Positions 1-64,000 of a stretch of 64,000 bases of DNA are shown piece by piece. The number at the start of each line of letters is the position of its first letter. The first letter of the stretch is position 1. The position numbers were made by a program, and so were the translations under genes. Source of the stretch: Kitasatospora cinereorecta (GTDB lineage: Bacteria > Actinomycetota > Actinomycetes > Streptomycetales > Streptomycetaceae); contig NZ_JAMZDX010000001.1 of assembly GCF_024172095.1 (NCBI RefSeq), positions 1,191,001-1,255,000 of the forward strand. The letters are read 5' to 3'. The notes under the pieces were generated by a model. That model saw only the letters and a list, made by a program, of their open reading frames with translations, did not search any database and had not been told where the DNA came from.

Positions 1-168
1 CTGTCGCCCGGTCTCAGTCACCCGTCCATGGTCGCAGACGCGACTGTGGTCGTACACCGAGACCTTCGGCGTACGACCACAGCGGCCCGGCGGGCGGCCG
101 GTCAGTCGAGCGGGCAGTCAGGCACCCCCGGCCGGTTCGGTGTCAGGCACCGCCCGCGCGGTTCGGCG
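1..168. other. Non-coding left edge downstream of the ABC exporter operon
   Basis: I see no convincing gene here. The stretch holds a long perfect hairpin (44-82) and, next to the permease stop codon, two near-identical 19-base segments (about 133 and 159) containing GGTTCGG(T/C)GTCAGGC. The open frames that cross it are antisense shadows of the permease gene. Confidence 0.6.
44..82. terminator. Long perfect hairpin, probable terminator of the ABC exporter operon
   Basis: CTGTGGTCGTAC (44-55) pairs perfectly with GTACGACCACAG (71-82). The 15-base loop contains a nested CCGA/TCGG stem (57-60 with 66-69). It lies about 90 bases beyond the permease stop codon. There is no clear U tract, which is common for Streptomyces terminators. 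A regulatory or bidirectional role is possible. Confidence 0.55.
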
Positions 169-1308
169 TCAGGCGTCGTCCCAGTTGAAGAAGCGCGAGG
201 CGATAAGGGCCATCACCGCGGCGAAGGCGAGCAGGCCGCCCATCGACGGGAGGACGTCCATCAGGCCGCCGCCCTGGCTGAGCACCGACTTGGCGGAGAC
301 GATCAGGTAGCGCAGCGGCAGTGCGTGCGAGACGGTCTGCAGCCAGCCCGGGGCGAAGTCCAGCGGGATGAAGGCGCCGCCGAGGAAGGACATCGGCAGG
401 ATGAGCATCTGGTTGATGCCGTTGGCCGCCTCCTCGCTCTTGGCCACCGCGCCGGTCACCAGGCCGATCGACATGAAGGCGATGGTGGCGCAGACCACCA
501 GCGGCAGCACCAGCCACCAGTTGCCGGTCAGCTTCAGGCCGAAGAACGGCATGGTGGCGACGGCCAGGAACAGGCCGGTCTGGGCCAGCGCGACCAGCAC
601 GCTCACGCCGACGCGGGCGGCGACGATCGTGCCGGTGGACACCGGGGTCAGCCGCAGGCGCCGCAGCACCCGCTTCTTGCGCCAGCTGACCAGGGTGAAG
701 GAGGCGCCGTACACCGCGCCCATCGCCACGGCGTAGCCGAGCAGGCCGGGGGTCAGGTACTGGATCGGCTTGAGTGCCTTGTCCTCGACCTGGCCGAGGT
801 CCATGCTGAACGGCGGCTTGGTGCCCGCGGCCTGCTGGTTGGCGGCCTGCACCAGGCCGTTCATGATCCCCTGGACGGTGCTGGCCTTGACCTGGTCGCC
901 CTGGCTGTAGCGGACGACCACGCGGCCGTCGGTGCCCTGCTCGACCAGACCGTCCAGCTCGCCCTTTTTGACCTTCTCCAGCGCGGCGGACTCGTCGGTG
1001 TACTTGGTGATCTCCAGGGCCGCCAGCGGGTTGTTCGGCTGTCCCTGCAGGGCGGCCTCGGCGGTGTCCAGCAGCTGGACCTGGCCGACCTCGGCGATCT
1101 TCACGTGGGGGGTGCCGCCGCTCTTGTACAGCGCACCGAAGAGCAGCAGGAACATCAGCGGCATGATCAGCGTGAAGAACAGCGCGCCGCGGTCGCGGAC
1201 GAACCCGAGCAGCATCACCCGGGAGAGCCCGCCGAAGGCGCTGACCCGCTCCTGCTCGGGCTGCTCGGGCGCGGCGGCGGGCCGGGAGGGGGCGGAGGTG
1301 GTCGTCAT
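169..1308 (-). CDS. ABC-2 type transporter permease
   Basis: This 379-aa membrane protein is the permease half of an ABC exporter. It has a Pro/Ala-rich cytoplasmic N-terminus, a first membrane helix near residues 40-60 (LFFTLIMPLMFLLLFGALY) and a long extracytoplasmic segment of about 120 residues. A block of five hydrophobic helices follows to the C-terminus. This is the ABC-2/DrrB-like layout. The ATG overlaps the stop codon of the upstream ATPase gene (ATGA), so the two are translationally coupled. The transported compound cannot be read from sequence; drug or lipid export is typical of the family. Confidence 0.88.
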   Translation of the reverse strand: MTTTSAPSRPAAAPEQPEQERVSAFGGLSRVMLLGFVRDRGALFFTLIMPLMFLLLFGALYKSGGTPHVKIAEVGQVQLLDTAEAALQGQPNNPLAALEITKYTDESAALEKVKKGELDGLVEQGTDGRVVVRYSQGDQVKASTVQGIMNGLVQAANQQAAGTKPPFSMDLGQVEDKALKPIQYLTPGLLGYAVAMGAVYGASFTLVSWRKKRVLRRLRLTPVSTGTIVAARVGVSVLVALAQTGLFLAVATMPFFGLKLTGNWWLVLPLVVCATIAFMSIGLVTGAVAKSEEAANGINQMLILPMSFLGGAFIPLDFAPGWLQTVSHALPLRYLIVSAKSVLSQGGGLMDVLPSMGGLLAFAAVMALIASRFFNWDDA

Positions 1309-2222
1309 GCCCGGTACTCCCGTCCGGTCAGCTGGAGGAAGACGTCCTCCAGGGTGGCTCCGCGCACTTCGAGGCCGCGCAGCGCGTTCTGCTCGGCCAG
1401 CACGGAGAGGACCGGCGCCGGGACGCGGGTGGAGACCGCGAGGGTGACGCCGTTGTCCTCGAGGTTGGCGATCTCGGCGCCGGCCTCGACGAACAGTTCG
1501 CGCGCCCGGGTGGCGGTGATCAGCCCGGACTCGACGCTGACCCGGACGGTGTCGTCGATCTCGCGGACCAGGGCGGCCGGGGCGCCGGTTTTCAGCACCT
1601 TGCCGTGGTCCATCACCGAGACGCGCTCGCAGAGCACCTCGGCCTCGTCCAGGTAGTGGGTGGTGAGGACGACGGTGCGGCCCTCGGCGTTGATGTCCCG
1701 CAGCAGGTCCCAGAGGTTGCGGCGGGCCTGCGGGTCGAGGCCGGTGGTGGGCTCGTCCAGGAAGACCAGCTCCGGGTCGTGCACCAGTGCGCAGGCGATG
1801 GAGAGCCGCTGGGCCTGGCCGCCCGACATCTTGTCGGTCAGCACCGCGGCGGACTCGGTGAGGCCGACCCGCTCCAGCATCGCGTCCGCCCGCTTGGGGC
1901 CGACGCCGTAGAAGGAGGCGAAGGTGCGGATGGTCTCGCGGGCGGTCAGCTTGTTGAAGAACGCGGAGGCCTGGAACTGCACGCCGATGCGGGGCAGCAG
2001 CTTGGGGTTGCGCGGCCAGGGGTTCATTCCCAGCAGCTCGATCCGGCCCTCGTCGGGCTCGCGGATCCCCTCCAGGATCTCCAGCGTGGTGGTCTTGCCG
2101 GCCCCGTTCGGACCGAGAATCCCGTAGAACTCGCCAGCCTGGACGGAGAGTGACACTCCGTCGACAGCCTGGACATCCCCGTACCGCTTCCGGATTCCGT
2201 CGGCGGATATTGCTTCAGTCAT
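1305..2222 (-). CDS. ABC transporter ATP-binding protein (DrrA-like)
   Basis: This 305-aa ATPase energises the neighbouring ABC-2 permease. It has Walker A GPNGAGKTT (about residue 40), signature MSGGQAQR, Walker B LVFLDEPTTGLD and the switch His in LTTHYLDEAE. A C-terminal extension of about 80 residues is typical of exporter ATPases of the DrrA/CcmA group. The frame stays open upstream through the FHA gene, but the start is set at the ATG of MTEAISADGI, just ahead of the conserved domain. No clear Shine-Dalgarno sequence precedes it, so the transcript could be leaderless or weakly initiated. The promoter should lie in 2223-2300. Confidence 0.9.
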   Translation of the reverse strand: MTEAISADGIRKRYGDVQAVDGVSLSVQAGEFYGILGPNGAGKTTTLEILEGIREPDEGRIELLGMNPWPRNPKLLPRIGVQFQASAFFNKLTARETIRTFASFYGVGPKRADAMLERVGLTESAAVLTDKMSGGQAQRLSIACALVHDPELVFLDEPTTGLDPQARRNLWDLLRDINAEGRTVVLTTHYLDEAEVLCERVSVMDHGKVLKTGAPAALVREIDDTVRVSVESGLITATRARELFVEAGAEIANLEDNGVTLAVSTRVPAPVLSVLAEQNALRGLEVRGATLEDVFLQLTGREYRA

Positions 2223-2300
2223 GGCCAGAACAGTAGGGGCTCCGGCGGAGAATGTGCAGGTCAGTTGTGCGAATTTTGAGAAACCGTGCTCAAATGCGGG

Positions 2301-2341
2301 CCGGGCCCGCCCGGTCCGGTAATCGGACGGGGCGGGCCCGG
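2301..2341. terminator. Strong hairpin ending the PknG-FHA operon
   Basis: An 18-base stem with one mismatch (left arm begins CCGGGCCCGCCC at 2301, right arm ends GGCGGGCCCGG at 2341) encloses loop GTAAT (2319-2323). It lies about 28 bases beyond the FHA stop codon and ahead of the separate ABC exporter unit. Confidence 0.8.
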
Positions 2342-2368
2342 TTGACAGCGGGGCGGGCTGACGGCGGG

Positions 2369-3637
2369 TCAGGAGCGGTACAGCGTGATGGTGGTCCAGG
2401 CGCCGACGTGGATCCGGTCGCCGTCGGCGAGGGGGATGGCGGTGTGCGGCGGCACGGCGTCGGCCCCGCCGTTGACGGTGGTGCCGTTGGTGGAGTCCTG
2501 GTCCACCAGCACCCAGCTGCCGTCCGCCTGCTCGGCCAGCAGGGCGTGCTGGTGCGAGGCGCCCGGGTCCTCCGGCGGCACCGACAGGTCGATCTCCGGC
2601 ACCGTGCCGCGGTGCTGGCTGCGCCGGCCGATCCGCAGCTGGCCGCGCCCGGTCAGCGGGATCCGGCGCTCCGGGCAGTACGGCGGGAAGAACAGTCCGG
2701 CCGCCTCGGGGCCGCTGCGCGCCATCATGTCGGTGAAGTAGTCGCGGTCGGCCGAGACCACGGCGATCCAGGTGGCCCGGACCGGCGGGGCGGGCGGGGC
2801 CTGCGGGGTCTGCTGCCCGGCCTCCCCGGGCGGCGCGAGCCGGAACGAGGTACCGAAGGAGTCGCCGGGCGCGGCGTACACCGGGCCGGTCCGCTCGAAG
2901 CCGTCGCCGTCGGGGAAGCCGACGGCCTGCCCCGGCTCGAACGGCGACTTGTCGAAGGACATCGGCGCCGGCGGCGGGCCGGGCGGAGCCGGCGCCGCGG
3001 GCGCACCGTGCATGCCGGGGGCACCGAGCCCGCCGTGGCCGCCGGGAGCGCCGTGGCCGCCGTGACCACCGGGAGCGCCCGGAGCGGGCGGCATCGGCGC
3101 CGGGGGCATCGGCGCGGGCGGCATCTGGGTCGGCGGCATCCCCGCGCCGTGGCCCGGCATCGGGGGGACCTGGCCGTGCGGGACCTGGCTGTGCGGGACC
3201 TGGCCGTGCGGGACCGGACCGGGCTGGGCGGGCTGGGCGGGCGGGGGGAAGCCGTAGCCGCCGTGCCCGGGGGAGTGGGCCCGCGGCGCCTGCGGGGCGA
3301 GGTCGAAGTCGTACCCGCACTCCTCGCAGTACCGCCCGGTCTGCGGGGTCCGGCAGATCGGGCAGGTGACCAGGCCGGCGGTCATGTCGGGAACCGGGGG
3401 GTGCTGGGGCATCGGTGCCTGCGGGGGCATCGGCGCGCCGTGGCCGCCCATCGCGCCGCCGCCGTGGCCGCCGTGGCCGCCCATCGGACCGTGCGAGGGC
3501 GCCGGGCCGGCCGGCGGAGCCGGGGGCGGCGGGGGCGTGCCGGGGATGTGCAGCCCGGGCGGCGGCGTCATCGGGAAGCCGCAGTAATCGCACCAGTCCT
3601 CGGCCTGCGACTCGTGGCCCCTAGGGCAGATCGGCAT
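2369..3637 (-). CDS. Zinc-ribbon and FHA domain protein
   Basis: This 422-aa cytoplasmic protein has three parts. Two short Cys4 zinc ribbons are separated by linker (CPRGHES...CDYCG at residues 3-19; CPIC...CEECG near 90). A long Pro/Gly/Met/His-rich linker follows, with repeats such as PPAPM and PHGQVP. A C-terminal FHA domain (about 340-415) has RIGRR, GASHQHA and STNGTTVNG, the residues that bind phosphothreonine. ATG 3637 is preferred over GTG 3649 because GGGGGA sits four bases upstream of it. As the last gene of the pknG operon it is a candidate reader of PknG phosphorylation, analogous to mycobacterial GarA. I see no GarA-like phosphorylatable N-terminal motif. Confidence 0.85.
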   Translation of the reverse strand: MPICPRGHESQAEDWCDYCGFPMTPPPGLHIPGTPPPPPAPPAGPAPSHGPMGGHGGHGGGAMGGHGAPMPPQAPMPQHPPVPDMTAGLVTCPICRTPQTGRYCEECGYDFDLAPQAPRAHSPGHGGYGFPPPAQPAQPGPVPHGQVPHSQVPHGQVPPMPGHGAGMPPTQMPPAPMPPAPMPPAPGAPGGHGGHGAPGGHGGLGAPGMHGAPAAPAPPGPPPAPMSFDKSPFEPGQAVGFPDGDGFERTGPVYAAPGDSFGTSFRLAPPGEAGQQTPQAPPAPPVRATWIAVVSADRDYFTDMMARSGPEAAGLFFPPYCPERRIPLTGRGQLRIGRRSQHRGTVPEIDLSVPPEDPGASHQHALLAEQADGSWVLVDQDSTNGTTVNGGADAVPPHTAIPLADGDRIHVGAWTTITLYRS

Positions 3638-3683
3638 CAGGTCCCCCACATTTCAGCAGGTCCGGCCCCGGTGGGTTCCCGGG

Positions 3684-5024
3684 TCACTTCTTCTTCACGC
3701 GCACGGTCACGGTCGACCGGGAGTCGAGTGCCATCGAGTCGGCCGCCTCCACGTGCTTACGGAACCGAACCGTACCTTCCTTCGGGTCGACGACGTCGAC
3801 CACCTTCTCCAGCAGCTTCAGCGTGCCGTCGTTTCCGCCCGCGTGGGCGAGCTGGACGGCCCGGCCGAGCTTCGCGGTGGCGGTGGTGAAGTCGCCGGAG
3901 CGGTGGGCGGCGAGCCCCTCCTGGATGGAGGAGGCCAGCTCGGCCTGGCCGGTGTAGTGGGCGACCTGCGGGCTGATCCGGGTGGAGGAGGCCAGGTCGT
4001 CGGTCCACACCGCCATGACCAGCCCCTGGCCGAGCGTCTCCGCCGAGCCGTCGCCCTGCGGCAGCACCAGGCTGACCCGGGCGGCGAGCATCCGGCTGCC
4101 GAGCGCGGCCGGCTGGACCTCGACACAGACGTGGTAGTCGCGGCTCTCGTCGCCCCAGGAGCCGGTCGGGTAGTCGCCGGAGCGCGGGCCGGACTCGGTG
4201 CGGCGCTCGCTCAGGTCCTCGACCGCGGGTGCGACCTGCTTGACGTACTTCACCACAGCGTTGGCGGGGGTCCAGACCCGCAGCGCGATGTCGGCGACCT
4301 GCTTGCCCATCGCGCCGGCCATCATGGCGCGGAAGTCCTCGGCCAGGCCGGAGGGCTCGGCGACGATGTCCACGGTCCCCAGCAGGGCGGAGGAGACCTT
4401 GCGCAGCTCGGCGACGTCCCAGTCGGTGCCGACGCCGCGGCAGTCCGCGGTGAAGACCCCGGTGGCGGCGTCCAGGGCGCGCTGCAGGTCGGCGGGCTTC
4501 TCGTGCTCGTTCTTGCCGTCGGTGAGCAGGATGCCGTGCCGGATGCCGATGTCGGGGCGGGAGTCGAACAGCTGCCGGGCCTTGGTCAGCCAGGTGCCGA
4601 TCGCGGTGCCGCCGGCGGGGCTGAGCTTGCGCAGGGCCTGCTTGGCGTGGGCCCGGGTGTCCCGGTCGGCGGTGGCGAGCGTTCCGTTGCCGGGATAGAT
4701 CTCGGCGGCCTCGTGGGTGCCGGCCACCACGGCGAAGGCGACGCCGTCGCGCAGGGTGTCGATGGCGGCGGCGGTGGCCTCCCGGGCGTTGCGCATCTTG
4801 CTGGCCGGGTAGTCCATCGAGCCGGAGCAGTCGATCATGATCACCACGGCGGCGTCGGCGCCCGGGCCGCCGGTGGCACCGCCCGGACGCCCGCCCAGGG
4901 TGCCGCCACCGGTGGCGGTGACCGTCACGATCGCGTTGACCTCCCGGGCGCCGTCGGCGAGGTACTCGTTCTGGAATATGTCGACGTCGAACACGGGCCC
5001 GGTGGGCCTGGACAACGAGGCCAT
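3684..5024 (-). CDS. von Willebrand factor A domain protein
   Basis: This 446-aa protein has no signal peptide. Its VWA domain carries a complete metal-ion-dependent adhesion site: MIDCSGSMDYP (DxSxS) near residue 85, the Thr of AGGTAIGTWL, and LTDGKNEH. The C-terminal half is beta-rich and ends in a small domain with the motif GRAVQLAHAGGNDGTLKLLEKVVDVVD. It lies between the PP2C and FHA genes with short gaps. VWA proteins usually mediate metal-dependent protein contacts, so a scaffold or adaptor role for the phosphosignalling module is likely. The partner is unknown. Confidence 0.85.
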   Translation of the reverse strand: MASLSRPTGPVFDVDIFQNEYLADGAREVNAIVTVTATGGGTLGGRPGGATGGPGADAAVVIMIDCSGSMDYPASKMRNAREATAAAIDTLRDGVAFAVVAGTHEAAEIYPGNGTLATADRDTRAHAKQALRKLSPAGGTAIGTWLTKARQLFDSRPDIGIRHGILLTDGKNEHEKPADLQRALDAATGVFTADCRGVGTDWDVAELRKVSSALLGTVDIVAEPSGLAEDFRAMMAGAMGKQVADIALRVWTPANAVVKYVKQVAPAVEDLSERRTESGPRSGDYPTGSWGDESRDYHVCVEVQPAALGSRMLAARVSLVLPQGDGSAETLGQGLVMAVWTDDLASSTRISPQVAHYTGQAELASSIQEGLAAHRSGDFTTATAKLGRAVQLAHAGGNDGTLKLLEKVVDVVDPKEGTVRFRKHVEAADSMALDSRSTVTVRVKKK

Positions 5025-5039
5025 GCGGAGGAACTCCTG

Positions 5040-6239
5040 TCAGTCGGTGAGTGCGGTTCCGGGTGCGTGGACGGGAAGGTCGGGCAGGGTGTCGTCGTGC
5101 CGCGGCGCCGGCAGCGGCAGGTCGATCAGGGTGGCCTCGTACGCGGCCGGCTCCGCGGTTCGGGCGGCACCCGCCGCCGCGGACGCCCCGCCGCCGGCCG
5201 CGGGCGGGGTGATCGGCAGCACCGCGACGGTGATGTTGTCGTGGCCGCCCGCGGTGACCGCGAAGTCCACCAGCGACCGGGCGGCGGCCAGCGGCTCGGT
5301 CCGGGCGTCGGCCCGGACGAAGAAGGCCAGGTCGGTCGCGGCCTCGGCGTAGTTCCACAGGCCGTCGGTGCAGATCAGCACCACCCCGGGCACGTGCGGG
5401 GTGAAGCTGACGGTGTGCGGGAGGAGTTCCTCGGCGTCCGCGCCGAGCCAGCCGGTGATGGCGTGCGCCCGCGGGTCCGCGTACGCCTCGGCCTCCTTCA
5501 TCAGCCCGGCCGCCACCATCCGGGCGGCCCAGGAGTCGTCCTCGGTCAGCCGGTACGGCTCGGCCGACTCGCGGTCGTCCGGGATCCAGTACGCGCGGGT
5601 GTCGCCGACCCAGCCGATGGTGACCAGGCCGCCGGCCGCGATCGCGCTGACGTAGGTGCAGGCCGGGGCGTTGATGTGCCCGGCGGTCTGCGGGGTCTTC
5701 CCGTCGTACGCGAGGTCGGTGACGGCCTGCCCGGCGACGGTGATCGCGCCGTGCATGGCCGCCGTCGGGTCGGTGCCGCGCTCCAGGGCGGTCAGCAGGG
5801 ACTCCGACGCGGCGTCCACCGCCGTCGCGGAGGCCTCGTCGGGCCGCGCGGAGGAGGAGACGCCGTCGCAGACCACCGCGATCACGGCGGGCTCGCCGCC
5901 CGGCAGCGAGGTGGCGGCGATGGTGAAGGCGTCCTCGTTGCGGTGGTGGCGCAGACCGCGGTCGGTGACTCCGGCGACGCCGGTGAGCGAGCGCTCCTGG
6001 TGGTCACGCGGGGCGGGCTGCGCCCGGCCGCAGGCCTCGCAGTAGCCGTCCGCCGTGAGCTCGGCGGCGCCGCAGTGCGCGCAGGCCCCGGTGGCCGGTG
6101 CCGCCGGGCCGCCGACCGCGGTGGGCGGGCCGTCCACCATGGTGGGCGGCCCGTTCCGGCCGGCGCCGCAGGCACCGCAGAAGGCGTCCTCCGGGTCCAA
6201 CGGCTCGGCACAGCTGGGGCACACGGTCTGCTGCGGCAT
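5040..6239 (-). CDS. PP2C-family protein serine/threonine phosphatase with zinc ribbons
   Basis: This 399-aa protein begins with two Cys4 ribbons (CPSC...CGACG at residues 7-25; CAHCG...CEACG at about 54-71). A PP2C phosphatase domain follows (about 80-345). Metal-binding motifs are intact: TDRGLRHHRNEDA, VCDGVSSS, GWVGDTRAYW, CTDGLWN and GGHDNITV. The C-terminal tail is low complexity. Its start codon lies three bases after the pknG stop, so it is very probably co-translated with the kinase and removes the phosphates PknG adds. The paired ribbons resemble those of PknG and the FHA protein. Confidence 0.92.
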   Translation of the reverse strand: MPQQTVCPSCAEPLDPEDAFCGACGAGRNGPPTMVDGPPTAVGGPAAPATGACAHCGAAELTADGYCEACGRAQPAPRDHQERSLTGVAGVTDRGLRHHRNEDAFTIAATSLPGGEPAVIAVVCDGVSSSARPDEASATAVDAASESLLTALERGTDPTAAMHGAITVAGQAVTDLAYDGKTPQTAGHINAPACTYVSAIAAGGLVTIGWVGDTRAYWIPDDRESAEPYRLTEDDSWAARMVAAGLMKEAEAYADPRAHAITGWLGADAEELLPHTVSFTPHVPGVVLICTDGLWNYAEAATDLAFFVRADARTEPLAAARSLVDFAVTAGGHDNITVAVLPITPPAAGGGASAAAGAARTAEPAAYEATLIDLPLPAPRHDDTLPDLPVHAPGTALTD

Positions 6240-6242
6240 TGC

Positions 6243-8885
6243 TCACACCCACGTCCGGGGGCGGGCCCGGTTCGCCCGCTCCACCATCTCGATCCTCGAC
6301 TCGGCCCGGTCGGACAACCGCGCCAACACTCGATAGGAGTGTTCCAGGGCGAGGCGCAGTTCCCGCTCGGTGGCGGGATGTCCGAGGACGGTCCGCGTGG
6401 CGGGCCGTCCCGCCGGTCCCTTCCCCGTCGACGCCTCGGCAACCGCCGATCCGGACGGCTCCGTTGATCCGGATGTTGCCGTTGATCCGGGCGTCGCCGC
6501 CGATCCGGACGTTGCCCCCGAGCCGGGCTTCGCCGCCGTTCCAGAACCGGCCGCACCGGTCGCACCGGTCGCACCGGTCGCACCGGTCGCACCGGCAGCA
6601 CCGGCAGCACCGCCCGCCCCGCCCTCGCCCGGCATGCCCGCCAGCACCCAGCCCAGCGCCGAGTCCAGGACCTCGACGGCGAGTTCCTCGCGCCGACGGG
6701 CGTCCAGGGTCAGCGCGGCCAGCTGCTCCGAGCAGCGGCTGAGCTCGGGGCCGAGCGGCTCCTCGGCGGCCCGGCCGCGCAGCCGGGCCCGGACCGCGCC
6801 GATCCGGGCGGCGGTGAAGTGGGTGGACGCCTCCGGCACCAGTTCCAGCGCGGCGACCGCGCCGGGCCGGTCGCCGGCCGCCAGCCGGACCCGGGCCAGG
6901 CCGAACGCGGCGCTGACGTACGACCGGTCGGTGGTGGCGACCAGCCGGTGGAACTCGGTGGCGTCCTCGTGGTTGTCCAGCAGTTCGGCGCAGAGCGCGA
7001 GCGCCAGCTTGGGCGCGGGCTCGCCGGGGAAGGCGTCGTAGATCGCGTCGAAGGACTCGGCGGCGGCCTGCGCCCGCCCGGCGGCCAGGGCGGCGAGGCC
7101 GCGGTACCAGACCACCCGCCAGTCGTCGGCGTGCTCGCTCTCCAGCTTCCCGAGCTCCTGGCCGGCCCGGTCGTGGTCGCCGAGTTCGAGGTGGGCGCGC
7201 AGCCGGCGCAGCCCCAGCTCCGCCGAGTCGCCCGGCGCCGCGGCCAGGGCGGTCAGCGCGTCGGCCGGGTCTCCGGCGAATAGGGCGGCGAGGAAGCCCG
7301 CGTTGGGGTCGGCCGGGTCGGTCCGGGGGACCGGCAGGGCCAGCGCGGCGGCCGCCGGGTCGATCGGGCCGGTGGCCAATTCGTTGTCGAAGACCCGCAG
7401 TTCCGGCCCGAAGAGGGTGGAGGGGGCGGGCCGGGGACGGCCGTCCTGGAGCGCGAGGACCTCGCGCAGCACGCCGGTCAGCTGGTCGGCCATCTCCTCG
7501 GCGGAGGAGAAGCGGCGGGCCGGGTCCGGGTCGGTGGCGCGCACCAGCAGCCGGTAGTACGACTCGTAGCGGGCGAACAGCTCGACCTGCTCCGGGCCGG
7601 GCAGTTCGTGCCGGTAGGTGGTGGAGTAGCCCTGGAAGTCGAAGGTGAGCACGGCCAGCGTGCGGGCCACGGTGTACAGGTCGGAGGCGGCCGACGGCCC
7701 GTCGGTGGCGATCTCCGGGGCCTGGTAGCCGTGGGTGCCGAAGATCGGGCCGTCGTCGTCGAGGCGGCGGACCGCGCCCATGTCGATGATCTTGAGCGAG
7801 TCCTCGCTCTGGATCACGTTGTCTATCTTGAAGTCGCAGTAGACCAGCCCGCGGCTGTGCAGGTAGCCGAGCGCGGGCAGCGCCTCCAGCGCGTACGCGA
7901 GCGCCTGCTCGACCGGCAGCGGGTCGCGCCGACCGTCCGGGGTGCGCCGCTCGTTGGCGATGTCCTTGAGCGACTTGCCGCCGACGTACTCCATCACGAT
8001 GTAGCCGTCGGTGGAGCCGGTCCGGGCGTCCGGGTGCTCGGCGAAGTTGATGATGCGGACGATGTTCGGGTGGTCGACCTCGGCCAGGAAGCGGCGCTCG
8101 GCGACGGCCGCGGCCAGCGCGTCCTCGTCCCCGGTGTCCAGCAGGCCCTTGAGCACGACCCACTTGTCGTTGACCCGGCGGTCGATCGCCAGGTAGATCC
8201 AGCCCATCCCGCCGTGTGCCAGGCAGCCCATCACCTCGTACTGGCCGCCGACCAGGTCGCCGCGGCGCAGCTTCGGGGTGAAGGAGTAGACGGTTCCGCA
8301 CTTGGTGCAGAAGCCCTCCGGCCGGCCCGGCCGGCCGCCGCGCTCGCGGCCGACCTCGGTGCTGCACTTCGAGCAGTACCGCTTGTGCTCGGGCACCTCC
8401 GCGTTCTCCAGGACGGCCGTGCTCGGGTCGAGCGCGGCGACCGGCGGCACGCTGACCAGGCCGGCGCCCAGGTTGCCGCGCCGGGCGGTGCCGGTGGAGC
8501 CGCGGGAGCTGAGCACCGAGACCGAACGGCCGCTGCCGGTCCGGGAGGAGCGGTGCGAGCGGGAGCGGCCGGACATGGTCCGCACCGAGCCGGAGCGGCT
8601 GGAGCCCGGCGAGGAGAGCCGGGGCGCGGGCACCTGTGGTGCGCCGCCGCCCGCCGCCGGTTCCAGCCCGCACTCGTCGCAGAACCCGTCGGGGTCGATG
8701 GTGCCGGTGCAGTCCCTGGCACAGCGGTCACCCGGCCCGCCCGGACCCCCACCCGGCCCGCTCCCAGCGCCCCCTCCTGCGACCGGGCCCGCCGACGCCG
8801 GTTCCGGTGCGAGTCCGCACTCGTCGCAGAACCCGTCCGGGTCGATGGTGCCGGTGCAGTCCGGCTGTGCGCACGCCTCAGCCAT
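6243..8885 (-). CDS. pknG: PknG-like serine/threonine protein kinase with TPR domain
   Basis: This 880-aa soluble kinase has a near-duplicated N-terminal segment CTGTIDPDGFCDEC (residues 10-23 and 59-72). A Ser/Arg-rich linker and a PknG-type rubredoxin knuckle follow (C171, C174, C193, C196). The kinase domain (about 215-470) has glycine loop AHGGMG, K246, the PknG hallmark YCDFK with D351, and IIDMG in place of DFG. TPR-like helices run to about residue 745. A Gly-Ala-Thr linker (about 755-815) separates them from a final helix. Mycobacterial PknG senses amino acids through GlnH/GlnX and controls glutamate metabolism; glnH and glnX lie upstream here. The start overlaps the preceding gene by 8 bp. 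Confidence 0.93.
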   Translation of the reverse strand: MAEACAQPDCTGTIDPDGFCDECGLAPEPASAGPVAGGGAGSGPGGGPGGPGDRCARDCTGTIDPDGFCDECGLEPAAGGGAPQVPAPRLSSPGSSRSGSVRTMSGRSRSHRSSRTGSGRSVSVLSSRGSTGTARRGNLGAGLVSVPPVAALDPSTAVLENAEVPEHKRYCSKCSTEVGRERGGRPGRPEGFCTKCGTVYSFTPKLRRGDLVGGQYEVMGCLAHGGMGWIYLAIDRRVNDKWVVLKGLLDTGDEDALAAAVAERRFLAEVDHPNIVRIINFAEHPDARTGSTDGYIVMEYVGGKSLKDIANERRTPDGRRDPLPVEQALAYALEALPALGYLHSRGLVYCDFKIDNVIQSEDSLKIIDMGAVRRLDDDGPIFGTHGYQAPEIATDGPSAASDLYTVARTLAVLTFDFQGYSTTYRHELPGPEQVELFARYESYYRLLVRATDPDPARRFSSAEEMADQLTGVLREVLALQDGRPRPAPSTLFGPELRVFDNELATGPIDPAAAALALPVPRTDPADPNAGFLAALFAGDPADALTALAAAPGDSAELGLRRLRAHLELGDHDRAGQELGKLESEHADDWRVVWYRGLAALAAGRAQAAAESFDAIYDAFPGEPAPKLALALCAELLDNHEDATEFHRLVATTDRSYVSAAFGLARVRLAAGDRPGAVAALELVPEASTHFTAARIGAVRARLRGRAAEEPLGPELSRCSEQLAALTLDARRREELAVEVLDSALGWVLAGMPGEGGAGGAAGAAGATGATGATGATGAAGSGTAAKPGSGATSGSAATPGSTATSGSTEPSGSAVAEASTGKGPAGRPATRTVLGHPATERELRLALEHSYRVLARLSDRAESRIEMVERANRARPRTWV
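6553..6615. repeat. Seven 9-base tandem repeats inside pknG
   Basis: Seven consecutive 9-base units of GCACCGGTC or close variants (GCACCGGCA, GCACCGCCC) run in phase with the reading frame. On the coding strand they give the collagen-like GAT/GAA run of the PknG C-terminal linker. Copy number is likely to vary between strains. Confidence 0.9.
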
Positions 8886-10209
8886 CCGAGTCGTTCCCCC
8901 CGCTCGTCGCTTGTCTCTCCGGTGCGCGCAGCGCCTGCTGGAAGCGGGTGACCGCCTCCGCGGCGGCGCGCAGGTCGCACGGCGCGCTCCACAACAGCCA
9001 GCGCGCCTTCTCGAAACGCTCCACCACCACCGGGTCCTCGGCCAGGCCGAACCGGGCGGCCATCGCCTTGTACGCCTCCAGCCGGCCGCGCAGCTCGGCG
9101 CGGACGGCCAGCGGCTGGGCCACCTCGGTCAACGAGTGCCGGGCCCGGGTCAACTCCTTGGCGGCGGCGTCCTCCAGGGCGTCCAGCAGCTGCCCGAGCC
9201 GGTGCCACTGGCCGGTCTGCTGGTACTCCACCGCCAGGACGATCCGCTCCCGCAGCGCCGAGGCCGGTCCGGGCACCGCCGGGACCTCGGTGGACGCGAT
9301 CTTGGCCAGTACCTCGCCGCGGGCCCGGCGGGCCTCGGCCAGCGTGGCGTCGGCCCGCTGCAGCAGGTCGGCGACCTGCTGCAGCCGCTCGTGCGACTCG
9401 TCGCGCAGCCGCAGCAGCCCCTCCAACTCCACCCGGATGTCGTCCAGGTGGCGGCCGGCCCGGTCGAAGCCGGTGGTGTCCACCGCGCCGCTCGGCGAGG
9501 CCCAGGCGCTCGCCTCGGAGGCGGTGCCGCGCTGCGCCGGCACCCGGGCGGGCCGCCACAGGGCCAGCGGGTCGGCGAGCACCTCGGTGCGCAGCGCGGT
9601 CAGCTCCTCGGCCAGCCGGGTCAGGTCGTCGCCGAGCGGGTGGCCGCCGGGGCGGACCCCGACCGAGAGCGCCAGCATCTGCACCCGGCCCAGTTCGGCC
9701 AACAGCAGGTCTATCCGGGCGGGCAGCGCGGTCCAGACGGCGTCGGCGGCGTTGACCACCTCCAGCACGACGGCGTACCAGCCGTTCATCCGGTCCATCA
9801 GCTCGGTCAGCGTGACCCGCTCGACCAGCCGGACCTGGGCGCCCAGCTGGCCGACCGCTTCCGGCAGGTGACCGCCGGAGACGGTCACGGCGGCGCCGGT
9901 GAGCAGTTCGCTGAGTTCCGCCAGTTCGGCGCTGCCGGGCTTGCCGCGCCGGGCCCGGACGGCCCGGGCCGAGGCGAGCGCCTCCGCGTAGCGGTCGAAC
10001 AGCGCCCAGAGCAGCGCCAGCCCCTGTTCGGCGACGGCCCACCGCTCCTGGGTGCGCCCGGTCAGGGCGGCGCCGTCCAGCAGCCGCCGTCCCGGATGGT
10101 CCTGCAGGGAGAGCAGTGCCGCCTCGACGGCGTCGCGCTCCTCGCCGCGTCGGGTGAGGACGCGGTCCACCTCGTCCCGGCTCATCACCGGACCGGCCGT
10201 TCCTGCCAT
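8878..10209 (-). CDS. Uncharacterised helical protein of the PknG operon
   Basis: This 443-aa protein belongs to no family I can name. It is Ala/Leu/Arg/Glu-rich, has no signal peptide or membrane segment, and its periodicity suggests long helices and coiled coil almost throughout. Examples are the stretches near residues 235-275 (DDIRVELEGLLRLRDE) and 310-385. RBS GAGGAGG precedes the ATG by about nine bases, and its last codons overlap pknG by 8 bp. Its fixed position between glnH and pknG suggests a cytoplasmic adaptor linking the membrane sensor to the kinase. That role is inferred from position only. Confidence 0.8.
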   Translation of the reverse strand: MAGTAGPVMSRDEVDRVLTRRGEERDAVEAALLSLQDHPGRRLLDGAALTGRTQERWAVAEQGLALLWALFDRYAEALASARAVRARRGKPGSAELAELSELLTGAAVTVSGGHLPEAVGQLGAQVRLVERVTLTELMDRMNGWYAVVLEVVNAADAVWTALPARIDLLLAELGRVQMLALSVGVRPGGHPLGDDLTRLAEELTALRTEVLADPLALWRPARVPAQRGTASEASAWASPSGAVDTTGFDRAGRHLDDIRVELEGLLRLRDESHERLQQVADLLQRADATLAEARRARGEVLAKIASTEVPAVPGPASALRERIVLAVEYQQTGQWHRLGQLLDALEDAAAKELTRARHSLTEVAQPLAVRAELRGRLEAYKAMAARFGLAEDPVVVERFEKARWLLWSAPCDLRAAAEAVTRFQQALRAPERQATSGGNDSDG

Positions 10210-10371
10210 TGCGGGTCCTCCTCTCGGGCCTGGCGTACTGGCGGGCGGTTGCGCATTGACGGATTGTCGGTCACGAGGGCCGCGGCCGTGCCCCGTCGGC
10301 TGAAAGTCTCCCGGATGGCGGAGCGCGGACCCACGCCGGTACCGGGCTTTGACGCCCCCTTGACGATCGCG

Positions 10372-11313
10372 CTACGGCAGGTAGCCGTCCGGTGACGCTC
10401 CCATGGTCGGCGCGAGCCACCGGTCGTAGCTGGCCCGCCAGTCCCCGTTCGCCTTCCGCTCGGCCAGCACCTGGTTGACCCAGGCGACCAGGTCGGTGTC
10501 GGCCTGGTTCATCCCGACGCCCATGTAGCCGGGGGCGATGGTCTCCGGGACCAGCCGTACGGTCGGGTCCTGGGCGACCTGGGCGGCGGCCAGCACGTTG
10601 TCGGTGAGGGTGGCGTCCACCAGGCCCTGCTGCATCAGCACCAGGCAGTCCAGCTGGTTCTCCACCGTACGGACCTCCGCCGTGCCGCGGCCGTCCCGCT
10701 TCAGCTCGGCCTGGCTGGACGAGTTGTCGGCCACGCACGCGCGCTTGCCGCGCAGCGCCTCGGCGAACCCGGTCGCCTTCGCGGCGCGCGGCACCACGAG
10801 TTGCTGGGTGACCCGGAAGTACGGGGCGGAGAAGGCGATGTCCTTCTTCCGGTCGCAGGTGACGGACATGGTGCGCACCACCATGTCCACCTCGCCGCCC
10901 TTGATCGCGTCGATCCGCCGGGCGGTCGGCACGGTCTTCAGGGTCACCTTGTCCGGGTCGCCGAGGATCGACTTGGCGAGGGCGTGGACGAGGTCGATGT
11001 CGAAGCCCTCGATCCGGCCGGTCTGCGGGTTGCGGAAGCCCCAGTTGTAGCTGTTCTGGTCGACTCCCACCACCAGCGAGCCGCGTTCGCGGATCTTCCT
11101 GATCCGGGCGCCGTTCGGGTTCTTCGCCGGCGGTTCGCTGGCCGTCAGGTCGCAGCCGTCGTCCGCCATCGGGGCCAGCCCGGGGGCCGTCGAGGCCGTC
11201 CGGGGCGCCCCCGCGGGCACGCCCTGCGAGCTTCCGGCGCCCAGCGCTCCGGCGGCCAGCACCACGGCCGCCACCAGCGCCCTGGCCCGTACCGTCCGCA
11301 TGATCGGTGTCAT
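10372..11313 (-). CDS. glnH: GlnH-like glutamate/aspartate-binding protein
   Basis: This 313-aa protein is a family 3 (polar amino acid) solute-binding protein. A signal sequence (residues 1-25, AAVVLAAGALGAG) is followed by the binding fold: SLVVGVDQNSYNWGFRNP, GFDIDLVHALAKSI, and the KGGEVDMVVRTMSVTCDRKKDIAFS hinge region. The C-terminal lobe reads YMGVGMNQADTDLVAWVNQVL. No permease or ATPase gene is nearby, so it is probably a sensor rather than a transporter part, as shown for mycobacterial GlnH upstream of PknG. I find no lipobox Cys after the signal sequence, although homologues are usually lipoproteins. GGGGGGA lies eight bases before the ATG. Confidence 0.88.
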   Translation of the reverse strand: MTPIMRTVRARALVAAVVLAAGALGAGSSQGVPAGAPRTASTAPGLAPMADDGCDLTASEPPAKNPNGARIRKIRERGSLVVGVDQNSYNWGFRNPQTGRIEGFDIDLVHALAKSILGDPDKVTLKTVPTARRIDAIKGGEVDMVVRTMSVTCDRKKDIAFSAPYFRVTQQLVVPRAAKATGFAEALRGKRACVADNSSSQAELKRDGRGTAEVRTVENQLDCLVLMQQGLVDATLTDNVLAAAQVAQDPTVRLVPETIAPGYMGVGMNQADTDLVAWVNQVLAERKANGDWRASYDRWLAPTMGASPDGYLP

Positions 11314-11329
11314 CGTCCGTCCCCCCGTT

Positions 11330-12682
11330 CTACCGGTACTCGGCCAGCCGGCGGCCGATGCCGCGCAGCACTCCGCCGACCGCCAGCGCGGTCAGCACGG
11401 CCGCGGCCGCCGCGTACACCTCCAGGAAGCCGTCGACCCCGCCCGCGGCGGCCTCGAAGTCGTGCTGCTCGGCGGTGGCGGCCTCGGCCAGCTTCCGGTC
11501 CATGGTGGTGAACGCGGCGTCGGCCGTGTCGTTCCCGCCGGAGCTGAGCGTCCCCCGCAGGGCCGCGTCGTAGTCGCCCGCACTGTCCTTGTCGGCGGCC
11601 GCCCGGTGCCGGGACAGCCAGTCGGCGAAGGCCCGCTCGGCCTCGGCGGCGGGCCGCTCGGCGTCCGGACGGCCCGCGGCCACCGCGTGGCCGAAGGAAC
11701 CCGCCTGCGCGGCGGGCGCGTTCAGCGGGTCGACCAGGGCCGACCAGCGCTTGGTGTACGTGTCGGTGGAGCCGCGGGCGACCAGGTTGAGGTTCTCCGC
11801 CGCGTGGGCCTGCAGCGCGGCGATCCGGACGTGGTCGAGCTCCCGCAGCGGCTGGGACCCGTCGCGCCGGCTGGTCGCCAGCGCGGCGCCGGCGGACGCG
11901 GACGCCGCGGTCAGCCACACCACCGCCAGCAGGACCGCCGAGGTGGCGGTCAGCAGGCCGGTGTTGAACACCCGGTTGGTCCGCCGGAACAGCACCACCT
12001 GGTAGCGGACCAGCGCGCCCAGCGCCACCAGCCCGAGCAGCAGCGCGGCGACCGGGAAGGACGACGCGTCGCCGTGATCGGCGTCCAGCCGCCCGGACTC
12101 GGCGTCCACCAGGGACTGGGCCAGCGGCAGCATGGTGTCCTGCATCAGTGCCGAGGCGTACCGCAGATAGGCGCCGCCGAGCGGCAGCCCCTGCCGGTTG
12201 TCGGCCCGCGCCGTCTCCACCAGACCCGCGTAGCGCGGCAGTTGCCGGTTGAGCTCGGTGATCGGGCGCTGCGCCCCGGGGGACGAGCCGGTCCGTGCGG
12301 CGGCCTCCGAGAGCAGCCGGGAGGCAGTGGCCAGGTCGTCCTCGTACCGCTGCCGCACCGCGGCCGGCTCGTCGGCCGCGAGCAGGAAGCCGGCCGCCGC
12401 CGTGGTGTCCGCGTCGGCCAGCGAACGGTAGATCTCCGCCGCGTCCTGGCTCAGCGGCTCACTGCCCGAGACCACCCGGCCGGCGGCTGTCGCCCGTGTG
12501 CTCACCTGCTCCACGGCCACCGCGCCGAACAGCACGACCAGCGCGGCCAGGGCCGCCCCGGCCACCCGCAGCCGGCCGGGCGGCGTGCTCGCCGCCTGCC
12601 GAAGCCGGGCCGAGGCCCCGCGTCTTGCTCCGGGAACGGTCGCGACCGTCCCCTGGCTCTCCGTGACCACCGGTGTCGCCAC
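11330..12682 (-). CDS. glnX: GlnX-like four-helix membrane sensor protein
   Basis: This 450-aa membrane protein has four predicted membrane helices: near residues 25-48 (VAGAALAALVVLFGAVAV), two around the middle (FPVAALLLGLVALGAL and LLTATSAVLLAVVWL), and one at the C-terminus (YAAAAAVLTALAVGGVL). Two helical extracytoplasmic domains of about 160 and 150 residues separate them. This matches mycobacterial GlnX, which passes the ligand signal of GlnH to PknG. GTG 12682 (VATPVVTESQG) is chosen because GGGAGGG lies just upstream; the longer open frame crosses an unrelated divergent promoter region. It is the first gene of the seven-gene operon. Confidence 0.82.
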   Translation of the reverse strand: MATPVVTESQGTVATVPGARRGASARLRQAASTPPGRLRVAGAALAALVVLFGAVAVEQVSTRATAAGRVVSGSEPLSQDAAEIYRSLADADTTAAAGFLLAADEPAAVRQRYEDDLATASRLLSEAAARTGSSPGAQRPITELNRQLPRYAGLVETARADNRQGLPLGGAYLRYASALMQDTMLPLAQSLVDAESGRLDADHGDASSFPVAALLLGLVALGALVRYQVVLFRRTNRVFNTGLLTATSAVLLAVVWLTAASASAGAALATSRRDGSQPLRELDHVRIAALQAHAAENLNLVARGSTDTYTKRWSALVDPLNAPAAQAGSFGHAVAAGRPDAERPAAEAERAFADWLSRHRAAADKDSAGDYDAALRGTLSSGGNDTADAAFTTMDRKLAEAATAEQHDFEAAAGGVDGFLEVYAAAAAVLTALAVGGVLRGIGRRLAEYR

Positions 12683-12905
12683 CGCCCCCACCCTCCCCTG
12701 TGGCCCGACCCTGTCGGGGCGGGCCTCGCCCGCAGCAGAAGTATGGCTGCGGGTGGCGACGATCACACCTGAGTTGCGCCGTACTTGAGGTTCCGGTTCC
12801 GCCCGGCCCGCGTCGGCCCGGGTGTGGTGCGACTGCGACGACGCCGACCGGCGGCCCGCCGGTTCCGGGCGCGGGCGGCGGAGCGCGGATTTGTAGCATG
12901 GGGGC

Positions 12906-13481
12906 ATGCGCCTGATCGGAACCGTCTCCCCGGACCGCCCCCTGCTCGTCGTCGCCGTCCGTGAGGAGGCCGCCCACCTGGACGAGCGGCTGCCGGTCCT
13001 GCTCACCGGGATCGGGAAGATCAACGCGACCGCCGCGCTGGCCACCGTCCTGGCCCGCGGCGAGCGCCCCTCGGAGATCGTCAACCTGGGTACCGCCGGC
13101 GCCCTGAAGTCCGGCTGGGCCGGGACCCACGAGATCGCCCGGGTGCTGCAGCACGACATCGACACCCCCGCACTGGAGGCCCTCACCGGCCGCAGCTACG
13201 GCGCTCCGCTCACCCTCGGCAGCGCGCCCGGTCCGGTCCTCGCCACCGGCGACCTGTTCGTCTCGGACGAGGAGGCCCGCGCCCGCCTCGCCCGCAGCGC
13301 CGACCTGGTCGACATGGAGGGCTACGCGGTGGCCGTGGTCGCCCGGCGCGCCGAGCTGCCGGTCCGGCTGGTCAAGCACGTCAGCGACGAGGCCGGCGAG
13401 GGCGCCGGCAACAGCTGGCGCGACGCGGTGGACGGCTGCGCCAAGATCCTCGCCGAGTGGGTGGCCGAGCACCTCCACTGA
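12906..13481 (+). CDS. Nucleoside phosphorylase-superfamily hydrolase (MTA/SAH nucleosidase-like)
   Basis: This 191-aa protein has PNP/UDP phosphorylase fold motifs: LLTGIGKINATAALA (phosphate/ribose loop), VNLGTAGALKSG, a substrate segment ending VDMEGYAVA (the Met-Glu pair that contacts the ribose hydroxyls), and VRLVKHVSDEA with the catalytic Asp. It is shorter than the usual 230-aa MTA/SAH nucleosidases. Cleavage of methylthioadenosine, adenosylhomocysteine or a similar purine nucleoside is likely; the exact substrate is not readable. It is divergent from glnX, with the shared promoter region in 12683-12905. Confidence 0.8.
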   Translation: MRLIGTVSPDRPLLVVAVREEAAHLDERLPVLLTGIGKINATAALATVLARGERPSEIVNLGTAGALKSGWAGTHEIARVLQHDIDTPALEALTGRSYGAPLTLGSAPGPVLATGDLFVSDEEARARLARSADLVDMEGYAVAVVARRAELPVRLVKHVSDEAGEGAGNSWRDAVDGCAKILAEWVAEHLH

Positions 13482-13505
13482 GCGGCCCGCCGCACTGTCG
13501 ACCGA

Positions 13506-13548
13506 CGCGCCCGGCCGCCCGCTCACCTGGAGCGGGCGGCCGGGCGCG
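13506..13548. terminator. Perfect 19-base hairpin between convergent genes
   Basis: CGCGCCCGGCCGCCCGCTC (13506-13524) pairs without mismatch with the arm at 13530-13548; the loop is ACCTG. It sits about 25 bases after the nucleosidase stop codon and serves as a probable bidirectional terminator between it and the isochorismatase gene. Confidence 0.88.
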
Positions 13549-13560
13549 GTCGTTCAGTCC

Positions 13561-13590
13561 GGGCGGCACAGGGCGGCACAGGGCGGCACG
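13561..13590. repeat. Three 10-base tandem repeats
   Basis: GGGCGGCACA is repeated three times head to tail (the last unit ends in G), between the terminator hairpin and the isochorismatase stop codon. Confidence 0.9.
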
Positions 13591-13608
13591 ATGCAGCCGC
13601 CGGGCGGG

Positions 13609-14199
13609 TCAGGCGGCGGCCAGGACCGCCTCGGTGGTCACCACCTTGGCGAACCGCATGGTGTGCAGCACCGCGGCGGTGGCCTTCGCCAACTGCTCGG
13701 CGGGGATGGACTCGCCGTCCGGGCCCGCCATCGCGAAGGTGTGCATCGCGTCCACGGGGAAGATCACGTCGTAGCCGAGGTTGCCGCCCATCCGGGCCGT
13801 GGTCTCGTTGCACACATTGGTCATGATCCCGATCGTCACCAGCTGGGTGGCGCCGCGCTCCTGGAGCCAGGCGTGCAGGTCCGGGGTGCCGTAGAAGGCG
13901 CTGTTGACCGTCTTGGTGATGTGCAGGTCCGCCTTGACGTCGGCCAGGACCGGCTTCAGCTCGTACCCGGGGGTGCCGGGCTCCAACGGGCCGCGCGCCG
14001 AGCCGTGCTGGACGGTCACGATCGGGCGGCCGGTGCGCTCCCAGGCGGCGACCAGGTCGGCGATCCGCCGCTCCGCCCCGGGGTTGTCCCGCTCGCCCCA
14101 GAACTCCTCGTCCTCGAAGCCCTGTTGCACGTCGATCACGATCAGGACGGCGTCGTCGGAGAGGCTGAGCGGGGCGTCGAATGCGCTGGTGTTCGTCAT
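13609..14199 (-). CDS. Isochorismatase-family cysteine hydrolase
   Basis: This 196-aa cytoplasmic hydrolase has the complete triad of the family: Asp23 in VIDVQQGF, Lys in TKTVNSAFYGT and Cys in TNVCNETTAR. The cis-peptide region MTNVC and GYDVIFPVDAM are typical. Members hydrolyse amides or vinyl ethers such as nicotinamide, N-carbamoyl amines or isochorismate; which one applies here is unclear. It is divergent from a GlxA-type regulator 71 bases away. Such regulators often control neighbouring hydrolase genes, so the pair is probably regulator and target. Confidence 0.88.
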   Translation of the reverse strand: MTNTSAFDAPLSLSDDAVLIVIDVQQGFEDEEFWGERDNPGAERRIADLVAAWERTGRPIVTVQHGSARGPLEPGTPGYELKPVLADVKADLHITKTVNSAFYGTPDLHAWLQERGATQLVTIGIMTNVCNETTARMGGNLGYDVIFPVDAMHTFAMAGPDGESIPAEQLAKATAAVLHTMRFAKVVTTEAVLAAA

Positions 14200-14258
14200 G
14201 GCTCCATCCTGCGATCGACCGGGCCGGGCCGGTGAGGGGCGGGAAAGCCCCTCATCGA

Positions 14259-14270
14259 TACATTCCTGCC
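14259..14270 (+). promoter_or_regulatory. Candidate -10 element of a leaderless regulator transcript
   Basis: TACATT at 14259-14264 ends six bases before the ATG of the GlxA-type regulator. That spacing is expected when transcription starts at the first base of the start codon. No Shine-Dalgarno sequence is present, which supports leaderless translation. Confidence 0.4.
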
Positions 14271-15230
14271 ATGCGAACGGTGAGCTGCCTGATCTTCGAC
14301 GGGGTACGGCCCTTCGACTACGCGGTGATCGGCGAGGTCTGGGCCAACCGGGTCAGCCGCCCCGGCCTGCCCGCCTTCGACCTGCGGGTCTGCGGCCCGG
14401 TGGGTGCCCGGGTCCGCCTCGGCGGTGGCCTCGAACGCGTCCCGGACGCCGGACTCGACGCGCTCGGCGACAGCGACCTGGTGGTCGTCCCCGGCATGGA
14501 GGACCCGCTCGCCCCACCCGACCCGGCGCTGCTGGACGCCCTCCGCGAGGTCCACGCCCGCGGCGTGCCGATCGCCTCGCTCTGCGCCGGAGCCTTCCTG
14601 CTCGCCGCCGCCGGCCTGCTGGACGGCCGCCGCGCCACCACCCACTGGTGGGTCGCCACCGAACTCGCCGCCCGCCACCCGGCGGTGGACGTCGACCCGG
14701 ACGTCCTGTTCACCGGCGACGGCCGGGTGTGGACCTCGGCCGGGGTCGCCGCAGGCATCGACCTGTGCCTGCACCTGGTCCGCGCCGCCCACGGCCAGCG
14801 GGCCGCCGCCGCCATCGCCCGTGCCATGGTCACCGCCCCCTTCCGGGCCGGTGGCCAGGCCCAGTTCATCCCCTCCCCGGTCCCCACCGAGACCGACCGC
14901 GAGGACCCGCTGGCCGCGGTCCGCTCCGCCGTCCTCGCCGCCCTCGACCAACCGTGGACGGTCGCCCGGATGGCCCGGGCCGCGACCATGGCCGAGCGCA
15001 CCTTCGCCCGCCACTTCACCGCCGCCACCGGCACCCCGCCGCTGCGCTGGCTGCTGGAGCAGCGCGTCCTGGCGGCCCAGCGGCTGCTGGAGGAGACCGA
15101 CCTGCCGGTCGACGAGATCGCCGTCCGCTGCGGTTTCGCCTCCGCGGTCTCGCTGCGCCCGGTCTTCACCCGCCGCGTCGGCGTCGCCCCGCGCGACTAC
15201 CGTCGCACCTTCCGCGGCCGCGAGGCCTGA
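14271..15230 (+). CDS. GlxA-family transcriptional regulator (DJ-1/PfpI plus AraC HTH)
   Basis: This 319-aa protein has an N-terminal DJ-1/PfpI-like amidotransferase domain (residues 1-180; FDGVRPFDYAVIGEVW, VVVPGMEDPL, and the nucleophile-elbow Cys in SLCAGAFLLAAAGLL). A C-terminal AraC helix-turn-helix pair follows (about 220-315; TMAERTFARHFTAATGTPPLRWLLEQR and VAPRDYRRTF). The start is ATG 14271 (MRTVSCLIFDG), where the domain begins. Family members sense small molecules and activate or repress nearby genes; the divergent isochorismatase gene is the obvious candidate. Confidence 0.9.
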   Translation: MRTVSCLIFDGVRPFDYAVIGEVWANRVSRPGLPAFDLRVCGPVGARVRLGGGLERVPDAGLDALGDSDLVVVPGMEDPLAPPDPALLDALREVHARGVPIASLCAGAFLLAAAGLLDGRRATTHWWVATELAARHPAVDVDPDVLFTGDGRVWTSAGVAAGIDLCLHLVRAAHGQRAAAAIARAMVTAPFRAGGQAQFIPSPVPTETDREDPLAAVRSAVLAALDQPWTVARMARAATMAERTFARHFTAATGTPPLRWLLEQRVLAAQRLLEETDLPVDEIAVRCGFASAVSLRPVFTRRVGVAPRDYRRTFRGREA

Positions 15231-15323
15231 CCCGAAGCCGCTGCTGTCCCGCCGCCGGAGCCGGGCCGGGTGTGCGGACCCGGGGGCCGGGCCTCCGGCG
15301 GCGGGGGTTCGAGTGGCGGGTGT

Positions 15324-16343
15324 TCAGGCGGCGACGGGGTGGCTGTCGGCGTACGCGTCGCGCAGGCGTTGCTGGGCGTCGGGGCCGGCGCCGAGCTGGT
15401 CGAGACCGAGCAGGGCCGCGCCGAGGACCGGCGGGGCGACCACGATGCGCGGCTCGGCGAGCGGCGCGGCGGCGGCCAGCCGGGCGGTCACGTTGTCGAT
15501 CAGCAGGGGTCTGCGGGCGGCCAGGACGCCGCCGCCGAGGACCACCGGGGTCGGTTCGCCGAGCAGCCCGAGCCGGGTCAGCGCGATGACCGCGAGCCGG
15601 GTGATCTCGTCGGCCTGGCGGTCGATCAGCTGCAGGGCGATCGGGTCGCCGGCCTCGGCGGCGGCGAACAGCACCCGCACCACCTCGTGCAGCCGGTCCC
15701 GGTCCAGGTGGCCCAGGTGCATGGACTCGGCGACCGCGGTGGCCCCGGCGAGTCCGAAGTGCGCGCCGATCATCGTGGAGAGCAGGGTGGCCCCGCCGCG
15801 CCCGTCCTCGGCCCGGGTGGCGTGCCACATCGCCTCCGAGGCCAGTCCGCCGCCGCCGCCCCAGTCGCCGGTCAGCGTGCCGAGCGCGGGCCAGCGCGCG
15901 GTCCGCCCGTCGGGCAGCAGTCCGACGCAGTTGATGCCGGCGCCGCAGACGACCGCGACCCCGCGCGGGCCGTCGGTACCGGCCCGGAGCAGGCCGAAGG
16001 TGTCGTTGGCGACGGTGGTGCGGATGCCCCAGCCGTGTGCGGCCAGGGCGGCGTGCAGCCGCTGTTCCTCGACCGGCAGGTCGGCGTTGGCGAGGCAGGC
16101 GCTGACGTGGCTGGTCAGCGGGGTGGCGCCGGGGGCGAGTCCGGCCTGGGCGGCGGCGGCCTCGACCAGCGGGGCGAGGGCGGCGACGGTCTGCTCGTAG
16201 CCGTCCAGTTGCGGCTGGAAGCCGCCGCCGCGGGCGGTGCCGAGCACCCGCCCGTCGGCGGTGACCAGGGCGACGTCGGTCTTGCTGTTGCCGGCGTCGA
16301 TGGCGAGGACGCCGGGGAGTTGCTCGTGCTGCCGGCGGCTCAT
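15324..16343 (-). CDS. BadF/BadG/BcrA-type sugar kinase (N-acetylglucosamine kinase-like)
   Basis: This 339-aa ASKHA-fold kinase has phosphate-1 motif GVLAIDAGNSKTDVAL, RTTVANDTFGLL, adenosine-region GVAVVCGAGINCVGLL, and ALGTLTGDWGGGGGLA as in eukaryotic and actinobacterial GlcNAc kinases. The frame is open far upstream, but MSRRQHEQ at 16343 is taken as the start because GGGGGGA lies eight bases before it. It is the last gene of the ROK-ABC-GH4 operon. It probably phosphorylates the imported sugar so that the GH4 enzyme can act, or salvages the released sugar. GlcNAc, glucosamine or another hexose are all possible. Confidence 0.85.
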   Translation of the reverse strand: MSRRQHEQLPGVLAIDAGNSKTDVALVTADGRVLGTARGGGFQPQLDGYEQTVAALAPLVEAAAAQAGLAPGATPLTSHVSACLANADLPVEEQRLHAALAAHGWGIRTTVANDTFGLLRAGTDGPRGVAVVCGAGINCVGLLPDGRTARWPALGTLTGDWGGGGGLASEAMWHATRAEDGRGGATLLSTMIGAHFGLAGATAVAESMHLGHLDRDRLHEVVRVLFAAAEAGDPIALQLIDRQADEITRLAVIALTRLGLLGEPTPVVLGGGVLAARRPLLIDNVTARLAAAAPLAEPRIVVAPPVLGAALLGLDQLGAGPDAQQRLRDAYADSHPVAA

Positions 16344-16387
16344 CGGCCTGTCCCCCCAGGGTGGTGCGTGGTCGTCATGGCGGCTGT

Positions 16388-17689
16388 TCACGCCCAGCCC
16401 AGGTGGGCCCGGTTGTGGGCGATCAGCCGGTCGGTGAGCCGGTCGGCGAGGTCGAGCTGGCCGACCAGCGGGTGGGCGAGCAGGGCGTCGAAGACCCGGT
16501 CGCGGCCGCCCTTGAGCGCGGCTTCCAGGGCCAGGTGCTCGTACGCGGTGACGGCGGCGATCAGGCCGGCGTACAGCGGTTCGACCGGACGCTGCGGCAG
16601 CGGGCGGACTCCGTCCGCGTCGACCTCGGCGGGGACTTCGATCACCGCGTCGTCGGGCAGGAACGGCAGGATGCCGTCGTTGCGGGTGTTGACCACCTGG
16701 ACGCTGGTACCGCCGGCCGTGCCGCCGCCGGTGCCCAGCAGCGAGGCGATCAGCTGGACGGCGGCCTCGGAGTAGAAGGCGCCGCCGCGCTTGCCGAGCA
16801 GGTCGGGCTTGGTGTCCAGGGTGGGGTCGGCGTACAGGTCGAGCAGTTGCTTCTCGATCGCGGCGACCTCGGCGGCCCGCGAACCCTTCTCCTTCAACTC
16901 CTCGACCACCAGGTCGTGCTGGTAGAAGTAGCGGAGGTAGTAGGAGGGCACCACGCCGAGCCGACGGATCACCGGCAGCGGCAGGTGGAGGTCGGCGGCG
17001 AGGGCTTCGCCGTGTGCCGCGAGCAGCTCGGGCAGCACCTCGCGACCGTCGGCGGAGCCGGGCGCGTCCAGCAGGGTGACGCCGCGCTCCCAGGTGAGGT
17101 GGTTGAGCCCGACGTGGTCGAGCCGGACCAGTCCGGGGTCGACACCCAGGTGGGCCGCGAACTTCCGCTGGAAGCCGATCGCCACGTTGCACAGGCCGAC
17201 CGCGCGGTGGCCGGCGGTCTGCAGCGCCCGGGTGACGATGCCGACCGGGTTGGTGAAGTCGACGATCCAGGCGGCCGGGTTGGCCCGGCGGACCTGCTCG
17301 GCGATGTCCAGCACCACGGGTACGGTGCGCAGCGCCTTGGCGAGGCCGCCGGCGCCGGTGGTCTCCTGGCCGACGCAGCCGCACTCCAGCGGCCAGGTCT
17401 CGTCCTCGTTCCGGGCGGCCTGTCCGCCGACCCGCAGTTGCAGCAGGACGGCGTCGGCGCCCTGGACGCCGGCGGCGACGTCGGGGGCGGTGGTGACGGT
17501 GGCGGAGTGGCCCTGCCGGGCGAAGATCCGGCGGGCCAGGCCGGCGATCAGCTCCAGCCGGTCGGCGGCCGGGTCGATCAGGACCAGTTCGCCGATCGGG
17601 AGGGTCTCCCTCAGCCGGGCGAAGCCGTCGATCAGTTCGGGCGTGTACGTGGACCCGCCGCCGACGATGGCCAACTTCAGTGCGGACAT
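16388..17689 (-). CDS. GH4-family glycosidase, 6-phospho-beta-glucosidase-like
   Basis: This 433-aa protein has a Rossmann NAD-binding N-terminus (KLAIVGGGSTYTPELIDG). GH4 signatures follow: DAVLLQLRVGGQAARNEDE, VDFTNPVGIVT, LCNVAIGFQRK (the Cys is a metal ligand), HVGLNHLTW (the His is a metal ligand) and VVNTRNDGILPFLPDD. GH4 enzymes use NAD+ and Mn2+ and cleave by a redox-elimination route. The CNV-IG and GLNHLTW blocks resemble the CelF/6-phospho-beta-glucosidase branch. Its ATG overlaps the stop codon of the upstream permease. No PTS gene is visible, so phosphorylation would depend on the kinase encoded just downstream. Confidence 0.9.
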   Translation of the reverse strand: MSALKLAIVGGGSTYTPELIDGFARLRETLPIGELVLIDPAADRLELIAGLARRIFARQGHSATVTTAPDVAAGVQGADAVLLQLRVGGQAARNEDETWPLECGCVGQETTGAGGLAKALRTVPVVLDIAEQVRRANPAAWIVDFTNPVGIVTRALQTAGHRAVGLCNVAIGFQRKFAAHLGVDPGLVRLDHVGLNHLTWERGVTLLDAPGSADGREVLPELLAAHGEALAADLHLPLPVIRRLGVVPSYYLRYFYQHDLVVEELKEKGSRAAEVAAIEKQLLDLYADPTLDTKPDLLGKRGGAFYSEAAVQLIASLLGTGGGTAGGTSVQVVNTRNDGILPFLPDDAVIEVPAEVDADGVRPLPQRPVEPLYAGLIAAVTAYEHLALEAALKGGRDRVFDALLAHPLVGQLDLADRLTDRLIAHNRAHLGWA

Positions 17690-18579
17690 CAGCCCTTGAC
17701 CCCTGTCAGTGTGACGCCTTCGATGAAGGCTCTCTGGGCGAAGAAGAACAGGACGATCACCGGTGCCATCACCAGCAGGGTGGCGGCCATGGTGAGGTTC
17801 CAGTTGGTGTGGTGGGCGCCCTTGAACGACTCCAGTCCGTAACTGAGCGTCCAGGCGCCCTCGTTCTCGCTGGCGTAGATCTGCGGGCCGAAGTAGTCGT
17901 TCCAGCAGTAGAAGAACTGGAACAGCGCGACCGCGGCGATCGCCGGGCGGGCCATCGGCAGCACCACCCGCAGCAGGGTGCGCAGTTCGCCGCAGCCGTC
18001 GATCCGGGCGGCCTCCAGGTACTCCCGCGGGACGGTCAGCAGGAACTGCCGCAGCAGGAAGATGGAGAAGGCGTCGCCGAACAGCATCGGGATGACCAGC
18101 GGCCAGAGCGAGCCGGTGAGGTGGAGCTGCTTGGCCCAGAACAGGTACATCGGGATGACGGTGACCTGCGGCGGGAGCATCATCATCGAGATGACCGCGG
18201 TGAGCGCGAGGCCCCGGCCGCGGAAGCGGAACTTGGCGAGCGCGTACGCGACCGGCAGGCTGGAGACCACGGTCAGCACCGTGCCGGCGCCCGCGTACAC
18301 CAGGGTGTTGCGCCACCAGGTGAGGAAGCCGGGGGTGTGCCAGACCTTGGCGTAGTTGCCCCAGCGCCACTGGTGCGGCCACAGTTCGGAGGTGAGGGCC
18401 TGCTGGTCGCTCATCACCGAGGTGAGGAAGACGAACACGAAGGGCAGGACGAAGAACAGCGCCGCCGCGACGGCGAGCGAGTGGACGGCCAGCCAGTGCA
18501 GCGCGGCGCGCCGGCGGGCGATCCGGGCCGCGGCCGGGCGGACGGCCGCCCGGGCGGGCAGGGACGAGGCGAGTGCCAT
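17689..18579 (-). CDS. Carbohydrate ABC transporter permease (MalG-like)
   Basis: This 296-aa permease has six predicted helices, starting with LAVAAALFFVLPFVFVFL, and the EAA loop EAARIDGCGELRTLLRVVLPMARP that docks the ATPase. The start is ATG 18579 (MALASSLPARAA), six bases after the stop of the other permease. GGGGAGG lies about a dozen bases upstream. The operon lacks its own ATPase. In Streptomyces such importers share the general ATPase MsiK encoded elsewhere, and that is the likely energy source here. Confidence 0.93.
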   Translation of the reverse strand: MALASSLPARAAVRPAAARIARRRAALHWLAVHSLAVAAALFFVLPFVFVFLTSVMSDQQALTSELWPHQWRWGNYAKVWHTPGFLTWWRNTLVYAGAGTVLTVVSSLPVAYALAKFRFRGRGLALTAVISMMMLPPQVTVIPMYLFWAKQLHLTGSLWPLVIPMLFGDAFSIFLLRQFLLTVPREYLEAARIDGCGELRTLLRVVLPMARPAIAAVALFQFFYCWNDYFGPQIYASENEGAWTLSYGLESFKGAHHTNWNLTMAATLLVMAPVIVLFFFAQRAFIEGVTLTGVKG

Positions 18580-18584
18580 GGGTG

Positions 18585-19538
18585 TCAGTCCTCCCCGACC
18601 AGGCCGGCGCCGCGGCGCAGCAGCACCGAGGTGAAGGCCATCGAGATCGCGAACAGGATCACCGCGACCACGCAGGCCGAGCCGGTGTCGAAGCGCTGGA
18701 AGCCGAGGCTGTAGACCATCTGCGGCAGCGTCCAGGTGGAGCCGTGCGGGTAGCCGGGCTCGAACTGCTGGCCGGAGCCGCCGATCACGCCGCTGGCGAC
18801 CTTCCCGGCGACGATCGCCTGGGTGTAGTACTGCATGGTCTGGATCACGCCGGTGACCACGGCGAACTGCACGATCGGCGAGATGTTCGGGAGGGTCACG
18901 TAGCGGAACCGCTGCCACGGCGAGGCGCCGTCCAGCTCGGCGGCCTCGTACTGCTCGCGCGGGACGTCCAGCAGGGCGGCCATGAAGATCACCATCAGGT
19001 CGCCGATGCCCCACAGCGCCAGCAGGGTGAGCGCGGGTTTGGACCAGCTCGGGTCGGTGAACCAGCCGGGCTGCGGCAGTCCGAGCTTGCCGAGCAGGTG
19101 GTTGACCGGCCCGGTGCCGGGGTTGAGCAGGAAGGCGAACGCCATCGTGGCGGCCACCGGCGGGGCCAGGTACGGCAGGTAGAAGGCGGTCCGGAAGAAG
19201 CCGGCGCCGGTCTTCACCTTGGTGATCAGCAGGCCGATGCCGAGCCCGAAGGCGACCCGCAGGGTGACCATCACGGCCACCAGCCACAGGGTGTTGCCGA
19301 GCCCGGTCCAGAAGAACGGGTAGTGGTTGAAGACGTAGTCCCAGTTCTTCAGGCCGGCGAAGGTCGGTGCGGTGAAGCCGTCGTACCGCATGAAGGAGAA
19401 GTAGACGGTGGAGAGCAGCGGGTAGGCGAAGAAGACGCCGAAGCCGATCAGCCAGGGGGAGAGGAAGGCCGCCGTGCGGACGGCCTCGCGGCGGCGCTTG
19501 CGGCGCAGCGCGGGCGGGGTGGGGAGCTGAAGTGCCAT
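18585..19538 (-). CDS. Carbohydrate ABC transporter permease (MalF-like)
   Basis: This 317-aa inner-membrane permease starts with a basic N-terminus (RRKRRREAVRTA) and a first helix LSPWLIGFGVFFAYPLL. Six helices are predicted. The coupling loop YEAAELDGASPWQRFRYVTLPNISP carries the EAA motif. It lies between the solute-binding protein gene (10-base gap) and the second permease gene, and forms the heterodimeric channel with the latter. Confidence 0.93.
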   Translation of the reverse strand: MALQLPTPPALRRKRRREAVRTAAFLSPWLIGFGVFFAYPLLSTVYFSFMRYDGFTAPTFAGLKNWDYVFNHYPFFWTGLGNTLWLVAVMVTLRVAFGLGIGLLITKVKTGAGFFRTAFYLPYLAPPVAATMAFAFLLNPGTGPVNHLLGKLGLPQPGWFTDPSWSKPALTLLALWGIGDLMVIFMAALLDVPREQYEAAELDGASPWQRFRYVTLPNISPIVQFAVVTGVIQTMQYYTQAIVAGKVASGVIGGSGQQFEPGYPHGSTWTLPQMVYSLGFQRFDTGSACVVAVILFAISMAFTSVLLRRGAGLVGED

Positions 19539-19548
19539 GGCGTCGGTG

Positions 19549-20898
19549 TCACTTCGCCTGGTCGACGGCGGCGTCGATCTCCTTGGCCGTGGCGGTCAGC
19601 CCGGCCCCCAGGTCGGTCTGCCGGCCGGCCTCGACCTCGTAGCTGAGGTTCTGCAGGGAGACCTGGTAGGCGCCGCCGTTGATCGAGGCGGGGGTGGTGG
19701 CGGAGTGCGGGTTCTTCGCGATGTCCAGGAAGGTGCGGAAGTTGGCGTCGGCGTCCAGCTTGGGGGAGGACAGCGCGGCGAGGGTGCTGGGCACGTTGTG
19801 GATCGCGTTGGCGAAGGAGACCACCGCGTCGGTGTCGGTGGTCAGGTACTTGACCAGCTCCCAGGCGGCGGTCTGCTTCCGGCTGCCCTTGGCGATGCCG
19901 ACGATGGTGCCGGTCTGGTAGCCGCGGCCGTAGTTCGCGGCCTGGTCGTCCGGCACCGGGAACGGCGCGGTGGCCCACTCGAAGGCGGGCTTGTCCTCGG
20001 CGAGCGACGCGGTCCGCCACTCGCCGTCCAGCGCCATCGCCACCTGCCCGGTGGTGAACGGGTTCTTGGCGCTGAACTCGTCGCCGAAGCCCGTGCGGTA
20101 CTTCTCCAGCCGGTCGAAGCCGCCGAGCTTGTCGACCAGCGACTTCTGCCAGGTCAGGGCCGCCGCCACGGTGGGGTCGGTGGCCACGTTCGACCTGCCG
20201 TCGGCGCCGAAGTAGGTGGACCCGTACTGGCCGAGGTAGTGCGCGATGGCGGTCTCGTAGCCGTGGTAGTTCGGCATGAAGCCGAGCTGCTTGTACGAGT
20301 CGCCGTCGGGCACGGTCAGCTTGGCCGCGTCGGCCTCGAACTCGCTGAAGGTCTTCGGCGGCGCGGTGATCCCGGCCGCGGCGAAGGCGGTCCTGTTGTA
20401 GTAGAGGCCGTAGGCGTCGCCGAGCAGCGGCAGCGAGCACTGGTCGCCCTTGAACTGCGTGTACTGGAGCATCGCGGCCGGGAAGGTCGCGGCCGGGTCG
20501 ATGCCGTCCTTCTTCAGCAGCGGACCGAGGTCGGTCCACACGTTCGAGGCGCAGAACTTGCCGACGTTGTCGGTGGTGAAGGAGGAGACCACGTCGGGCG
20601 CGTCCGGGCCGCCCGCCCGCAGGGCCTGCTCGCTCTTGTCGTCGGCGATGTTGCCGACCACCTTGACGTGGATGTTGGGGTGCAGCTTCTCGAAGGCGGC
20701 CACGTTGTCGTTGATGGCCTTCACCTCGTTGTCCTGGCTCCAGCCGTGCCAGAAGGTGATGGTGACGTCCTTTCCGGCGGCCGAACCGTCGTCGCCGCCC
20801 CCGTCGCCGGTGCCGGTGCAGGCGGTCGCCAGCAGCGCCAGGCAGGCGGCGGAGGCGAGGGCGGCGGGCGTGCGCAGGGTGCTGCGGTTGATGACCAT
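19549..20898 (-). CDS. Extracellular sugar-binding lipoprotein of the ABC importer
   Basis: This 449-aa family 1 solute-binding protein has a lipoprotein signal with lipobox LLATAC (Cys27). A Gly/Asp linker and the mature fold follow, with VTITFWHGWSQDNE, AFEKLHPNIHVKVV, YTQFKGDQCSLPLLGDAYGLYYN and GYQTGTIVGIAKGS. These motifs are typical of oligosaccharide binders. It delivers the ligand to the two permeases encoded downstream. Its gene starts 103 bases after the ROK gene. I see no separate operator in that gap, so it is probably read through from the ROK promoter. Confidence 0.92.
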   Translation of the reverse strand: MVINRSTLRTPAALASAACLALLATACTGTGDGGGDDGSAAGKDVTITFWHGWSQDNEVKAINDNVAAFEKLHPNIHVKVVGNIADDKSEQALRAGGPDAPDVVSSFTTDNVGKFCASNVWTDLGPLLKKDGIDPAATFPAAMLQYTQFKGDQCSLPLLGDAYGLYYNRTAFAAAGITAPPKTFSEFEADAAKLTVPDGDSYKQLGFMPNYHGYETAIAHYLGQYGSTYFGADGRSNVATDPTVAAALTWQKSLVDKLGGFDRLEKYRTGFGDEFSAKNPFTTGQVAMALDGEWRTASLAEDKPAFEWATAPFPVPDDQAANYGRGYQTGTIVGIAKGSRKQTAAWELVKYLTTDTDAVVSFANAIHNVPSTLAALSSPKLDADANFRTFLDIAKNPHSATTPASINGGAYQVSLQNLSYEVEAGRQTDLGAGLTATAKEIDAAVDQAK

Positions 20899-21001
20899 GC
20901 GGGGGCTCTCCTGGGGGTACGGGGGCAGGCGGCAGGGCCCGTCGGCCCGTGTGCGGGGGATGGGAGCGTGGTGCGGTGGTGCGGGCCGGGCATCGGGGTG
21001 G

Positions 21002-22225
21002 TCAGCGGGTGGTGAAGAGGGCGTCCCGGGCGGTGGCGAGGGCGCGCTGCAGGGCGCCGTGCAGGACGGGTGAGCCCGGTACGGCGGAGCAGCGCACCTC
21101 CGGCCGGGGGATGGAGATCCGGTGCAGCGCGTCCTGGACCAGGGCCCGCAGGCGCTCGCCGCCGGCGGTCGGGGTGCCGCCGGAGAGCACCAGCAGCTCC
21201 GGGTCGACCACCGAGACGATCACCGCGAGGCCGACGGCCAGCCGGTCGGCCAGTGCGGCCAGGAAGGCCTCGCCCGCCGGGCTCTCCACGGCCAGGGCCA
21301 CCGCCTGCTCGGCGGTCCCGGCGGTCAGCCCGTGCGCCTCGGCCAGGGCCAGCACCGCGGGCTCGCCGGCCAGCTCCTGGAAGCCGCCGGAGCCCTCCTT
21401 GCGCAGGTCGTCGACCACCGGCGCGCCCGGCACCGGCATGTAGCCGACCTCGCCGGCGCCGCCGGTGAAGCCGCGGTGCAGCCGGCCGGCGATCACGATC
21501 GCGGCGCCGATGCCCTCCTCGGCCCAGAGCAGGACGAAGTCCTCGCAGCCGGCCGCGGCGCCGACCGCCTGCTCGGCGACGGCCGCCAGGTTGACGTCGT
21601 TCTCCAGCGAGACCGGGGTGCCGATCGCCTCTTCCAGTTCGGCGATCAGCCGGGAGGAGTGCCAGCCGGGCAGATGCTCGGCGTAGCGCAGCTCGCCGGT
21701 GCTGGGGTCGAGGGCGCCGCCGATGCCGATCACGGTCTCCCGCAGGGCGTCCGCGGGCAGCCCGGCCAGCCGGACCGCCTGCGCCACCGCCCGGGCGGTG
21801 CGTGCCACCGTCTCGGCCGGCGGCCAGTCGGCGGTGGGCTCGCGGTGCTCGGCCAGCGTGACGCCGGTGATGTCGGCGACCGCCACCCGGACGTGGGTGC
21901 TGGTGACGTCCACCCCGGCGACGTACCCGGCGGCCGGGTTGACCTGGTACAGCTGCGCGTTCGGGCCGGGGCCGCCGGCGGTGGTGCCGACCGGGACGAC
22001 CAGCCCGGCGGCCTCCAGCCGCGCCAGCAGCTGGGAGGCGGTGGGCTTGGACAGGCCGGTGAGGCTGCCGATCCGGGTGCGGGAGAGCGGCCCGTGGGCG
22101 AGCAGCAGCTCCAGCGCGGCGCGGTCGTTGATGGCGCGCAGCAGGCTGGGGGTGCCGGCCAGCGGGGTGCCGGTCTGCGGGGTGCCGGCCTGCGGGGAAC
22201 GACGGGTGCGGGGGTTCTCGGTCAC
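21002..22225 (-). CDS. ROK-family transcriptional repressor of the sugar operon
   Basis: This 407-aa regulator has an N-terminal winged helix (about 25-85; SRTRIGSLTGLSKPTASQLLARLEAAGLV) and a ROK sugar-kinase-like domain with VAGVDVTSTHVRVAVADI, GIGGALDP, ENDVNLAAVAEQ and an ATP-site-like ELLVLSGGTP segment. The usual zinc-binding CxCGxxGC cluster of ROK proteins is absent: after GEVGYMPVPG the sequence goes on without it. It heads the operon ROK-SBP-permeases-GH4-kinase. A palindrome of ROK-operator type lies about 40 bases upstream, consistent with autoregulation and induction by the imported sugar. Confidence 0.9.
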   Translation of the reverse strand: MTENPRTRRSPQAGTPQTGTPLAGTPSLLRAINDRAALELLLAHGPLSRTRIGSLTGLSKPTASQLLARLEAAGLVVPVGTTAGGPGPNAQLYQVNPAAGYVAGVDVTSTHVRVAVADITGVTLAEHREPTADWPPAETVARTARAVAQAVRLAGLPADALRETVIGIGGALDPSTGELRYAEHLPGWHSSRLIAELEEAIGTPVSLENDVNLAAVAEQAVGAAAGCEDFVLLWAEEGIGAAIVIAGRLHRGFTGGAGEVGYMPVPGAPVVDDLRKEGSGGFQELAGEPAVLALAEAHGLTAGTAEQAVALAVESPAGEAFLAALADRLAVGLAVIVSVVDPELLVLSGGTPTAGGERLRALVQDALHRISIPRPEVRCSAVPGSPVLHGALQRALATARDALFTTR

Positions 22226-22265
22226 GGCCCTGATCCTCCTCTGCGCGGTGCGGTCCGGCCAACTG

Positions 22266-22281
22266 TTAGGAAAGTTTCCAA
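22266..22281. promoter_or_regulatory. Candidate ROK operator upstream of the sugar operon
   Basis: TTAGGAAAGTTTCCAA contains the perfect inverted repeat GGAAA-G-TTTCC (22269-22279). It lies about 41 bases before the ROK gene ATG, in an A/T-rich pocket. Palindromes with this GGAAA/TTTCC core occur in front of ROK-regulated genes in Streptomyces. Confidence 0.65.
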
Positions 22282-22310
22282 TCGCGTGGTGGGTGGTGTC
22301 AAGAACGAAG

Positions 22311-22338
22311 AAAGCCCCGCTCCGGAGAGCGGGGCTTT
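22311..22338 (-). terminator. Terminator of the MscS gene
   Basis: AAAGCCCCGCTC (22311-22322) pairs perfectly with GAGCGGGGCTTT (22327-22338) around loop CGGA. On the minus strand the stem is followed by a T-rich tail (CTTCGTTCTTG), 27 bases after the mscS stop codon. It insulates the ROK operator from read-through. Confidence 0.92.
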
Positions 22339-22365
22339 CGTTATCGCGCGGTTACTCGGACTGCG

Positions 22366-23433
22366 TCACTCGGACTGCGCCGGGATCGGCTTGGTGGCCA
22401 GCGAGCGCGCCGAGGCCGGGTCGGCCAGCACCGACGGCGGCGCCACCTCCGGGACGGTCGGCGCCGCGGCGGCCGGCGCCGCCTCCTCCTTCAGCTTCAC
22501 CCCGGCCAGGTCGAACGCCGCCTTCAGCCGCATCCGCAGCGTCCGCGACACCTGGGCCGCCCGGCCCGGCGTGCAGCGCGCCTCGATCCGCAGCAGCACC
22601 GAGTCGGCGGCCACCGACTCCACGCCCAGCACCTTCACCCGGCCCCAGATCAGCTCGTCGTACGGGGTCTCCTTGGACAGCTGCTCGGCGGTCTCCACGA
22701 TCAGCGCCTCGACCTGCTCCAGGTTCTCCTTGTAGGCGACCTGGACGTCGACCGTCGCGGTGCCCCAGCCCTGGCTCATGTTGGCGACCCGCTTCACCTC
22801 GCCGTTGCGGATGTACCAGATCTCTCCGTTGGTACCGCGCAGCTTGGTCACCCGCAGGCCCACCTCCAGCACCGTGCCGGTGGCCACCCCGGTGTCGATC
22901 TCGTCGCCGACGCCGTACTGGTCCTCCATGATCATGAAGACCCCGGACAGGAAGTCCGTCACCAGGTTGCGCGCGCCGAAACCGATCGCCACACCGGCCA
23001 CACCGGCACTGGCCAGCAGCGGCGCCAGGTTCACCCCGAGGGCCGAGAGCACCATCAGGGCGGCCGTGCCCAGGATGGTGAACGACGACACGCTGCGCAG
23101 CACCGAGCCGATCGCCTCGGACCGCTGCTGCCGCCGCTCGGTGTTCACCACCCCACTGTTCGCCAGCAGCCCGCCGATCATGCCCAGCTCGGCCTCCGCC
23201 TCGGCCGGACGGGCCATCCGCGCGATCAGCTTGTCGATCAGCTTGCGCACCGCCGCCCGCAGCACCAGGGCCAACAGCACGATGAAGACGATCCGCAGAC
23301 CGGCCGCCAGCCAGCTCTGCCAGTTGTCGTCCAGCCAGCTCGCCGCCTGCTTGGTCGTGGTGGTCACGTCGGCGGTGCTGGTGGGCAGGTTGAACGTCGG
23401 AGGTGCGGTGTTCGGGGTGGAATCGGCGAGCAT
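22366..23433 (-). CDS. mscS: MscS-family small-conductance mechanosensitive channel
   Basis: This 355-aa membrane protein has a long N-terminal segment with helices near residues 40-62, a pore helix region (TILGTAALMVLSALGVNLAPLLASAGVAGVAIGFGARNLVTDFLSG) and the beta-domain start FMIMEDQYGVGDEIDTG. A mixed alpha/beta cytoplasmic domain and an Ala/Pro-rich tail complete it. GFGARNLVTDFLSG is the family fingerprint. It protects cells from hypo-osmotic shock. It is a monocistronic unit ending in its own terminator. Confidence 0.93.
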   Translation of the reverse strand: MLADSTPNTAPPTFNLPTSTADVTTTTKQAASWLDDNWQSWLAAGLRIVFIVLLALVLRAAVRKLIDKLIARMARPAEAEAELGMIGGLLANSGVVNTERRQQRSEAIGSVLRSVSSFTILGTAALMVLSALGVNLAPLLASAGVAGVAIGFGARNLVTDFLSGVFMIMEDQYGVGDEIDTGVATGTVLEVGLRVTKLRGTNGEIWYIRNGEVKRVANMSQGWGTATVDVQVAYKENLEQVEALIVETAEQLSKETPYDELIWGRVKVLGVESVAADSVLLRIEARCTPGRAAQVSRTLRMRLKAAFDLAGVKLKEEAAPAAAAPTVPEVAPPSVLADPASARSLATKPIPAQSE

Positions 23434-23650
23434 CGCCCCAGCCTATCGGCCTCGGCGGACCCTCCGGACACCCCGTCAGCGGGTCCCGGGTCCCCCGAAG
23501 GGGGCCCTCACCAGGGCCCCCGCGTGCATCGAGCGGCGCGACCGGGAATAAGGGATATGACGGAACGCACACCCCTCGGGCCCGGAGGAGTGCGGTCCGT
23601 TCACAGAGAAATGGTGGCGTCGTACGACGACGTAAGGCGACACTGGGGGA

Positions 23651-23673
23651 GATCACGCCTCGAAGGCGTGATC
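23651..23673 (+). promoter_or_regulatory. Perfect hairpin in the leader of the HNH gene
   Basis: GATCACGCC (23651-23659) and GGCGTGATC (23665-23673) pair perfectly around TCGAA, 54 bases before the GTG start. It is too short and too far from any stop codon to be an obvious terminator. It may be an operator or an mRNA leader structure. Confidence 0.5.
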
Positions 23674-23726
23674 AAACCGCTCGTCCCGGCGCGAGCCACG
23701 CGCCGCAGGCGTCCAAGGAGGCCTCC

Positions 23727-24347
23727 GTGCCGCATGTCCTGGTCCTCAACGCGTCCTACGAGCCACTCGGGGTCGTATCGATGCGCCGCGCACTCATCCT
23801 GGTCCTCAACCACAAGGCAGTCAGCCTGGAGGACTCGGAGATCACTCTGCACAGCGCCACCGCCGTTCTTCCGGCACCGTCCGTCGTCCGACTGACCCGC
23901 TTCGTCCGGGTCCCCTACCGCGGGCCCGTCCCGCTCACCCGCCGCGCCCTGTTCGCCCGTGACCACGGGCGGTGCGTCTACTGCGGGGCCGCCGCCACCA
24001 GCGTCGACCACGTCATCCCGCGCAGCAGGGGAGGCCAGCACCGGTGGGACAACGTCGTCGCCGCCTGCCGCCGCTGCAACCACACCAAGGCCGACCGCCA
24101 CCTCGCCGACCTCGGCTGGCGGATGAAGCACCCGCCCGCAGCACCCGCCGGCCTCGCCTGGCGGGTGATCGGCACCGGGATCAAGGACCCGCGCTGGCGG
24201 CCCTACCTGGAGCCGTACGGAGGACTGGAGCAGTTCCGGGACTTCGAGCACCACGACCATACCGACCACGGTGGTGCCCTCCCGGCCCCGCTCGGCCGGT
24301 CGCACCCCGTCCACCGCGGAGAGCACCCGGAGCCGCTCTCCGCCTGA
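23727..24347 (+). CDS. HNH endonuclease domain protein
   Basis: This 206-aa protein starts at a GTG (VPHVLVLNASYEPL) five bases after AAGGAGG; longer in-frame starts are not needed. An N-terminal beta-rich segment (NASYEPLGVVSMRRA...VRVPYRGP) precedes the HNH fold with zinc-binding pairs CVYC and CRRCNH, and catalytic SVDHVIPRSRGGQHRWDNVVAAC. The tail is His-rich (EHHDHTDHGG). This small HNH family is widespread and highly conserved in actinobacteria. Its cellular role is not established; it is not accompanied by a restriction, phage or toxin gene here. Confidence 0.9.
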   Translation: MPHVLVLNASYEPLGVVSMRRALILVLNHKAVSLEDSEITLHSATAVLPAPSVVRLTRFVRVPYRGPVPLTRRALFARDHGRCVYCGAAATSVDHVIPRSRGGQHRWDNVVAACRRCNHTKADRHLADLGWRMKHPPAAPAGLAWRVIGTGIKDPRWRPYLEPYGGLEQFRDFEHHDHTDHGGALPAPLGRSHPVHRGEHPEPLSA

Positions 24348-24387
24348 CAGACAAGGGCCTGCCCGTCACACACTCGGTATGCCTCAT

Positions 24388-24425
24388 GGGCCGCCGGCGC
24401 ACCCCAGCGGGAGCGTCGGCGGCCC
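24388..24425. terminator. Bidirectional terminator between convergent genes
   Basis: GGGCCGCCGGCGC (24388-24400) pairs with GCGTCGGCGGCCC (24413-24425) with a single mismatch. It lies 40 bases after the HNH stop codon and about 30 bases after the GH84-like gene's stop on the other strand. Confidence 0.78.
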
Positions 24426-24454
24426 GCCGTCTTGGTGCGCTACGGGGTCGTGCG

Positions 24455-27400
24455 CTACGGGGTCGACGTCACCGCGTAGAGCTCGACGCCGTACAGCGAG
24501 TAGCCGAACTTCGTCGCCCGGGACACGCCCTGCACCCGCAGGTACTGGGTGTTCGGCGCGTCGAAGCGGACCGTCTCATTGCCGCCCCGCCCGTCGTCGA
24601 CGGAGGCGACGGTCGTCCAGGTGACGCCGTCGGTGGAGGCCTGGAGGCGGTAGGCGGAGGCGTAGGCGTCGTGCCAGTGGAGGACGGCCGAGCCGAGCCG
24701 GACCGGGGCGGGCAGCTTGAGCTGGACCCAGGCGTTGTCGGCGGGCGGCGCGGACCACCGGGTCTTGGGGTCGCCGTCGTTGATCGCGGCGGCCCAGAGC
24801 ACGCTGGACTCGTCGCCCGAGGAGGAGGCGACGGCGGTGCGGGCCAGGTCGGCCCCGCCGGTGGGCGGCACCACGTGGACCTGGAGCACCTGCCGTACGG
24901 CGACGCCGCCGACGGTGAAGGTGAGCGGCACCTGGTACGTCCCGGACGGGGTGGTCGCGGCGGCGGTGATCTGCACCGGTGCGCCGATCTTCCCGCCGCG
25001 CGGCACGGTGACCGACCCGGTCGGGGCCACCACCAGGCCGGCGGCGACCGCGGGCACCTCGGCCTTCAGCTCGCCGCTGAGCCCGTCGGGGCGGGCGGAT
25101 TCGAGCACGGCCCGGGTCTGGGCGGGCGCCGGGGCGCCGGCGATCACGTCGATGACCGGGTCGGCGAGGGTCAGCCGGGCGACCGGGGTGTCGGTGAACC
25201 AGGGGATGATCTGGTTGACCACCGGCGGCTCGCCGCCGGGTGCCCAGACCAGCCGGATGGCATCCGCGGGCTTCCCGCCGGCGCGCAGCTCGTTGTAGCC
25301 GGGCTGCACCGCGCCGATCGCCTCCCAGCTGCCGTCCGGTCGGCGGACCTGCACGGTCGCGGCGGCCCGCACGGTCGGGTCGGTGAGGACGGTGACCCGG
25401 TCGAGCGGGCGGGCGTTGCCCAGCTCGATGGTGAGCGGGGTGTCGCCGGCGGCCGGGGCGGCGGCGGCGCGGAAGGCGGTGTCGGGGTCGCCGTCGAGGA
25501 CGGCGGAGGGCGAGGAGCCGGGGGCGGCGGGCGGGCCGCTGACCATCGCCGGGGTGTCCTCGGGCGCGGTGACGCTGAACTCGCGCACCGCCACGGCGGT
25601 CTTCTGACCGCTGGTGACGCGCAGCCGGACGGCCCGGGCCATGGTGCCGGCGGGGGCGGTGATCGAGACCGACTTCTGCTCGTGCACCTTGGCCAGCTGC
25701 TTCCAGCCGCCGGTGCCGGTGGTGTACTCGAGCACCCCGTCGTGCAGGTAGTCGTCGGTGGCGCTGGCCGCGTCCGGGCCGTCGCCCCAGGAGCCCATCA
25801 GGACGGTGACCTGGCCGAGCGGGCGCAGCGAGCCGAGGTCCAGCCCGACCGCGTCGCCGACCTGCGGCTGGGCGGAGGTCCAGTAGAAGGTGTCGGCGGC
25901 GCCGTCGGTCATCAGCGCGGGCACGTGGTCGTGCGCGGATCCCATGGTGGTGGTCGGACTGATCCCGCCCTCGGTCATCCCGGACCAGGTGTCGGCGGAC
26001 TTCAGGGCCCGCTCCAGGAAGGCGTCGAGCACACCGGCGCCGACCGTGACGGGCGACTGCTCCAGCTGCTCGCGCTGCTGGCGGACCTCGACCCGGGCCT
26101 GCCACGCCGCGGTGCCGTCCCCGCCGCGCTGCGCGAGCAGCATGTCGACGGCGGTGCGCCCGGCCCGGCCGTACGCGGCGAGGCGGCTCAGCCACGGGGC
26201 GGCGTCGGCGGCGATCGGGTCGCCGGCCAGCGCCTGCGGTGCGTCCGCCATCGAGCCGAACGCCAGCCGCAGCGGGTCGGCGGCCTCCTTCAGCTTCGCC
26301 GGATCGGGCACGGCGCCCGAGGTGGGCTCCAGCGTGCTCCAGAACCGGTCCAGCAGCGGGGTCAGGTACGCCGACTCGTCCTTGCTCAGCGGGGAGGAGG
26401 AGCTGTTGCCGGCCAGCGCGGTGAGCGCGGTCAGCTGGGCGGGTCCGGCCGCCAGCGAGCGCAGCGCGGCCCGCCACGACTCCTGCGGCTGGTAGCCGTC
26501 GGGGCGCCAGCCGAAGTCCGCGGCGGTCGCCAGCGGCAGGCGGGAGGCCACCGGCTGGCTCATCGCGGAGGTCACCAGGGCGGCGGAGCGCTTGGCGACA
26601 TCGGGATCGCGGCCGCTGTACGGGCCGAGGAACAGCCGGTCCGGCGCGGAGTCGTTCACCGGGTAGTTGTCGAGCGTCATCAGTGGCCGGCCGAACAGGC
26701 CCGAGGTGTCGCCGAGCTGACCGCCGGTCACCTGCTTGGGGATCACCCCGCCGCCGCTCCACGCCACCTGGACGCCCTGCGGCAACTCCGCGGCCAGCGC
26801 CGAGCGGTACGGGGATGCGCCCTGCTTCTGGTACTCGGTCGGCACCACGGACAGCGGCGCCAGCTCCGGGTGGCGGGAGATCAGCCGCTCCTGCACCTTG
26901 GCGACCAGCGCGGCCTGCGCCTTGGCCGCGGCCGCCGGCCCGGTGCCGTACGCCTTGCGGTCGTTGCCGCAGTGCCACTCGTCGTAGCTGACGTCCAGGA
27001 ACTGCAGCTGGAACGCCCTGAAGCCGGCCTGGCGCAGCGAATCCAGCTTGGCGACCAGGGCGTCCACGTCCTTGGCCGAACTGAAGCAGAAGGACTGGCC
27101 GGGGTCGATCGAGTACGCCGCCGTCACGTGGTTCTGCCGGGCCTTCGCCGCGACCGCGCGCAGCTGGTCCAGCTGTGCGGCCGGGTACGGCTCGCGCCAG
27201 CGCTGCAGCCGGTACGGGTCACCGCCGGGGGCGTACAGGTAGTAGTTCTGCCGGGTGCGGCCGAGGAAGTCGAGCAGCGCGAGGCGCTCGTCGGTGGTCC
27301 ACGGGGTGCCGTAGAAGGACTCCGCGGTGCCGCGCACCGGCGCGCCGCTCGGCCAGTCGCGGACCGAGACGCCGGGGAAGCCCCGCTCGCCCTCGGAGCC

Positions 27401-28258
27401 CTGGCCCTGGCCGGGCGCGATCGGCGCCAGCAGCTGGCGCAGGCTCTGCACCGCGTAGAAGGTGCCGGCGCCGTCGGCGCCGGCCACCACGACCGCACCG
27501 TACGCGCCGCCGCCGGGGGCGGGCAGCTGTCCGGCGCTGAGCACGTAACCGCCGGCCGGCAGGCCGTCGAGCGAGGGCGCCTCGGTGTCCTTCGCCCCGG
27601 TGGCCACCGCCAGTTCGCGCAGCGTCCGGTCGGTCGGGCCGCCCGCGCCCTCGCGCGGACCACCGACGTACACCACCAGCGAGCCGGCGGTCGGCGCCGG
27701 CGGCTCGGGCAGCGGGGTCACCTCGGTGGCGCCCGCCGTGATCAGCAGGTCGCGGAGCGCGTCCACCGCCGGGCCGTCCGCGCCGTCCGCGAGCACCAGG
27801 CTGACCGCGCGCGGCACCGCGACCGGCTTCCCGGCCGCCTGCAGCTGCTGCGGCCGCGGGAACACCTGCGGATCCGCCATCGAACCCAGCGGGAACTCGG
27901 CCGGCGCGGTGCTCACCGCGCGGCCCGAGGCGGGCTCCAGCGGGACGGCGTACCCGGGCGTGCTCACCAGCAGGCCGCCGACCACGGCCGCGGCCGACAG
28001 CGTCGCCGCCATCTGCAGCACTCCGCTGCGGCGCCCGGCCCTGCGCTCGGCGCGTACCGACGCCAGCAGCGGGGTGGTCCCCTTGATGTCCGCGATGAAC
28101 CGGTCGGCGGCCTTCGGCGCCAACTGCCGGGCCGTCCGCGCGGCCGTCCGGCGCGCCGTCAGCGCGGCCGGATGGGCCAGGACGTCGCGAAGGGCCGCAC
28201 TCTGCTCCAGTTGCTGCCTGAGCCGTCGCCCCGCCGCCACCGACACGCGCGCCTGCAC
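24455..28258 (-). CDS. Membrane-anchored GH84-like beta-N-acetylglucosaminidase-domain protein
   Basis: This 1267-aa surface protein has a basic cytoplasmic N-terminus of about 75 residues and one membrane helix (79-104). A GH84-type accessory domain (about 130-305) and a catalytic-barrel-like domain follow, with SFYGTPWTTDERLALLDFLG (about 314), NYYLYAPGGDPY, WREPYP and the late motif TLDNYPVND. Helical and beta-sandwich regions follow, including two F5/8C (CBM32)-like modules, the last at about 1125-1260. Known GH84 enzymes have a catalytic Asp-Asp in FDDI; here the aligned segment is QFLDVS (Leu421-Asp422). GTG 28258 is chosen because GAGGAGG precedes it by four bases. It may be a carbohydrate-binding or altered hydrolase. 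Confidence 0.8.
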   Translation of the reverse strand: MQARVSVAAGRRLRQQLEQSAALRDVLAHPAALTARRTAARTARQLAPKAADRFIADIKGTTPLLASVRAERRAGRRSGVLQMAATLSAAAVVGGLLVSTPGYAVPLEPASGRAVSTAPAEFPLGSMADPQVFPRPQQLQAAGKPVAVPRAVSLVLADGADGPAVDALRDLLITAGATEVTPLPEPPAPTAGSLVVYVGGPREGAGGPTDRTLRELAVATGAKDTEAPSLDGLPAGGYVLSAGQLPAPGGGAYGAVVVAGADGAGTFYAVQSLRQLLAPIAPGQGQGSEGERGFPGVSVRDWPSGAPVRGTAESFYGTPWTTDERLALLDFLGRTRQNYYLYAPGGDPYRLQRWREPYPAAQLDQLRAVAAKARQNHVTAAYSIDPGQSFCFSSAKDVDALVAKLDSLRQAGFRAFQLQFLDVSYDEWHCGNDRKAYGTGPAAAAKAQAALVAKVQERLISRHPELAPLSVVPTEYQKQGASPYRSALAAELPQGVQVAWSGGGVIPKQVTGGQLGDTSGLFGRPLMTLDNYPVNDSAPDRLFLGPYSGRDPDVAKRSAALVTSAMSQPVASRLPLATAADFGWRPDGYQPQESWRAALRSLAAGPAQLTALTALAGNSSSSPLSKDESAYLTPLLDRFWSTLEPTSGAVPDPAKLKEAADPLRLAFGSMADAPQALAGDPIAADAAPWLSRLAAYGRAGRTAVDMLLAQRGGDGTAAWQARVEVRQQREQLEQSPVTVGAGVLDAFLERALKSADTWSGMTEGGISPTTTMGSAHDHVPALMTDGAADTFYWTSAQPQVGDAVGLDLGSLRPLGQVTVLMGSWGDGPDAASATDDYLHDGVLEYTTGTGGWKQLAKVHEQKSVSITAPAGTMARAVRLRVTSGQKTAVAVREFSVTAPEDTPAMVSGPPAAPGSSPSAVLDGDPDTAFRAAAAPAAGDTPLTIELGNARPLDRVTVLTDPTVRAAATVQVRRPDGSWEAIGAVQPGYNELRAGGKPADAIRLVWAPGGEPPVVNQIIPWFTDTPVARLTLADPVIDVIAGAPAPAQTRAVLESARPDGLSGELKAEVPAVAAGLVVAPTGSVTVPRGGKIGAPVQITAAATTPSGTYQVPLTFTVGGVAVRQVLQVHVVPPTGGADLARTAVASSSGDESSVLWAAAINDGDPKTRWSAPPADNAWVQLKLPAPVRLGSAVLHWHDAYASAYRLQASTDGVTWTTVASVDDGRGGNETVRFDAPNTQYLRVQGVSRATKFGYSLYGVELYAVTSTP

Positions 28259-28608
28259 GGAGCCTCCTCGCACCCGAAATCCCAGCTCACCGGTGCCGCC
28301 GCGACACACTGCCGGTCCGTCCCGCCGCCCGCCGGGCAGCGGGCCGCCCCAGCCCATCAGTTGGCCAGGGCACTGTCAACGTCGCTGCTGGATATGCCCG
28401 ATATGTACTGAGCGGCTCCCGTTCGGGGACAGCGGAGCGCAGCGGGACGTGCACCCATCGGGGACGCGTGGACCCGCCGCGTCGGGCCGCCGGTTCACCC
28501 GTCCGGTGCCCGGCGCGGACGCGGCCCGTGTCGGTCGGGGTCGGGTGGCGTCCGTCCGGGTAGGACTGGGCTGTTCGCGTTTGGGCGTCCGAGGACGGAG
28601 TGCGCTGA
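28259..28608. other. 350-base divergent promoter region
   Basis: No gene is visible. The region must hold promoters for the minus-strand GH84-like gene and plus-strand malQ. It includes an A/T-richer pocket with GATATG repeated at 28391-28396 and 28400-28405, a TTGACA on the minus strand (28374-28379), and TAGGAC at 28561-28566 as a weak -10 for malQ. No strong hairpin or riboswitch-like fold stands out. Confidence 0.5.
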
Positions 28609-30741
28609 GTGGCCGCATACCTTGACCGTGACCAGGCCGGCAGTGAGCAGGTGCCGGCACAGGACAATCCGCCCGCGCCACCGGAGTTGGTGGCGCTGGC
28701 GCACGCGTACGGGGTGGACAGCGACTACGACCCGGGCAGCGGCCCGGTGCCGGTGGCGCCCGGGACGCTGGTCGCGGTGCTGGCGGCGCTCGGGGTGGAC
28801 GCGAGCACACCGGAGTCGGTGCGGGCGGAGCTGGAGCGGCACCGGGTGGAGGTGGCGGCCCGGCTGCTGCCGCCGTGCGTGGTGGTCCGGGCCGGGCGGC
28901 GGACGGCGCTGGACGTGCCGGCCGGGGCGAGCGTGGTGATCGAACTGGAGGAGGGCGGCGAGTGGAGCCTGCCCAAGGGGCGCTCGCACTGGCTGCCCGC
29001 CGACCTCCCGCTGGGCCGCCACGCCCTGACCGCCCGGGTGGGCAGCCGGGAGTCGCGGGCGGTGCTGATCGTCGCCCCGCAGCGGCTGCCCGAGCCCGCG
29101 GGCCGGGGCTGGGGCTTCCTGGCCCAGCTGTACTCGGTGCTGTCCGAGCGCTCCTGGGGCATGGGCGACCTGGGCGACCTGGCCGAACTCGCCCAGTGGG
29201 CCGGGGCCGAACTCGGCGCCGGCTTCCTCCAGATCAATCCGCTGCACGCGGGCATGCCGGGCGCACCGTCCGACCCGTCGCCGTACCGCCCGTCCTCGCG
29301 CCGCTTCGCCGATCCGGTCCACCTGCGGATCGAGGCCGTCCCCGAGTACGCCTACGCCGACCTCGGTGACCTCGCCGACCTCACCCGCCGGGCCGCCCTG
29401 CTGCGCGACGAGGTGCTGCGGCACGACGGGCTGATCGACCGGGACGCCGTGTGGGCGCTCAAGCGGCAGGCGCTGGAGGTGCTGCACCGGGTGGAGCGCG
29501 GGGTCGGCCGGGAGGCCGCCTACCAGGCTTTCGTCCGGCGCGAGGGGGAGTGGCTGGAGCGGTACGCCACCTGGTGCGCGCTGGCCGAGCTGCACGGCCC
29601 GGACCACCACCACTGGCCGAAGGGCCTGCGCCACCCCGACAGCCCCCATGTCGCCGCCGCCAAGGCGGAGTCGGCCGAGCGGATCGAGTTCCACCGCTGG
29701 CTGGCCTGGCAGGTCGACGCCCAGCTCGGCGCCGCCCAGCGGGCCGCCGAGCAGGCCGGAATGGCGGTCGGGCTGATCCACGACCTGGCCGTCGGCGTCC
29801 ACCCGCACGGGGCCGACGCCTGGGCGCTGCAGGACGTCCTCGCCGGCGGCATCAGCGTCGGCGCGCCGCCGGACGCGTTCAACGCGCACGGCCAGGACTG
29901 GGGCCTGCCGCCCTTCCGCCCGGACGCGCTCGCCGCGGCCGGCTACGCCCCGTACGCGGAGCTGCTGCGGGCGGCCGCCCGGCACGCCGGGGCGATCCGG
30001 ATCGACCACGTGATGGGCCTGTTCCGGCTGTGGTGGGTGCCGGACGGCAACCCGCCGACCGAGGGCGCGTACGTGCGCTACGACGCGGAGGCGATGCTCG
30101 GCGTGCTGGCGCTGGAGGCGCACCGGGCCGGCACGTACGTCATCGGCGAGGACCTGGGCACCGTCGAGCCGGGCGTGCGGGAGCAGTTGAGCGAGCGCGG
30201 GGTGCTCGGCACCTCGGTGCTCTGGTTCGAGCGGGACTGGAAGGCCAAGGGCGAGATCCTGCCGCCGGAGCGGTGGCGGGCCGGCTGCCTGGCCACCCTG
30301 ACCACCCACGACCTGCCGTCCACCGCGGCCCGGCTCTCCGGCGAGCACGTGGAGCTGCGGCACCGGCTCGGCCTGCTGGCCCGGCCGCTCGGTGAGGAGC
30401 AGGCCGAGGCGGCCGCCGAGCTGGCGGAGTGGCGGACCGAACTCGCCCGGGTCGGGCTGCTCGACAAGGGCGACGAGCTCACGCCCGAGGCGCTGTACGC
30501 CTTCCTGCGCAGCACTCCGGCCGAGCTGGTCGGCGTCTGGCTGCCCGACACGGTCGGCGACCCGCGGCCGCAGAACCTGCCCGGCACCTGGGACCAGTAC
30601 CCGAACTGGCGGCTGCCGGTCTCGGACCGCGGCGGCACTCCGGTCACCCTCGACCAGCTGGCCGCGGCGGTCGGCACCCGGCGGCTGGTGCGGGCGCTGA
30701 CCGGACACGCCGGAAGGCCCACCCCGGCGCGCGACGTCTGA
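28609..30741 (+). CDS. malQ: 4-alpha-glucanotransferase (amylomaltase, GH77)
   Basis: This 710-aa cytoplasmic enzyme transfers alpha-1,4-glucan segments in maltodextrin and glycogen metabolism. An N-terminal beta-rich extension of about 150 residues, usual in actinobacterial MalQ, precedes the GH77 barrel. Key residues are visible: nucleophile Asp in AIRIDHVMGLFRLWWVP, acid/base Glu in VIGEDLGTV, and the transition-state Asp in TTHDLPSTAA. Other family signatures are WGMGDLGDL, INPLHAG and DPSPYRPSSRRF. The GTG start has GGAG eight bases upstream. The short membrane protein gene follows 24 bases later. Confidence 0.95.
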   Translation: MAAYLDRDQAGSEQVPAQDNPPAPPELVALAHAYGVDSDYDPGSGPVPVAPGTLVAVLAALGVDASTPESVRAELERHRVEVAARLLPPCVVVRAGRRTALDVPAGASVVIELEEGGEWSLPKGRSHWLPADLPLGRHALTARVGSRESRAVLIVAPQRLPEPAGRGWGFLAQLYSVLSERSWGMGDLGDLAELAQWAGAELGAGFLQINPLHAGMPGAPSDPSPYRPSSRRFADPVHLRIEAVPEYAYADLGDLADLTRRAALLRDEVLRHDGLIDRDAVWALKRQALEVLHRVERGVGREAAYQAFVRREGEWLERYATWCALAELHGPDHHHWPKGLRHPDSPHVAAAKAESAERIEFHRWLAWQVDAQLGAAQRAAEQAGMAVGLIHDLAVGVHPHGADAWALQDVLAGGISVGAPPDAFNAHGQDWGLPPFRPDALAAAGYAPYAELLRAAARHAGAIRIDHVMGLFRLWWVPDGNPPTEGAYVRYDAEAMLGVLALEAHRAGTYVIGEDLGTVEPGVREQLSERGVLGTSVLWFERDWKAKGEILPPERWRAGCLATLTTHDLPSTAARLSGEHVELRHRLGLLARPLGEEQAEAAAELAEWRTELARVGLLDKGDELTPEALYAFLRSTPAELVGVWLPDTVGDPRPQNLPGTWDQYPNWRLPVSDRGGTPVTLDQLAAAVGTRRLVRALTGHAGRPTPARDV

Positions 30742-30765
30742 CCGGCGGCCGGTACCTTGGGAAAC

Positions 30766-30996
30766 GTGGACAAGAGGAACGCTTTGCGCGCTGGTGCGGT
30801 CTCCGCAACGGCCACGCTGATGATGCTGATGTCGTCGCCCGCCATGGCGCTGGTCCGGGACGACGGCGACGACCCGGGCAGCGGCCTGACGGTCGCCCAG
30901 ACCCTCGGCCTGTTCGTGGCCCTGCCGATCCTGATGTTCGTGGTGATCGCCGGCCTCGTCATGCTGCCCTCGGTCACCAAGGGCAAGAAGAAGTAG
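30766..30996 (+). CDS. Small membrane protein of unknown function
   Basis: This 76-aa protein has a signal-like N-terminal helix (AVSATATLMMLMSSPAMA), a short acidic linker (RDDGDDPGSG) and a second helix (LGLFVALPILMFVVIAGLVML). It ends in a basic tail (TKGKKK). GTG 30766 is preferred over an upstream TTG (30757). TACCTT (30753-30758) could serve as -10 of a leaderless transcript. I do not recognise a family. The topology suggests either two helices or a cleaved signal plus one anchor, with a cytoplasmic Lys tail. Confidence 0.78.
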   Translation: MDKRNALRAGAVSATATLMMLMSSPAMALVRDDGDDPGSGLTVAQTLGLFVALPILMFVVIAGLVMLPSVTKGKKK

Positions 30997-30998
30997 TT

Positions 30999-31016
30999 CC
31001 GGTCCCACGGGACCGA
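30999..31016. terminator. Short hairpin between convergent genes
   Basis: CGGTCCC (31000-31006) and GGGACCG (31009-31015) are perfectly complementary, immediately after the small-protein stop codon. It is a probable terminator facing apbE. Confidence 0.55.
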
Positions 31017-31101
31017 CCGTCCGGGGCGCGGGCCCTGGCCGGAGCAGGGCGCACGTCGCGCCCGCTCCCGCCGGGTCCGCGCCCCGTCGGCGTTCCCGGG
31101 G

Positions 31102-31884
31102 TCAGCCCGCGGTGCGCAGCGGGGCCGGGAGCTGCCAGGTGCCCGCGTCGGCCGGGGCCAGGTGGCGGGCGAAGCCGGGGGTCCGCTCGCGGCGGCCGTC
31201 GGGGTGGACGGCGAGCCCGGCCACGTCCGGATGGGCCGCGACCCACTCGATCGCCCGCTCGGGCCCCATCGCGAAGGCGGCGGTGGCCAGGGCGTCGGTA
31301 CGGGCCAGGGTGCGGCCGACCAGGGTGAGCGAGGCGAGTCCGGTCGCCGGGCGACCGCGGACGGGGTCGACGATGTGGTCGCCGCGCTCGGCCGGGCCCG
31401 AGGTGGCGACCGCGAGGTCGCGGCCGGTGACCACGGCGGCCAGCGCGCCGGGGCGCAGCGGGTCGGCGATGCCGATCCGCCAGGGGCCGCCCGCGGTCTG
31501 CACATCGCCGCCGCCGCTGACGCTGTGGTCGCGGGATCCGGCCGTCCGCAGCGCCCGTGACGCCTCCTCGACCGCCCAGCCCTTGACCCAGCCGCTGGGG
31601 TCGAGCCGTCCGTGCGGCCGCTCGGTGAACCGGCCGCCGGTCTCGGCGGCGATCTCCCGGCAGCGGTCCAGTACCTGCGCCACCTCGGGGTCGCATGCTT
31701 CGAGCGTCGTCTCGCCCCGGTCCAGCCGGCTGATGTCGCTGTCCGGGCGGTACGGGGAGAACACCGCGTCGATCCGGTGCAACCGCTCGACGATCCGGCG
31801 CACAGCCGCGGCGGTGTCCGGGCCCGGGTCGCGGACGGCGAACGAGAACACCGTCCCCATCACGTGCTCGGCGTGGCGGAGCAT
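31102..31884 (-). CDS. apbE: FAD:protein FMN transferase (ApbE)
   Basis: This 260-aa flavin transferase attaches FMN to a Thr of a partner protein. Motifs are HVMGTVFSFAVRD at the N-terminus, RLDPSGWVKGWAVEEA, HSVSGGGDVQTAG, ATSGPAERGDHIVDPVRG and ARTDALATAAFAMG (metal and FAD site). No signal peptide is visible, whereas many ApbE proteins are exported lipoproteins. Its ATG overlaps the stop codon of the FMN-binding protein gene, its evident substrate. The minus-strand order is reductase, FMN-binding protein, apbE. Confidence 0.93.
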   Translation of the reverse strand: MLRHAEHVMGTVFSFAVRDPGPDTAAAVRRIVERLHRIDAVFSPYRPDSDISRLDRGETTLEACDPEVAQVLDRCREIAAETGGRFTERPHGRLDPSGWVKGWAVEEASRALRTAGSRDHSVSGGGDVQTAGGPWRIGIADPLRPGALAAVVTGRDLAVATSGPAERGDHIVDPVRGRPATGLASLTLVGRTLARTDALATAAFAMGPERAIEWVAAHPDVAGLAVHPDGRRERTPGFARHLAPADAGTWQLPAPLRTAG

Positions 31885-32345
31885 CAGCCGGCCGCCTTGT
31901 CGAGGGCGCTCTGCAGCGAGCGGGCGTAGCCGTCGCTGGTGAAGGTGGCGCCGGAGACCACGTCGACATTGGCGCTCTGCGCGGCGATCGCCTCCTGGTT
32001 GAGGACGGGCAGCGCGTAGCTGTTGATCTCCTGGTCGCGGCGGTCCCGGGTGGGGTACTGCACCACGTCGATCTTGGTGATCTTCGTTCCGGTCAGGGTG
32101 ACCTTCACCTGGACCGGGCCGTACCGGGTGCTCACGGCGTTCCCGGTGATCGAGCGGGTGGCGCCCGCGGACGGCTCGGTGGCCTGAACGGATCCGGACT
32201 CGGACCCCGACCCGGACGAGCCGGTGGAGCCCGAGGAGTCCGAGGTGATCGGCGCGGCCGCGGTCCCGCCCTCGTGCGGCTTGAGCGAGAGGAGCAGGAT
32301 GACGCCCGCGGTGGTGGCGGTGACGGTGACGGCGGCTCGGCGCAT
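31884..32345 (-). CDS. Secreted FMN-binding domain protein
   Basis: This 153-aa protein has an N-terminal signal anchor (residues 1-22), a Ser/Gly/Glu linker and an FMN-binding domain like those of RnfG/NqrC. The segment VDVVSGATFTSDGY contains the SGAT motif whose Thr receives FMN through a phosphoester bond. The start is ATG 32345, with GAGGAG ten bases upstream. It should face outside the membrane and accept electrons from the adjacent ferric-reductase-like protein; apbE flavinylates it. Confidence 0.88.
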   Translation of the reverse strand: MRRAAVTVTATTAGVILLLSLKPHEGGTAAAPITSDSSGSTGSSGSGSESGSVQATEPSAGATRSITGNAVSTRYGPVQVKVTLTGTKITKIDVVQYPTRDRRDQEINSYALPVLNQEAIAAQSANVDVVSGATFTSDGYARSLQSALDKAAG

Positions 32346-32359
32346 GCGGGGTGGCTCCT

Positions 32360-33715
32360 CTAGAACGCGAACGACTCGTGGTGGATGCGGGAGCGCCGTA
32401 CCCCGGCGGCCCGCAGGGCGCGGACGGCCTCCTCGGCGAAGCCGTCCGGGCCGCACAGGTACACCTCGTGCGCGGCCAGGTCCGGGACCAGCCGCCGCAG
32501 GGCCGCGCCCAGGTCGCCGACCTCGGCCCGCGACCCGAGCAGCTCGTGCACCCGCCCGCCGCGCTGCTCGGCGACCACCCGCAGCTCGGCGCGGAACAGC
32601 ACCTCCTCGGCCCGGCGGGCCCGCTGGACCAGCGTCAGCTCGCCGTCCAGCGACTCGAACAGGGCCCGCAGCGGGGTGATCCCGACCCCGGCGCCCAGCA
32701 GCAGCACCCGGCGGGCCCGCTGCCGCCGCGCGGTGAAGGCGCCGTACGGGCCCTCCGCCCGCACCCGGGTGCCGGGGGCGAGCCGGGCGACGGCCGCGCT
32801 GTGGCCGCCGAGGTCCTTCACGGTGAAGCGCAGGAACCGCGGGTGCGGGGGAGCGGACAGCGAGTACGGGTTGGCCGCCCAGCGCAGTCCGGGCGCCTGG
32901 AACTCCAGCCGGAAGAACTGGCCGGGCTCGGCGTGCAGCTCGTCCAGGCGCTCGCCGGTGAGGAACAGCGAGACCACGCCCGGACCCTCCGGCCGCACCT
33001 CGGCCACCCGCAGCCGGTGGCGGCGGTCGCGCAGCCACGGCAGTGCCAGCCGGTACCAGCCCAGGGCGGCGGCGGTGCCCAGGTACAGCGCGTACCAGGC
33101 GGCGCGGGCCGGGCCCTCGCCGAGGTCGGCGCCGGTCGCCAGCTGGTGGGAGAAGGCCAGCGCGACCGCGAGGTAGGTGACCAGGTGGAGGTAGTACCAG
33201 GTCTCGTAGCTCAGCCGGCGGCGTGCGGCCCGGGCCGAGACGGCGCCGGTGCCCAGCATGGCCAGGGTGGCCAGGGTGGCCTTGAGCATCTCGGGGAAGT
33301 GGAAGGCGATCTCCACGCCCTCGCCCAGCACCCCGCGCCCGTCGGTCAGCGCGTAGCCCCACACGATGGTCAGCACGTGCGCGGCGACCAGGCCGACCAG
33401 GTAGCGGCCGCCGTGGGCGTGCCAGCGGGCCAGCCGGTCGGCGCCGACCGAGCGCTCCAGCGGCGGGATCCGGGCCATCAGGAGCAGCAGCACCGGCGCG
33501 GTGTACCCGGCCAGCAGGCCGGTGATCCGGCCGGCGCCGGTCAGCCAACCGGCCGCGCCCACCACCGCCTCGGTGTCGGACCACCAGAGGGCGACCACGG
33601 CGAGGGCGCCCGCAGCGATCAGGGCGAGCACCGTGCGGGGCACGGCCTCGGTGGGCGCCGGCCGGCGCGGGGCGGCCCGGTGCGCACGCCGGGCCGGGGT
33701 GGTCAGTGCGGTCAC
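32360..33715 (-). CDS. Ferric-reductase-like transmembrane oxidoreductase
   Basis: This 451-aa protein has an N-terminal six-helix cytochrome-type domain (about 30-215) with likely haem-ligand His residues (RWHAHGGRYLVGLVAAHVLT; YYLHLVTYLAVALAFSHQL). A C-terminal ferredoxin-reductase module follows, with FAD-binding ANPYSLSAPP and NAD-binding LLLGAGVGITPLRALF and VYLCGPDGFAEEAV. GTG 33715 (VTALTTPARR) has AAGGAGG six bases upstream. It probably moves electrons from cytoplasmic NAD(P)H across the membrane to the flavinylated partner encoded next. The final acceptor is unknown. Confidence 0.9.
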   Translation of the reverse strand: MTALTTPARRAHRAAPRRPAPTEAVPRTVLALIAAGALAVVALWWSDTEAVVGAAGWLTGAGRITGLLAGYTAPVLLLLMARIPPLERSVGADRLARWHAHGGRYLVGLVAAHVLTIVWGYALTDGRGVLGEGVEIAFHFPEMLKATLATLAMLGTGAVSARAARRRLSYETWYYLHLVTYLAVALAFSHQLATGADLGEGPARAAWYALYLGTAAALGWYRLALPWLRDRRHRLRVAEVRPEGPGVVSLFLTGERLDELHAEPGQFFRLEFQAPGLRWAANPYSLSAPPHPRFLRFTVKDLGGHSAAVARLAPGTRVRAEGPYGAFTARRQRARRVLLLGAGVGITPLRALFESLDGELTLVQRARRAEEVLFRAELRVVAEQRGGRVHELLGSRAEVGDLGAALRRLVPDLAAHEVYLCGPDGFAEEAVRALRAAGVRRSRIHHESFAF

Positions 33716-33901
33716 GGCAGGCCTCCTTCGGGGTTCGCGGTGCGTCCCACCCTGGCAGCCGAACCTCTCAGTTGCCTCTGAGTCGCCGCCGTTCAGCAAC
33801 CGCTCATCGGTGCGTTTTCGCAGCTCAGGGCAGGTGGCGGCGAGCCGGTCGGGCGGAGTGGATCTCACTGCTTTCTCATCGCGCGGGGGCAGAATGGGCT
33901 G

Positions 33902-34594
33902 ATGTACCGAATCCTGGTGGTCGACGACGAGCCCGACCTGGTCGAGGTGGTCTGCGGCGCGCTGCGCTACGAGGGCTGGGAGGCCAGGGGCGCCACCGAC
34001 GGGACGGCGGCGGTCGCCGCCGCGGCCGAGTGGCGGCCGCACGCGGTGGTCCTGGACGTGATGCTGCCGGACCTGGACGGCCTGGAGGTGCTCCGCCGGA
34101 TCCACGACGGGGCGCCGGAGGTACGGGTGCTCTTCCTCACCGCCCGGGACGCGGTGGAGGACCGGATCGCCGGCATCTCGGCCGGCGGCGACGACTACGT
34201 GACCAAGCCGTTCAGCCTGGCCGAGGTGGTGGTCCGGCTGCGTGGACTGCTGCGCCGCGCCTTCCCGGCCCCGGACGGGGCCGCCCCGCCGCCCGGCGCA
34301 CTGGTCCTGGGCGACCTGGTGCTCGACCCGGCGGCCCGCGAGGTCGCCAGGGCCGGGCAGCCGGTGGAGCTCAGCCCGACCGAGTTCGCCCTGCTGCACC
34401 ACCTGATGCAGCACCCCCGGCGGGTGCTCAGCAAGGCCCAGCTGCTGGAGGCGGTGTGGTCGTACGACTTCGGTGGGCAGGCCCACGTGGTGGAGCTGTA
34501 CATCAGCTACCTGCGCAAGAAGCTCGACGCCGGGCGGACGCCGATGATCCACACCGTCCGCGGCGCCGGCTACCTGATCAAGGCAGCCGGATGA
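33902..34594 (+). CDS. OmpR/PhoB-type response regulator
   Basis: This 230-aa protein has a receiver domain with the acidic pair D8-D9, phosphoacceptor D52 (VLDVMLPD), T80 and K102. The C-terminal winged helix carries VELSPTEFALLHHLMQHPRRVLSKAQLLEAVW and HVVELYISYLRKKLD. It is divergent from the ferric-reductase operon, and its stop codon overlaps the ATG of the histidine kinase gene (ATGA). The shared 186-base gap suggests it may regulate the flavin electron-transfer genes. Confidence 0.94.
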   Translation: MYRILVVDDEPDLVEVVCGALRYEGWEARGATDGTAAVAAAAEWRPHAVVLDVMLPDLDGLEVLRRIHDGAPEVRVLFLTARDAVEDRIAGISAGGDDYVTKPFSLAEVVVRLRGLLRRAFPAPDGAAPPPGALVLGDLVLDPAAREVARAGQPVELSPTEFALLHHLMQHPRRVLSKAQLLEAVWSYDFGGQAHVVELYISYLRKKLDAGRTPMIHTVRGAGYLIKAAG

Positions 34595-36234
34595 GGCGGC
34601 CGCGGATCCGCCTGCTCGCGCGCCTGCCGAGGACGCTGCGGGCGCGGCTGATCGCCGGACTGCTGGTGCTGCTCGCCCTGGTCTTCACCGGCATCGGCGT
34701 GGCCACCACGACCGCCCTGCGGCACTTCCTGGCCGGCCAGGTCGACGAGCGGCTGCAGTCCGCCGGCGGCCGCTACGCCGCCAGCCTGGAGCACCCCGGG
34801 GCGGGCGGGGCGGACAGCCGCGGCCAGGCACCGGGCACCTTCGCGGCCCGGCTGGTGAACGGCACGGTCACCCAGGCCGCCGTGGTGGCCGGCATCCCGC
34901 CGGGCGACGACGACCCGGTGCCGACGGCCGACACCGGGGACGACCTCGCCCACCTCTCCACCCGCGACCGGGACCGGCTCGCCGGCCTGGCCGCGGGCGC
35001 CGCCCCGCGCACCGTGCAGCTGTCCGGCCTGGGCAACTACCGGGTCGCCGCGGTGGCCGGCCGGGACGGCGACGTTCTGGTCACCGGCCTGCCGCTGCAC
35101 CCGGTGGACGAGACCGTCCAGCGGCTGGGCGCCATCGAGGCGCTGGTCTTCGCGGTCGGCCTGACCGTGGCCGGGACGGCCGGCGCCCTGTGGGTACGGA
35201 TCTCGCTGCGCCCGCTGGAGCGGGTCGCCGACGCCGCCGACCGGGTCGGCGCCCTGCCGCTGGCCAGCGGCGCGGTGGCGCTCCCGGTCCGGGTGCCGGA
35301 CGACGACCCGCGCACCGAGGTCGGCCGGGTCGGCCTGGCCCTGAACCGGATGCTCGGCCACGTCGAGGACGCGCTGACCCGCCGCCAGAACGTCGAGGAA
35401 CGGCTGCGGGCGTTCGCCGCGGACGCCAGCCACGAGCTGCGGACGCCGGTGGCGGCCGTCCGCGGCCACGCCGAACTGGCGCTGCGCCACCCCGGGCCGG
35501 TGCCGGAGCCGGTGCGCCACTCGCTGCGCCGGATCGATGCCGAGTCCCAGCGGATGGGCGCGATCGTCGAGGACCTGCTGCTGCTCGCCCGGCTCGACGC
35601 CGGACGGCCGCTGGCGGTCGCCGAGGTCGACCTGACCCGGGTCGCGCTGGACGGCCTCACCGACGCCCGGGCCGCCGGACCCGGTCACCGCTGGCGGCTG
35701 GAACTGCCCGAGGACCCGGTGCTGGTGGCCGGCGACGCCGACCGGCTCGCCCAGGTGGTGGCCAACCTGCTGGCCAACGCCCGTACCCACACCCCCGAGG
35801 GCACCGAGGTGACGCTCCGGCTGGAACGCCTCGCCGGCCGGACGGCGCTGAGCGTCGCCGACACCGGGCCGGGCATCGAACCGGAGTTGGCCGAGCGGGT
35901 CTTCGAGCGCTTCGTACGCGGCGACCGGGCCCGCTCCCGGCGGACCGGGTCCACCGGTCTGGGCCTTGCCATCGTCCGGGCGGTGGTCGCCGCCCACGGC
36001 GGCACGGTGGCGGTGAGCAGCCGTCCGGGCCGCACCGTCTTCACCGTCGTGCTGCCCGACCCCGCCGCGGGCGGGAACGGGAGCGGGCCCGACCCGGCGT
36101 CAGCCACCCGGACCGGGCCCGAAACGGCGTCAGCCGCCCGGAGCGGACCCGAAGGCCCGTCCCGAGCGGCTGCGCCGGATCCGGCTCAGGAGGTCACTTC
36201 CCCCCGAGCTCCCGGTCCGCGACCTGCGCCTTGA
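34591..36234 (+). CDS. Sensor histidine kinase
   Basis: This 547-aa membrane kinase has helices near residues 19-42 and 180-202 around an extracytoplasmic sensor of about 135 residues. A HAMP domain, the dimerisation/phosphoacceptor helix (H281 in ASHELRTPVAAVRGHAEL) and an HATPase domain follow (NLLANARTHTPEGT, VADTGPGIEPE, GSTGLGLAIVRAVVAAHGG). A low-complexity tail with repeats of the type TGPETASA ends the protein. The tail crosses the end of the convergent pepN gene, so the last 41 bases overlap it. The signal sensed is unknown. Confidence 0.93.
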   Translation: MRRPRIRLLARLPRTLRARLIAGLLVLLALVFTGIGVATTTALRHFLAGQVDERLQSAGGRYAASLEHPGAGGADSRGQAPGTFAARLVNGTVTQAAVVAGIPPGDDDPVPTADTGDDLAHLSTRDRDRLAGLAAGAAPRTVQLSGLGNYRVAAVAGRDGDVLVTGLPLHPVDETVQRLGAIEALVFAVGLTVAGTAGALWVRISLRPLERVADAADRVGALPLASGAVALPVRVPDDDPRTEVGRVGLALNRMLGHVEDALTRRQNVEERLRAFAADASHELRTPVAAVRGHAELALRHPGPVPEPVRHSLRRIDAESQRMGAIVEDLLLLARLDAGRPLAVAEVDLTRVALDGLTDARAAGPGHRWRLELPEDPVLVAGDADRLAQVVANLLANARTHTPEGTEVTLRLERLAGRTALSVADTGPGIEPELAERVFERFVRGDRARSRRTGSTGLGLAIVRAVVAAHGGTVAVSSRPGRTVFTVVLPDPAAGGNGSGPDPASATRTGPETASAARSGPEGPSRAAAPDPAQEVTSPRAPGPRPAP

Positions 36235-38773
36235 GCGCCCGCTCCACCCCGGCCCGGGCCTCGATCACCTGACGGCGCAGCGCCGGCGCCGGGTCGGCCT
36301 CGGCCAGCCAGGCGTCGGTGGCGTCCAGGGTGGCCTGCTCGACCTGGTACGCCGGGTACAGGCCGCCGATGATCTGCTGCGAGATCTCGTGGCTGCGGGT
36401 CTCCCAGATGCCCTTGATCGCGGCGAAGTACTTCGCCGTGTACTCGGCCAGCAGCGCGCGCTGGTCGGCCTGCTGGAAGCCGCCGATCACCGCCTCCTGG
36501 ACGTAGTTGGTCAGCGCGTCGGAGTCGATGACCGACGCCCAGGCCTCCGCCTTGGCCGCCGCGGTCGGGCGGGCCGCCCGGCAGCTGGCGGCGTGCTCGG
36601 CACCCGAGGAGGTGTTGTCGCGGGCCAGCTCGGCGTCGATCGCCTTGTCGTCGGCGCGCCCGGCGGCGGCCAGACGGGCCAGCAGCGTCCAGCGCAGCTC
36701 GGTGTCGACGGCCAGGCCGTCGAGCTCGACCGTGCCGTCCAGCAGGCCGGCCAGCAGGTCCAGCTGGCCCTCGGTGCGGGCCACCGCGGCCAGCGCGCGG
36801 GCCCAGGCCAGCTGGTGGTCGCCGCCGGGGGCGGCGGCGCGCAGCTGCTCCTCGGCGGCGGCGGCCCAGCGCTGCAGGCCCTCCTCGCGCCACGCCGGGT
36901 CGGCGTAGAGCTCCAGGGCCACCTTGACCTGGCGGTGCACCGACTGGACCACGCCGATGTCGGTCTCCCGCTGCAGGCCGGACAGGGCCAGCGCCAGGTA
37001 GTCGCGGGTGGCCAGCTCGCCGTCGCGGGTCATGTCCCAGGCGGAGGCCCAGCACAGCGCGCGCGGCAGCGAGTCCTCGAAGTCGCCCAGGTGCTGGGTG
37101 ACCACGGTGAGCGAGTCCTCGTCCAGGCGGACCTTGGCGTAGGACAGGTCGTCGTCGTTGAGCAGCAGCACCGCAGGGCGGTGGCGGCCGACCAGCTCCG
37201 GTACCTCGGTGCGCGGGCCGTCCACGTCCAGCTCGATCCGGTCGGTGCGCACCAGGCGGCCGTCGACCAGCTCGTAGAGGCCGACGGCGATCCGGTGCGG
37301 GCGCAGCACGGCCTCGCCGCGGGCGCCGGCGGGCAGCGCCGGGGCCTCCTGCAGCACGGCGAAGGACTCGATCTCGCCGTCGGTGTTGATGGTGAGCGCC
37401 GGGCGCAGCACGTTGATGCCGGCCGTCTCCAGCCATGCCTTGGACCAGGTCTTCAGGTCGCGGCCGCTGGCCTCCTCCAGGGCGCCGAGCAGGTCGCTGA
37501 GGCGGGTGTTGCCCCAGGCGTGGCGCTTGAAGTACGCCCGCACGCCCTCGAAGAAGGCGTCCTGGCCGACGTAGGCCACCAGCTGCTTGAGCACCGAGGC
37601 GCCCTTGGCGTAGGTGATGCCGTCGAAGTTGACCTGGACGTCCTCCAGGTCGTTGATCTCCGCCATGATCGGGTGGGTGGAGGGCAGCTGGTCCTGCCGG
37701 TACGCCCAGGTCTTCATCTGGTTGGCGAAGGTGGTCCAGGAGTGCGGCCACTTCGACTGGGGGGCCTCGGCCTGGCAGACCACCTCGGCGAAGGTCGCGA
37801 ACGACTCGTTCAGCCAGAGGTCGTTCCACCACTCCATGGTGACCAGGTCGCCGAACCACATGTGGGCCAGCTCGTGCAGGATCGTCGCGGCGCGCACCTC
37901 GTACGCGGCGTCGGTCACCTTGGAGCGGAAGACGTACTGGTCGCGCAGGGTGACCGCGCCCGCGTTCTCCATCGCGCCGGCGTTGAACTCCGGCACGAAG
38001 AGCTGGTCGTACTTGGCGAACGGGTAGTCGAACTCGAACTTCTGCTGGAAGTACTCGAAGCCCTGCTTGGTGACGTCGAAGATCGCCTCGGCGTCCAGGT
38101 ACTCGCGCAGCGAGGGGCGGCAGTACACGCCCAGCGGCACCCGCTGCTCGCCGGCCGCGTACTCGTCGAAGACGCCCACGTAGGGGCCGGCGACCAGGGC
38201 GGTGACGTACGAGGACAGCCGCGGGGTGGGCTCGAAGGACCAGACCCGGGTGTCGCCCTCGCCGGTCGGCTCGGGGGTCGGCGAGTTGGAGACCACCACC
38301 CAGCCCTCGGGGGCGGTCACCGTGAAGCGGTAGGTCGCCTTGAGGTCGGGCTGCTCGAAGACGGCGAACACCCGGCGGGCGTCCGGCACCTCGAACTGGG
38401 TGTACAGGTAGGTCTCGCCGTCCACCGGGTCGACGAACCGGTGCAGGCCCTCGCCGGTGTTGGTGTAGGCGCAGTCGGCGACCACCCGCAGCTCGTTGTC
38501 GGCCTGGACGGCGGGCAGGGCGATCCGGCTGTCGGCGAAGTTGGCGGTATCGAGCTGTTCGCCGTTGAGCACGATCTCGGAGACGCTCGGCGCGACCAGG
38601 TCGATGAAGGTCGGGGCGCCGGGCGTGGTGGAGGTGAACCGGACCACGGTGGTGGACCGGAAGGTGCCTCCGTCGCGGGCCGAGCTCAGGTCGAGCTCGA
38701 TGTCGTAGGCCTCCACGTGCAGGAGCGCGGCCCGGGTGCGGGCCTCCTCACGGGTCAAGTTGGTGCCAGGCAC
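36194..38773 (-). CDS. pepN: Aminopeptidase N (M1 family)
   Basis: This 859-aa cytoplasmic zinc metallopeptidase releases N-terminal amino acids from peptides. It has the substrate motif GAMEN (266-270), zinc ligands HELAH (300-304) and Glu323 in LWLNESFATF, followed by the long helical ERAP1-like C-terminal domain. Full length matches the actinobacterial family. GTG 38773 (VPGTNLTREEAR) is chosen over ATG 38809, because AAGGAGT lies seven bases before the GTG and family members start with PGTNLTREE. Its 3' end overlaps the histidine kinase gene on the opposite strand. Confidence 0.95.
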   Translation of the reverse strand: MPGTNLTREEARTRAALLHVEAYDIELDLSSARDGGTFRSTTVVRFTSTTPGAPTFIDLVAPSVSEIVLNGEQLDTANFADSRIALPAVQADNELRVVADCAYTNTGEGLHRFVDPVDGETYLYTQFEVPDARRVFAVFEQPDLKATYRFTVTAPEGWVVVSNSPTPEPTGEGDTRVWSFEPTPRLSSYVTALVAGPYVGVFDEYAAGEQRVPLGVYCRPSLREYLDAEAIFDVTKQGFEYFQQKFEFDYPFAKYDQLFVPEFNAGAMENAGAVTLRDQYVFRSKVTDAAYEVRAATILHELAHMWFGDLVTMEWWNDLWLNESFATFAEVVCQAEAPQSKWPHSWTTFANQMKTWAYRQDQLPSTHPIMAEINDLEDVQVNFDGITYAKGASVLKQLVAYVGQDAFFEGVRAYFKRHAWGNTRLSDLLGALEEASGRDLKTWSKAWLETAGINVLRPALTINTDGEIESFAVLQEAPALPAGARGEAVLRPHRIAVGLYELVDGRLVRTDRIELDVDGPRTEVPELVGRHRPAVLLLNDDDLSYAKVRLDEDSLTVVTQHLGDFEDSLPRALCWASAWDMTRDGELATRDYLALALSGLQRETDIGVVQSVHRQVKVALELYADPAWREEGLQRWAAAAEEQLRAAAPGGDHQLAWARALAAVARTEGQLDLLAGLLDGTVELDGLAVDTELRWTLLARLAAAGRADDKAIDAELARDNTSSGAEHAASCRAARPTAAAKAEAWASVIDSDALTNYVQEAVIGGFQQADQRALLAEYTAKYFAAIKGIWETRSHEISQQIIGGLYPAYQVEQATLDATDAWLAEADPAPALRRQVIEARAGVERALKAQVADRELGGK

Positions 38774-38860
38774 TCGCAGGACTCCTTCGTCGGTGTGAAC
38801 ACCCGGCATCCTGCCATGTGGGATCTCGCGCCGACCTGTGAATACCCGGTGGGTGCGGAG

Positions 38861-38870
38861 GTTTCCTAAC
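38861..38870. promoter_or_regulatory. ROK-operator-like half site upstream of rok7B7
   Basis: GTTTCCTAAC at 38861-38870 resembles one arm of the TTAGGAAAGTTTCC palindrome found before the other ROK gene of this window. The left arm is degenerate (GTGCGGAG). It lies about 113 bases before the start codon. This is weak evidence for autoregulation. Confidence 0.3.
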
Positions 38871-38982
38871 GATCCCTGTGTCCACTTGACTGGCCCTTAC
38901 CGGGGTGGCGGAGCATAGAGTTCAGAAGTTGAAGCTGAATATGGACCTGTCGCAATGGCGCGGCGCCCTGGAGGGTTGAAGC

Positions 38983-40176
38983 ATGTCTATGGACACACCG
39001 GGTTCGCAGTCCTCGCTGCACCGGGCGAATCTCGAGCGGGTGCTGAGGGCGGTCCGGATGGCCGGGTCGCTCACCCAGGCGGAGATCGCCCGCAGCACGG
39101 GCCTGTCGGCCGCCACGGTGTCCAACATCGTCCGGGAGCTCAAGGAGAGCGGCACCGTCGTGGTCGCCGACACCTCCTCCGGCGGCCGCCGGGCGCGCAG
39201 CGTCTCGCTCAGCGGCGACGCCGGCATCGTGGTCGGCGTGGACTTCGGCCACACCCACCTGCGGGTCGCGGTGGGCAACCTGGCGCACCGGGTGCTGGCC
39301 GAGGAGAGCGAGCCGATCGACACCGACGTCTCGGCCCAGCAGGGCTTCGACCGGGCCGAGCAGATGGTCGCCAAGCTGCTCAAGCAGGCCGGGTTCCGGT
39401 CGGACAAGGTGATCGGCGTGGGCCTCGGCGTGCCGGGCCCGATCGACGTGGAGACCGGGGCGCTCGGCTCCACCGCGATCCTGCCCGGCTGGACCGGCGT
39501 CCGGCCCGGCCAGGAGCTCTCGCAGCGCCTGGGCATGCAGGTGTACGTCGACAACGACGCCAACCTGGGCGCGCTCGGCGAGCTGGTCTGGGGCGCCGGC
39601 CGGGGTCTCGGCGACCTGGCGTACATCAAGGTGGCCAGCGGTGTCGGCTCCGGGCTGGTGATAAACGGCCAGATCTACCGGGGCCCGGGCGGCACCGCCG
39701 GCGAGATCGGGCACATCACCCTGGACGAGGCCGGGCCGGTCTGCCGCTGCGGCAACAGAGGCTGCCTGGAGACCTTCGTCGGCTCCCGCTACCTGCTCAA
39801 CCTCTTGAACGCCAACCACCCGGGTGAGCTCACCCTGTCCAAGGTGGTGCAACTCGCCCACCAGGGCGACCTGGGCTGCCGTCGGGTGATCGCCGACGCG
39901 GGCCGGCAGATCGGGATGGGCGTGGCCACGCTCTGCAATCTGCTCAACCCCCGCCGGATCATCCTCGGCGGCGACCTGGCCGAGGCCGGTGAGCTGGTGC
40001 TTTCCCCGATCAGGGACTCCGTGGCGCGGTACGCCATCCCCAGTGCGGGGCGTCAGCTCTCGGTGGTTCCCGGCACGCTCGGTGGCCGTGCGGAGGTGCT
40101 CGGGGCGCTCGCGCTGGTGATGAGCGAGATGGGGGAATCGGGCGTGATCCGGCAGCCCTCGGCGGTCGGCGCCTGA
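38983..40176 (+). CDS. rok7B7: ROK-family regulator, Rok7B7-like
   Basis: This 397-aa protein has a winged-helix N-terminus (about 15-75; SLTQAEIARSTGLSAATVSNIVRELKESG) and a full ROK domain: VVGVDFGHTHLRVAVG, GVGLGVPGPID, DNDANLGALGE, GEIGHITLDEAGPVCRCGNRGCLET with the complete zinc Cys cluster, and RRIILGGDLAEAG. GGAGGG lies upstream of the ATG. In Streptomyces coelicolor, Rok7B7 lies directly before xylFGH and affects carbon control, development and antibiotic production. The same order here supports orthology. Confidence 0.88.
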   Translation: MSMDTPGSQSSLHRANLERVLRAVRMAGSLTQAEIARSTGLSAATVSNIVRELKESGTVVVADTSSGGRRARSVSLSGDAGIVVGVDFGHTHLRVAVGNLAHRVLAEESEPIDTDVSAQQGFDRAEQMVAKLLKQAGFRSDKVIGVGLGVPGPIDVETGALGSTAILPGWTGVRPGQELSQRLGMQVYVDNDANLGALGELVWGAGRGLGDLAYIKVASGVGSGLVINGQIYRGPGGTAGEIGHITLDEAGPVCRCGNRGCLETFVGSRYLLNLLNANHPGELTLSKVVQLAHQGDLGCRRVIADAGRQIGMGVATLCNLLNPRRIILGGDLAEAGELVLSPIRDSVARYAIPSAGRQLSVVPGTLGGRAEVLGALALVMSEMGESGVIRQPSAVGA

Positions 40177-40178
40177 CC

Positions 40179-40190
40179 TGGTCCAGACCA
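40179..40190. promoter_or_regulatory. Candidate DasR-box-like palindrome
   Basis: TGGTCCAGACCA matches the DasR-responsive core TGGTCTAGACCA in 11 of 12 bases. It starts three bases after the rok7B7 stop codon, in front of xylF. DasR is the GntR regulator of aminosugar use in streptomycetes. It could instead be part of the stem set that follows. Confidence 0.5.
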
Positions 40191-40220
40191 ACCCGAGGCC
40201 GATTGGTCTCGGGTCGGCCT
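40186..40220 (+). promoter_or_regulatory. Ladder of overlapping inverted repeats between rok7B7 and xylF
   Basis: Three perfect stems interleave: GACCAA (40186-40191) with TTGGTC (40203-40208); ACCCGAG (40191-40197) with CTCGGGT (40208-40214); AGGCCGA (40196-40202) with TCGGCCT (40214-40220). The stems share bases, so at least neighbouring ones exclude each other in RNA. No U tract follows. It may be a terminator, an attenuator or a cluster of protein sites. Confidence 0.55.
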
Positions 40221-40312
40221 TCAGGAAGATAACGAAACAATCTGGATCAGCTGGGCCTTGGGTTTACTTATTGACGACAAGCTTGGTGACCGGGTTGACT
40301 CCTGCCCACCTC

Positions 40313-40328
40313 GCCGCAACGTTGCGGC
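40313..40328. promoter_or_regulatory. Perfect 16-base palindrome ahead of xylF
   Basis: GCCGCAACGTTGCGGC is fully self-complementary and lies 24 bases before the xylF start codon. The central AACGTT resembles operators of LacI-type or related regulators. As an RNA stem it would lie just upstream of the Shine-Dalgarno sequence GGGAGG. Confidence 0.6.
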
Positions 40329-40352
40329 TCTGTCAGGGAGGCACCCCCCACC

Positions 40353-41447
40353 ATGAACGCAATGATGCGTCGCGCTGTCATCGGCGCCACCGCCGTCTCG
40401 ATGGCTCTCACCATGGCCGCCTGTGGCAAGGCCGGCAGCGACAAGAAGGGTGACGCCGCTTCCGGCGACACCAAGTCGATCGGCCTGCTGCTCCCGGAGA
40501 ACGCGTCCTCGACCCGGTACGAGTCCTTCGACAAGCCGTTCATCGAGGCCAAGGTCAAGGCGCTCTGCTCCGACTGCAACGTCAAGTACTCCAACGCCGA
40601 GGGCTCGGCCGCCAAGCAGAAGCAGCAGTTCGACACCCTGATCGCCCAGGGCGTGAAGGTGATCATCCTGGACGCCTTCGACGCCAAGTCGACCCAGGCG
40701 TGGGTCAAGGAGGCGGCCGACAAGGGCGTCAAGGTCATCGCGTACGACCGCCTGGCCACCGGCCCGGTCTCCGCCTACGTCTCGTTCGACAACGAGAAGG
40801 TCGGCGAGCTCCAGGGCCAGGCCCTGGTCGACGCGCTGGGCGCCAAGGCCGCCGACGCCAACGTCGTCATGATCAACGGTGACGACGCGGACCCGAACGC
40901 CGGCAAGTTCAAGGCCGGTGCCCACAAGGTCCTGGACGGCAAGGTCAAGAAGATCGTCTACGAGCAGTCCGGTGAGTGGAAGCCCACCGTGGCGGGTCAG
41001 AAGATGGGTGCCGCGATCACCCAGCTGACCAAGGACGGCTTCCAGGCCGTCTACTCGGCCAACGACGGCATGGCCGCCGCGATCATCACCCAGCTGAAGT
41101 CCGCGGGCATCAACGTCCCGGTCGGCGGCCAGGACGCGGGCCTCGACGCCATCCAGCGCATCGTCGCCGGCGACCAGGCCTACACCATCTACAAGGCCTA
41201 CAAGCCGCTGGCCGACTCGGCCGCCGAGCTGGCCGTCGACCTGCTGCAGGGCAAGGACATCAAGTCCGTCGCGTCCTCCACCATCGACAGCGACACCGAC
41301 AAGGCCATCCCGGCCAAGCTGCTCGACCCCAAGGTCGTCACCAAGGCCAACATCAACGACACCGTCATCGCCGACGGCCTGTACAAGGTGAGCGACATCT
41401 GCACCGGCGACTACGCCGCCGCCTGCGCCACCGCCGGCCTGAAGTAA
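40353..41447 (+). CDS. xylF: Sugar-binding lipoprotein of the XylFGH importer
   Basis: This 364-aa protein has a lipoprotein signal (MALTMAAC; Cys about residue 24) and a periplasmic-binding-protein type 1 fold: IGLLLPENASSTRYESFDKPF, KQKQQFDTLIAQGVKVIILDA, KVIAYDRLATGPVSAYVSFDNEKVG, GDDADPNAG and VPVGGQDAGLDAIQRIVAGDQAYTIYK. These are hallmarks of the xylose-binding XylF/ChvE group. GGGAGG lies about 12 bases upstream. The operon continues with the ATPase and permease genes. Xylose or a related pentose is the likely ligand. Confidence 0.92.
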   Translation: MNAMMRRAVIGATAVSMALTMAACGKAGSDKKGDAASGDTKSIGLLLPENASSTRYESFDKPFIEAKVKALCSDCNVKYSNAEGSAAKQKQQFDTLIAQGVKVIILDAFDAKSTQAWVKEAADKGVKVIAYDRLATGPVSAYVSFDNEKVGELQGQALVDALGAKAADANVVMINGDDADPNAGKFKAGAHKVLDGKVKKIVYEQSGEWKPTVAGQKMGAAITQLTKDGFQAVYSANDGMAAAIITQLKSAGINVPVGGQDAGLDAIQRIVAGDQAYTIYKAYKPLADSAAELAVDLLQGKDIKSVASSTIDSDTDKAIPAKLLDPKVVTKANINDTVIADGLYKVSDICTGDYAAACATAGLK

Positions 41448-41637
41448 CACCGTCCGGGCGGCGCTGCCCGACCCCACACCGGGGAGCGCCGCCCACCGCG
41501 GCGCGGTGGGCCCACGAGCCACCGCGCCCTGTTCTCTCTTTCTCGCACTACCCCGCGCGCCCGGGTCGGCGCGCGGGCCGGCCGTGCCATGGGCAACCAG
41601 TCGTCAGGACGGGCACGGGAATAAGGAGATGGTTCAC

Positions 41638-42417
41638 GTGACAGGCGCACCCGTACTGGCGTTGCGCGGGGTCTCCAAGCGCTTCGGCGCCGTCCAGGCA
41701 CTCACCGACGTGCATCTGGAGGTCCACGCCGGCGAGGTGGTCGCCCTGGTCGGCGACAACGGCGCGGGCAAGTCGACGCTGGTGAAGACCATCGCCGGCG
41801 TCCACCCCATCGACGAGGGTTCGATCGAGTGGGAGGGCACGGCGGTCTCGATCAACCGCCCGCACGACGCCCAGGCGCTCGGCGTGGCCACCGTCTACCA
41901 GGACCTGGCGCTCTGCGACAACCTCGACGTGGTCGGCAACCTCTTCCTCGGGCGTGAGCTGAAGAAGTTCGGCACGCTCGACGAGGTCGCCATGGAGAAG
42001 CGCGCCCGGGAGCTGCTCGACACGCTCTCGATCCGCATCCCCAGCGTCCGCATCCCGATCGCCGCGCTCTCCGGCGGCCAGCGCCAGGTGGTCGCGATCG
42101 CCCGCGCCCTGGTCGGCGACCCGAAGATCGTCATCCTGGACGAGCCGACCGCCGCCCTCGGCGTCGAGCAGACCGCCCAGGTGCTCGACCTGGTCGAGCG
42201 GCTGCGCGGCCGCGGCCTCGGCGTGATCCTGATCAGCCACAACATGGCCGACGTCAAGGCCGTCGCGGACACCGTCGCGGTGCTCCGCCTGGGTCGTAAC
42301 AACGGCGTCTTCGAGGTGGAGAGCACCTCGCACGAGGAGATCATCTCCGCCATCACCGGCGCCACCGAGAACGCGGTCACCCGCCGCCAGGCACGTCTCG
42401 CGGAGGAAGCAAAGTGA
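41638..42417 (+). CDS. xylG: ATP-binding protein of the XylFGH importer
   Basis: This 259-aa ATPase has Walker A GDNGAGKST, Q-loop TVYQDLAL, signature LSGGQRQ, Walker B IVILDEPTA and switch LISHNMAD. Only one nucleotide-binding domain is present, unlike the doubled domains of E. coli XylG or RbsA (about 500 aa). The complex therefore needs two copies. GTG 41638 is preferred because AAGGAG lies nine bases before it; ATG 41629 touches the ribosome site. The 190-base gap after xylF has no clear terminator. Confidence 0.92.
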   Translation: MTGAPVLALRGVSKRFGAVQALTDVHLEVHAGEVVALVGDNGAGKSTLVKTIAGVHPIDEGSIEWEGTAVSINRPHDAQALGVATVYQDLALCDNLDVVGNLFLGRELKKFGTLDEVAMEKRARELLDTLSIRIPSVRIPIAALSGGQRQVVAIARALVGDPKIVILDEPTAALGVEQTAQVLDLVERLRGRGLGVILISHNMADVKAVADTVAVLRLGRNNGVFEVESTSHEEIISAITGATENAVTRRQARLAEEAK

Positions 42418-43685
42418 CCACCGAGCAGACCACCACCCCCGCGGCCGACGCGGCGCCCGCGCCCGCCGTCGACCCCCGCCTGCTGGTCCGCGAGGCCGGC
42501 CTGGCCGGCTACCTCGCCGAGTTCAAGCGGAAGATGAAGAGCGGCGACCTGGGCTCCGTCCCCGTCGTGCTCGGCCTGATCCTGATCGGCGCCATCTTCC
42601 AGGGCATCACCGGCGACTTCCTGAACGCCGACAACCTCACCAACATCACCAAGTGGATCGCCGGCCCGGGCCTGATCGCCGTCGGCATCGTCTTCGTGCT
42701 GCTGCTGGGTGAGATCGACCTCTCGCTCGGCTCGGTGGCCGGCGTCTCGGCCGCGATAGCCGCCGTCCTCTCGGTGCGCAGCGGCATGAACGAGTGGCTG
42801 GCCATCCTGGTCGCCATCGGCGCCGCCATCGCGATCGGCGCGCTGCACGGCTTCTTCTTCGCCAAGATCGGCGTCCCCGCCTTCGTCGTCACCCTGGCCG
42901 GCCTGCTGGCCTGGTCCGGCCTGCAGATGGCCGTCCTCGGCGACAAGGGCACCGTCAACGTCATCAACGACGGTGTGCTCGCCAACCTGGACACCTACTT
43001 CCTGGGCGACGGCGACGTCGCGTTCACCTGGGGCTTCGCCGTCCTCGGCATCGCGCTCTTCGGCGCCGGCCAGGTCCTCGACAGCCGCCGCCGCAACGCC
43101 GCCGGGCTGCTCGCCCGCCCGATGAGCGAGATCGCCCTGCGCACCGGCGTGATCGCGCTGATCGGCCTGGTCGCCGCCTACATGCTCAACCAGGACCGCG
43201 GCCTGCCGCTGCCGCTGGTGATCTTCCTCTCCGTCGTGGTCATCACCGACTTCGTGCTCCGCCGCACCTCCTACGGCCGCCAGATCTTCGCGGTCGGCGG
43301 CGGCGTCGAGGCGGCCCGCCGGGCCGGCATCAACGTGGCCTGGGTCCGGATCTCGGTCTTCATGATCTCGGCCGGCATGGCCGCCCTCGGCGGTCTGTTC
43401 ATCGCCTCCCAGCAGGGCTCCGCGGACAAGCTCCTGGGCAGCGGCAACGTGCTGATGAACTCCATCGCGGCGGCCGTCATCGGCGGCACCAGCCTCTTCG
43501 GCGGCCGCGGCAAGACCTGGTCCGCCCTGCTGGGCATCCTGGTCATCCAGTCGATCATCACCGGCCTGGACCTGGTCCACGTCAACCAGGCGGTCCAGTA
43601 CATGATCACCGGCTCGGTGCTGCTCGCCGCGGTCGTCCTGGACTCGGTCTCCCGCAAGACCCAGAAGTCCTCCGGCCGAGGCTGA
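42414..43685 (+). CDS. xylH: Permease of the XylFGH importer
   Basis: This 423-aa membrane protein of the BPD_transp_2 (RbsC/XylH) family has about 10-12 helices, with GLIAVGIVFVLLLGEIDLSLGSVAGVSAAI and GGTSLFGGRGKTWSALLGILVIQSI as family signatures. The GTG start overlaps the stop of the ATPase gene (GTGA). It imports the sugar bound by the lipoprotein encoded upstream. A long inverted repeat lies just after its stop codon. Confidence 0.93.
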   Translation: MTTEQTTTPAADAAPAPAVDPRLLVREAGLAGYLAEFKRKMKSGDLGSVPVVLGLILIGAIFQGITGDFLNADNLTNITKWIAGPGLIAVGIVFVLLLGEIDLSLGSVAGVSAAIAAVLSVRSGMNEWLAILVAIGAAIAIGALHGFFFAKIGVPAFVVTLAGLLAWSGLQMAVLGDKGTVNVINDGVLANLDTYFLGDGDVAFTWGFAVLGIALFGAGQVLDSRRRNAAGLLARPMSEIALRTGVIALIGLVAAYMLNQDRGLPLPLVIFLSVVVITDFVLRRTSYGRQIFAVGGGVEAARRAGINVAWVRISVFMISAGMAALGGLFIASQQGSADKLLGSGNVLMNSIAAAVIGGTSLFGGRGKTWSALLGILVIQSIITGLDLVHVNQAVQYMITGSVLLAAVVLDSVSRKTQKSSGRG

Positions 43686-43703
43686 CGACACGCAGCACGC
43701 CCC

Positions 43704-43777
43704 AGGGGCGCGGGGAACCGCGCGACCAGCCATCAAGCCCGTCGAGGGCGGCCGGTCGCGCGGTTCTCCGCGCCCCT
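43704..43777. repeat. Long inverted repeat, family copy A
   Basis: A 24-base arm beginning AGGGGCGCGGGGAACCGCG (43704-43727) pairs with 43754-43777 (ending TTCTCCGCGCCCCT) with one mismatch; the spacer is 26 bases. It lies 18 bases after the xylH stop codon. Two related copies lie at 45781 and 61348. It may double as a terminator. Confidence 0.85.
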
Positions 43778-43887
43778 CCGGGTTGGCCAACTGCGTTGCG
43801 CCCGTCGGCGGAGATTAGACTCGTGCGGGGCTTCGACGCCCACCAGGCCCGTACCCGGGCCGAGAACTTGTGAACGAGGAGGAACGG

Positions 43888-45774
43888 GTGGCCCTGCTGA
43901 CCCGCATTAGGGGACCGCGCGATCTCGACCGGCTCACCCCCGCGCAGCTGGCGGCACTCGCCGAGGAGATCCGGACCTTCCTGGTCGAGGAGGTCTCCAA
44001 GACCGGCGGTCACCTCGGCCCCAACCTGGGCGTCGTCGAGCTGACCATCGCCCTGCACCGGGTCTTCGACTCGCCGCGCGACCGGATCCTCTTCGACACC
44101 GGCCACCAGAGCTACGTCCACAAGCTGCTCACCGGCCGCCAGGACTTCAGCCGCCTCAAGATGAAGGGCGGCCTGTCCGGCTACCCCTCGCGCGCCGAGT
44201 CCGAGCACGACGTGATCGAGAACTCGCACGCCTCCACCGTCCTCGGCTACGCGGACGGCCTCGCCAAGGCCAACAAGATCCAGGGCCACCGGGACCGCCC
44301 CGTGGTCGCCGTCATCGGCGACGGCGCGCTCACCGGCGGCATGGCCTGGGAAGCGCTCAACAACATCGCCGAGGGCACCGACCTGCCCGTCGTCATCGTC
44401 GTCAACGACAACGAGCGCTCGTACTCCCCGACCATCGGCGGCCTCGCCAACCACCTCTCCACCCTGCGCACCACCCAGGGCTACGAGCGCTTCCTGTCCT
44501 GGGGCAAGGACGCCCTCCAGCGCACCCCAGTGGTCGGCAAGCCGGTCTTCGACACCCTGCACGGCGCCAAGAAGGGCCTGAAGGACTTCATCGCCCCGCA
44601 GGGCATGTTCGAGGACCTCGGCCTCAAGTACATCGGCCCGATCGACGGCCACGACCTGCAGGCCCTGGAGTCCGCCCTCACCAAGGCGCGCGGCTTCGGC
44701 GGCCCGGTGATCGTCCACTGCATCACCGAGAAGGGCCGCGGCTACCACGCCGCCGAGAACAACGACGAGGACCGCTTCCACGCCGTCGGCGTCATCCACC
44801 CCGACACCGGCCTCCCGGTGAAGTCCTCCGGCAAGGACTGGACCTCCGTCTTCGGCGAGGAGATGGTCGCCCTCGGCCGCGAGCGCCACGACATCGTCGG
44901 CATCACCGCCGCCATGCTCCACCCGGTCGGCCTGGCCCCCTTCGCCAAGGCCTACCCGGACCGCATCTTCGACGTCGGCATCGCCGAGCAGCACGCCGCC
45001 GTCTCCGCCGCCGGCCTCGCCACCAACGGCCTGCACCCGGTCGTCGCCGTCTACGCGACCTTCCTCAACCGGGCCTTCGACCAGGTCCTGATGGACGTCG
45101 CCCTGCACAGGCTCGGCGTCACCTTCGTCCTCGACCGGGCCGGCGTCACCGGCACCGACGGCGCCTCGCACAACGGCATGTGGGACATGTCGATCCTCCA
45201 GGTCGTCCCGGGCCTGCGGCTCGCCGCGCCGCGCGACGCCGACCAGCTGCGCGCCCAGCTGCGCGAGGCCGTCGAGGTCGGCGACGCGCCCACCGTCGTC
45301 CGCTACTCCAAGGGCACCGTCGGCCCCGCCGTCCCCGCCCTCGGCAAGATCGGCGGCATGGACCTGCTCCGCGGCGCCGCCGACGAGGACGCCGACGTGC
45401 TCATCGTCTCCGTCGGCGCGCTCGCCCAGACCTGCCTGGAGACCGCCGAGCTGCTCGCCGCCCAGGGCGTCACCAGCACCGTCGTCGACCCCCGCTGGGT
45501 CAAGCCGGTCGACCCGGCGCTGCCCGGCCTCGCCGCCCGCCACCGCCTGGTGGTCACCGTCGAGGACAACGGCCGCGTCGGCGGCGTCGGCACCGCGATC
45601 GCGCAGGCCCTGCGGGACGCGGACGTCGACGTCCCGCTGCGCGACTTCGGCATCCCGCAGGAGTTCCTCGACCACGCCTCGCGCGGCGAGATCCTCGAGG
45701 AGATCGGCCTGACCGCCCCGGCGATCGCGGCCAAGGTCCTCGCGACGGTCGGCGAGCGTACGCAGGTGGGTTGA
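43888..45774 (+). CDS. dxs: 1-deoxy-D-xylulose-5-phosphate synthase
   Basis: This 628-aa thiamin-diphosphate enzyme condenses pyruvate and glyceraldehyde-3-phosphate in the first step of the MEP isoprenoid pathway. It shows the N-terminal [20 protein letters not shown], the TPP site [28 protein letters not shown], the transketolase motif [17 protein letters not shown], and [23 protein letters not shown] 43888 ([13 protein letters not shown]) is chosen because GAGGAGG lies just upstream of it, while GTG 43870 would place that site inside the coding region. Confidence 0.96.
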
Positions 45775-45780
45775 GAAGTC

Positions 45781-45856
45781 AGGGGCGCGGGGAACTGCGC
45801 GACAAGCCATGCACTCACGTAGAGCGGTGGCCGGTCGCGCAGTTCCCCGCGCCTCC
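45781..45856. repeat. Long inverted repeat, family copy B
   Basis: The left arm begins AGGGGCGCGGGGAACTGCGC (45781-45803). The right arm at 45834-45856 pairs perfectly over 19 bases and then with mismatches. The spacer is 30 bases. It lies seven bases after the dxs stop codon. Confidence 0.85.
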
Positions 45857-45927
45857 GGTGTACCCGAACGAGTGAACAAGCCAGCCGTCGCGCTGCGGCC
45901 TCGCCCGCGGGTGGAACACCTCGTCCC

Positions 45928-47421
45928 ATGGAGCTGCGCGAGCTGATCCGGGCCAAGCCTGTCGAGAAGTCCCTCGCGGACACCCACGAGAGCGGTCACG
46001 CCCTCACCCGCACGCTGTCCGCCCTCGATCTCACCGTCTTCGGTGTCGGCGTCATCATCGGGACCGGCATCTTCGTGCTGACCGGCACCGCCGCCAAGAG
46101 CCACGCGGGCCCGGCCGTCGCGCTGTCGTTCGCCGCCGCGGGCGTGGTGTGCGCGTTGGCGGCGCTGTGCTACGCGGAGTTCGCGTCGACGGTGCCGGTG
46201 GCCGGGTCGGCGTACACGTTCGCGTACTCGACCATCGGCGAGCTGCCGGCGTGGATCATCGGCTGGGACCTGGTGCTGGAGCTGACGCTGGGTGCGGCGG
46301 TGGTGTCGGTCGGCTGGTCGGGGTACGTGCAGTCGCTGCTGAAGAGCGGCGGGGTGACGCTGCCGCACGCGATCTCGGGGGCGTCCACCGGCGGTTGGAG
46401 CTTCAACCTGCTGGCGTCGCTGCTGGTGCTGCTGCTGACGGCGGTGATCCTGCTGGGGATGCACCTGTCCGCCGAGGTGACCCGGGTGATCGTGGCGATC
46501 AAGGTGACCGTGGTCCTGATCGTGATCGTGGCGGGCCTGTTCTTCGTCAAGGCGGACAACTACTCGCCGTTCATCCCGCCGGCCCAGGAGACTCCGGGGA
46601 AGGCGGGCGGCTCGCAGCCGCTGATCCAGGCGCTGTTCGGGTACACGCCGACGGACTTCGGCGTGATGGGCATCTTCACCGCGGCGGCCGTGGTGTTCTT
46701 CGCGTTCATCGGCTTCGACATCGTGGCGACCACCGCGGAGGAGACCCGCAATCCGCAGCGCGACCTGCCGCGCGGCATCCTCGGTTCGCTGGTGATCTGC
46801 ACGGTGCTGTACATGGCGGTGTCGCTGGTGGTGACCGGCATGCAGAAGTACACCGAGCTGTCGACGGACGCCCCGCTGGCGGACGCGTTCAAGGCGGTCG
46901 GGCAGGACGCGTTCGCCGACATCATCGACGTGGGCGCGGTGGCGGGCCTGACCTCGGTCACCATGATCATGCTGCTGGGGCAGAGCCGGGTGTTCTTCGC
47001 GATGAGCCGGGACGGGCTGCTGCCGCGGCTGTTCTCCTCGGTGCACCCGAAGTACAAGACGCCGACCCGGGCGATCCTGCTGCTGGGGCTGGTGGTGGCG
47101 GTGCTGGCGGGACTGATCCCGCTGGAGGAGCTCTCCGAGCTGGTGAACATCGGCACGCTGTTCGCGTTCATCGTGGTGTCGATCGGGGTGGTGATCCTCC
47201 GTCGGACCCGGCCCGATCTGCCGCGGTCGTTCCGCTGCCCGTGGGTGCCGGTGCTGCCGATCCTGTCGGTGCTGGCGTGCCTGTGGCTGATGCTCAACCT
47301 TCCGGTCCAGACGTGGTGGCGATTCCTGGTCTGGCTGGTGGTCGGCCTGGTGGTCTACTTCCTGTACGGACGGGGCCACAGCCGGCTCGGTCGGGACGCG
47401 GACGGCGGAGTCGAGCCGTAG
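45928..47421 (+). CDS. APC-family amino acid permease (cationic amino acid type)
   Basis: This 497-aa membrane protein has 12 or more helices. The first helix carries the APC motif VFGVGVIIGTGIFVLTG, and later segments include FFAFIGFDIVATTAEETRNPQRDLPRGI and LLGQSRVFFAMSRDGLLP. These features match the YfnA/cationic amino-acid transporter group. The C-terminus has extra helices and a basic tail (GRGHSRLGRD). No strong Shine-Dalgarno sequence precedes the ATG. The substrate is not readable. Confidence 0.92.
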   Translation: MELRELIRAKPVEKSLADTHESGHALTRTLSALDLTVFGVGVIIGTGIFVLTGTAAKSHAGPAVALSFAAAGVVCALAALCYAEFASTVPVAGSAYTFAYSTIGELPAWIIGWDLVLELTLGAAVVSVGWSGYVQSLLKSGGVTLPHAISGASTGGWSFNLLASLLVLLLTAVILLGMHLSAEVTRVIVAIKVTVVLIVIVAGLFFVKADNYSPFIPPAQETPGKAGGSQPLIQALFGYTPTDFGVMGIFTAAAVVFFAFIGFDIVATTAEETRNPQRDLPRGILGSLVICTVLYMAVSLVVTGMQKYTELSTDAPLADAFKAVGQDAFADIIDVGAVAGLTSVTMIMLLGQSRVFFAMSRDGLLPRLFSSVHPKYKTPTRAILLLGLVVAVLAGLIPLEELSELVNIGTLFAFIVVSIGVVILRRTRPDLPRSFRCPWVPVLPILSVLACLWLMLNLPVQTWWRFLVWLVVGLVVYFLYGRGHSRLGRDADGGVEP

Positions 47422-47479
47422 CCGTACCAATCCGGGACCGGCGCTGCCCGCCCCGACGCCGCCCGGTAGGTTGTCATCC

Positions 47480-48991
47480 GTGTCCCTTGCCATCAGCCGC
47501 CTGAGTGCGCTCGCCGAACGCCTGCCCGAGCGTGTCCGGACCGGCTACTGGACCAGACTGGTCCCGGCACTGGCGCTGCTGGCCGTGGCCACCCACATCC
47601 CGTCGTTCCTGCGGCCGGTGTGGAGCCCGGACGAGGGCTACCTCGCCACCCAGGCCAGGATGCTGGCCGACGGCGGGGTCCTCTACGACACCGTGGTCGA
47701 CCGCAAGCCGCCGCTGCTGCCCTGGCTGTACGAGGCGTGCTTCGCGATCTTCGGCTCGGTCTCGCTGTGGCCGCTGCGGACCCTGGCGATCGTCGCCCAC
47801 CTGGTGACCGCGGTGCTGCTGGCGTCGATCGCCCGCGGCCGCTGGGGCAACCGGGCCGGGGCGTACGCCGGCGCGCTCTTCCTGCTGCTGTCCATCGGCC
47901 TCTCGCCGGAGGACACCCAGGCGGCCACCTTCGAGGTCTTCATGCTGCCCGCGATGGTGGCGGCGTTCCGGTACGCGGAGCGGCGCCGCTGGCTGGCGGC
48001 GGGCATCGCGGTGGCGCTCTGCTCGCTCACCAAGCAGACCGGCGGCGCGGTGCTGCTGCCGGTGCTGTGGATGCTGTTCCAGGACGCCCGGCGGCGCGGG
48101 GTGCGGTGGCTGCCCGCGCTGTTCAAGATCGGGTTCGGCTTCGCGCTGCCCATAGCGCTGGTCGCGATGATCCTCACCAAGCCGAAGGGCTTCCTGTTCT
48201 GGGTGGTCACCGGCAGCGGGGACTACGCCACGTTCGGCTCGAACTGGCTGCAGATGCTCGGCCGGGCGCTCGGCAACTCGGCGATCCTGCTGGCCGCCGG
48301 GCTCGGCTTCCTGCTGCCGGTCGGCCACCGGCTGTGGCTGCGCCACCGCGGCCGGCCGGTGCCGGTGCGCGGCGAGTCGTACGGCTCCTCCACCGACCTG
48401 TGGGTGTGGCTGGCCTCCTCGGTGGTCGCCGTCTCGGTGGGCTTCCACTTCTTCGGCCACTACTACCTGCAGCTGATGCCGCCGCTGGTGCTGCTCGGGG
48501 TGGCCGCGGTCTGCGCCTCGGCGGTGCGCTGGAAGCCGGTGCTGGTGTACTCGATGGTCGCGTGCACGGTCTTCTGGGGCCTGGCGATCTTCTGGCCGGG
48601 GCAGAAGCTCGACCAGACCACCGAGGTGGCCACCGCGGTCGCCGCCCAGACCACGCCGAAGGACACCGTGCTGGTCTGGGGCATGCACCCCGAGCTCTAC
48701 TGGCTGGCCGACCGCCGCCCGGCCACCCGCTACCTGACCGCCGGCTTCCTGACCAACTACAGCGGCGGCAAGGACGGCCAGAAGGTCGGCGAGCAGTACA
48801 GCGTCAGCGACGCGTGGCAGACCTTCGACGAGGAGCTGGCCGCCAAGGGCCTGCCGGAGGTCGTGGTCGACGACTCCGGCACCGCCCCGTACCAGCCGGT
48901 GATGATCCCGCGGATCGAGAGCCTGCTGGACACCCACTACGAGGTCGTCGGCGTCACCGGCGACACGGTGATCTACCGCCTCAAGCGCTGA
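47480..48991 (+). CDS. PMT/ArnT-like membrane glycosyltransferase (GT39/GT83 type)
   Basis: This 503-aa protein has about 10-12 membrane helices. An early extracytoplasmic loop contains WSPDEGYLATQARML, with the conserved Asp-Glu pair of PMT-type (GT-C) enzymes, followed by DRKPPLLPWLYEACFAIFG. A C-terminal soluble domain of about 110 residues follows. Such enzymes move sugars from polyprenyl-phosphate carriers to proteins, lipids or wall polymers outside the membrane; which one is unknown. GTG 47480 is preferred over TTG 47471, and TAGGTT (47467-47472) seven bases upstream suggests a leaderless transcript. Confidence 0.85.
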   Translation: MSLAISRLSALAERLPERVRTGYWTRLVPALALLAVATHIPSFLRPVWSPDEGYLATQARMLADGGVLYDTVVDRKPPLLPWLYEACFAIFGSVSLWPLRTLAIVAHLVTAVLLASIARGRWGNRAGAYAGALFLLLSIGLSPEDTQAATFEVFMLPAMVAAFRYAERRRWLAAGIAVALCSLTKQTGGAVLLPVLWMLFQDARRRGVRWLPALFKIGFGFALPIALVAMILTKPKGFLFWVVTGSGDYATFGSNWLQMLGRALGNSAILLAAGLGFLLPVGHRLWLRHRGRPVPVRGESYGSSTDLWVWLASSVVAVSVGFHFFGHYYLQLMPPLVLLGVAAVCASAVRWKPVLVYSMVACTVFWGLAIFWPGQKLDQTTEVATAVAAQTTPKDTVLVWGMHPELYWLADRRPATRYLTAGFLTNYSGGKDGQKVGEQYSVSDAWQTFDEELAAKGLPEVVVDDSGTAPYQPVMIPRIESLLDTHYEVVGVTGDTVIYRLKR

Positions 48992-49015
48992 CCCGCGCCA
49001 CCCCGCCGGCCCGGC

Positions 49016-49028
49016 CCGGAAAACCGGT
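49016..49028. promoter_or_regulatory. CCGGAAAACCGGT element, copy 1
   Basis: CCGGAAAACCGGT is an interrupted inverted repeat (CCGG-AAAA-CCGG). It lies 108 bases before the GTG of the secreted 990-aa protein. The same 13-mer is found 113 bases before the GH31 gene. Confidence 0.6.
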
Positions 49029-49136
49029 TGTGCCCCCTCCTAGGCTCGCCACGGGGGGTGACAGTCAGTGTGCGATGGGTGCTCCCTGCGGTGGCGCAGG
49101 AGCGCCGCCGGTCCGACGACCGGGAGAAATCACACC

Positions 49137-52109
49137 GTGGTCCTCAGTACCGCACTGGGCCGCAGAATCGCCTCCGGGACGGCCGCGCTCGCGCTGGCCG
49201 TCCTTCCGGCCGTTCTGGGCCTCCAGCCCGCCGCCGCGGCGGCGTCCGGCCCGCCGACCCCCGCCGACCTGAACACCTCGGGCAGCTTCGCGGACTCCTT
49301 CACCCAGGGGACCGAGCTGGACACCGACCCGATGTACGGCCTGAACGTCGGCCTCGACCGGCGCGAGCAGGACGGCACGGCGCGGCAGATCTCGTACACC
49401 CGGGTGTCCGGCCGCTGGGACACGGCCGTCCCGCCGGCGCCCTGGTACGTCCAGACCAGCCACCCGCAGCACCCGAACAAGCTGCTGTTCTCGCTCGGCC
49501 ACTCCGCGGTCATGCTGGACGCCCCGGCGCTGGCCGACGAGAGCGGGCACTACACCGTGTCCACCACGGTCGACCCGGTGGAGGGCGACACCACGGGCGC
49601 GGACTGGGCCTCGATCATGCTCAGCCGCAGCCACCGCAGCACCGGCTACGTCACCAACGCCGATGTGGACCTGGGCCTGACGGTCTCCTCCGGCGGCAAG
49701 CTGGCGCTGTTCCACGGCGGTGGCGGCGAGGTGCCGTTCTGGACCGGCCGGGTCACCCCGGGTGCCGGGCCGTTCGCGGTCTCGCTGACCGTCTCCACCG
49801 GCGCCGACCGGCTGGTCTCGCTGACGGTCGACGGCACCCGCTTCGACGTCACCGCACCGGCCGGTGTCACCCGCTGGCCGAGCAGCTCCTACCTCTACCT
49901 CGGCGCCTACCTGGACTCGGCGGGCGAGGTGACCACCTTCGGCGACGGCACCGGCCACGGCCTGGCGGTCAGCCGGGTCGACACCACGGCGGCGAGCGGG
50001 CCCAAGCCCTTCGTCGACACCTTCGACGGGGTGCCGGGCGACACCGCCGACTTCGGCCTCGACCAGCAGCTGAGCGCCCGTCAGCCGTCCCCGGCGTCGG
50101 CTCACTACACCCAGGTCTCCGGCGCGCCGGGCCTCCCGGTGACGCCGGCCGCGGGCGGGGTCCGGGTGAACAGCCCGGACCGGCCGAACGCGCTGTCCTT
50201 CACCGCCCCGACCGCCGTCCGGCTCGACAAGCCGGCCACCGCCGACCTGTCCGGCACGTACACCGTCCACGCGGTGCTCACCCCCGTCGTGGGCAGCCGG
50301 ACCAGCCGGGACTGGGCCTCGCTCGCGGTCAGCGGTTCGGAGGCCGGGACCGGTTGGGTGGAGGGACCGGACGTCGCGCTGGGCCTGCGGATCCGGGCCG
50401 ACGGCACGCTGCAGCTGTTCCAGCACGGGACGGCCACCTGGGCGAGCGAGCAGTCCGTCCCGGCCGCCGACTCCTACCGGGTGTCCCTGGCCGTCGCCGC
50501 CGGAGCGGCCCGCCAGGCCACCCTGGTGGTCAACGGCACCGCCTTCACCGTGCCGGCCACCGCGGACCTCCCGCGGGACGGCTACGTCTACCTCGGCTCG
50601 CACCCCTCGACCACCGGCCAGGCCGGCACCGTGGACGACCTGCGGATCTCGATGATCGGCGGCCTCTCGTACTACGGCTACTTCGACATCATGGACCCGG
50701 ACGCGCCGAACAACAGCGCCGACCACAGTGCGGAGGTGGCGTCCTGGACCAACCTGAACGGCTACCTCGCGCAGGACCCGCGCAAGGGCTACCTGGACTA
50801 CTGCGGCCCGGCGTCCTGCATCGTCGACGCCGGCTACCAGGTCTACGACCAGGCGCACGGCGGGCCCAACCCGGACGCGCCGGCCGCGCTCGCCGGGCTG
50901 CGCGCCGCCATCGGTTCCAACATCGACAAGGTCGCCGCGGTCTACGTGATCGACGAGCCGTACTACCACGGCCTCGACGCCCGGCAGGTGCAGACCGCGG
51001 TGGACCAGATCCGGGCGGTCTTCCCGGACAAGATGATCCACCTGACCATGGACGCCGGGAGCCTGTTCAACCCGGCCGACACCATCCCGAGCGGCGTGGA
51101 CGTCGTCGGGTTCGACGACTACTGCAAGGGCCGCGCCACGGTCCGCGACGAGCTCAGCCAACTGGAGCGGAAGCTCGCCTCGCCCGACCAGCACCTGATG
51201 CTCTTCCCGGAGTCCATCACCGCGGGCCTGTGGGGGTGCGAGCACACCACCGACGCTGCCATGGCGGCGGCCAACGCCGAGTACCGGGCGATCGCCGGGA
51301 CCGACCCGCGGGTGGTCTACCTGCAGGACTTCCGCTGGCTCGGTCCCGACCAGGCCGCGACCTACCCGCTGACCGTCGCCGAGCAGCAGCGGGAGGGCCG
51401 CGCGGTCGTCAACGCGACCCCGCACCCGCCACTCTCCTCGGTCGGCGTCCACCGGCCGGGCGACCGCAGCTTCCACGAGGCCGACCGCGCCGCGGCGACC
51501 ATCGGCAGCGCGCAGTTCGGCGCGGCCGGCGACGTCCCGCTGGTCGGGCACTGGACCGGCCCGGGCACCGACACGATCGGCGTCTACCGGCCGAGCAGCC
51601 AGACCTTCCTGCTGAGCGCCGACAACGCCACCGCGACGGTCACCGCCAGGTTCGGCAACCCCGGCGACGTCCCGCTGGTCGGCGACTGGAGCGGCCAGGG
51701 CCGGGACACCATCGGCGTCTACCGGCCGGGCGACCAGACCTTCTACCTGAGCAACGACAACGCCACCGTCGCGTACGCGATCAAGATGGGCAACCCCGGT
51801 GACACCCCGCTGGTGGGCAACTGGAGCGGCCAGGGCCGGGACACCATCGGCGTCTACCGGCCGAGCACCCAGATGTTCTACCTGAGCAACAGCAACACCA
51901 GCGCCAACCCCGACCACGTGGTGAAGTTCGGCAACCCGGGCGACGTCCCCCTCAAGGGCGACTGGGACGGCACCGGGATCGACACGGTCGGCGTCTACCG
52001 GCCCGGTGACCGCACGTTCTTCGGGGCCGCGCGCGACAGCAACGTGGTGGTCCACAGCGCCACCTTCGGCGACCTGGACGACCTCCCGCTGATCGGCAAC
52101 TGGGGCTGA
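49137..52109 (+). CDS. Secreted multidomain glycosidase-like protein
   Basis: This 990-aa protein has a Sec signal peptide (residues 1-36, ending AAAAA). Two LamG/concanavalin-like beta-sandwich modules follow (about 45-285 and 290-507). A barrel-like domain at 510-765 holds VYVIDEPYYHG (Glu607) and LFPESI (Glu692), which could be the acid/base and nucleophile of a retaining hydrolase. Five 45-residue repeats with the core DTIGVYRP close the protein (768-990). I cannot assign the barrel to a known GH family. GTG 49137 is chosen because GGGAG lies upstream and the signal peptide starts there. It probably acts on an extracellular polysaccharide with the GH31 enzyme encoded next. Confidence 0.8.
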   Translation: MVLSTALGRRIASGTAALALAVLPAVLGLQPAAAAASGPPTPADLNTSGSFADSFTQGTELDTDPMYGLNVGLDRREQDGTARQISYTRVSGRWDTAVPPAPWYVQTSHPQHPNKLLFSLGHSAVMLDAPALADESGHYTVSTTVDPVEGDTTGADWASIMLSRSHRSTGYVTNADVDLGLTVSSGGKLALFHGGGGEVPFWTGRVTPGAGPFAVSLTVSTGADRLVSLTVDGTRFDVTAPAGVTRWPSSSYLYLGAYLDSAGEVTTFGDGTGHGLAVSRVDTTAASGPKPFVDTFDGVPGDTADFGLDQQLSARQPSPASAHYTQVSGAPGLPVTPAAGGVRVNSPDRPNALSFTAPTAVRLDKPATADLSGTYTVHAVLTPVVGSRTSRDWASLAVSGSEAGTGWVEGPDVALGLRIRADGTLQLFQHGTATWASEQSVPAADSYRVSLAVAAGAARQATLVVNGTAFTVPATADLPRDGYVYLGSHPSTTGQAGTVDDLRISMIGGLSYYGYFDIMDPDAPNNSADHSAEVASWTNLNGYLAQDPRKGYLDYCGPASCIVDAGYQVYDQAHGGPNPDAPAALAGLRAAIGSNIDKVAAVYVIDEPYYHGLDARQVQTAVDQIRAVFPDKMIHLTMDAGSLFNPADTIPSGVDVVGFDDYCKGRATVRDELSQLERKLASPDQHLMLFPESITAGLWGCEHTTDAAMAAANAEYRAIAGTDPRVVYLQDFRWLGPDQAATYPLTVAEQQREGRAVVNATPHPPLSSVGVHRPGDRSFHEADRAAATIGSAQFGAAGDVPLVGHWTGPGTDTIGVYRPSSQTFLLSADNATATVTARFGNPGDVPLVGDWSGQGRDTIGVYRPGDQTFYLSNDNATVAYAIKMGNPGDTPLVGNWSGQGRDTIGVYRPSTQMFYLSNSNTSANPDHVVKFGNPGDVPLKGDWDGTGIDTVGVYRPGDRTFFGAARDSNVVVHSATFGDLDDLPLIGNWG

Positions 52110-52130
52110 CCCCCTCCCGTCGGCCGACCG

Positions 52131-52144
52131 ACCGGAAAACCGGT
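52131..52144. promoter_or_regulatory. CCGGAAAACCGGT element, copy 2
   Basis: ACCGGAAAACCGGT has arms ACCGG/CCGGT around AAAA, 113 bases before the TTG of the GH31 gene. It repeats the element at 49016-49028 and may be an operator shared by both secreted-enzyme genes. Confidence 0.6.
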
Positions 52145-52257
52145 GGGTACCGTTGACATGTCCTCCCCGTGCTGTGAATCTTGCGTCGAAACTCGGACTT
52201 TCGAGCAGTTCTGCGCAGTCATGAACAGCATGTGTTCGGTCGACGGGAGAACACCCC

Positions 52258-54888
52258 TTGCGCTTACTCCGCATCCAGAGCCTGGCCATCAGCCTGGCCG
52301 CCTTCACCGCCCTCGCCGGGGCCACCGTCCCGGCGAGGGCGGCCACCCCGCACTCCGCCGTCCTCGACCAGGGCCACCAGGACGTCACCTGGCAGAGCCC
52401 CCGCTACGCCAAGGGCACCCTCGGCGGGCCCACCGACTGCCCCACCGCCGAGCAGGACCCCGACGGCGCGGTCTGCGACCGCTTCGACCTCACCGTCGAC
52501 GTCCCCGCTGGGTACTGGGACGACAACCCCGAGGGCGGCATCCCGGTCTCGATCCAGTGGCAGACCCCCACCGACGACTTCGACCTGTACATCTACGACT
52601 CCACCGGCCGGCAGGTCGCCAGCAGCGCCGGCACCGCCGACCCCGAGGCCACCGTCATCCCCAAGGCCTCCGGCACCTACCACCTGGTGGTCGTCCCGTA
52701 CGACGTCCACGACAACGCCTACACCGGCCACGCCTACCTGCCGCGGACCACCGACGCGGGCGACCTCACCGCCTTCTCCGGGTCCCAGGGCGGCTACGAC
52801 ATCACCGCCGGAACGCTCCGGGCCCGGGTCGACTTCCTCGCCGACGACCAGCTGCGGCTGCGCGCCGCCCCCGACGGCGTGCTCACCGACCCGGCCGGCT
52901 CCACGATCGTCCGCACCCAGCCCGAACCGCAGCGCGACACCAGCACCTTCGACGCCGGCGACTACTACGGCATCCGCGCCAGGAACGTGGTGCTGCGGGT
53001 CTACAAGCACCCGCTGCGCTTCGGGCTCTACCGGGCCGACAACCGCACCGCGATCTGGCAGGAGTCCGCCCCGCTGCGCTGGAGCACCGGGGGCATGCGG
53101 CAGAGCCTGGTCCGCGGCGCCGACGAGCAGTTCTTCGGCGGCGGCGAGCAGAACGGCTCCTTCTCGCACCGCGACACCACGATCCGGGTCGCCAACAGCT
53201 TCGACTGGAACGAGGGCGGCTACAACAACTCCCAGCCCTTCTACGTCTCCACCGCCGGCTACGGCGTCTTTCGCAACACCTTCGCCCCGGGCGTCTACGA
53301 CTTCGGCTCGCCGGTCCGCACCGGCCAGCAGGAACGCCGCCTGGACGCCTACTACTTCACCGGCGACCTGAAGACGGTGATCGGCCGCTACACCGCGCTG
53401 GTCGGCAAGCCCTTCATGCCGCCGGTCTACGGCCTGGAGCCCGGCGACTCCGACTGCTACCTGCACAACGCCAACCGCGGCGAACGGCACACCCAGGACG
53501 CGCTCAAGGTCGCCGACGGGTACGCGCAGAACGGGATGCCGCTCGGCTGGATGCTGGTCAACGACGGCTACGGCTGCGGCTACGAGGATCTCGCCGCGAC
53601 CGGCGCGGGCCTGCGCAAGGACCACGCCCAGCTCGGCCTGTGGACCCAGAACGGCCTGCCCAACCAGGCCGAGGAGGTCAAGGCCGGCGTCCGGGTCCGC
53701 AAACTGGACGTGGCCTGGGTCGGCAACGGCTACGACTTCGCCCTGAACGCCTGCGACCAGGCCAAGGCCGGCATCGAGGACAACAGCGACGCCCGCGGCT
53801 TCGTCTGGCTGCCCGTCTCCTGGGCCGGCGCCCAGCGCTGCGGCGTGCTGTGGAGCGGCGACCAGAGCCTGTCCTGGGACTACATCCGCTGGCAGATCCC
53901 CACCTACGCGGGCGCCACCATGTCCGGCATCGCCTACAACACCGGCGACGTGGGCTCGATCTACCGGCACGACCCGAAGATGTACGCCCGCGACCTGCAG
54001 TGGAAGGCCTTCCTGCCGGCCGTCATGACCATGGACGGCTGGGCGAGCGACCTCACCACCAAGCAGCCGCACGACCAGCAGCCCTGGCTCGACGGCGAGC
54101 CGTACACCTCGATCAACCGGAAGTACCTGCAGCTCAAGGAGCGGCTGCTGCCGTACATGTACACCCTGTCCGCCGAGGCCGCGAGGACCGGCGTCGGCGC
54201 CGTCCGCCCGCTCGCGCTGGAGTACCCCGACGACCCGGCGGCGCTCGGGCCGCAGGCCACCTACGAGTTCATGGCCGGGCCGGACTTCCTGGTCGCGCCG
54301 GTCTACTCGGACACCGAGGTCCGCGACGGCATCTACCTGCCCAAGGGCACCTGGACCGACTACTGGACCGGCCGCACCTACCAGGGCCCCACCGTCGTCA
54401 ACGGCTACCGGGCGCCGCTGGACACCCTGCCGCTGTTCGTCAAGGGCGGCTCCATCGTGCCGATGTGGCCGAAGGGGACGCTCTCCTGGGAGAACCGCGA
54501 CCGCACCGAACTGGACTACGACCTCTACCCGCAGGGCGACACCGCCTACACCCTCTACGAGGACGACGGCGTCACCCGGCAGTACGCCCAGGGCTCCTCG
54601 GCCACCCAGCGGGTGGACGTGCACGCCCACGGCGCGGCCACCGTCGTCCAGGTCGGCGCCAGCGAGGGCACGTACGCCGGCCAGCCCGCCGCCCGGGCCT
54701 ACCGCTTCACCGTCCACGGGCAGGGCGAACCCCGGCTGGTGGTCGGACCGGGCGGCCCGCTGCCGAAGCTGACCACCGACGACCCGGCCGCCACCGGCTG
54801 GCGGTACGACCCCGCGACCGGCGTCACCGAGATCAGGACGCCCTCGCGCCCCACCGACCGCCCGTTCTCGGTCGAGATCATCCACTGA
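52258..54888 (+). CDS. Secreted GH31-family glycosidase
   Basis: This 876-aa protein has a signal peptide (residues 1-29, ending ARA). A PPC-like beta domain (about 90-160; DDFDLYIYDSTG) is followed by the GH31 N-terminal sandwich, the barrel with nucleophile Asp484 (RKLDVAWVG) and acid/base Asp535 (LWSGDQSLSWD), and C-terminal beta domains. GH31 enzymes hydrolyse alpha-glucosides, alpha-xylosides or alpha-galactosides; the motif KLDVAWVG differs from the classic WxDMNE of alpha-glucosidases, so the specificity is open. The TTG start has GGGAG nine bases upstream. It shares an upstream element with the preceding gene. Confidence 0.9.
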   Translation: MRLLRIQSLAISLAAFTALAGATVPARAATPHSAVLDQGHQDVTWQSPRYAKGTLGGPTDCPTAEQDPDGAVCDRFDLTVDVPAGYWDDNPEGGIPVSIQWQTPTDDFDLYIYDSTGRQVASSAGTADPEATVIPKASGTYHLVVVPYDVHDNAYTGHAYLPRTTDAGDLTAFSGSQGGYDITAGTLRARVDFLADDQLRLRAAPDGVLTDPAGSTIVRTQPEPQRDTSTFDAGDYYGIRARNVVLRVYKHPLRFGLYRADNRTAIWQESAPLRWSTGGMRQSLVRGADEQFFGGGEQNGSFSHRDTTIRVANSFDWNEGGYNNSQPFYVSTAGYGVFRNTFAPGVYDFGSPVRTGQQERRLDAYYFTGDLKTVIGRYTALVGKPFMPPVYGLEPGDSDCYLHNANRGERHTQDALKVADGYAQNGMPLGWMLVNDGYGCGYEDLAATGAGLRKDHAQLGLWTQNGLPNQAEEVKAGVRVRKLDVAWVGNGYDFALNACDQAKAGIEDNSDARGFVWLPVSWAGAQRCGVLWSGDQSLSWDYIRWQIPTYAGATMSGIAYNTGDVGSIYRHDPKMYARDLQWKAFLPAVMTMDGWASDLTTKQPHDQQPWLDGEPYTSINRKYLQLKERLLPYMYTLSAEAARTGVGAVRPLALEYPDDPAALGPQATYEFMAGPDFLVAPVYSDTEVRDGIYLPKGTWTDYWTGRTYQGPTVVNGYRAPLDTLPLFVKGGSIVPMWPKGTLSWENRDRTELDYDLYPQGDTAYTLYEDDGVTRQYAQGSSATQRVDVHAHGAATVVQVGASEGTYAGQPAARAYRFTVHGQGEPRLVVGPGGPLPKLTTDDPAATGWRYDPATGVTEIRTPSRPTDRPFSVEIIH

Positions 54889-54894
54889 CGGCGC

Positions 54895-54925
54895 GGGTCC
54901 CGGCCCCGGTGCGGGGCCGGGACCC
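54895..54925. terminator. Perfect 13-base bidirectional terminator
   Basis: GGGTCCCGGCCCC (54895-54907) pairs perfectly with GGGGCCGGGACCC (54913-54925) around GGTGC. It lies between the convergent GH31 and MFS genes, a few bases from each stop codon. Confidence 0.88.
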
Positions 54926-54929
54926 GACG

Positions 54930-56114
54930 TCACACCGTCGCCAACTCCCGGGCGGGCACCGGGGTGCGCAGCCCCGGCGCCAGCGCCAGGGTGACGGCGA
55001 TCGACCCGGCCGCGAGCACGGCCATCGCCGTCGCGGGCGAGGTCCATCCGGCGACGGCACCCGCCAGCCCGGCTCCCACGCCCTGCAGGGTGAGCAGGCC
55101 GGAGGAGTGCAGCCCGAGCGCGTGCCCGCTCATGTCGTCCGGGGTCAGCGCCATCAGCCGGTCCTGGAGCAGCAGGCTCGCCGAGTACCCCACCGAGGCG
55201 AGGGTCACGGCCGCCAGCGCGAGCCACAGCGTCGGACGCAGCGCGAACACCAGGTACGGGACGGCGAGCAGCAACCGCAGCGGCGAGCCGAGCCGGGCCC
55301 GCCAGTGGCCGGGCAGGAACCGGCCGGTGAGGGTGTCACCCACCAGCATGCCGAACGCGGCGCAGGCCAGCAGCAGACCCGAGTGCGCGGGCGCGTACGG
55401 CACGAACAGCGACTCGCAGCCGACGATCAGCCCGTTCGGCACCCAGAGCGCGAGGTACACGTACCGGCGCGGCCGGGCCGACCACAGCGCCGCGTTGTTC
55501 CGCCAGGTCCGGGCGACCGACGGACGTCCGACCGCCCGCGGCGCCCGCGGGCGCAGACCGAAGCGCGCGATCCCCGCCGCCGCGACGTACAGGCCGGCGG
55601 CCACCAGCAGGGTCCCGCGCGCGGACACCTGCTGCACCAGGACACCACCGATCGCGAACCCGCAGATCTGCACCACCCCGACCGACATGCTGAGCACCGA
55701 GCGGCCGAGGAGGAAGTCCTGCCTGGCCAGGATGTCGGTCAGCAGCCCGAACGTCGTGCCGCGGCCCGCGGCGGTCACCAGCCCGAAACAGAGCAGGACG
55801 GCGAACACCGCCCACACCGGCAGCCCGGGGACGGCCTGGACGGCCGTCCCGGCGCCCAGCACCAGGGCCAGGCCGCTCATCGCCGCGCGCGGCGGCAGCC
55901 GGTCGGCGGCCGACAACAGCGTCGCGGCGCCCACCACCTGGGCCAGCGCCGGACCGAACATGGCGAGCGAGGACAGCAGCGGCGAACCGGTGGCCGAGTA
56001 CACGAGTGCGGCGAGCGCCGGCCCGGCCACCGTCTGCGCGGCGGTCTGGACCGACCAGGTCAGGAAGAACGGCGCGAACTCCGGTGCACGGAACAACTCT
56101 TGATACGTACGCAT
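54930..56114 (-). CDS. MFS transporter
   Basis: This 394-aa membrane protein has about 12 helices and the loop motif DRLPPRAAMSGLALVLGAG after the second helix. A further conserved segment is FGLLTDILARQDFLLGRSVLSMSVGVVQICGFAIGG. It resembles drug and metabolite exporters of the MFS_1 group. It is divergent from an ArsR-type regulator 59 bases away, which probably controls it. The ATG at 56114 begins MRTYQELFRAPEFAPFF, typical of these exporters. The substrate is unknown. Confidence 0.9.
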   Translation of the reverse strand: MRTYQELFRAPEFAPFFLTWSVQTAAQTVAGPALAALVYSATGSPLLSSLAMFGPALAQVVGAATLLSAADRLPPRAAMSGLALVLGAGTAVQAVPGLPVWAVFAVLLCFGLVTAAGRGTTFGLLTDILARQDFLLGRSVLSMSVGVVQICGFAIGGVLVQQVSARGTLLVAAGLYVAAAGIARFGLRPRAPRAVGRPSVARTWRNNAALWSARPRRYVYLALWVPNGLIVGCESLFVPYAPAHSGLLLACAAFGMLVGDTLTGRFLPGHWRARLGSPLRLLLAVPYLVFALRPTLWLALAAVTLASVGYSASLLLQDRLMALTPDDMSGHALGLHSSGLLTLQGVGAGLAGAVAGWTSPATAMAVLAAGSIAVTLALAPGLRTPVPARELATV

Positions 56115-56153
56115 GACCCGGAGTCTGCAAATCCCCGGCGGCCGGGCGATACA

Positions 56154-56173
56154 GTTTCGCGGGGAGGCGAAAC
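56154..56173. promoter_or_regulatory. Operator-like inverted repeat at the ArsR-type gene
   Basis: GTTTCGC (56154-56160) and GCGAAAC (56167-56173) are perfect inverted arms around GGGGAG. The repeat overlaps a likely -10 (TACAGT, 56150-56155) and contains the Shine-Dalgarno sequence. It ends directly at the GTG start codon. Binding here would block the regulator's own expression and could also affect the divergent MFS promoter. Confidence 0.65.
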
Positions 56174-57145
56174 GTGGGGCTGTGGCAGATCAACGCGGAC
56201 ACCCTGGCGGGCAGCCGCTTCGTCGTGTCCGAACTGGCCGAGGCCGTCGCGAGCCTCAAGGCCCTGCACACCCGTAAGGCCACCGACCCGGGGGCGCGCG
56301 CCTGGCTCGACGCCCACCTGCCCGCCTACCGGAGGCGGACGGCCGCCGACCCGATCACCGCGCTGATCGTCCGGTGCGCGCTCGACACCACCTGGAACCC
56401 CGACTACCTCACCCCCACCCCGACCGGCGAGGGCGAGGCGGGCTTCGCCGAGGAACTGGCGGCGGTGCGGGCGACCGCACCGGACACCGCCCGGGCCGAC
56501 CTCGCCGTCTCCGTCGGCGGACCACTGCCGGCCGCCCTGCACCGCGACGACCTCGCCGCCCGCACCGCCGACCTGCTCGCCTGGGTCTGGACCGAGACCG
56601 TCCTGCCGTACTGGCCCCGGCGCCGACGCGTCATCGAGGCCGACATCGTCGCGCGCACCGCCCAGTTGAGCCACAGCGGCTGGGCGGCGGCGCTGGACGA
56701 CCTGCGGCCCGGCATGCGCTGGCTGGGGGACGGGCGGCTGCGGATCAACCGCTTCGACTACCCGCCGCGCGAGGTCGCCGATGCCCGGCTGATGTTCGTC
56801 CCGGTGACGCCGAGCACGGGCTGGGTCTCCTGGGACAGCGCCGGACGCCGCTTCGCCGTCGTCTACCCCTGCTCCGGCACCCTGGCCGACTCCGCGCCGC
56901 AGCCCGTCCCCGACCCGCTGGGCCGGCTGCTCGGGCCCGGCCGGGCCGCCGTCCTGGTCCTGCTCGACACCCCCAAGAGCACCACCCACCTGGTGGCGCT
57001 CACCGGCCAGGGCCTCGGCTCGGTGGGCCGCCACCTCAAAGTGCTGCTGGACGCCCGCCTGATCGACCGCCGCCGCGCCGGCCGTTCCGTGCTCTACTAC
57101 CGGACGTCCGCCGCCGAGGCACTGCTCGCCGCCCAGCGCGAATGA
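56174..57145 (+). CDS. ArsR-type winged-helix transcriptional regulator
   Basis: This 323-aa protein is much longer than classic ArsR proteins. A helical N-terminal ligand or effector region (about 1-235) starts VGLWQINADTLAGSRFVVSELAEAVASLKAL. A C-terminal winged helix (about 255-320) carries RAAVLVLLDTPKSTTHLVALTGQGLGSVGRHLKVLLDARLIDRRRAGRSVLYY. This layout is common in actinobacterial DUF5937-type regulators. GGGGAGG lies six bases before the GTG. It is divergent from the MFS exporter gene, its likely target. Confidence 0.87.
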   Translation: MGLWQINADTLAGSRFVVSELAEAVASLKALHTRKATDPGARAWLDAHLPAYRRRTAADPITALIVRCALDTTWNPDYLTPTPTGEGEAGFAEELAAVRATAPDTARADLAVSVGGPLPAALHRDDLAARTADLLAWVWTETVLPYWPRRRRVIEADIVARTAQLSHSGWAAALDDLRPGMRWLGDGRLRINRFDYPPREVADARLMFVPVTPSTGWVSWDSAGRRFAVVYPCSGTLADSAPQPVPDPLGRLLGPGRAAVLVLLDTPKSTTHLVALTGQGLGSVGRHLKVLLDARLIDRRRAGRSVLYYRTSAAEALLAAQRE

Positions 57146-57152
57146 CCGCTCG

Positions 57153-57749
57153 TCAGCAGAACACCAGCGCGTGGCCGGTGGCGATGCTCGCCTGGCACGC
57201 CCGGTACAGGCCGTACCAGGTGAACTTCTCCGCCTCGTACGGGTCGCCCGCCGGGACGTCCGCCAGCAGCGCCTCCTGCCCCGGCGCGAGGGCCCCGGCC
57301 TCCACCGCGATGCCGATCGCCGGCGCGCACCGCACCAGCTCCGCCAGCAGCCGCTGCGTCGACCCGACCATCCCGCCGCCGGCCACCGCCTCCTCGTCCA
57401 GGAACAGCGGGTCGTCGAACTCCACCGGCACGTAGAAGCCCGCGCAGTCCGAGTGGCACAGCAGGTGCGAGGACATCATCATCGTCTCGTCCTCCACCAG
57501 CTCCGCGTCCCGGGCCAACCGCTCCGGCGCCGTCGACCCGGCCGGCGACACCGGCTCGCCGTTCACATGCAACGCGTACGCCCGCCGCACCTGGTGCAAG
57601 TAGCTGTACGGGAACCCCACCGAGGCACCCTCGGCCGCCACCCCCTCCGGCTCGCGCCACCCGACGCCCACCGCAGCCAGCACCCCGGACAGTGCGGCAA
57701 GATCCTCGGAGTAGTGGTCGTTCTCCCCGACCGACAGTGCAAGTCCCAT
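57153..57749 (-). CDS. Protein of unknown function
   Basis: This 198-aa soluble protein starts at ATG 57749 (MGLALSVGENDHYSEDLAAL), with TAGCCT eight bases upstream as a possible leaderless -10; a longer GTG start at 57779 is less likely. It is acidic, with motifs FPYSYLHQVRRAYAL, MMMSSHLLCHSDCAGFYVPVEFDDPLF and EAEKFTWYGLYRACQASI. The Cys/His/Asp-rich segment CHSDCAGFYVP might bind a metal. I do not recognise a family. It is convergent with the regulator gene, and its stop codon lies seven bases from that gene's end. Confidence 0.78.
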   Translation of the reverse strand: MGLALSVGENDHYSEDLAALSGVLAAVGVGWREPEGVAAEGASVGFPYSYLHQVRRAYALHVNGEPVSPAGSTAPERLARDAELVEDETMMMSSHLLCHSDCAGFYVPVEFDDPLFLDEEAVAGGGMVGSTQRLLAELVRCAPAIGIAVEAGALAPGQEALLADVPAGDPYEAEKFTWYGLYRACQASIATGHALVFC

Positions 57750-57783
57750 ACCCCGCAGGCTAGGGGGCACGTCCGACAACGCC

Positions 57784-57821
57784 GACGGGCGGTACCCCCG
57801 GTTCTGGGAGTACCGCCCGTC
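57784..57821. terminator. Terminator after fadB
   Basis: GACGGGCGGTAC (57784-57795) pairs perfectly with GTACCGCCCGTC (57810-57821). The inner bases CCCC and GGG can extend the stem. It lies about 28 bases beyond the fadB stop codon on the minus strand. Confidence 0.88.
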
Positions 57822-57849
57822 GATGCGTCACTGCGTCACTGCGTCAGGT

Positions 57850-59976
57850 TCAGGCCGGGACGGAGGCCAGGCCCGGGGCGAGGAACTTCTTGCCGATGAC
57901 CCGCTCGGAGACGCCCTCGCGGTCCAGGTACGGCGTGATGCCGCCCAGGTGGAAGGGCCAGCCGGCGCCGGTGATCATGCAGAGGTCGATGTCCTGCGCC
58001 TCGCCGACGACGCCCTCGTCGAGCATCAGGCCGATCTCCTGCGCGACGGCGTCCAGGGCCTTGGCGAGGACCTGCTCCTCCGTCAGCACGGTGTCACCGA
58101 AGGACAGCAGCGCCAGGACCTCGGGGTCGAGCACCTGCTGGCCGTCCTGCCAGACGTAGAAGCCGCGCTTGCCGGCCTTGACCAGCTTGGTGAGGTTCTC
58201 GGAGACGGTGTACCGCTCCGGGAAGGCCGCGGCGAGGGTCTCCGACACGTGCAGGGCGATGGCCGGGCCGACCAGCTCCAGCAGCACGATCGGGGACATC
58301 GGCAGACCGAGCGGGAGCACGGCCTTCTCGATCGTCTCGATCGGGGTGCCCTCGTCGATGGAGCTCTGGATCGCGTCCATGAAGCGGAGCAGGATCCGGT
58401 TCACCACGAACGCCGGGGCGTCCTTGGTCAGGACGGCCGTCTTCTTCAGCTTCTTGGCGACACCGAAGGCGGTGGCCAGCGAAGCGTCGTCGGTCTTCTC
58501 CGCGCGGACGATCTCCAGCAGCGGGAGGATCGCGACCGGGTTGAAGAAGTGGAAGCCGACCACGCGCTCCGGGTGCTGGAGCTTGGAGGCCATCTCGGTG
58601 ACCGACAGCGACGAGGTGTTGGTGGCCAGGATGGTGGTCGGCGAGACCACGGCCTCCAGCTCGGCGAAGACGTTCTGCTTGACGCCCATCTCCTCGAACA
58701 CGGCCTCGATCACGAAGTCCGCGTCACCGAAGGCGACGGCCTTGTCCAGGTGGCCGGTGACCAGGCCCTTGAGCTTGTTGGCCTTGTCGTTGCCGATCCG
58801 GCCCTTGGCCAGCAGCTTGTCGATCTCGGCGTGGACGTAGCCCACGCCCTTGTCGATGCGCTCCTGGTCGATGTCGGTCAGGACGACCGGCACCTCCATG
58901 CGGCGGGCGAACAGCAGCGCCAGCTGCGAGGCCATCAGGCCCGCGCCGACCACGCCGACCTTGGAGACCGGGCGGGCCAGCGACTTGTCCGGGGCACCGA
59001 ACGGCTTCTTGGCCCGGCGCTGCACCAGGTTGAAGGCGTACAGGCCGCTGCGCAGCTCGCCGGTCATGATGAGGTCGGCCAGCGCCGTGTCCTCGGCGTC
59101 GAAGCCGGCCTGCAGGTCCTGGTCCTTGACCTGCTGGATGATGTCGAGCGCCTTGTACGCGGCCGGGGCGGCCCCGTGTACCTTGGCGTCGGCGACCAGG
59201 CGGCCCCAGGCGACGGCGTCGTCCCAGGCCTTGCCGCGGTCGATCTCCTCGCGCTCGACGGCGACCTCGCCCTTGAGGACCTTGGCGGCCCACAGGATCG
59301 ACTGCTCCAGGAAGTCGGCCGGCTCGAAGATCGCGTCCGCGATGCCGAGCTCGAACACCTCGGCGCCCTTGAGCTGCTTGTTCTGGCTCATCGAGTTCTC
59401 GATGATGACCTTGATCGCCTTGGAGGGGCCGATCAGGTTCGGCAGGATGGTGCAGCCGCCCCAGCCGGGGACCAGGCCGAGGAAGACCTCGGGCAGCGAG
59501 AACGCCGGGACGCCCGAGCTGACGGTGCGGTAGGTGGCGTGCAGGCCGACCTCCACGCCGCCGCCCATCGCCGCGCCGTTGTAGAACGCGAAGGACGGGA
59601 CGGGCAGCGCGGCGATCCGCTTGAAGACGTCGTGGCCGCCCTTGCCGATGGCCAGCGCGTCGGAGTGCTCCTTGAGCACCTCGACGCCCTTGAGGTCGGC
59701 GCCGACCGCGAAGATGAACGGCTTACCGGTGATGGCGGCGGCGACGATCGTGCCCTCGGCCGCCTCGGCCTCGACCTGGTCCAGCGCCTCGGACAGCTTG
59801 GCCAGCGAGCCGGGACCGAAGGTGGTCGGCTTGGTGTGGTCGAAGCCGTTGTCCAGGGTGATCAGCGCCAGCTTGCCGGCCTGCAGCGGCAGGTCCAGGT
59901 GACGCACGTGCGCGGTGGTGACGACCTCGCCGGGGAACAGCTCGGCGGCGCGCTTCAGCAGCTCAGTGGTGCTCAT
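57850..59976 (-). CDS. fadB: Fatty-acid oxidation multifunctional enzyme: enoyl-CoA hydratase / 3-hydroxyacyl-CoA dehydrogenase
   Basis: This 708-aa cytoplasmic enzyme has an N-terminal crotonase domain (about 10-290; AAAITGKPFIFAVGADLKG, GAAMGGGVEVGLHATYRT, LPEVFLGLVPGWGGCTILPN). A 3-hydroxyacyl-CoA dehydrogenase follows: NAD fold VGVVGAGLMASQLALLFARR, NTSSLSV and the catalytic His in VGFHFFNPV. A helical C-terminus ends it. It carries out steps 2 and 3 of beta-oxidation and pairs with the thiolase encoded upstream. ATG 59976 (MSTTELL) fits the family start; GTG 59982 overlaps the fadA stop codon (GTGA) and is also possible. Confidence 0.95.
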   Translation of the reverse strand: MSTTELLKRAAELFPGEVVTTAHVRHLDLPLQAGKLALITLDNGFDHTKPTTFGPGSLAKLSEALDQVEAEAAEGTIVAAAITGKPFIFAVGADLKGVEVLKEHSDALAIGKGGHDVFKRIAALPVPSFAFYNGAAMGGGVEVGLHATYRTVSSGVPAFSLPEVFLGLVPGWGGCTILPNLIGPSKAIKVIIENSMSQNKQLKGAEVFELGIADAIFEPADFLEQSILWAAKVLKGEVAVEREEIDRGKAWDDAVAWGRLVADAKVHGAAPAAYKALDIIQQVKDQDLQAGFDAEDTALADLIMTGELRSGLYAFNLVQRRAKKPFGAPDKSLARPVSKVGVVGAGLMASQLALLFARRMEVPVVLTDIDQERIDKGVGYVHAEIDKLLAKGRIGNDKANKLKGLVTGHLDKAVAFGDADFVIEAVFEEMGVKQNVFAELEAVVSPTTILATNTSSLSVTEMASKLQHPERVVGFHFFNPVAILPLLEIVRAEKTDDASLATAFGVAKKLKKTAVLTKDAPAFVVNRILLRFMDAIQSSIDEGTPIETIEKAVLPLGLPMSPIVLLELVGPAIALHVSETLAAAFPERYTVSENLTKLVKAGKRGFYVWQDGQQVLDPEVLALLSFGDTVLTEEQVLAKALDAVAQEIGLMLDEGVVGEAQDIDLCMITGAGWPFHLGGITPYLDREGVSERVIGKKFLAPGLASVPA

Positions 59977-59978
59977 GG

Positions 59979-61196
59979 TCACTTACCACCCTCGAAGTGC
60001 GGGTTTTCCCAGATGACCGTGGCGCCCATGCCGAAGCCGATGCACATGGAGGTCAGGCCGTAGCGGACGTCGGGGCGCTGCTCGAAGCGGCGGGCCAGCT
60101 GGGTCATCAGGCGCACGCCCGAGGAGGCCAGCGGGTGGCCGAAGGCGATCGCGCCGCCGTACGGGTTCACGCGCTCGTCGTCGTCGGCGATGCCGAAGTG
60201 GTCGAGCATGGCCAGCACCTGGACGGCGAAGGCCTCGTTGATCTCGAACGCCTGGATGTCGTCGATCGTCAGACCGGCCTTGGCCAGGGCCTTCTCGGTC
60301 GCCGGGACCGGGCCGATGCCCATGACCTCGGGCTCGACGCCGACGTAGGCGTAGGAGACCAGGCGCATCTTGACCGGCAGGCCGAGCTCCTCGGCCACGT
60401 CCTCGGCCGCGAGCAGCGAGGCGGTGGCGCCGTCGTTCAGACCGGCCGCGTTGCCCGCGGTGATGTTGCCGTGCGGGCGGAACGGGGTCTTCAGGCCCGC
60501 CAGCGACTCCAGCGTGGTGCCGGGGCGCATCGGCTCGTCCGTGGTGGACAGGCCCCAGCCGGTCTCGCCGGCGGCCGGGTTGGTGTTGCGGACCGCGATC
60601 GGCACCAGGTCGGGCTGGATGTCGCCGTTGGCGTACGCCTTGGCGGCCTTCTCCTGCGAGCGCACGGCGTAGGCGTCGCAGCGCTCCTTGGTGATGTGCG
60701 GGAAGCGGTCGTGCAGGTTCTCGGCGGTCATGCCCATGAACAGGGCGGACTCGTCGACCAGCTTCTCGGAGACGAAGCGCGGGTTCGGGTCCACGCCCTC
60801 GCCCATCGGGTGGCGGCCCATGTGCTCGACGCCACCGGCGACCACGATGTCGTACGCGCCGAAGGCGATGCCGCCCGCGGTGGTGGTGACGGCGGTCATC
60901 GCGCCGGCACACATGCGGTCGATCGCGTAGCCCGGGACGGACTTCGGCAGGCCGGCCAGCAGGCCCGCGGTGCGGCCGATGGTCAGGCCCTGGTCGCCGA
61001 TCTGCGTGGTCGCGGCGATGGCGACCTCGTCGATGCGCTCGACCGGCAGGTTCGGGTTGCGGCGCACGAGCTCACGGATGCACTTGACGACCAGGTCGTC
61101 CGCGCGGGTCTCGGCGTAGATGCCCTTCGGGCCGGCCTTGCCGAACGGGGTGCGGACGCCGTCGACGAAGACGACGTCCCTCGCGGTACGAGGCAC
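59979..61196 (-). CDS. fadA: Acetyl-CoA acyltransferase (thiolase)
   Basis: This 405-aa thiolase cleaves 3-ketoacyl-CoA in the last step of beta-oxidation. It has the nucleophile Cys in IDRMCAGAMTAV, GGVEHMGRHPMGEG, EINEAFAVQVL, the His in NPYGGAIAFGHPLASSG and the second Cys in SMCIGFGMGATVIWE. GTG 61196 (VPRTARDVVFVDG) is chosen because GGAGGAG lies just upstream; the longer frame has no better site. A TACCCGCCAGTA palindrome-like site overlaps the likely promoter. Confidence 0.95.
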   Translation of the reverse strand: MPRTARDVVFVDGVRTPFGKAGPKGIYAETRADDLVVKCIRELVRRNPNLPVERIDEVAIAATTQIGDQGLTIGRTAGLLAGLPKSVPGYAIDRMCAGAMTAVTTTAGGIAFGAYDIVVAGGVEHMGRHPMGEGVDPNPRFVSEKLVDESALFMGMTAENLHDRFPHITKERCDAYAVRSQEKAAKAYANGDIQPDLVPIAVRNTNPAAGETGWGLSTTDEPMRPGTTLESLAGLKTPFRPHGNITAGNAAGLNDGATASLLAAEDVAEELGLPVKMRLVSYAYVGVEPEVMGIGPVPATEKALAKAGLTIDDIQAFEINEAFAVQVLAMLDHFGIADDDERVNPYGGAIAFGHPLASSGVRLMTQLARRFEQRPDVRYGLTSMCIGFGMGATVIWENPHFEGGK

Positions 61197-61280
61197 GGGG
61201 GCTCTCCTCCCAAGGGGACATGACGTTGAACGCGCAGTCCGCACGGCTCACGGGTATGAAGCGGCGTTGCTGCGCCAGCC

Positions 61281-61296
61281 ATGCTACCCGCCAGTA
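61281..61296 (-). promoter_or_regulatory. Candidate fadA promoter and operator
   Basis: On the minus strand TACTGGCGGGTA (61285-61296) is an imperfect palindrome with TAC/GTA ends, and it runs into TAGCAT (61281-61286), a good -10 match. The start codon follows about 85 bases later. A fatty-acid-responsive TetR/GntR repressor is a plausible ligand, by analogy with other beta-oxidation promoters. Confidence 0.45.
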
Positions 61297-61347
61297 ACTA
61301 GCTTGGACAGGGGAGGAGGGGGTGTGTTCCGCACCACGTCAAGCATG

Positions 61348-61420
61348 AGGGGCGCGGGGAACTGCGCGCGGCCGTGCTCCACGAGGGTGCATGGCCGGGC
61401 GCGCAGTTCCCCGCGCCCCT
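61348..61420. repeat. Long inverted repeat, family copy C
   Basis: The left arm begins AGGGGCGCGGGGAACTGCGC (61348-61369), and the right arm at 61399-61420 pairs perfectly over 22 bases. The spacer is 29 bases. It lies eight bases after the ribonuclease D stop codon (minus strand), consistent with a terminator role. Confidence 0.88.
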
Positions 61421-61428
61421 TCAGGTGC

Positions 61429-62664
61429 CTACTCCGCCGGAGTCGAGAAAGCTTCCGCCATGACCGGGGCCACCAGGTCGACCTGCCACTGGCGGGCGCC
61501 GAGGGCGCGGAGGGCGGCGGCGACGGACTCCGCGTCCGGGGTGGCGGGCGGCTCCCAGGAGACGCGGCGGACCAGGTCGGGGGTGATCAGGTTCTCGGCG
61601 GGCAGGTTGTGCTGCTCGGCGAGTTCCGTGACGGCGGCGCGGGCCGCGGAGAGCCGGGCGGCGGCGACCGGGTCCTTGTCGGCCCAGGCGCGCGGCGGCG
61701 GCGGGCCGTCGTGCGGGGCGGCGGCGGGCGGCAGCTGGTTCTCGGGGATCTCGCGGGCGCGCTGGAGCGCGGCCAGCCACTGGTCGAGCTGGCGCCGGTT
61801 GGCACGCGGACCGAACCCGGTGACGGCGAGCAGCGCGGGCGCGTTGAGCGGCATGGCGAGCGCGGCGTTGACGATCGCGGCGTCGGGCAGCACCCGGCCG
61901 GGGGAGACGTCGCGCTCGCGGGCGATCCGGTCGCGGGCGAGCCACAGTTCGCGGACGGCGGCGAGCTGGCGGCGGCGGCGGACCTTGTGCAGCTGGGAGG
62001 TGCGGCGCCAGGGGTCGGTGCGCGGGGCGGGACGGGGGGCGTCGACCAGGGCGGCGAACTCCTCCAGCGCCCAGCCGAGCTTGCCCTGGGCGTCCAGCTC
62101 GCGCTCGAGTTCGTCGCGCAGCTCGACCAGCACCTCGACGTCCAGCGCGGCGTAGCGCAGCCAGGGTTCGGGCAGCGGGCGGGTGGACCAGTCCACCGCG
62201 GAGTGCTCCTTGGCGAGCGACAGGCCGAGCACGTTCTCGGTCATCGGGCCGAGGCCGACCCGGGGGAAGCCGGCCAGACGGCCGGCCAGCTCGGTGTCGA
62301 AGAGCCTGCGCGGGGTCATGCCGACCTCGGCCAGGCAGGGGAGGTCCTGGGTGGCGGCGTGCACCACCCACTCGGCGTCGGCGAGGGCGGCGCCGAGCGC
62401 GGAGAGGTCGGGGCAGGCGATCGGGTCGATCAGCGCGGTTCCGGCGCCGGCCCGGCGCAGTTGGATCAGGTAGGCGCGCTGGCCGTAGCGGTAGCCCGAG
62501 GCGCGCTCGGCGTCGACGGCGACCGGCCCGGTGCCGCCGGCGAACGCGGCGACGGTCTCGGCGAGCGCGGTCTCGTCCGCCACGACCGGTGGCAGCCCCT
62601 CCCGCGGCTCGAGGAGCGGGACCGGGGCTGTCTCTTCAGGGATGGCTGCTACGGCGTCGGTCAC
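61429..62664 (-). CDS. rnd: Ribonuclease D-like 3'-5' exonuclease
   Basis: This 411-aa protein has a DEDD-type exonuclease domain (about 45-225): Asp and Glu in VAVDAERASGYRYG, Asp in VVHAATQDLPCL, and YAALDVEVL. An HRDC-type helical domain follows (about 235-315; LWLARDRIARERDVSPGRVLPDAAIV). It processes or degrades structured RNA. GTG 62664 (VTDAVAAIPEE) is chosen; TACCCT with seven bases to the GTG suggests a leaderless transcript. A long inverted repeat lies after the stop codon. Confidence 0.92.
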   Translation of the reverse strand: MTDAVAAIPEETAPVPLLEPREGLPPVVADETALAETVAAFAGGTGPVAVDAERASGYRYGQRAYLIQLRRAGAGTALIDPIACPDLSALGAALADAEWVVHAATQDLPCLAEVGMTPRRLFDTELAGRLAGFPRVGLGPMTENVLGLSLAKEHSAVDWSTRPLPEPWLRYAALDVEVLVELRDELERELDAQGKLGWALEEFAALVDAPRPAPRTDPWRRTSQLHKVRRRRQLAAVRELWLARDRIARERDVSPGRVLPDAAIVNAALAMPLNAPALLAVTGFGPRANRRQLDQWLAALQRAREIPENQLPPAAAPHDGPPPPRAWADKDPVAAARLSAARAAVTELAEQHNLPAENLITPDLVRRVSWEPPATPDAESVAAALRALGARQWQVDLVAPVMAEAFSTPAE

Positions 62665-62850
62665 TCCCCAAGGGTACGACGGGGAGGGGCGCCGGGAGTG
62701 TTGTCCGACTGGTCGGACCATGTTCCGACATATGCCACGGACCGTTCGTGGTGGACCGGACCGCCTCTGGCCGGGGCGTTCCCGGTTCGTGGCGACGGCG
62801 GCCCGGAGGAAACGTTCCTCCGGGCCGCCACCAGGGAAGTCACCGATCCG

Positions 62851-63570
62851 TCAGTGGATGATTCCGGTTCGCAGCGCGACGGCGACCATGCCGGCCCGGT
62901 CACCGGTGCCCAGCTTGCGGGCGATCCGGGCGAGATGGCTCTTCACGGTGAGGGCGGAGAGCCCCATCGCGACGCCGATGGCCTTGTTGGACTGGCCCTC
63001 CGCCACCAGCCGCAGGACCTCGACCTCACGGCCGGACAGCTCCCGGTACGCCGAGGGCTGCGCGCCGGGGGCACCGGGCGCCGCGCCCGGGGCGCCGGGC
63101 TGGCCGTGGCCGCCGGGGACACCCGGCATGCCCGGACGCCGCATCCGCCCGGCCAGGCCGGCCGCGCCGAGCGGCATCCCGGGGCGGCCCGGCATCGCCA
63201 CGTTGGTGCGGGTACCGGTGACCACGTAGCCCTTGACGCCGCCGGCCAGCGCCGAGCGGACCGCGCCGATGTCGTCGGCGGCGGACAGCGCCAGGCCGTT
63301 GGGCCAGCCCGCGGCCCGGGTCTCGGCGAGGATCGTCAGCCCGGAGCCGTCCGGGAGGTGGACGTCCGCGATGCAGATGTCGCGCGGGGTGGCGACCCGG
63401 GGACGGGCCTCGGCGATCGAGGAGACCTCGATGACGTCGCGGACGCCCAGCGCCCACAGGTGGCGGGTGACGGTGTTCCGGACCCGGGGATCAGCGATGA
63501 CCACCATCGCGGTGGGCTTGGTCGGACGGTAGGCGACCACGTTTGCGGGGTGCTCGAGAAGGACCGACAC
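62851..63570 (-). CDS. whiI: Atypical NarL/LuxR-type response regulator, WhiI-like
   Basis: This 239-aa protein has a receiver domain (about 20-120) with an incomplete acidic pocket: the usual Asp pair is Ala26-Asp27. Asp69 (CIADVHLPDGSG), Ser96 and Lys113 are present. A Gly/Pro/Met-rich collagen-like linker (about 127-173) and a LuxR helix-turn-helix follow (LSGREVEVLRLVAEGQSNKAIGVAMGLSALTVKSHL). WhiI of S. coelicolor is such an atypical regulator; it acts in late sporulation as a heterodimer with BldM. Position next to fadAB and ribonuclease D fits. GTG 63570 has AGGAGG five bases upstream. Confidence 0.85.
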   Translation of the reverse strand: MSVLLEHPANVVAYRPTKPTAMVVIADPRVRNTVTRHLWALGVRDVIEVSSIAEARPRVATPRDICIADVHLPDGSGLTILAETRAAGWPNGLALSAADDIGAVRSALAGGVKGYVVTGTRTNVAMPGRPGMPLGAAGLAGRMRRPGMPGVPGGHGQPGAPGAAPGAPGAQPSAYRELSGREVEVLRLVAEGQSNKAIGVAMGLSALTVKSHLARIARKLGTGDRAGMVAVALRTGIIH

Positions 63571-63668
63571 CAGCGCCTCCTGTGGGGAGTGGCGGACGGC
63601 AGCTCCTCGTCGCCGCCTCTGGCCTGGGGGCGCTCGGAGTGTTCCGCGTTTGGAAAGGGTCACTGACA

Positions 63669-63696
63669 CCTTCGGCATCAACCGTGCCCGCCTTTA
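63669..63696 (-). promoter_or_regulatory. Candidate sigma-WhiG promoter of whiI
   Basis: On the minus strand TAAA (63696-63693) is followed after 16 bases by GCCGAAGG (63676-63669). The FliA/WhiG-type consensus is TAAA, about 15 bases, GCCGATAA. It lies about 100 bases before the start codon. whiI is a known sigma-WhiG target in S. coelicolor. Confidence 0.65.
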
Positions 63697-63826
63697 GCGA
63701 GTGATCACGATCTAGTGAGTAACAATACGGACAAATCGCGCAGGTGACCGGTACGACATGCCCGGCATTCGTACGTTTTCGATCGGAAATCGACACGCGA
63801 CGATCGGCATCAGTCGATGAATTGAC

Positions 63827-63854
63827 ACGGAGTGCGACACAAGTCACACTCCGT
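63827..63854 (-). terminator. Hairpin, probable terminator of the gene at the right edge
   Basis: ACGGAGTG (63827-63834) and CACTCCGT (63847-63854) pair perfectly. On the minus strand the stem lies about 44 bases after a stop codon (63898-63900) and is followed by GTCAATTCATC. Confidence 0.55.
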
Positions 63855-63897
63855 CAGTCCTGCGGGTGGCTTCGCGCCCGCGCCGCGCCGGTGTCCC

Positions 63898-64000
63898 TCA
63901 GTGGGGGCGCGGACGGCGTCGCGCCGGCATCGGAACCACTCCGCCGAGTGACGTCGCCTCCGGCAGCGGAACCGCGGCCGAGACCGGCGGCAGGCCGGCG
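63898..64000 (-). CDS. 3' end of a partial gene of unknown function
   Basis: A frame open to the window edge ends at a TGA (63898-63900) and gives a 33-residue C-terminus with SAAVPLPEATSLGGVVPMP and the basic end ARRRPRPH. Most third codon positions are G or C, as expected for coding DNA here, and a hairpin follows. Too little is visible to name the product. Confidence 0.45.
   Translation of the reverse strand, partial: AGLPPVSAAVPLPEATSLGGVVPMPARRRPRPH

Follow-up and report, generated by a model that had tools for sequence, protein, structure and literature searches.

A seven-gene PknG operon in Kitasatospora cinereorecta and a possible ArnAB-like output of the kinase

The protein kinase PknG is known for its part in tuberculosis virulence and from industrial producers of glutamate and antibiotics, and its best-known target is GarA. 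In Mycobacterium and Corynebacterium, the kinase is encoded in a GlnX-GlnH-PknG operon of three genes (PMC6069109). What, then, is the purpose of a pknG operon that additionally encodes a phosphatase, a VWA protein, an FHA protein and a helical protein of 443 amino acids (hel443)? Such an operon is found in a stretch of 64,000 nt of Kitasatospora cinereorecta (GCF_024172095.1, NZ_JAMZDX010000001.1, positions 1,191,001-1,255,000 of the forward strand), which is referred to as the window (Table 1). A first-pass annotation had described the seven genes as one sensor-kinase operon. This is borne out by the analysis presented here, but not the view of the extra genes as additions, the role of GarA for the FHA protein, the scaffold label of the VWA protein or the adaptor function of hel443.

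Table 1. Features of the pknG operon and its borders (positions in the window)
Feature	Position	Strand	Description
glnX	11330-12682	-	GTG start; operon gene 1; membrane relay with helical sensory domains; NF058618 5.5e-125, CHASE3 weak
glnH	10372-11313	-	family-3 solute-binding protein, predicted acidic amino-acid sensor; SBP_bac_3 7e-29
hel443	8878-10209	-	443 aa, all-helical model; Pfam/NCBIfam: none
pknG	6243-8885	-	PknG_rubred 7e-26, Pkinase 2e-26, PknG_TPR 2e-83
PP2C Ser/Thr phosphatase	5040-6239	-	N-terminal double zinc ribbon; PP2C_2 5e-11, DZR 3.5e-6, Stp1_PP2C 2e-30 (below cut-off)
VWA protein	3684-5024	-	VWA_3 and VWA_3_C; ArnB/Sec23-24-like three-domain fold (model), invariant MIDAS
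VWA C-tail residues 437-440 (S..T), candidate phospho-acceptor motif	3705-3716	-	
FHA protein	2369-3649	-	two N-terminal zinc-ribbon motifs, Pro/Gly-rich linker, C-terminal FHA domain; FHA 4e-12
GC hairpin	2301-2341	-	likely terminator without U-tract, directly past the operon end
Intergenic region to divergent PNP_UDP_1 gene	12683-12905	.	likely site of the operon promoter, judged from gene positions

The seven ORFs were all confirmed on the minus strand, with the small gaps and overlaps that had been reported; in the direction of transcription, from glnX to the FHA gene, the distances are 16, 162, -8, 3, 15 and 34 bp. GC3 values lie between 0.93 and 0.97, and the ORFs are therefore regarded as coding. 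The strong hairpin proposed for the end of the operon has a minimum free energy of -46.2 kcal/mol (z -4.7), which was reached by none of 200 shuffled sequences, though it lacks the U-tract. A consensus terminator scan did not list this hairpin, and a consensus promoter scan found no motif in the intergenic region upstream of glnX, both scans being uninformative in DNA with a GC content of 73%. The upstream neighbour is a divergent gene of the phosphorylase superfamily (12906-13481, plus strand; Pfam PF01048), which leaves 223 bp for the promoter, and an ABC ATPase/permease pair is encoded past the hairpin. From the spacing and the conservation of the genes, we infer that the operon is one transcription unit. 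In Streptomyces, the gap between the VWA and FHA genes is longer (median of 297 bp, based on automatic start calling), and an internal promoter is therefore possible there.

The genes glnX and glnH are adjacent, an order that is repeated in relatives, and the best solved relative of GlnH is the M. tuberculosis protein (6H1U/6H20, E 1e-48). The kinase has the rubredoxin-kinase-TPR architecture of PknG with all three profiles over their cut-offs; its closest solved structure is M. tuberculosis PknG (2PZI, E 4e-160), with which VVLKG, YCDFK and IDMG align, and the catalytic Lys and Asp residues are present. The match to 2PZI, the catalytic residues and the co-occurrence of the genes across families agree with the earlier description of a GlnX/GlnH sensor and a true PknG whose genes form one compact operon with those of the phosphatase, the VWA protein and the FHA protein. 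The GlnH of the window has no lipobox cysteine (ALGAGSS), and the relatives in the Streptomycetaceae are seemingly alike, with start sites that are not curated; in other families, GlnH has LLAGC/VAACG at this place. In the window genome, the sensor may not be a lipoprotein.

The operon resembles that of Mycobacterium and Corynebacterium in the families and the order of sensor, relay and kinase and in the presence of GarA in the genome; however, it contains four further genes encoding hel443, PP2C, VWA and FHA proteins, and PknG carries two extra N-terminal zinc-ribbon motifs (CxxC). The claim that the phosphatase, the VWA protein and the 443-aa protein are additions is thus true relative to the mycobacterial locus, but not otherwise, as the seven-gene form is widespread. 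In the Streptomycetaceae, 60 of the 80 loci, which were found through the phosphatase and called automatically, have the complete set of seven genes with order and strand unchanged; the other loci are mostly short contigs or missed calls, and nearly all loci that are long enough are complete. The nearest relatives are Kitasatospora. The class-wide sample comprises 396 genomes, around 153 of which encode PknG, and around 100 neighbourhoods were taken and annotated with custom-built profiles. The seven-gene set occurs in the Streptomycetaceae, in Catenulispora and in at least five other families, in one of which it is reordered. The gene order of the window is shared by Catenulispora and the families f15, f20, f35 and f10, with hel443 matches being weak or absent in f10, f20 and f35, and the order in f14 is hel443-PknG-PP2C-VWA-FHA-GlnX-GlnH. 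Across families, the genes of the phosphatase, the VWA protein and the FHA protein are thus conserved together with pknG, contrary to the lack of co-conservation that would have refuted the first-pass annotation. Strong VWA matches were found in 101 of the 153 PknG genomes (counted by hand), and intact ones in none of about 240 genomes without PknG.

The mycobacterial family (f4, assigned from its short operon) encodes GlnX-GlnH-PknG alone, except for two genomes, G314 and G245, which possess an extra complete seven-gene operon beside the short one. In an unrooted PknG tree, the kinases of these two seven-gene operons form the sister group of the PknGs from short operons (99, starred); elsewhere in the tree, short operons are scattered exceptions (five changes). 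Judged from these gene neighbourhoods, the seven-gene form is the common form outside the mycobacterial family and the short operon is the exception. Because of the sister position of the seven-gene copies in f4, the short mycobacterial operon is more likely a reduced form, and the simplest reading is that the widespread seven-gene form is old and was cut down in the mycobacterial lineage. The mycobacterial locus, on which PknG is usually studied, would then probably be a reduced case that keeps only the first half of the system. Some f4 genomes contain extra PknG copies with no partner genes nearby (L089, L090, L153, L157, L160).

Which function could the additional genes have? The VWA protein, which had been labelled a metal-dependent scaffold, indeed has a VWA domain with an invariant metal site (MIDAS residues D65, S67, S69, T140 and D169 in 18 aligned members), but the label is too vague. 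In the AlphaFold model (pLDDT 88.7), the vWA domain is inserted in a beta-sandwich, which is followed by a helix bundle. The best Foldseek match is 4FX5 (53% identity, TM 0.90), followed by the ArnA/ArnB complex 8S05 (TM 0.63-0.65, E 1e-18 to 1e-20), the ArnB paralogue 5A8J and then Sec24/Sec23, and the sequence profile also reaches 8S05 over the vWA domain (E 1e-7). According to the model, the VWA protein has the three-domain fold of ArnB and Sec23/Sec24. The arrangement of vWA domain, beta-sandwich and helices is shared with the Sec23/Sec24 core of COPII; however, these proteins form a vesicle coat and have no kinase operon, and their gelsolin domain is absent in the Kitasatospora protein. 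The structure 4FX5 is that of the VWA protein caci_2163 of Catenulispora acidiphila, and a 100% match locates its gene in genome G398, where this orthologue of the window protein is encoded in an identical seven-gene operon (L186). In the accessible parts of the archaeal papers, ArnB is compared with 4FX5 by structure only and the operon of 4FX5 is not mentioned (PMC12852372, PMC6509490). The fold of the VWA protein and the operon context of its solved relative are new here; an orphan crystal structure thereby gains a gene context, and the fold of an archaeal starvation switch and of the COPII coat would be tied to bacterial nutrient signalling.

In Sulfolobus, the C-terminal region of ArnB is a substrate of ArnC, a kinase containing TPR-like repeats, PP2A removes the phosphorylation, and ArnA binds ArnB by its zinc finger and FHA domain in a nutrient-dependent manner (PMC12852372, PMC6509490). 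The Kitasatospora locus shares with ArnA-ArnB the vWA domain in a beta-sandwich with a C-terminal helix bundle, the adjacent zinc-ribbon/FHA gene, a TPR-type kinase with a phosphatase, and a nutrient signal, which is predicted here from the genes. The FHA protein combines a complete phospho-Thr pocket with two zinc-ribbon motifs, which is the architecture of ArnA (invariant are CxxGH..CxxCG, CPxC..CExC and, in the FHA domain, G341, S365, N388 and G389); a PDB search with the FHA protein gave no sequence match to ArnA. In contrast to the archaeal system, this one is bacterial, its kinase, phosphatase and amino-acid sensor share an operon, its FHA protein carries two zinc-ribbon motifs, and its phosphatase is of the PP2C and not of the PP2A type. 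An ArnAB-like module is the best interpretation of the VWA-FHA pair. Since the phosphatase is a PP2C and binding is only predicted, we propose that the pair works like ArnAB and do not claim membership. No open-access paper was found that links PknG with ArnB, Sec23 or an operon of VWA, PP2C and FHA genes.

Based on these similarities, the following mechanism can be envisaged. Acidic amino acids would be sensed by GlnH outside the cell and GlnX in the membrane, resulting in the activation of cytoplasmic PknG, which would phosphorylate the co-encoded VWA protein in its C-terminal helix/tail region, besides its known target GarA that is encoded elsewhere. Phosphorylated VWA protein would be tightly bound by the ArnA-like FHA protein, whose zinc ribbon would dock on the fold and whose FHA domain would read the phospho-Thr. 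The VWA-FHA complex would report the amino-acid supply to some output, the co-encoded PP2C would reset the switch, and the hel443-PP2C-FHA half can persist in the absence of the kinase. Phosphorylation, binding partners and output are predicted, and for the model as a whole, a PknG/PP2C-controlled, ArnAB-like phospho-switch beside the GarA branch, our confidence comes close to an even chance without reaching it. We are slightly more hesitant about the wider proposal that such an ArnAB/Sec23-24-like switch, wired to PknG and PP2C, is ancestral in actinobacteria, was lost in the model organisms, mycobacteria and corynebacteria, and is an overlooked second output branch of PknG. Most families with PknG, the mycobacterial one excepted, conserve an operon with a phosphatase and an ArnAB-like pair; this points to such a second output, which can be tested in Streptomyces.

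A candidate phosphorylation site is found in the C-terminal tail of the VWA protein, where S437 and T440 are invariant in the alignment. The column of the tail Thr is conserved in all 124 VWA proteins that have an FHA neighbour versus 13 of 30 that have none, and a zinc ribbon in cis on the VWA protein is present in none of the former (0/124) versus 17 of 26 that lack both FHA and PP2C neighbours. When kinship is taken into account, six independent FHA changes (pairs) remain, about 2.7 of which are in the predicted direction and none in the opposite one (p 0.25); with so few independent changes behind the counts, the association between tail Thr and FHA is suggestive only. Residues 431-440 are modelled at pLDDT 89, and the invariant Ser and Thr may be structural rather than phospho-acceptors.

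The pattern of gene loss shows which of the genes can do without each other. GlnX, GlnH, PknG and VWA are lost in five loci (G396/L015, G121/L148, G240/L206, G268/L207 and G461/L209), mostly leaving out-of-frame or truncated remnants, and in the same five loci hel443, PP2C and FHA genes are open and the active motifs of PP2C and FHA are kept. A hel443 tree implies at least three separate losses, four according to the best tree, and as the lost genes are interspersed with the retained ones, a single deletion cannot explain the loss. In Streptomyces, on the other hand, there are kinase-VWA loci that lack PP2C, FHA and GlnH. The operon thus consists of two separable halves, one comprising sensor, kinase and VWA and the other hel443, PP2C and FHA. 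The VWA gene alone is lost in G454 and missing or fragmentary in L165 and L166, with the rest being retained; a further apparent loss in G439 was dismissed as a contig end. Since FHA and PP2C are intact where VWA and PknG are lost, the VWA protein is not the sole ligand of the FHA protein, which should have at least one other, and PP2C and FHA are probably used by another kinase as well.

The all-helical AlphaFold2 model of hel443 has a pLDDT of 88.7, and a comparison of this fold with the PDB gave nothing better than E 0.44; profile matches were chance coiled-coil hits and were discarded. That hel443 is purely an adaptor of PknG, as had been suggested, is doubtful because it stays intact where pknG is lost.

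Could the operon simply consist of two neighbouring systems on one transcript? The first half would then sense amino acids and act on GarA, and the second half would be a general reader and eraser for other Ser/Thr kinases such as PknA/PknB, contact between VWA and FHA not being obligatory. Both the repeated loss of exactly the first half and the kinase-VWA loci fit this explanation. However, in some loci, PP2C, VWA and FHA genes form a set at a distance from PknG (L184, L179), the adjacency of VWA and FHA is kept together with the tail Thr in every intact FHA locus, and the halves are interleaved in gene order, which would be needless for merely adjacent systems. We regard this explanation as rather unlikely, and as less probable than the ArnAB-like switch. 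In f15, there are PP2C-VWA-FHA sets that lie apart from an intact PknG gene (L179, L184, L183, L177), and some of their VWA genes are decayed.

A further explanation, which follows the picture of the first-pass annotation, is that the operon is simply the PknG-GarA glutamate circuit known from mycobacteria and that its FHA protein takes the part of GarA. GlnX, GlnH and PknG do match the mycobacterial proteins, and the FHA protein is co-encoded with them. However, an orthologue of GarA (59% identity) with the ETTS motif (AETTST) is encoded on another contig of the same genome (G000:C5:192177-192611, L127), and the operon's FHA protein has a different architecture and is not among the GarA matches. 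As canonical GarA is encoded elsewhere, the FHA protein was ruled out as GarA, and we consider this explanation improbable. The GarA orthologue has an N-terminal zinc ribbon of its own, as do PknG, PP2C and the FHA protein of the operon.

Kinase, PP2C, vWA and FHA proteins also act together in the PpkA-PppA-Fha1 branch of type VI secretion. PpkA is a kinase-vWA fusion (PMC1262709), whereas the VWA protein is separate here and the operon contains GlnX/GlnH; the operon's FHA protein reaches 18 bits with the TagH/Fha1-type model TIGR03354, whose cut-off is 120. Such a secretion branch, or a defence or inter-bacterial conflict system like TerY-P or the GAP1-N2 triads, is highly improbable: triads of kinase, PP2C and vWA are known from conflict systems (PMC7159879), a trypsin-domain ORF adjoins class III relatives and there is a VWA-CHAT fusion, but the operon is retained vertically and almost universally at one locus in the Streptomycetaceae, it includes the GlnX/GlnH sensor, and PADLOC gives general kinase domains only. 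In PADLOC, VWA, FHA and hel443 matched no family, PP2C gave 0.0057 and PknG hit general kinase models only, and a defence system was set aside as no PADLOC system matched.

Further relatives show other combinations of these domains. Second kinase-VWA loci with a PknG-like kinase are found in Streptomyces and relatives (L189-L200, L203, L204); the VWA proteins of these loci mostly carry a C-terminal zinc ribbon, and a GlnX-like membrane protein is often present. In L190, the preceding protein combines a trypsin domain with a weakly hel443-like region. A close relative of the VWA protein carries a CHAT (caspase-like) domain as a fusion and has no adjoining PknG (L202:7837-10824, minus strand), and in Catenulispora, kinase, VWA and a DnaJ-like domain are joined in one fusion protein (L188:8413-11325, plus strand, and L187).
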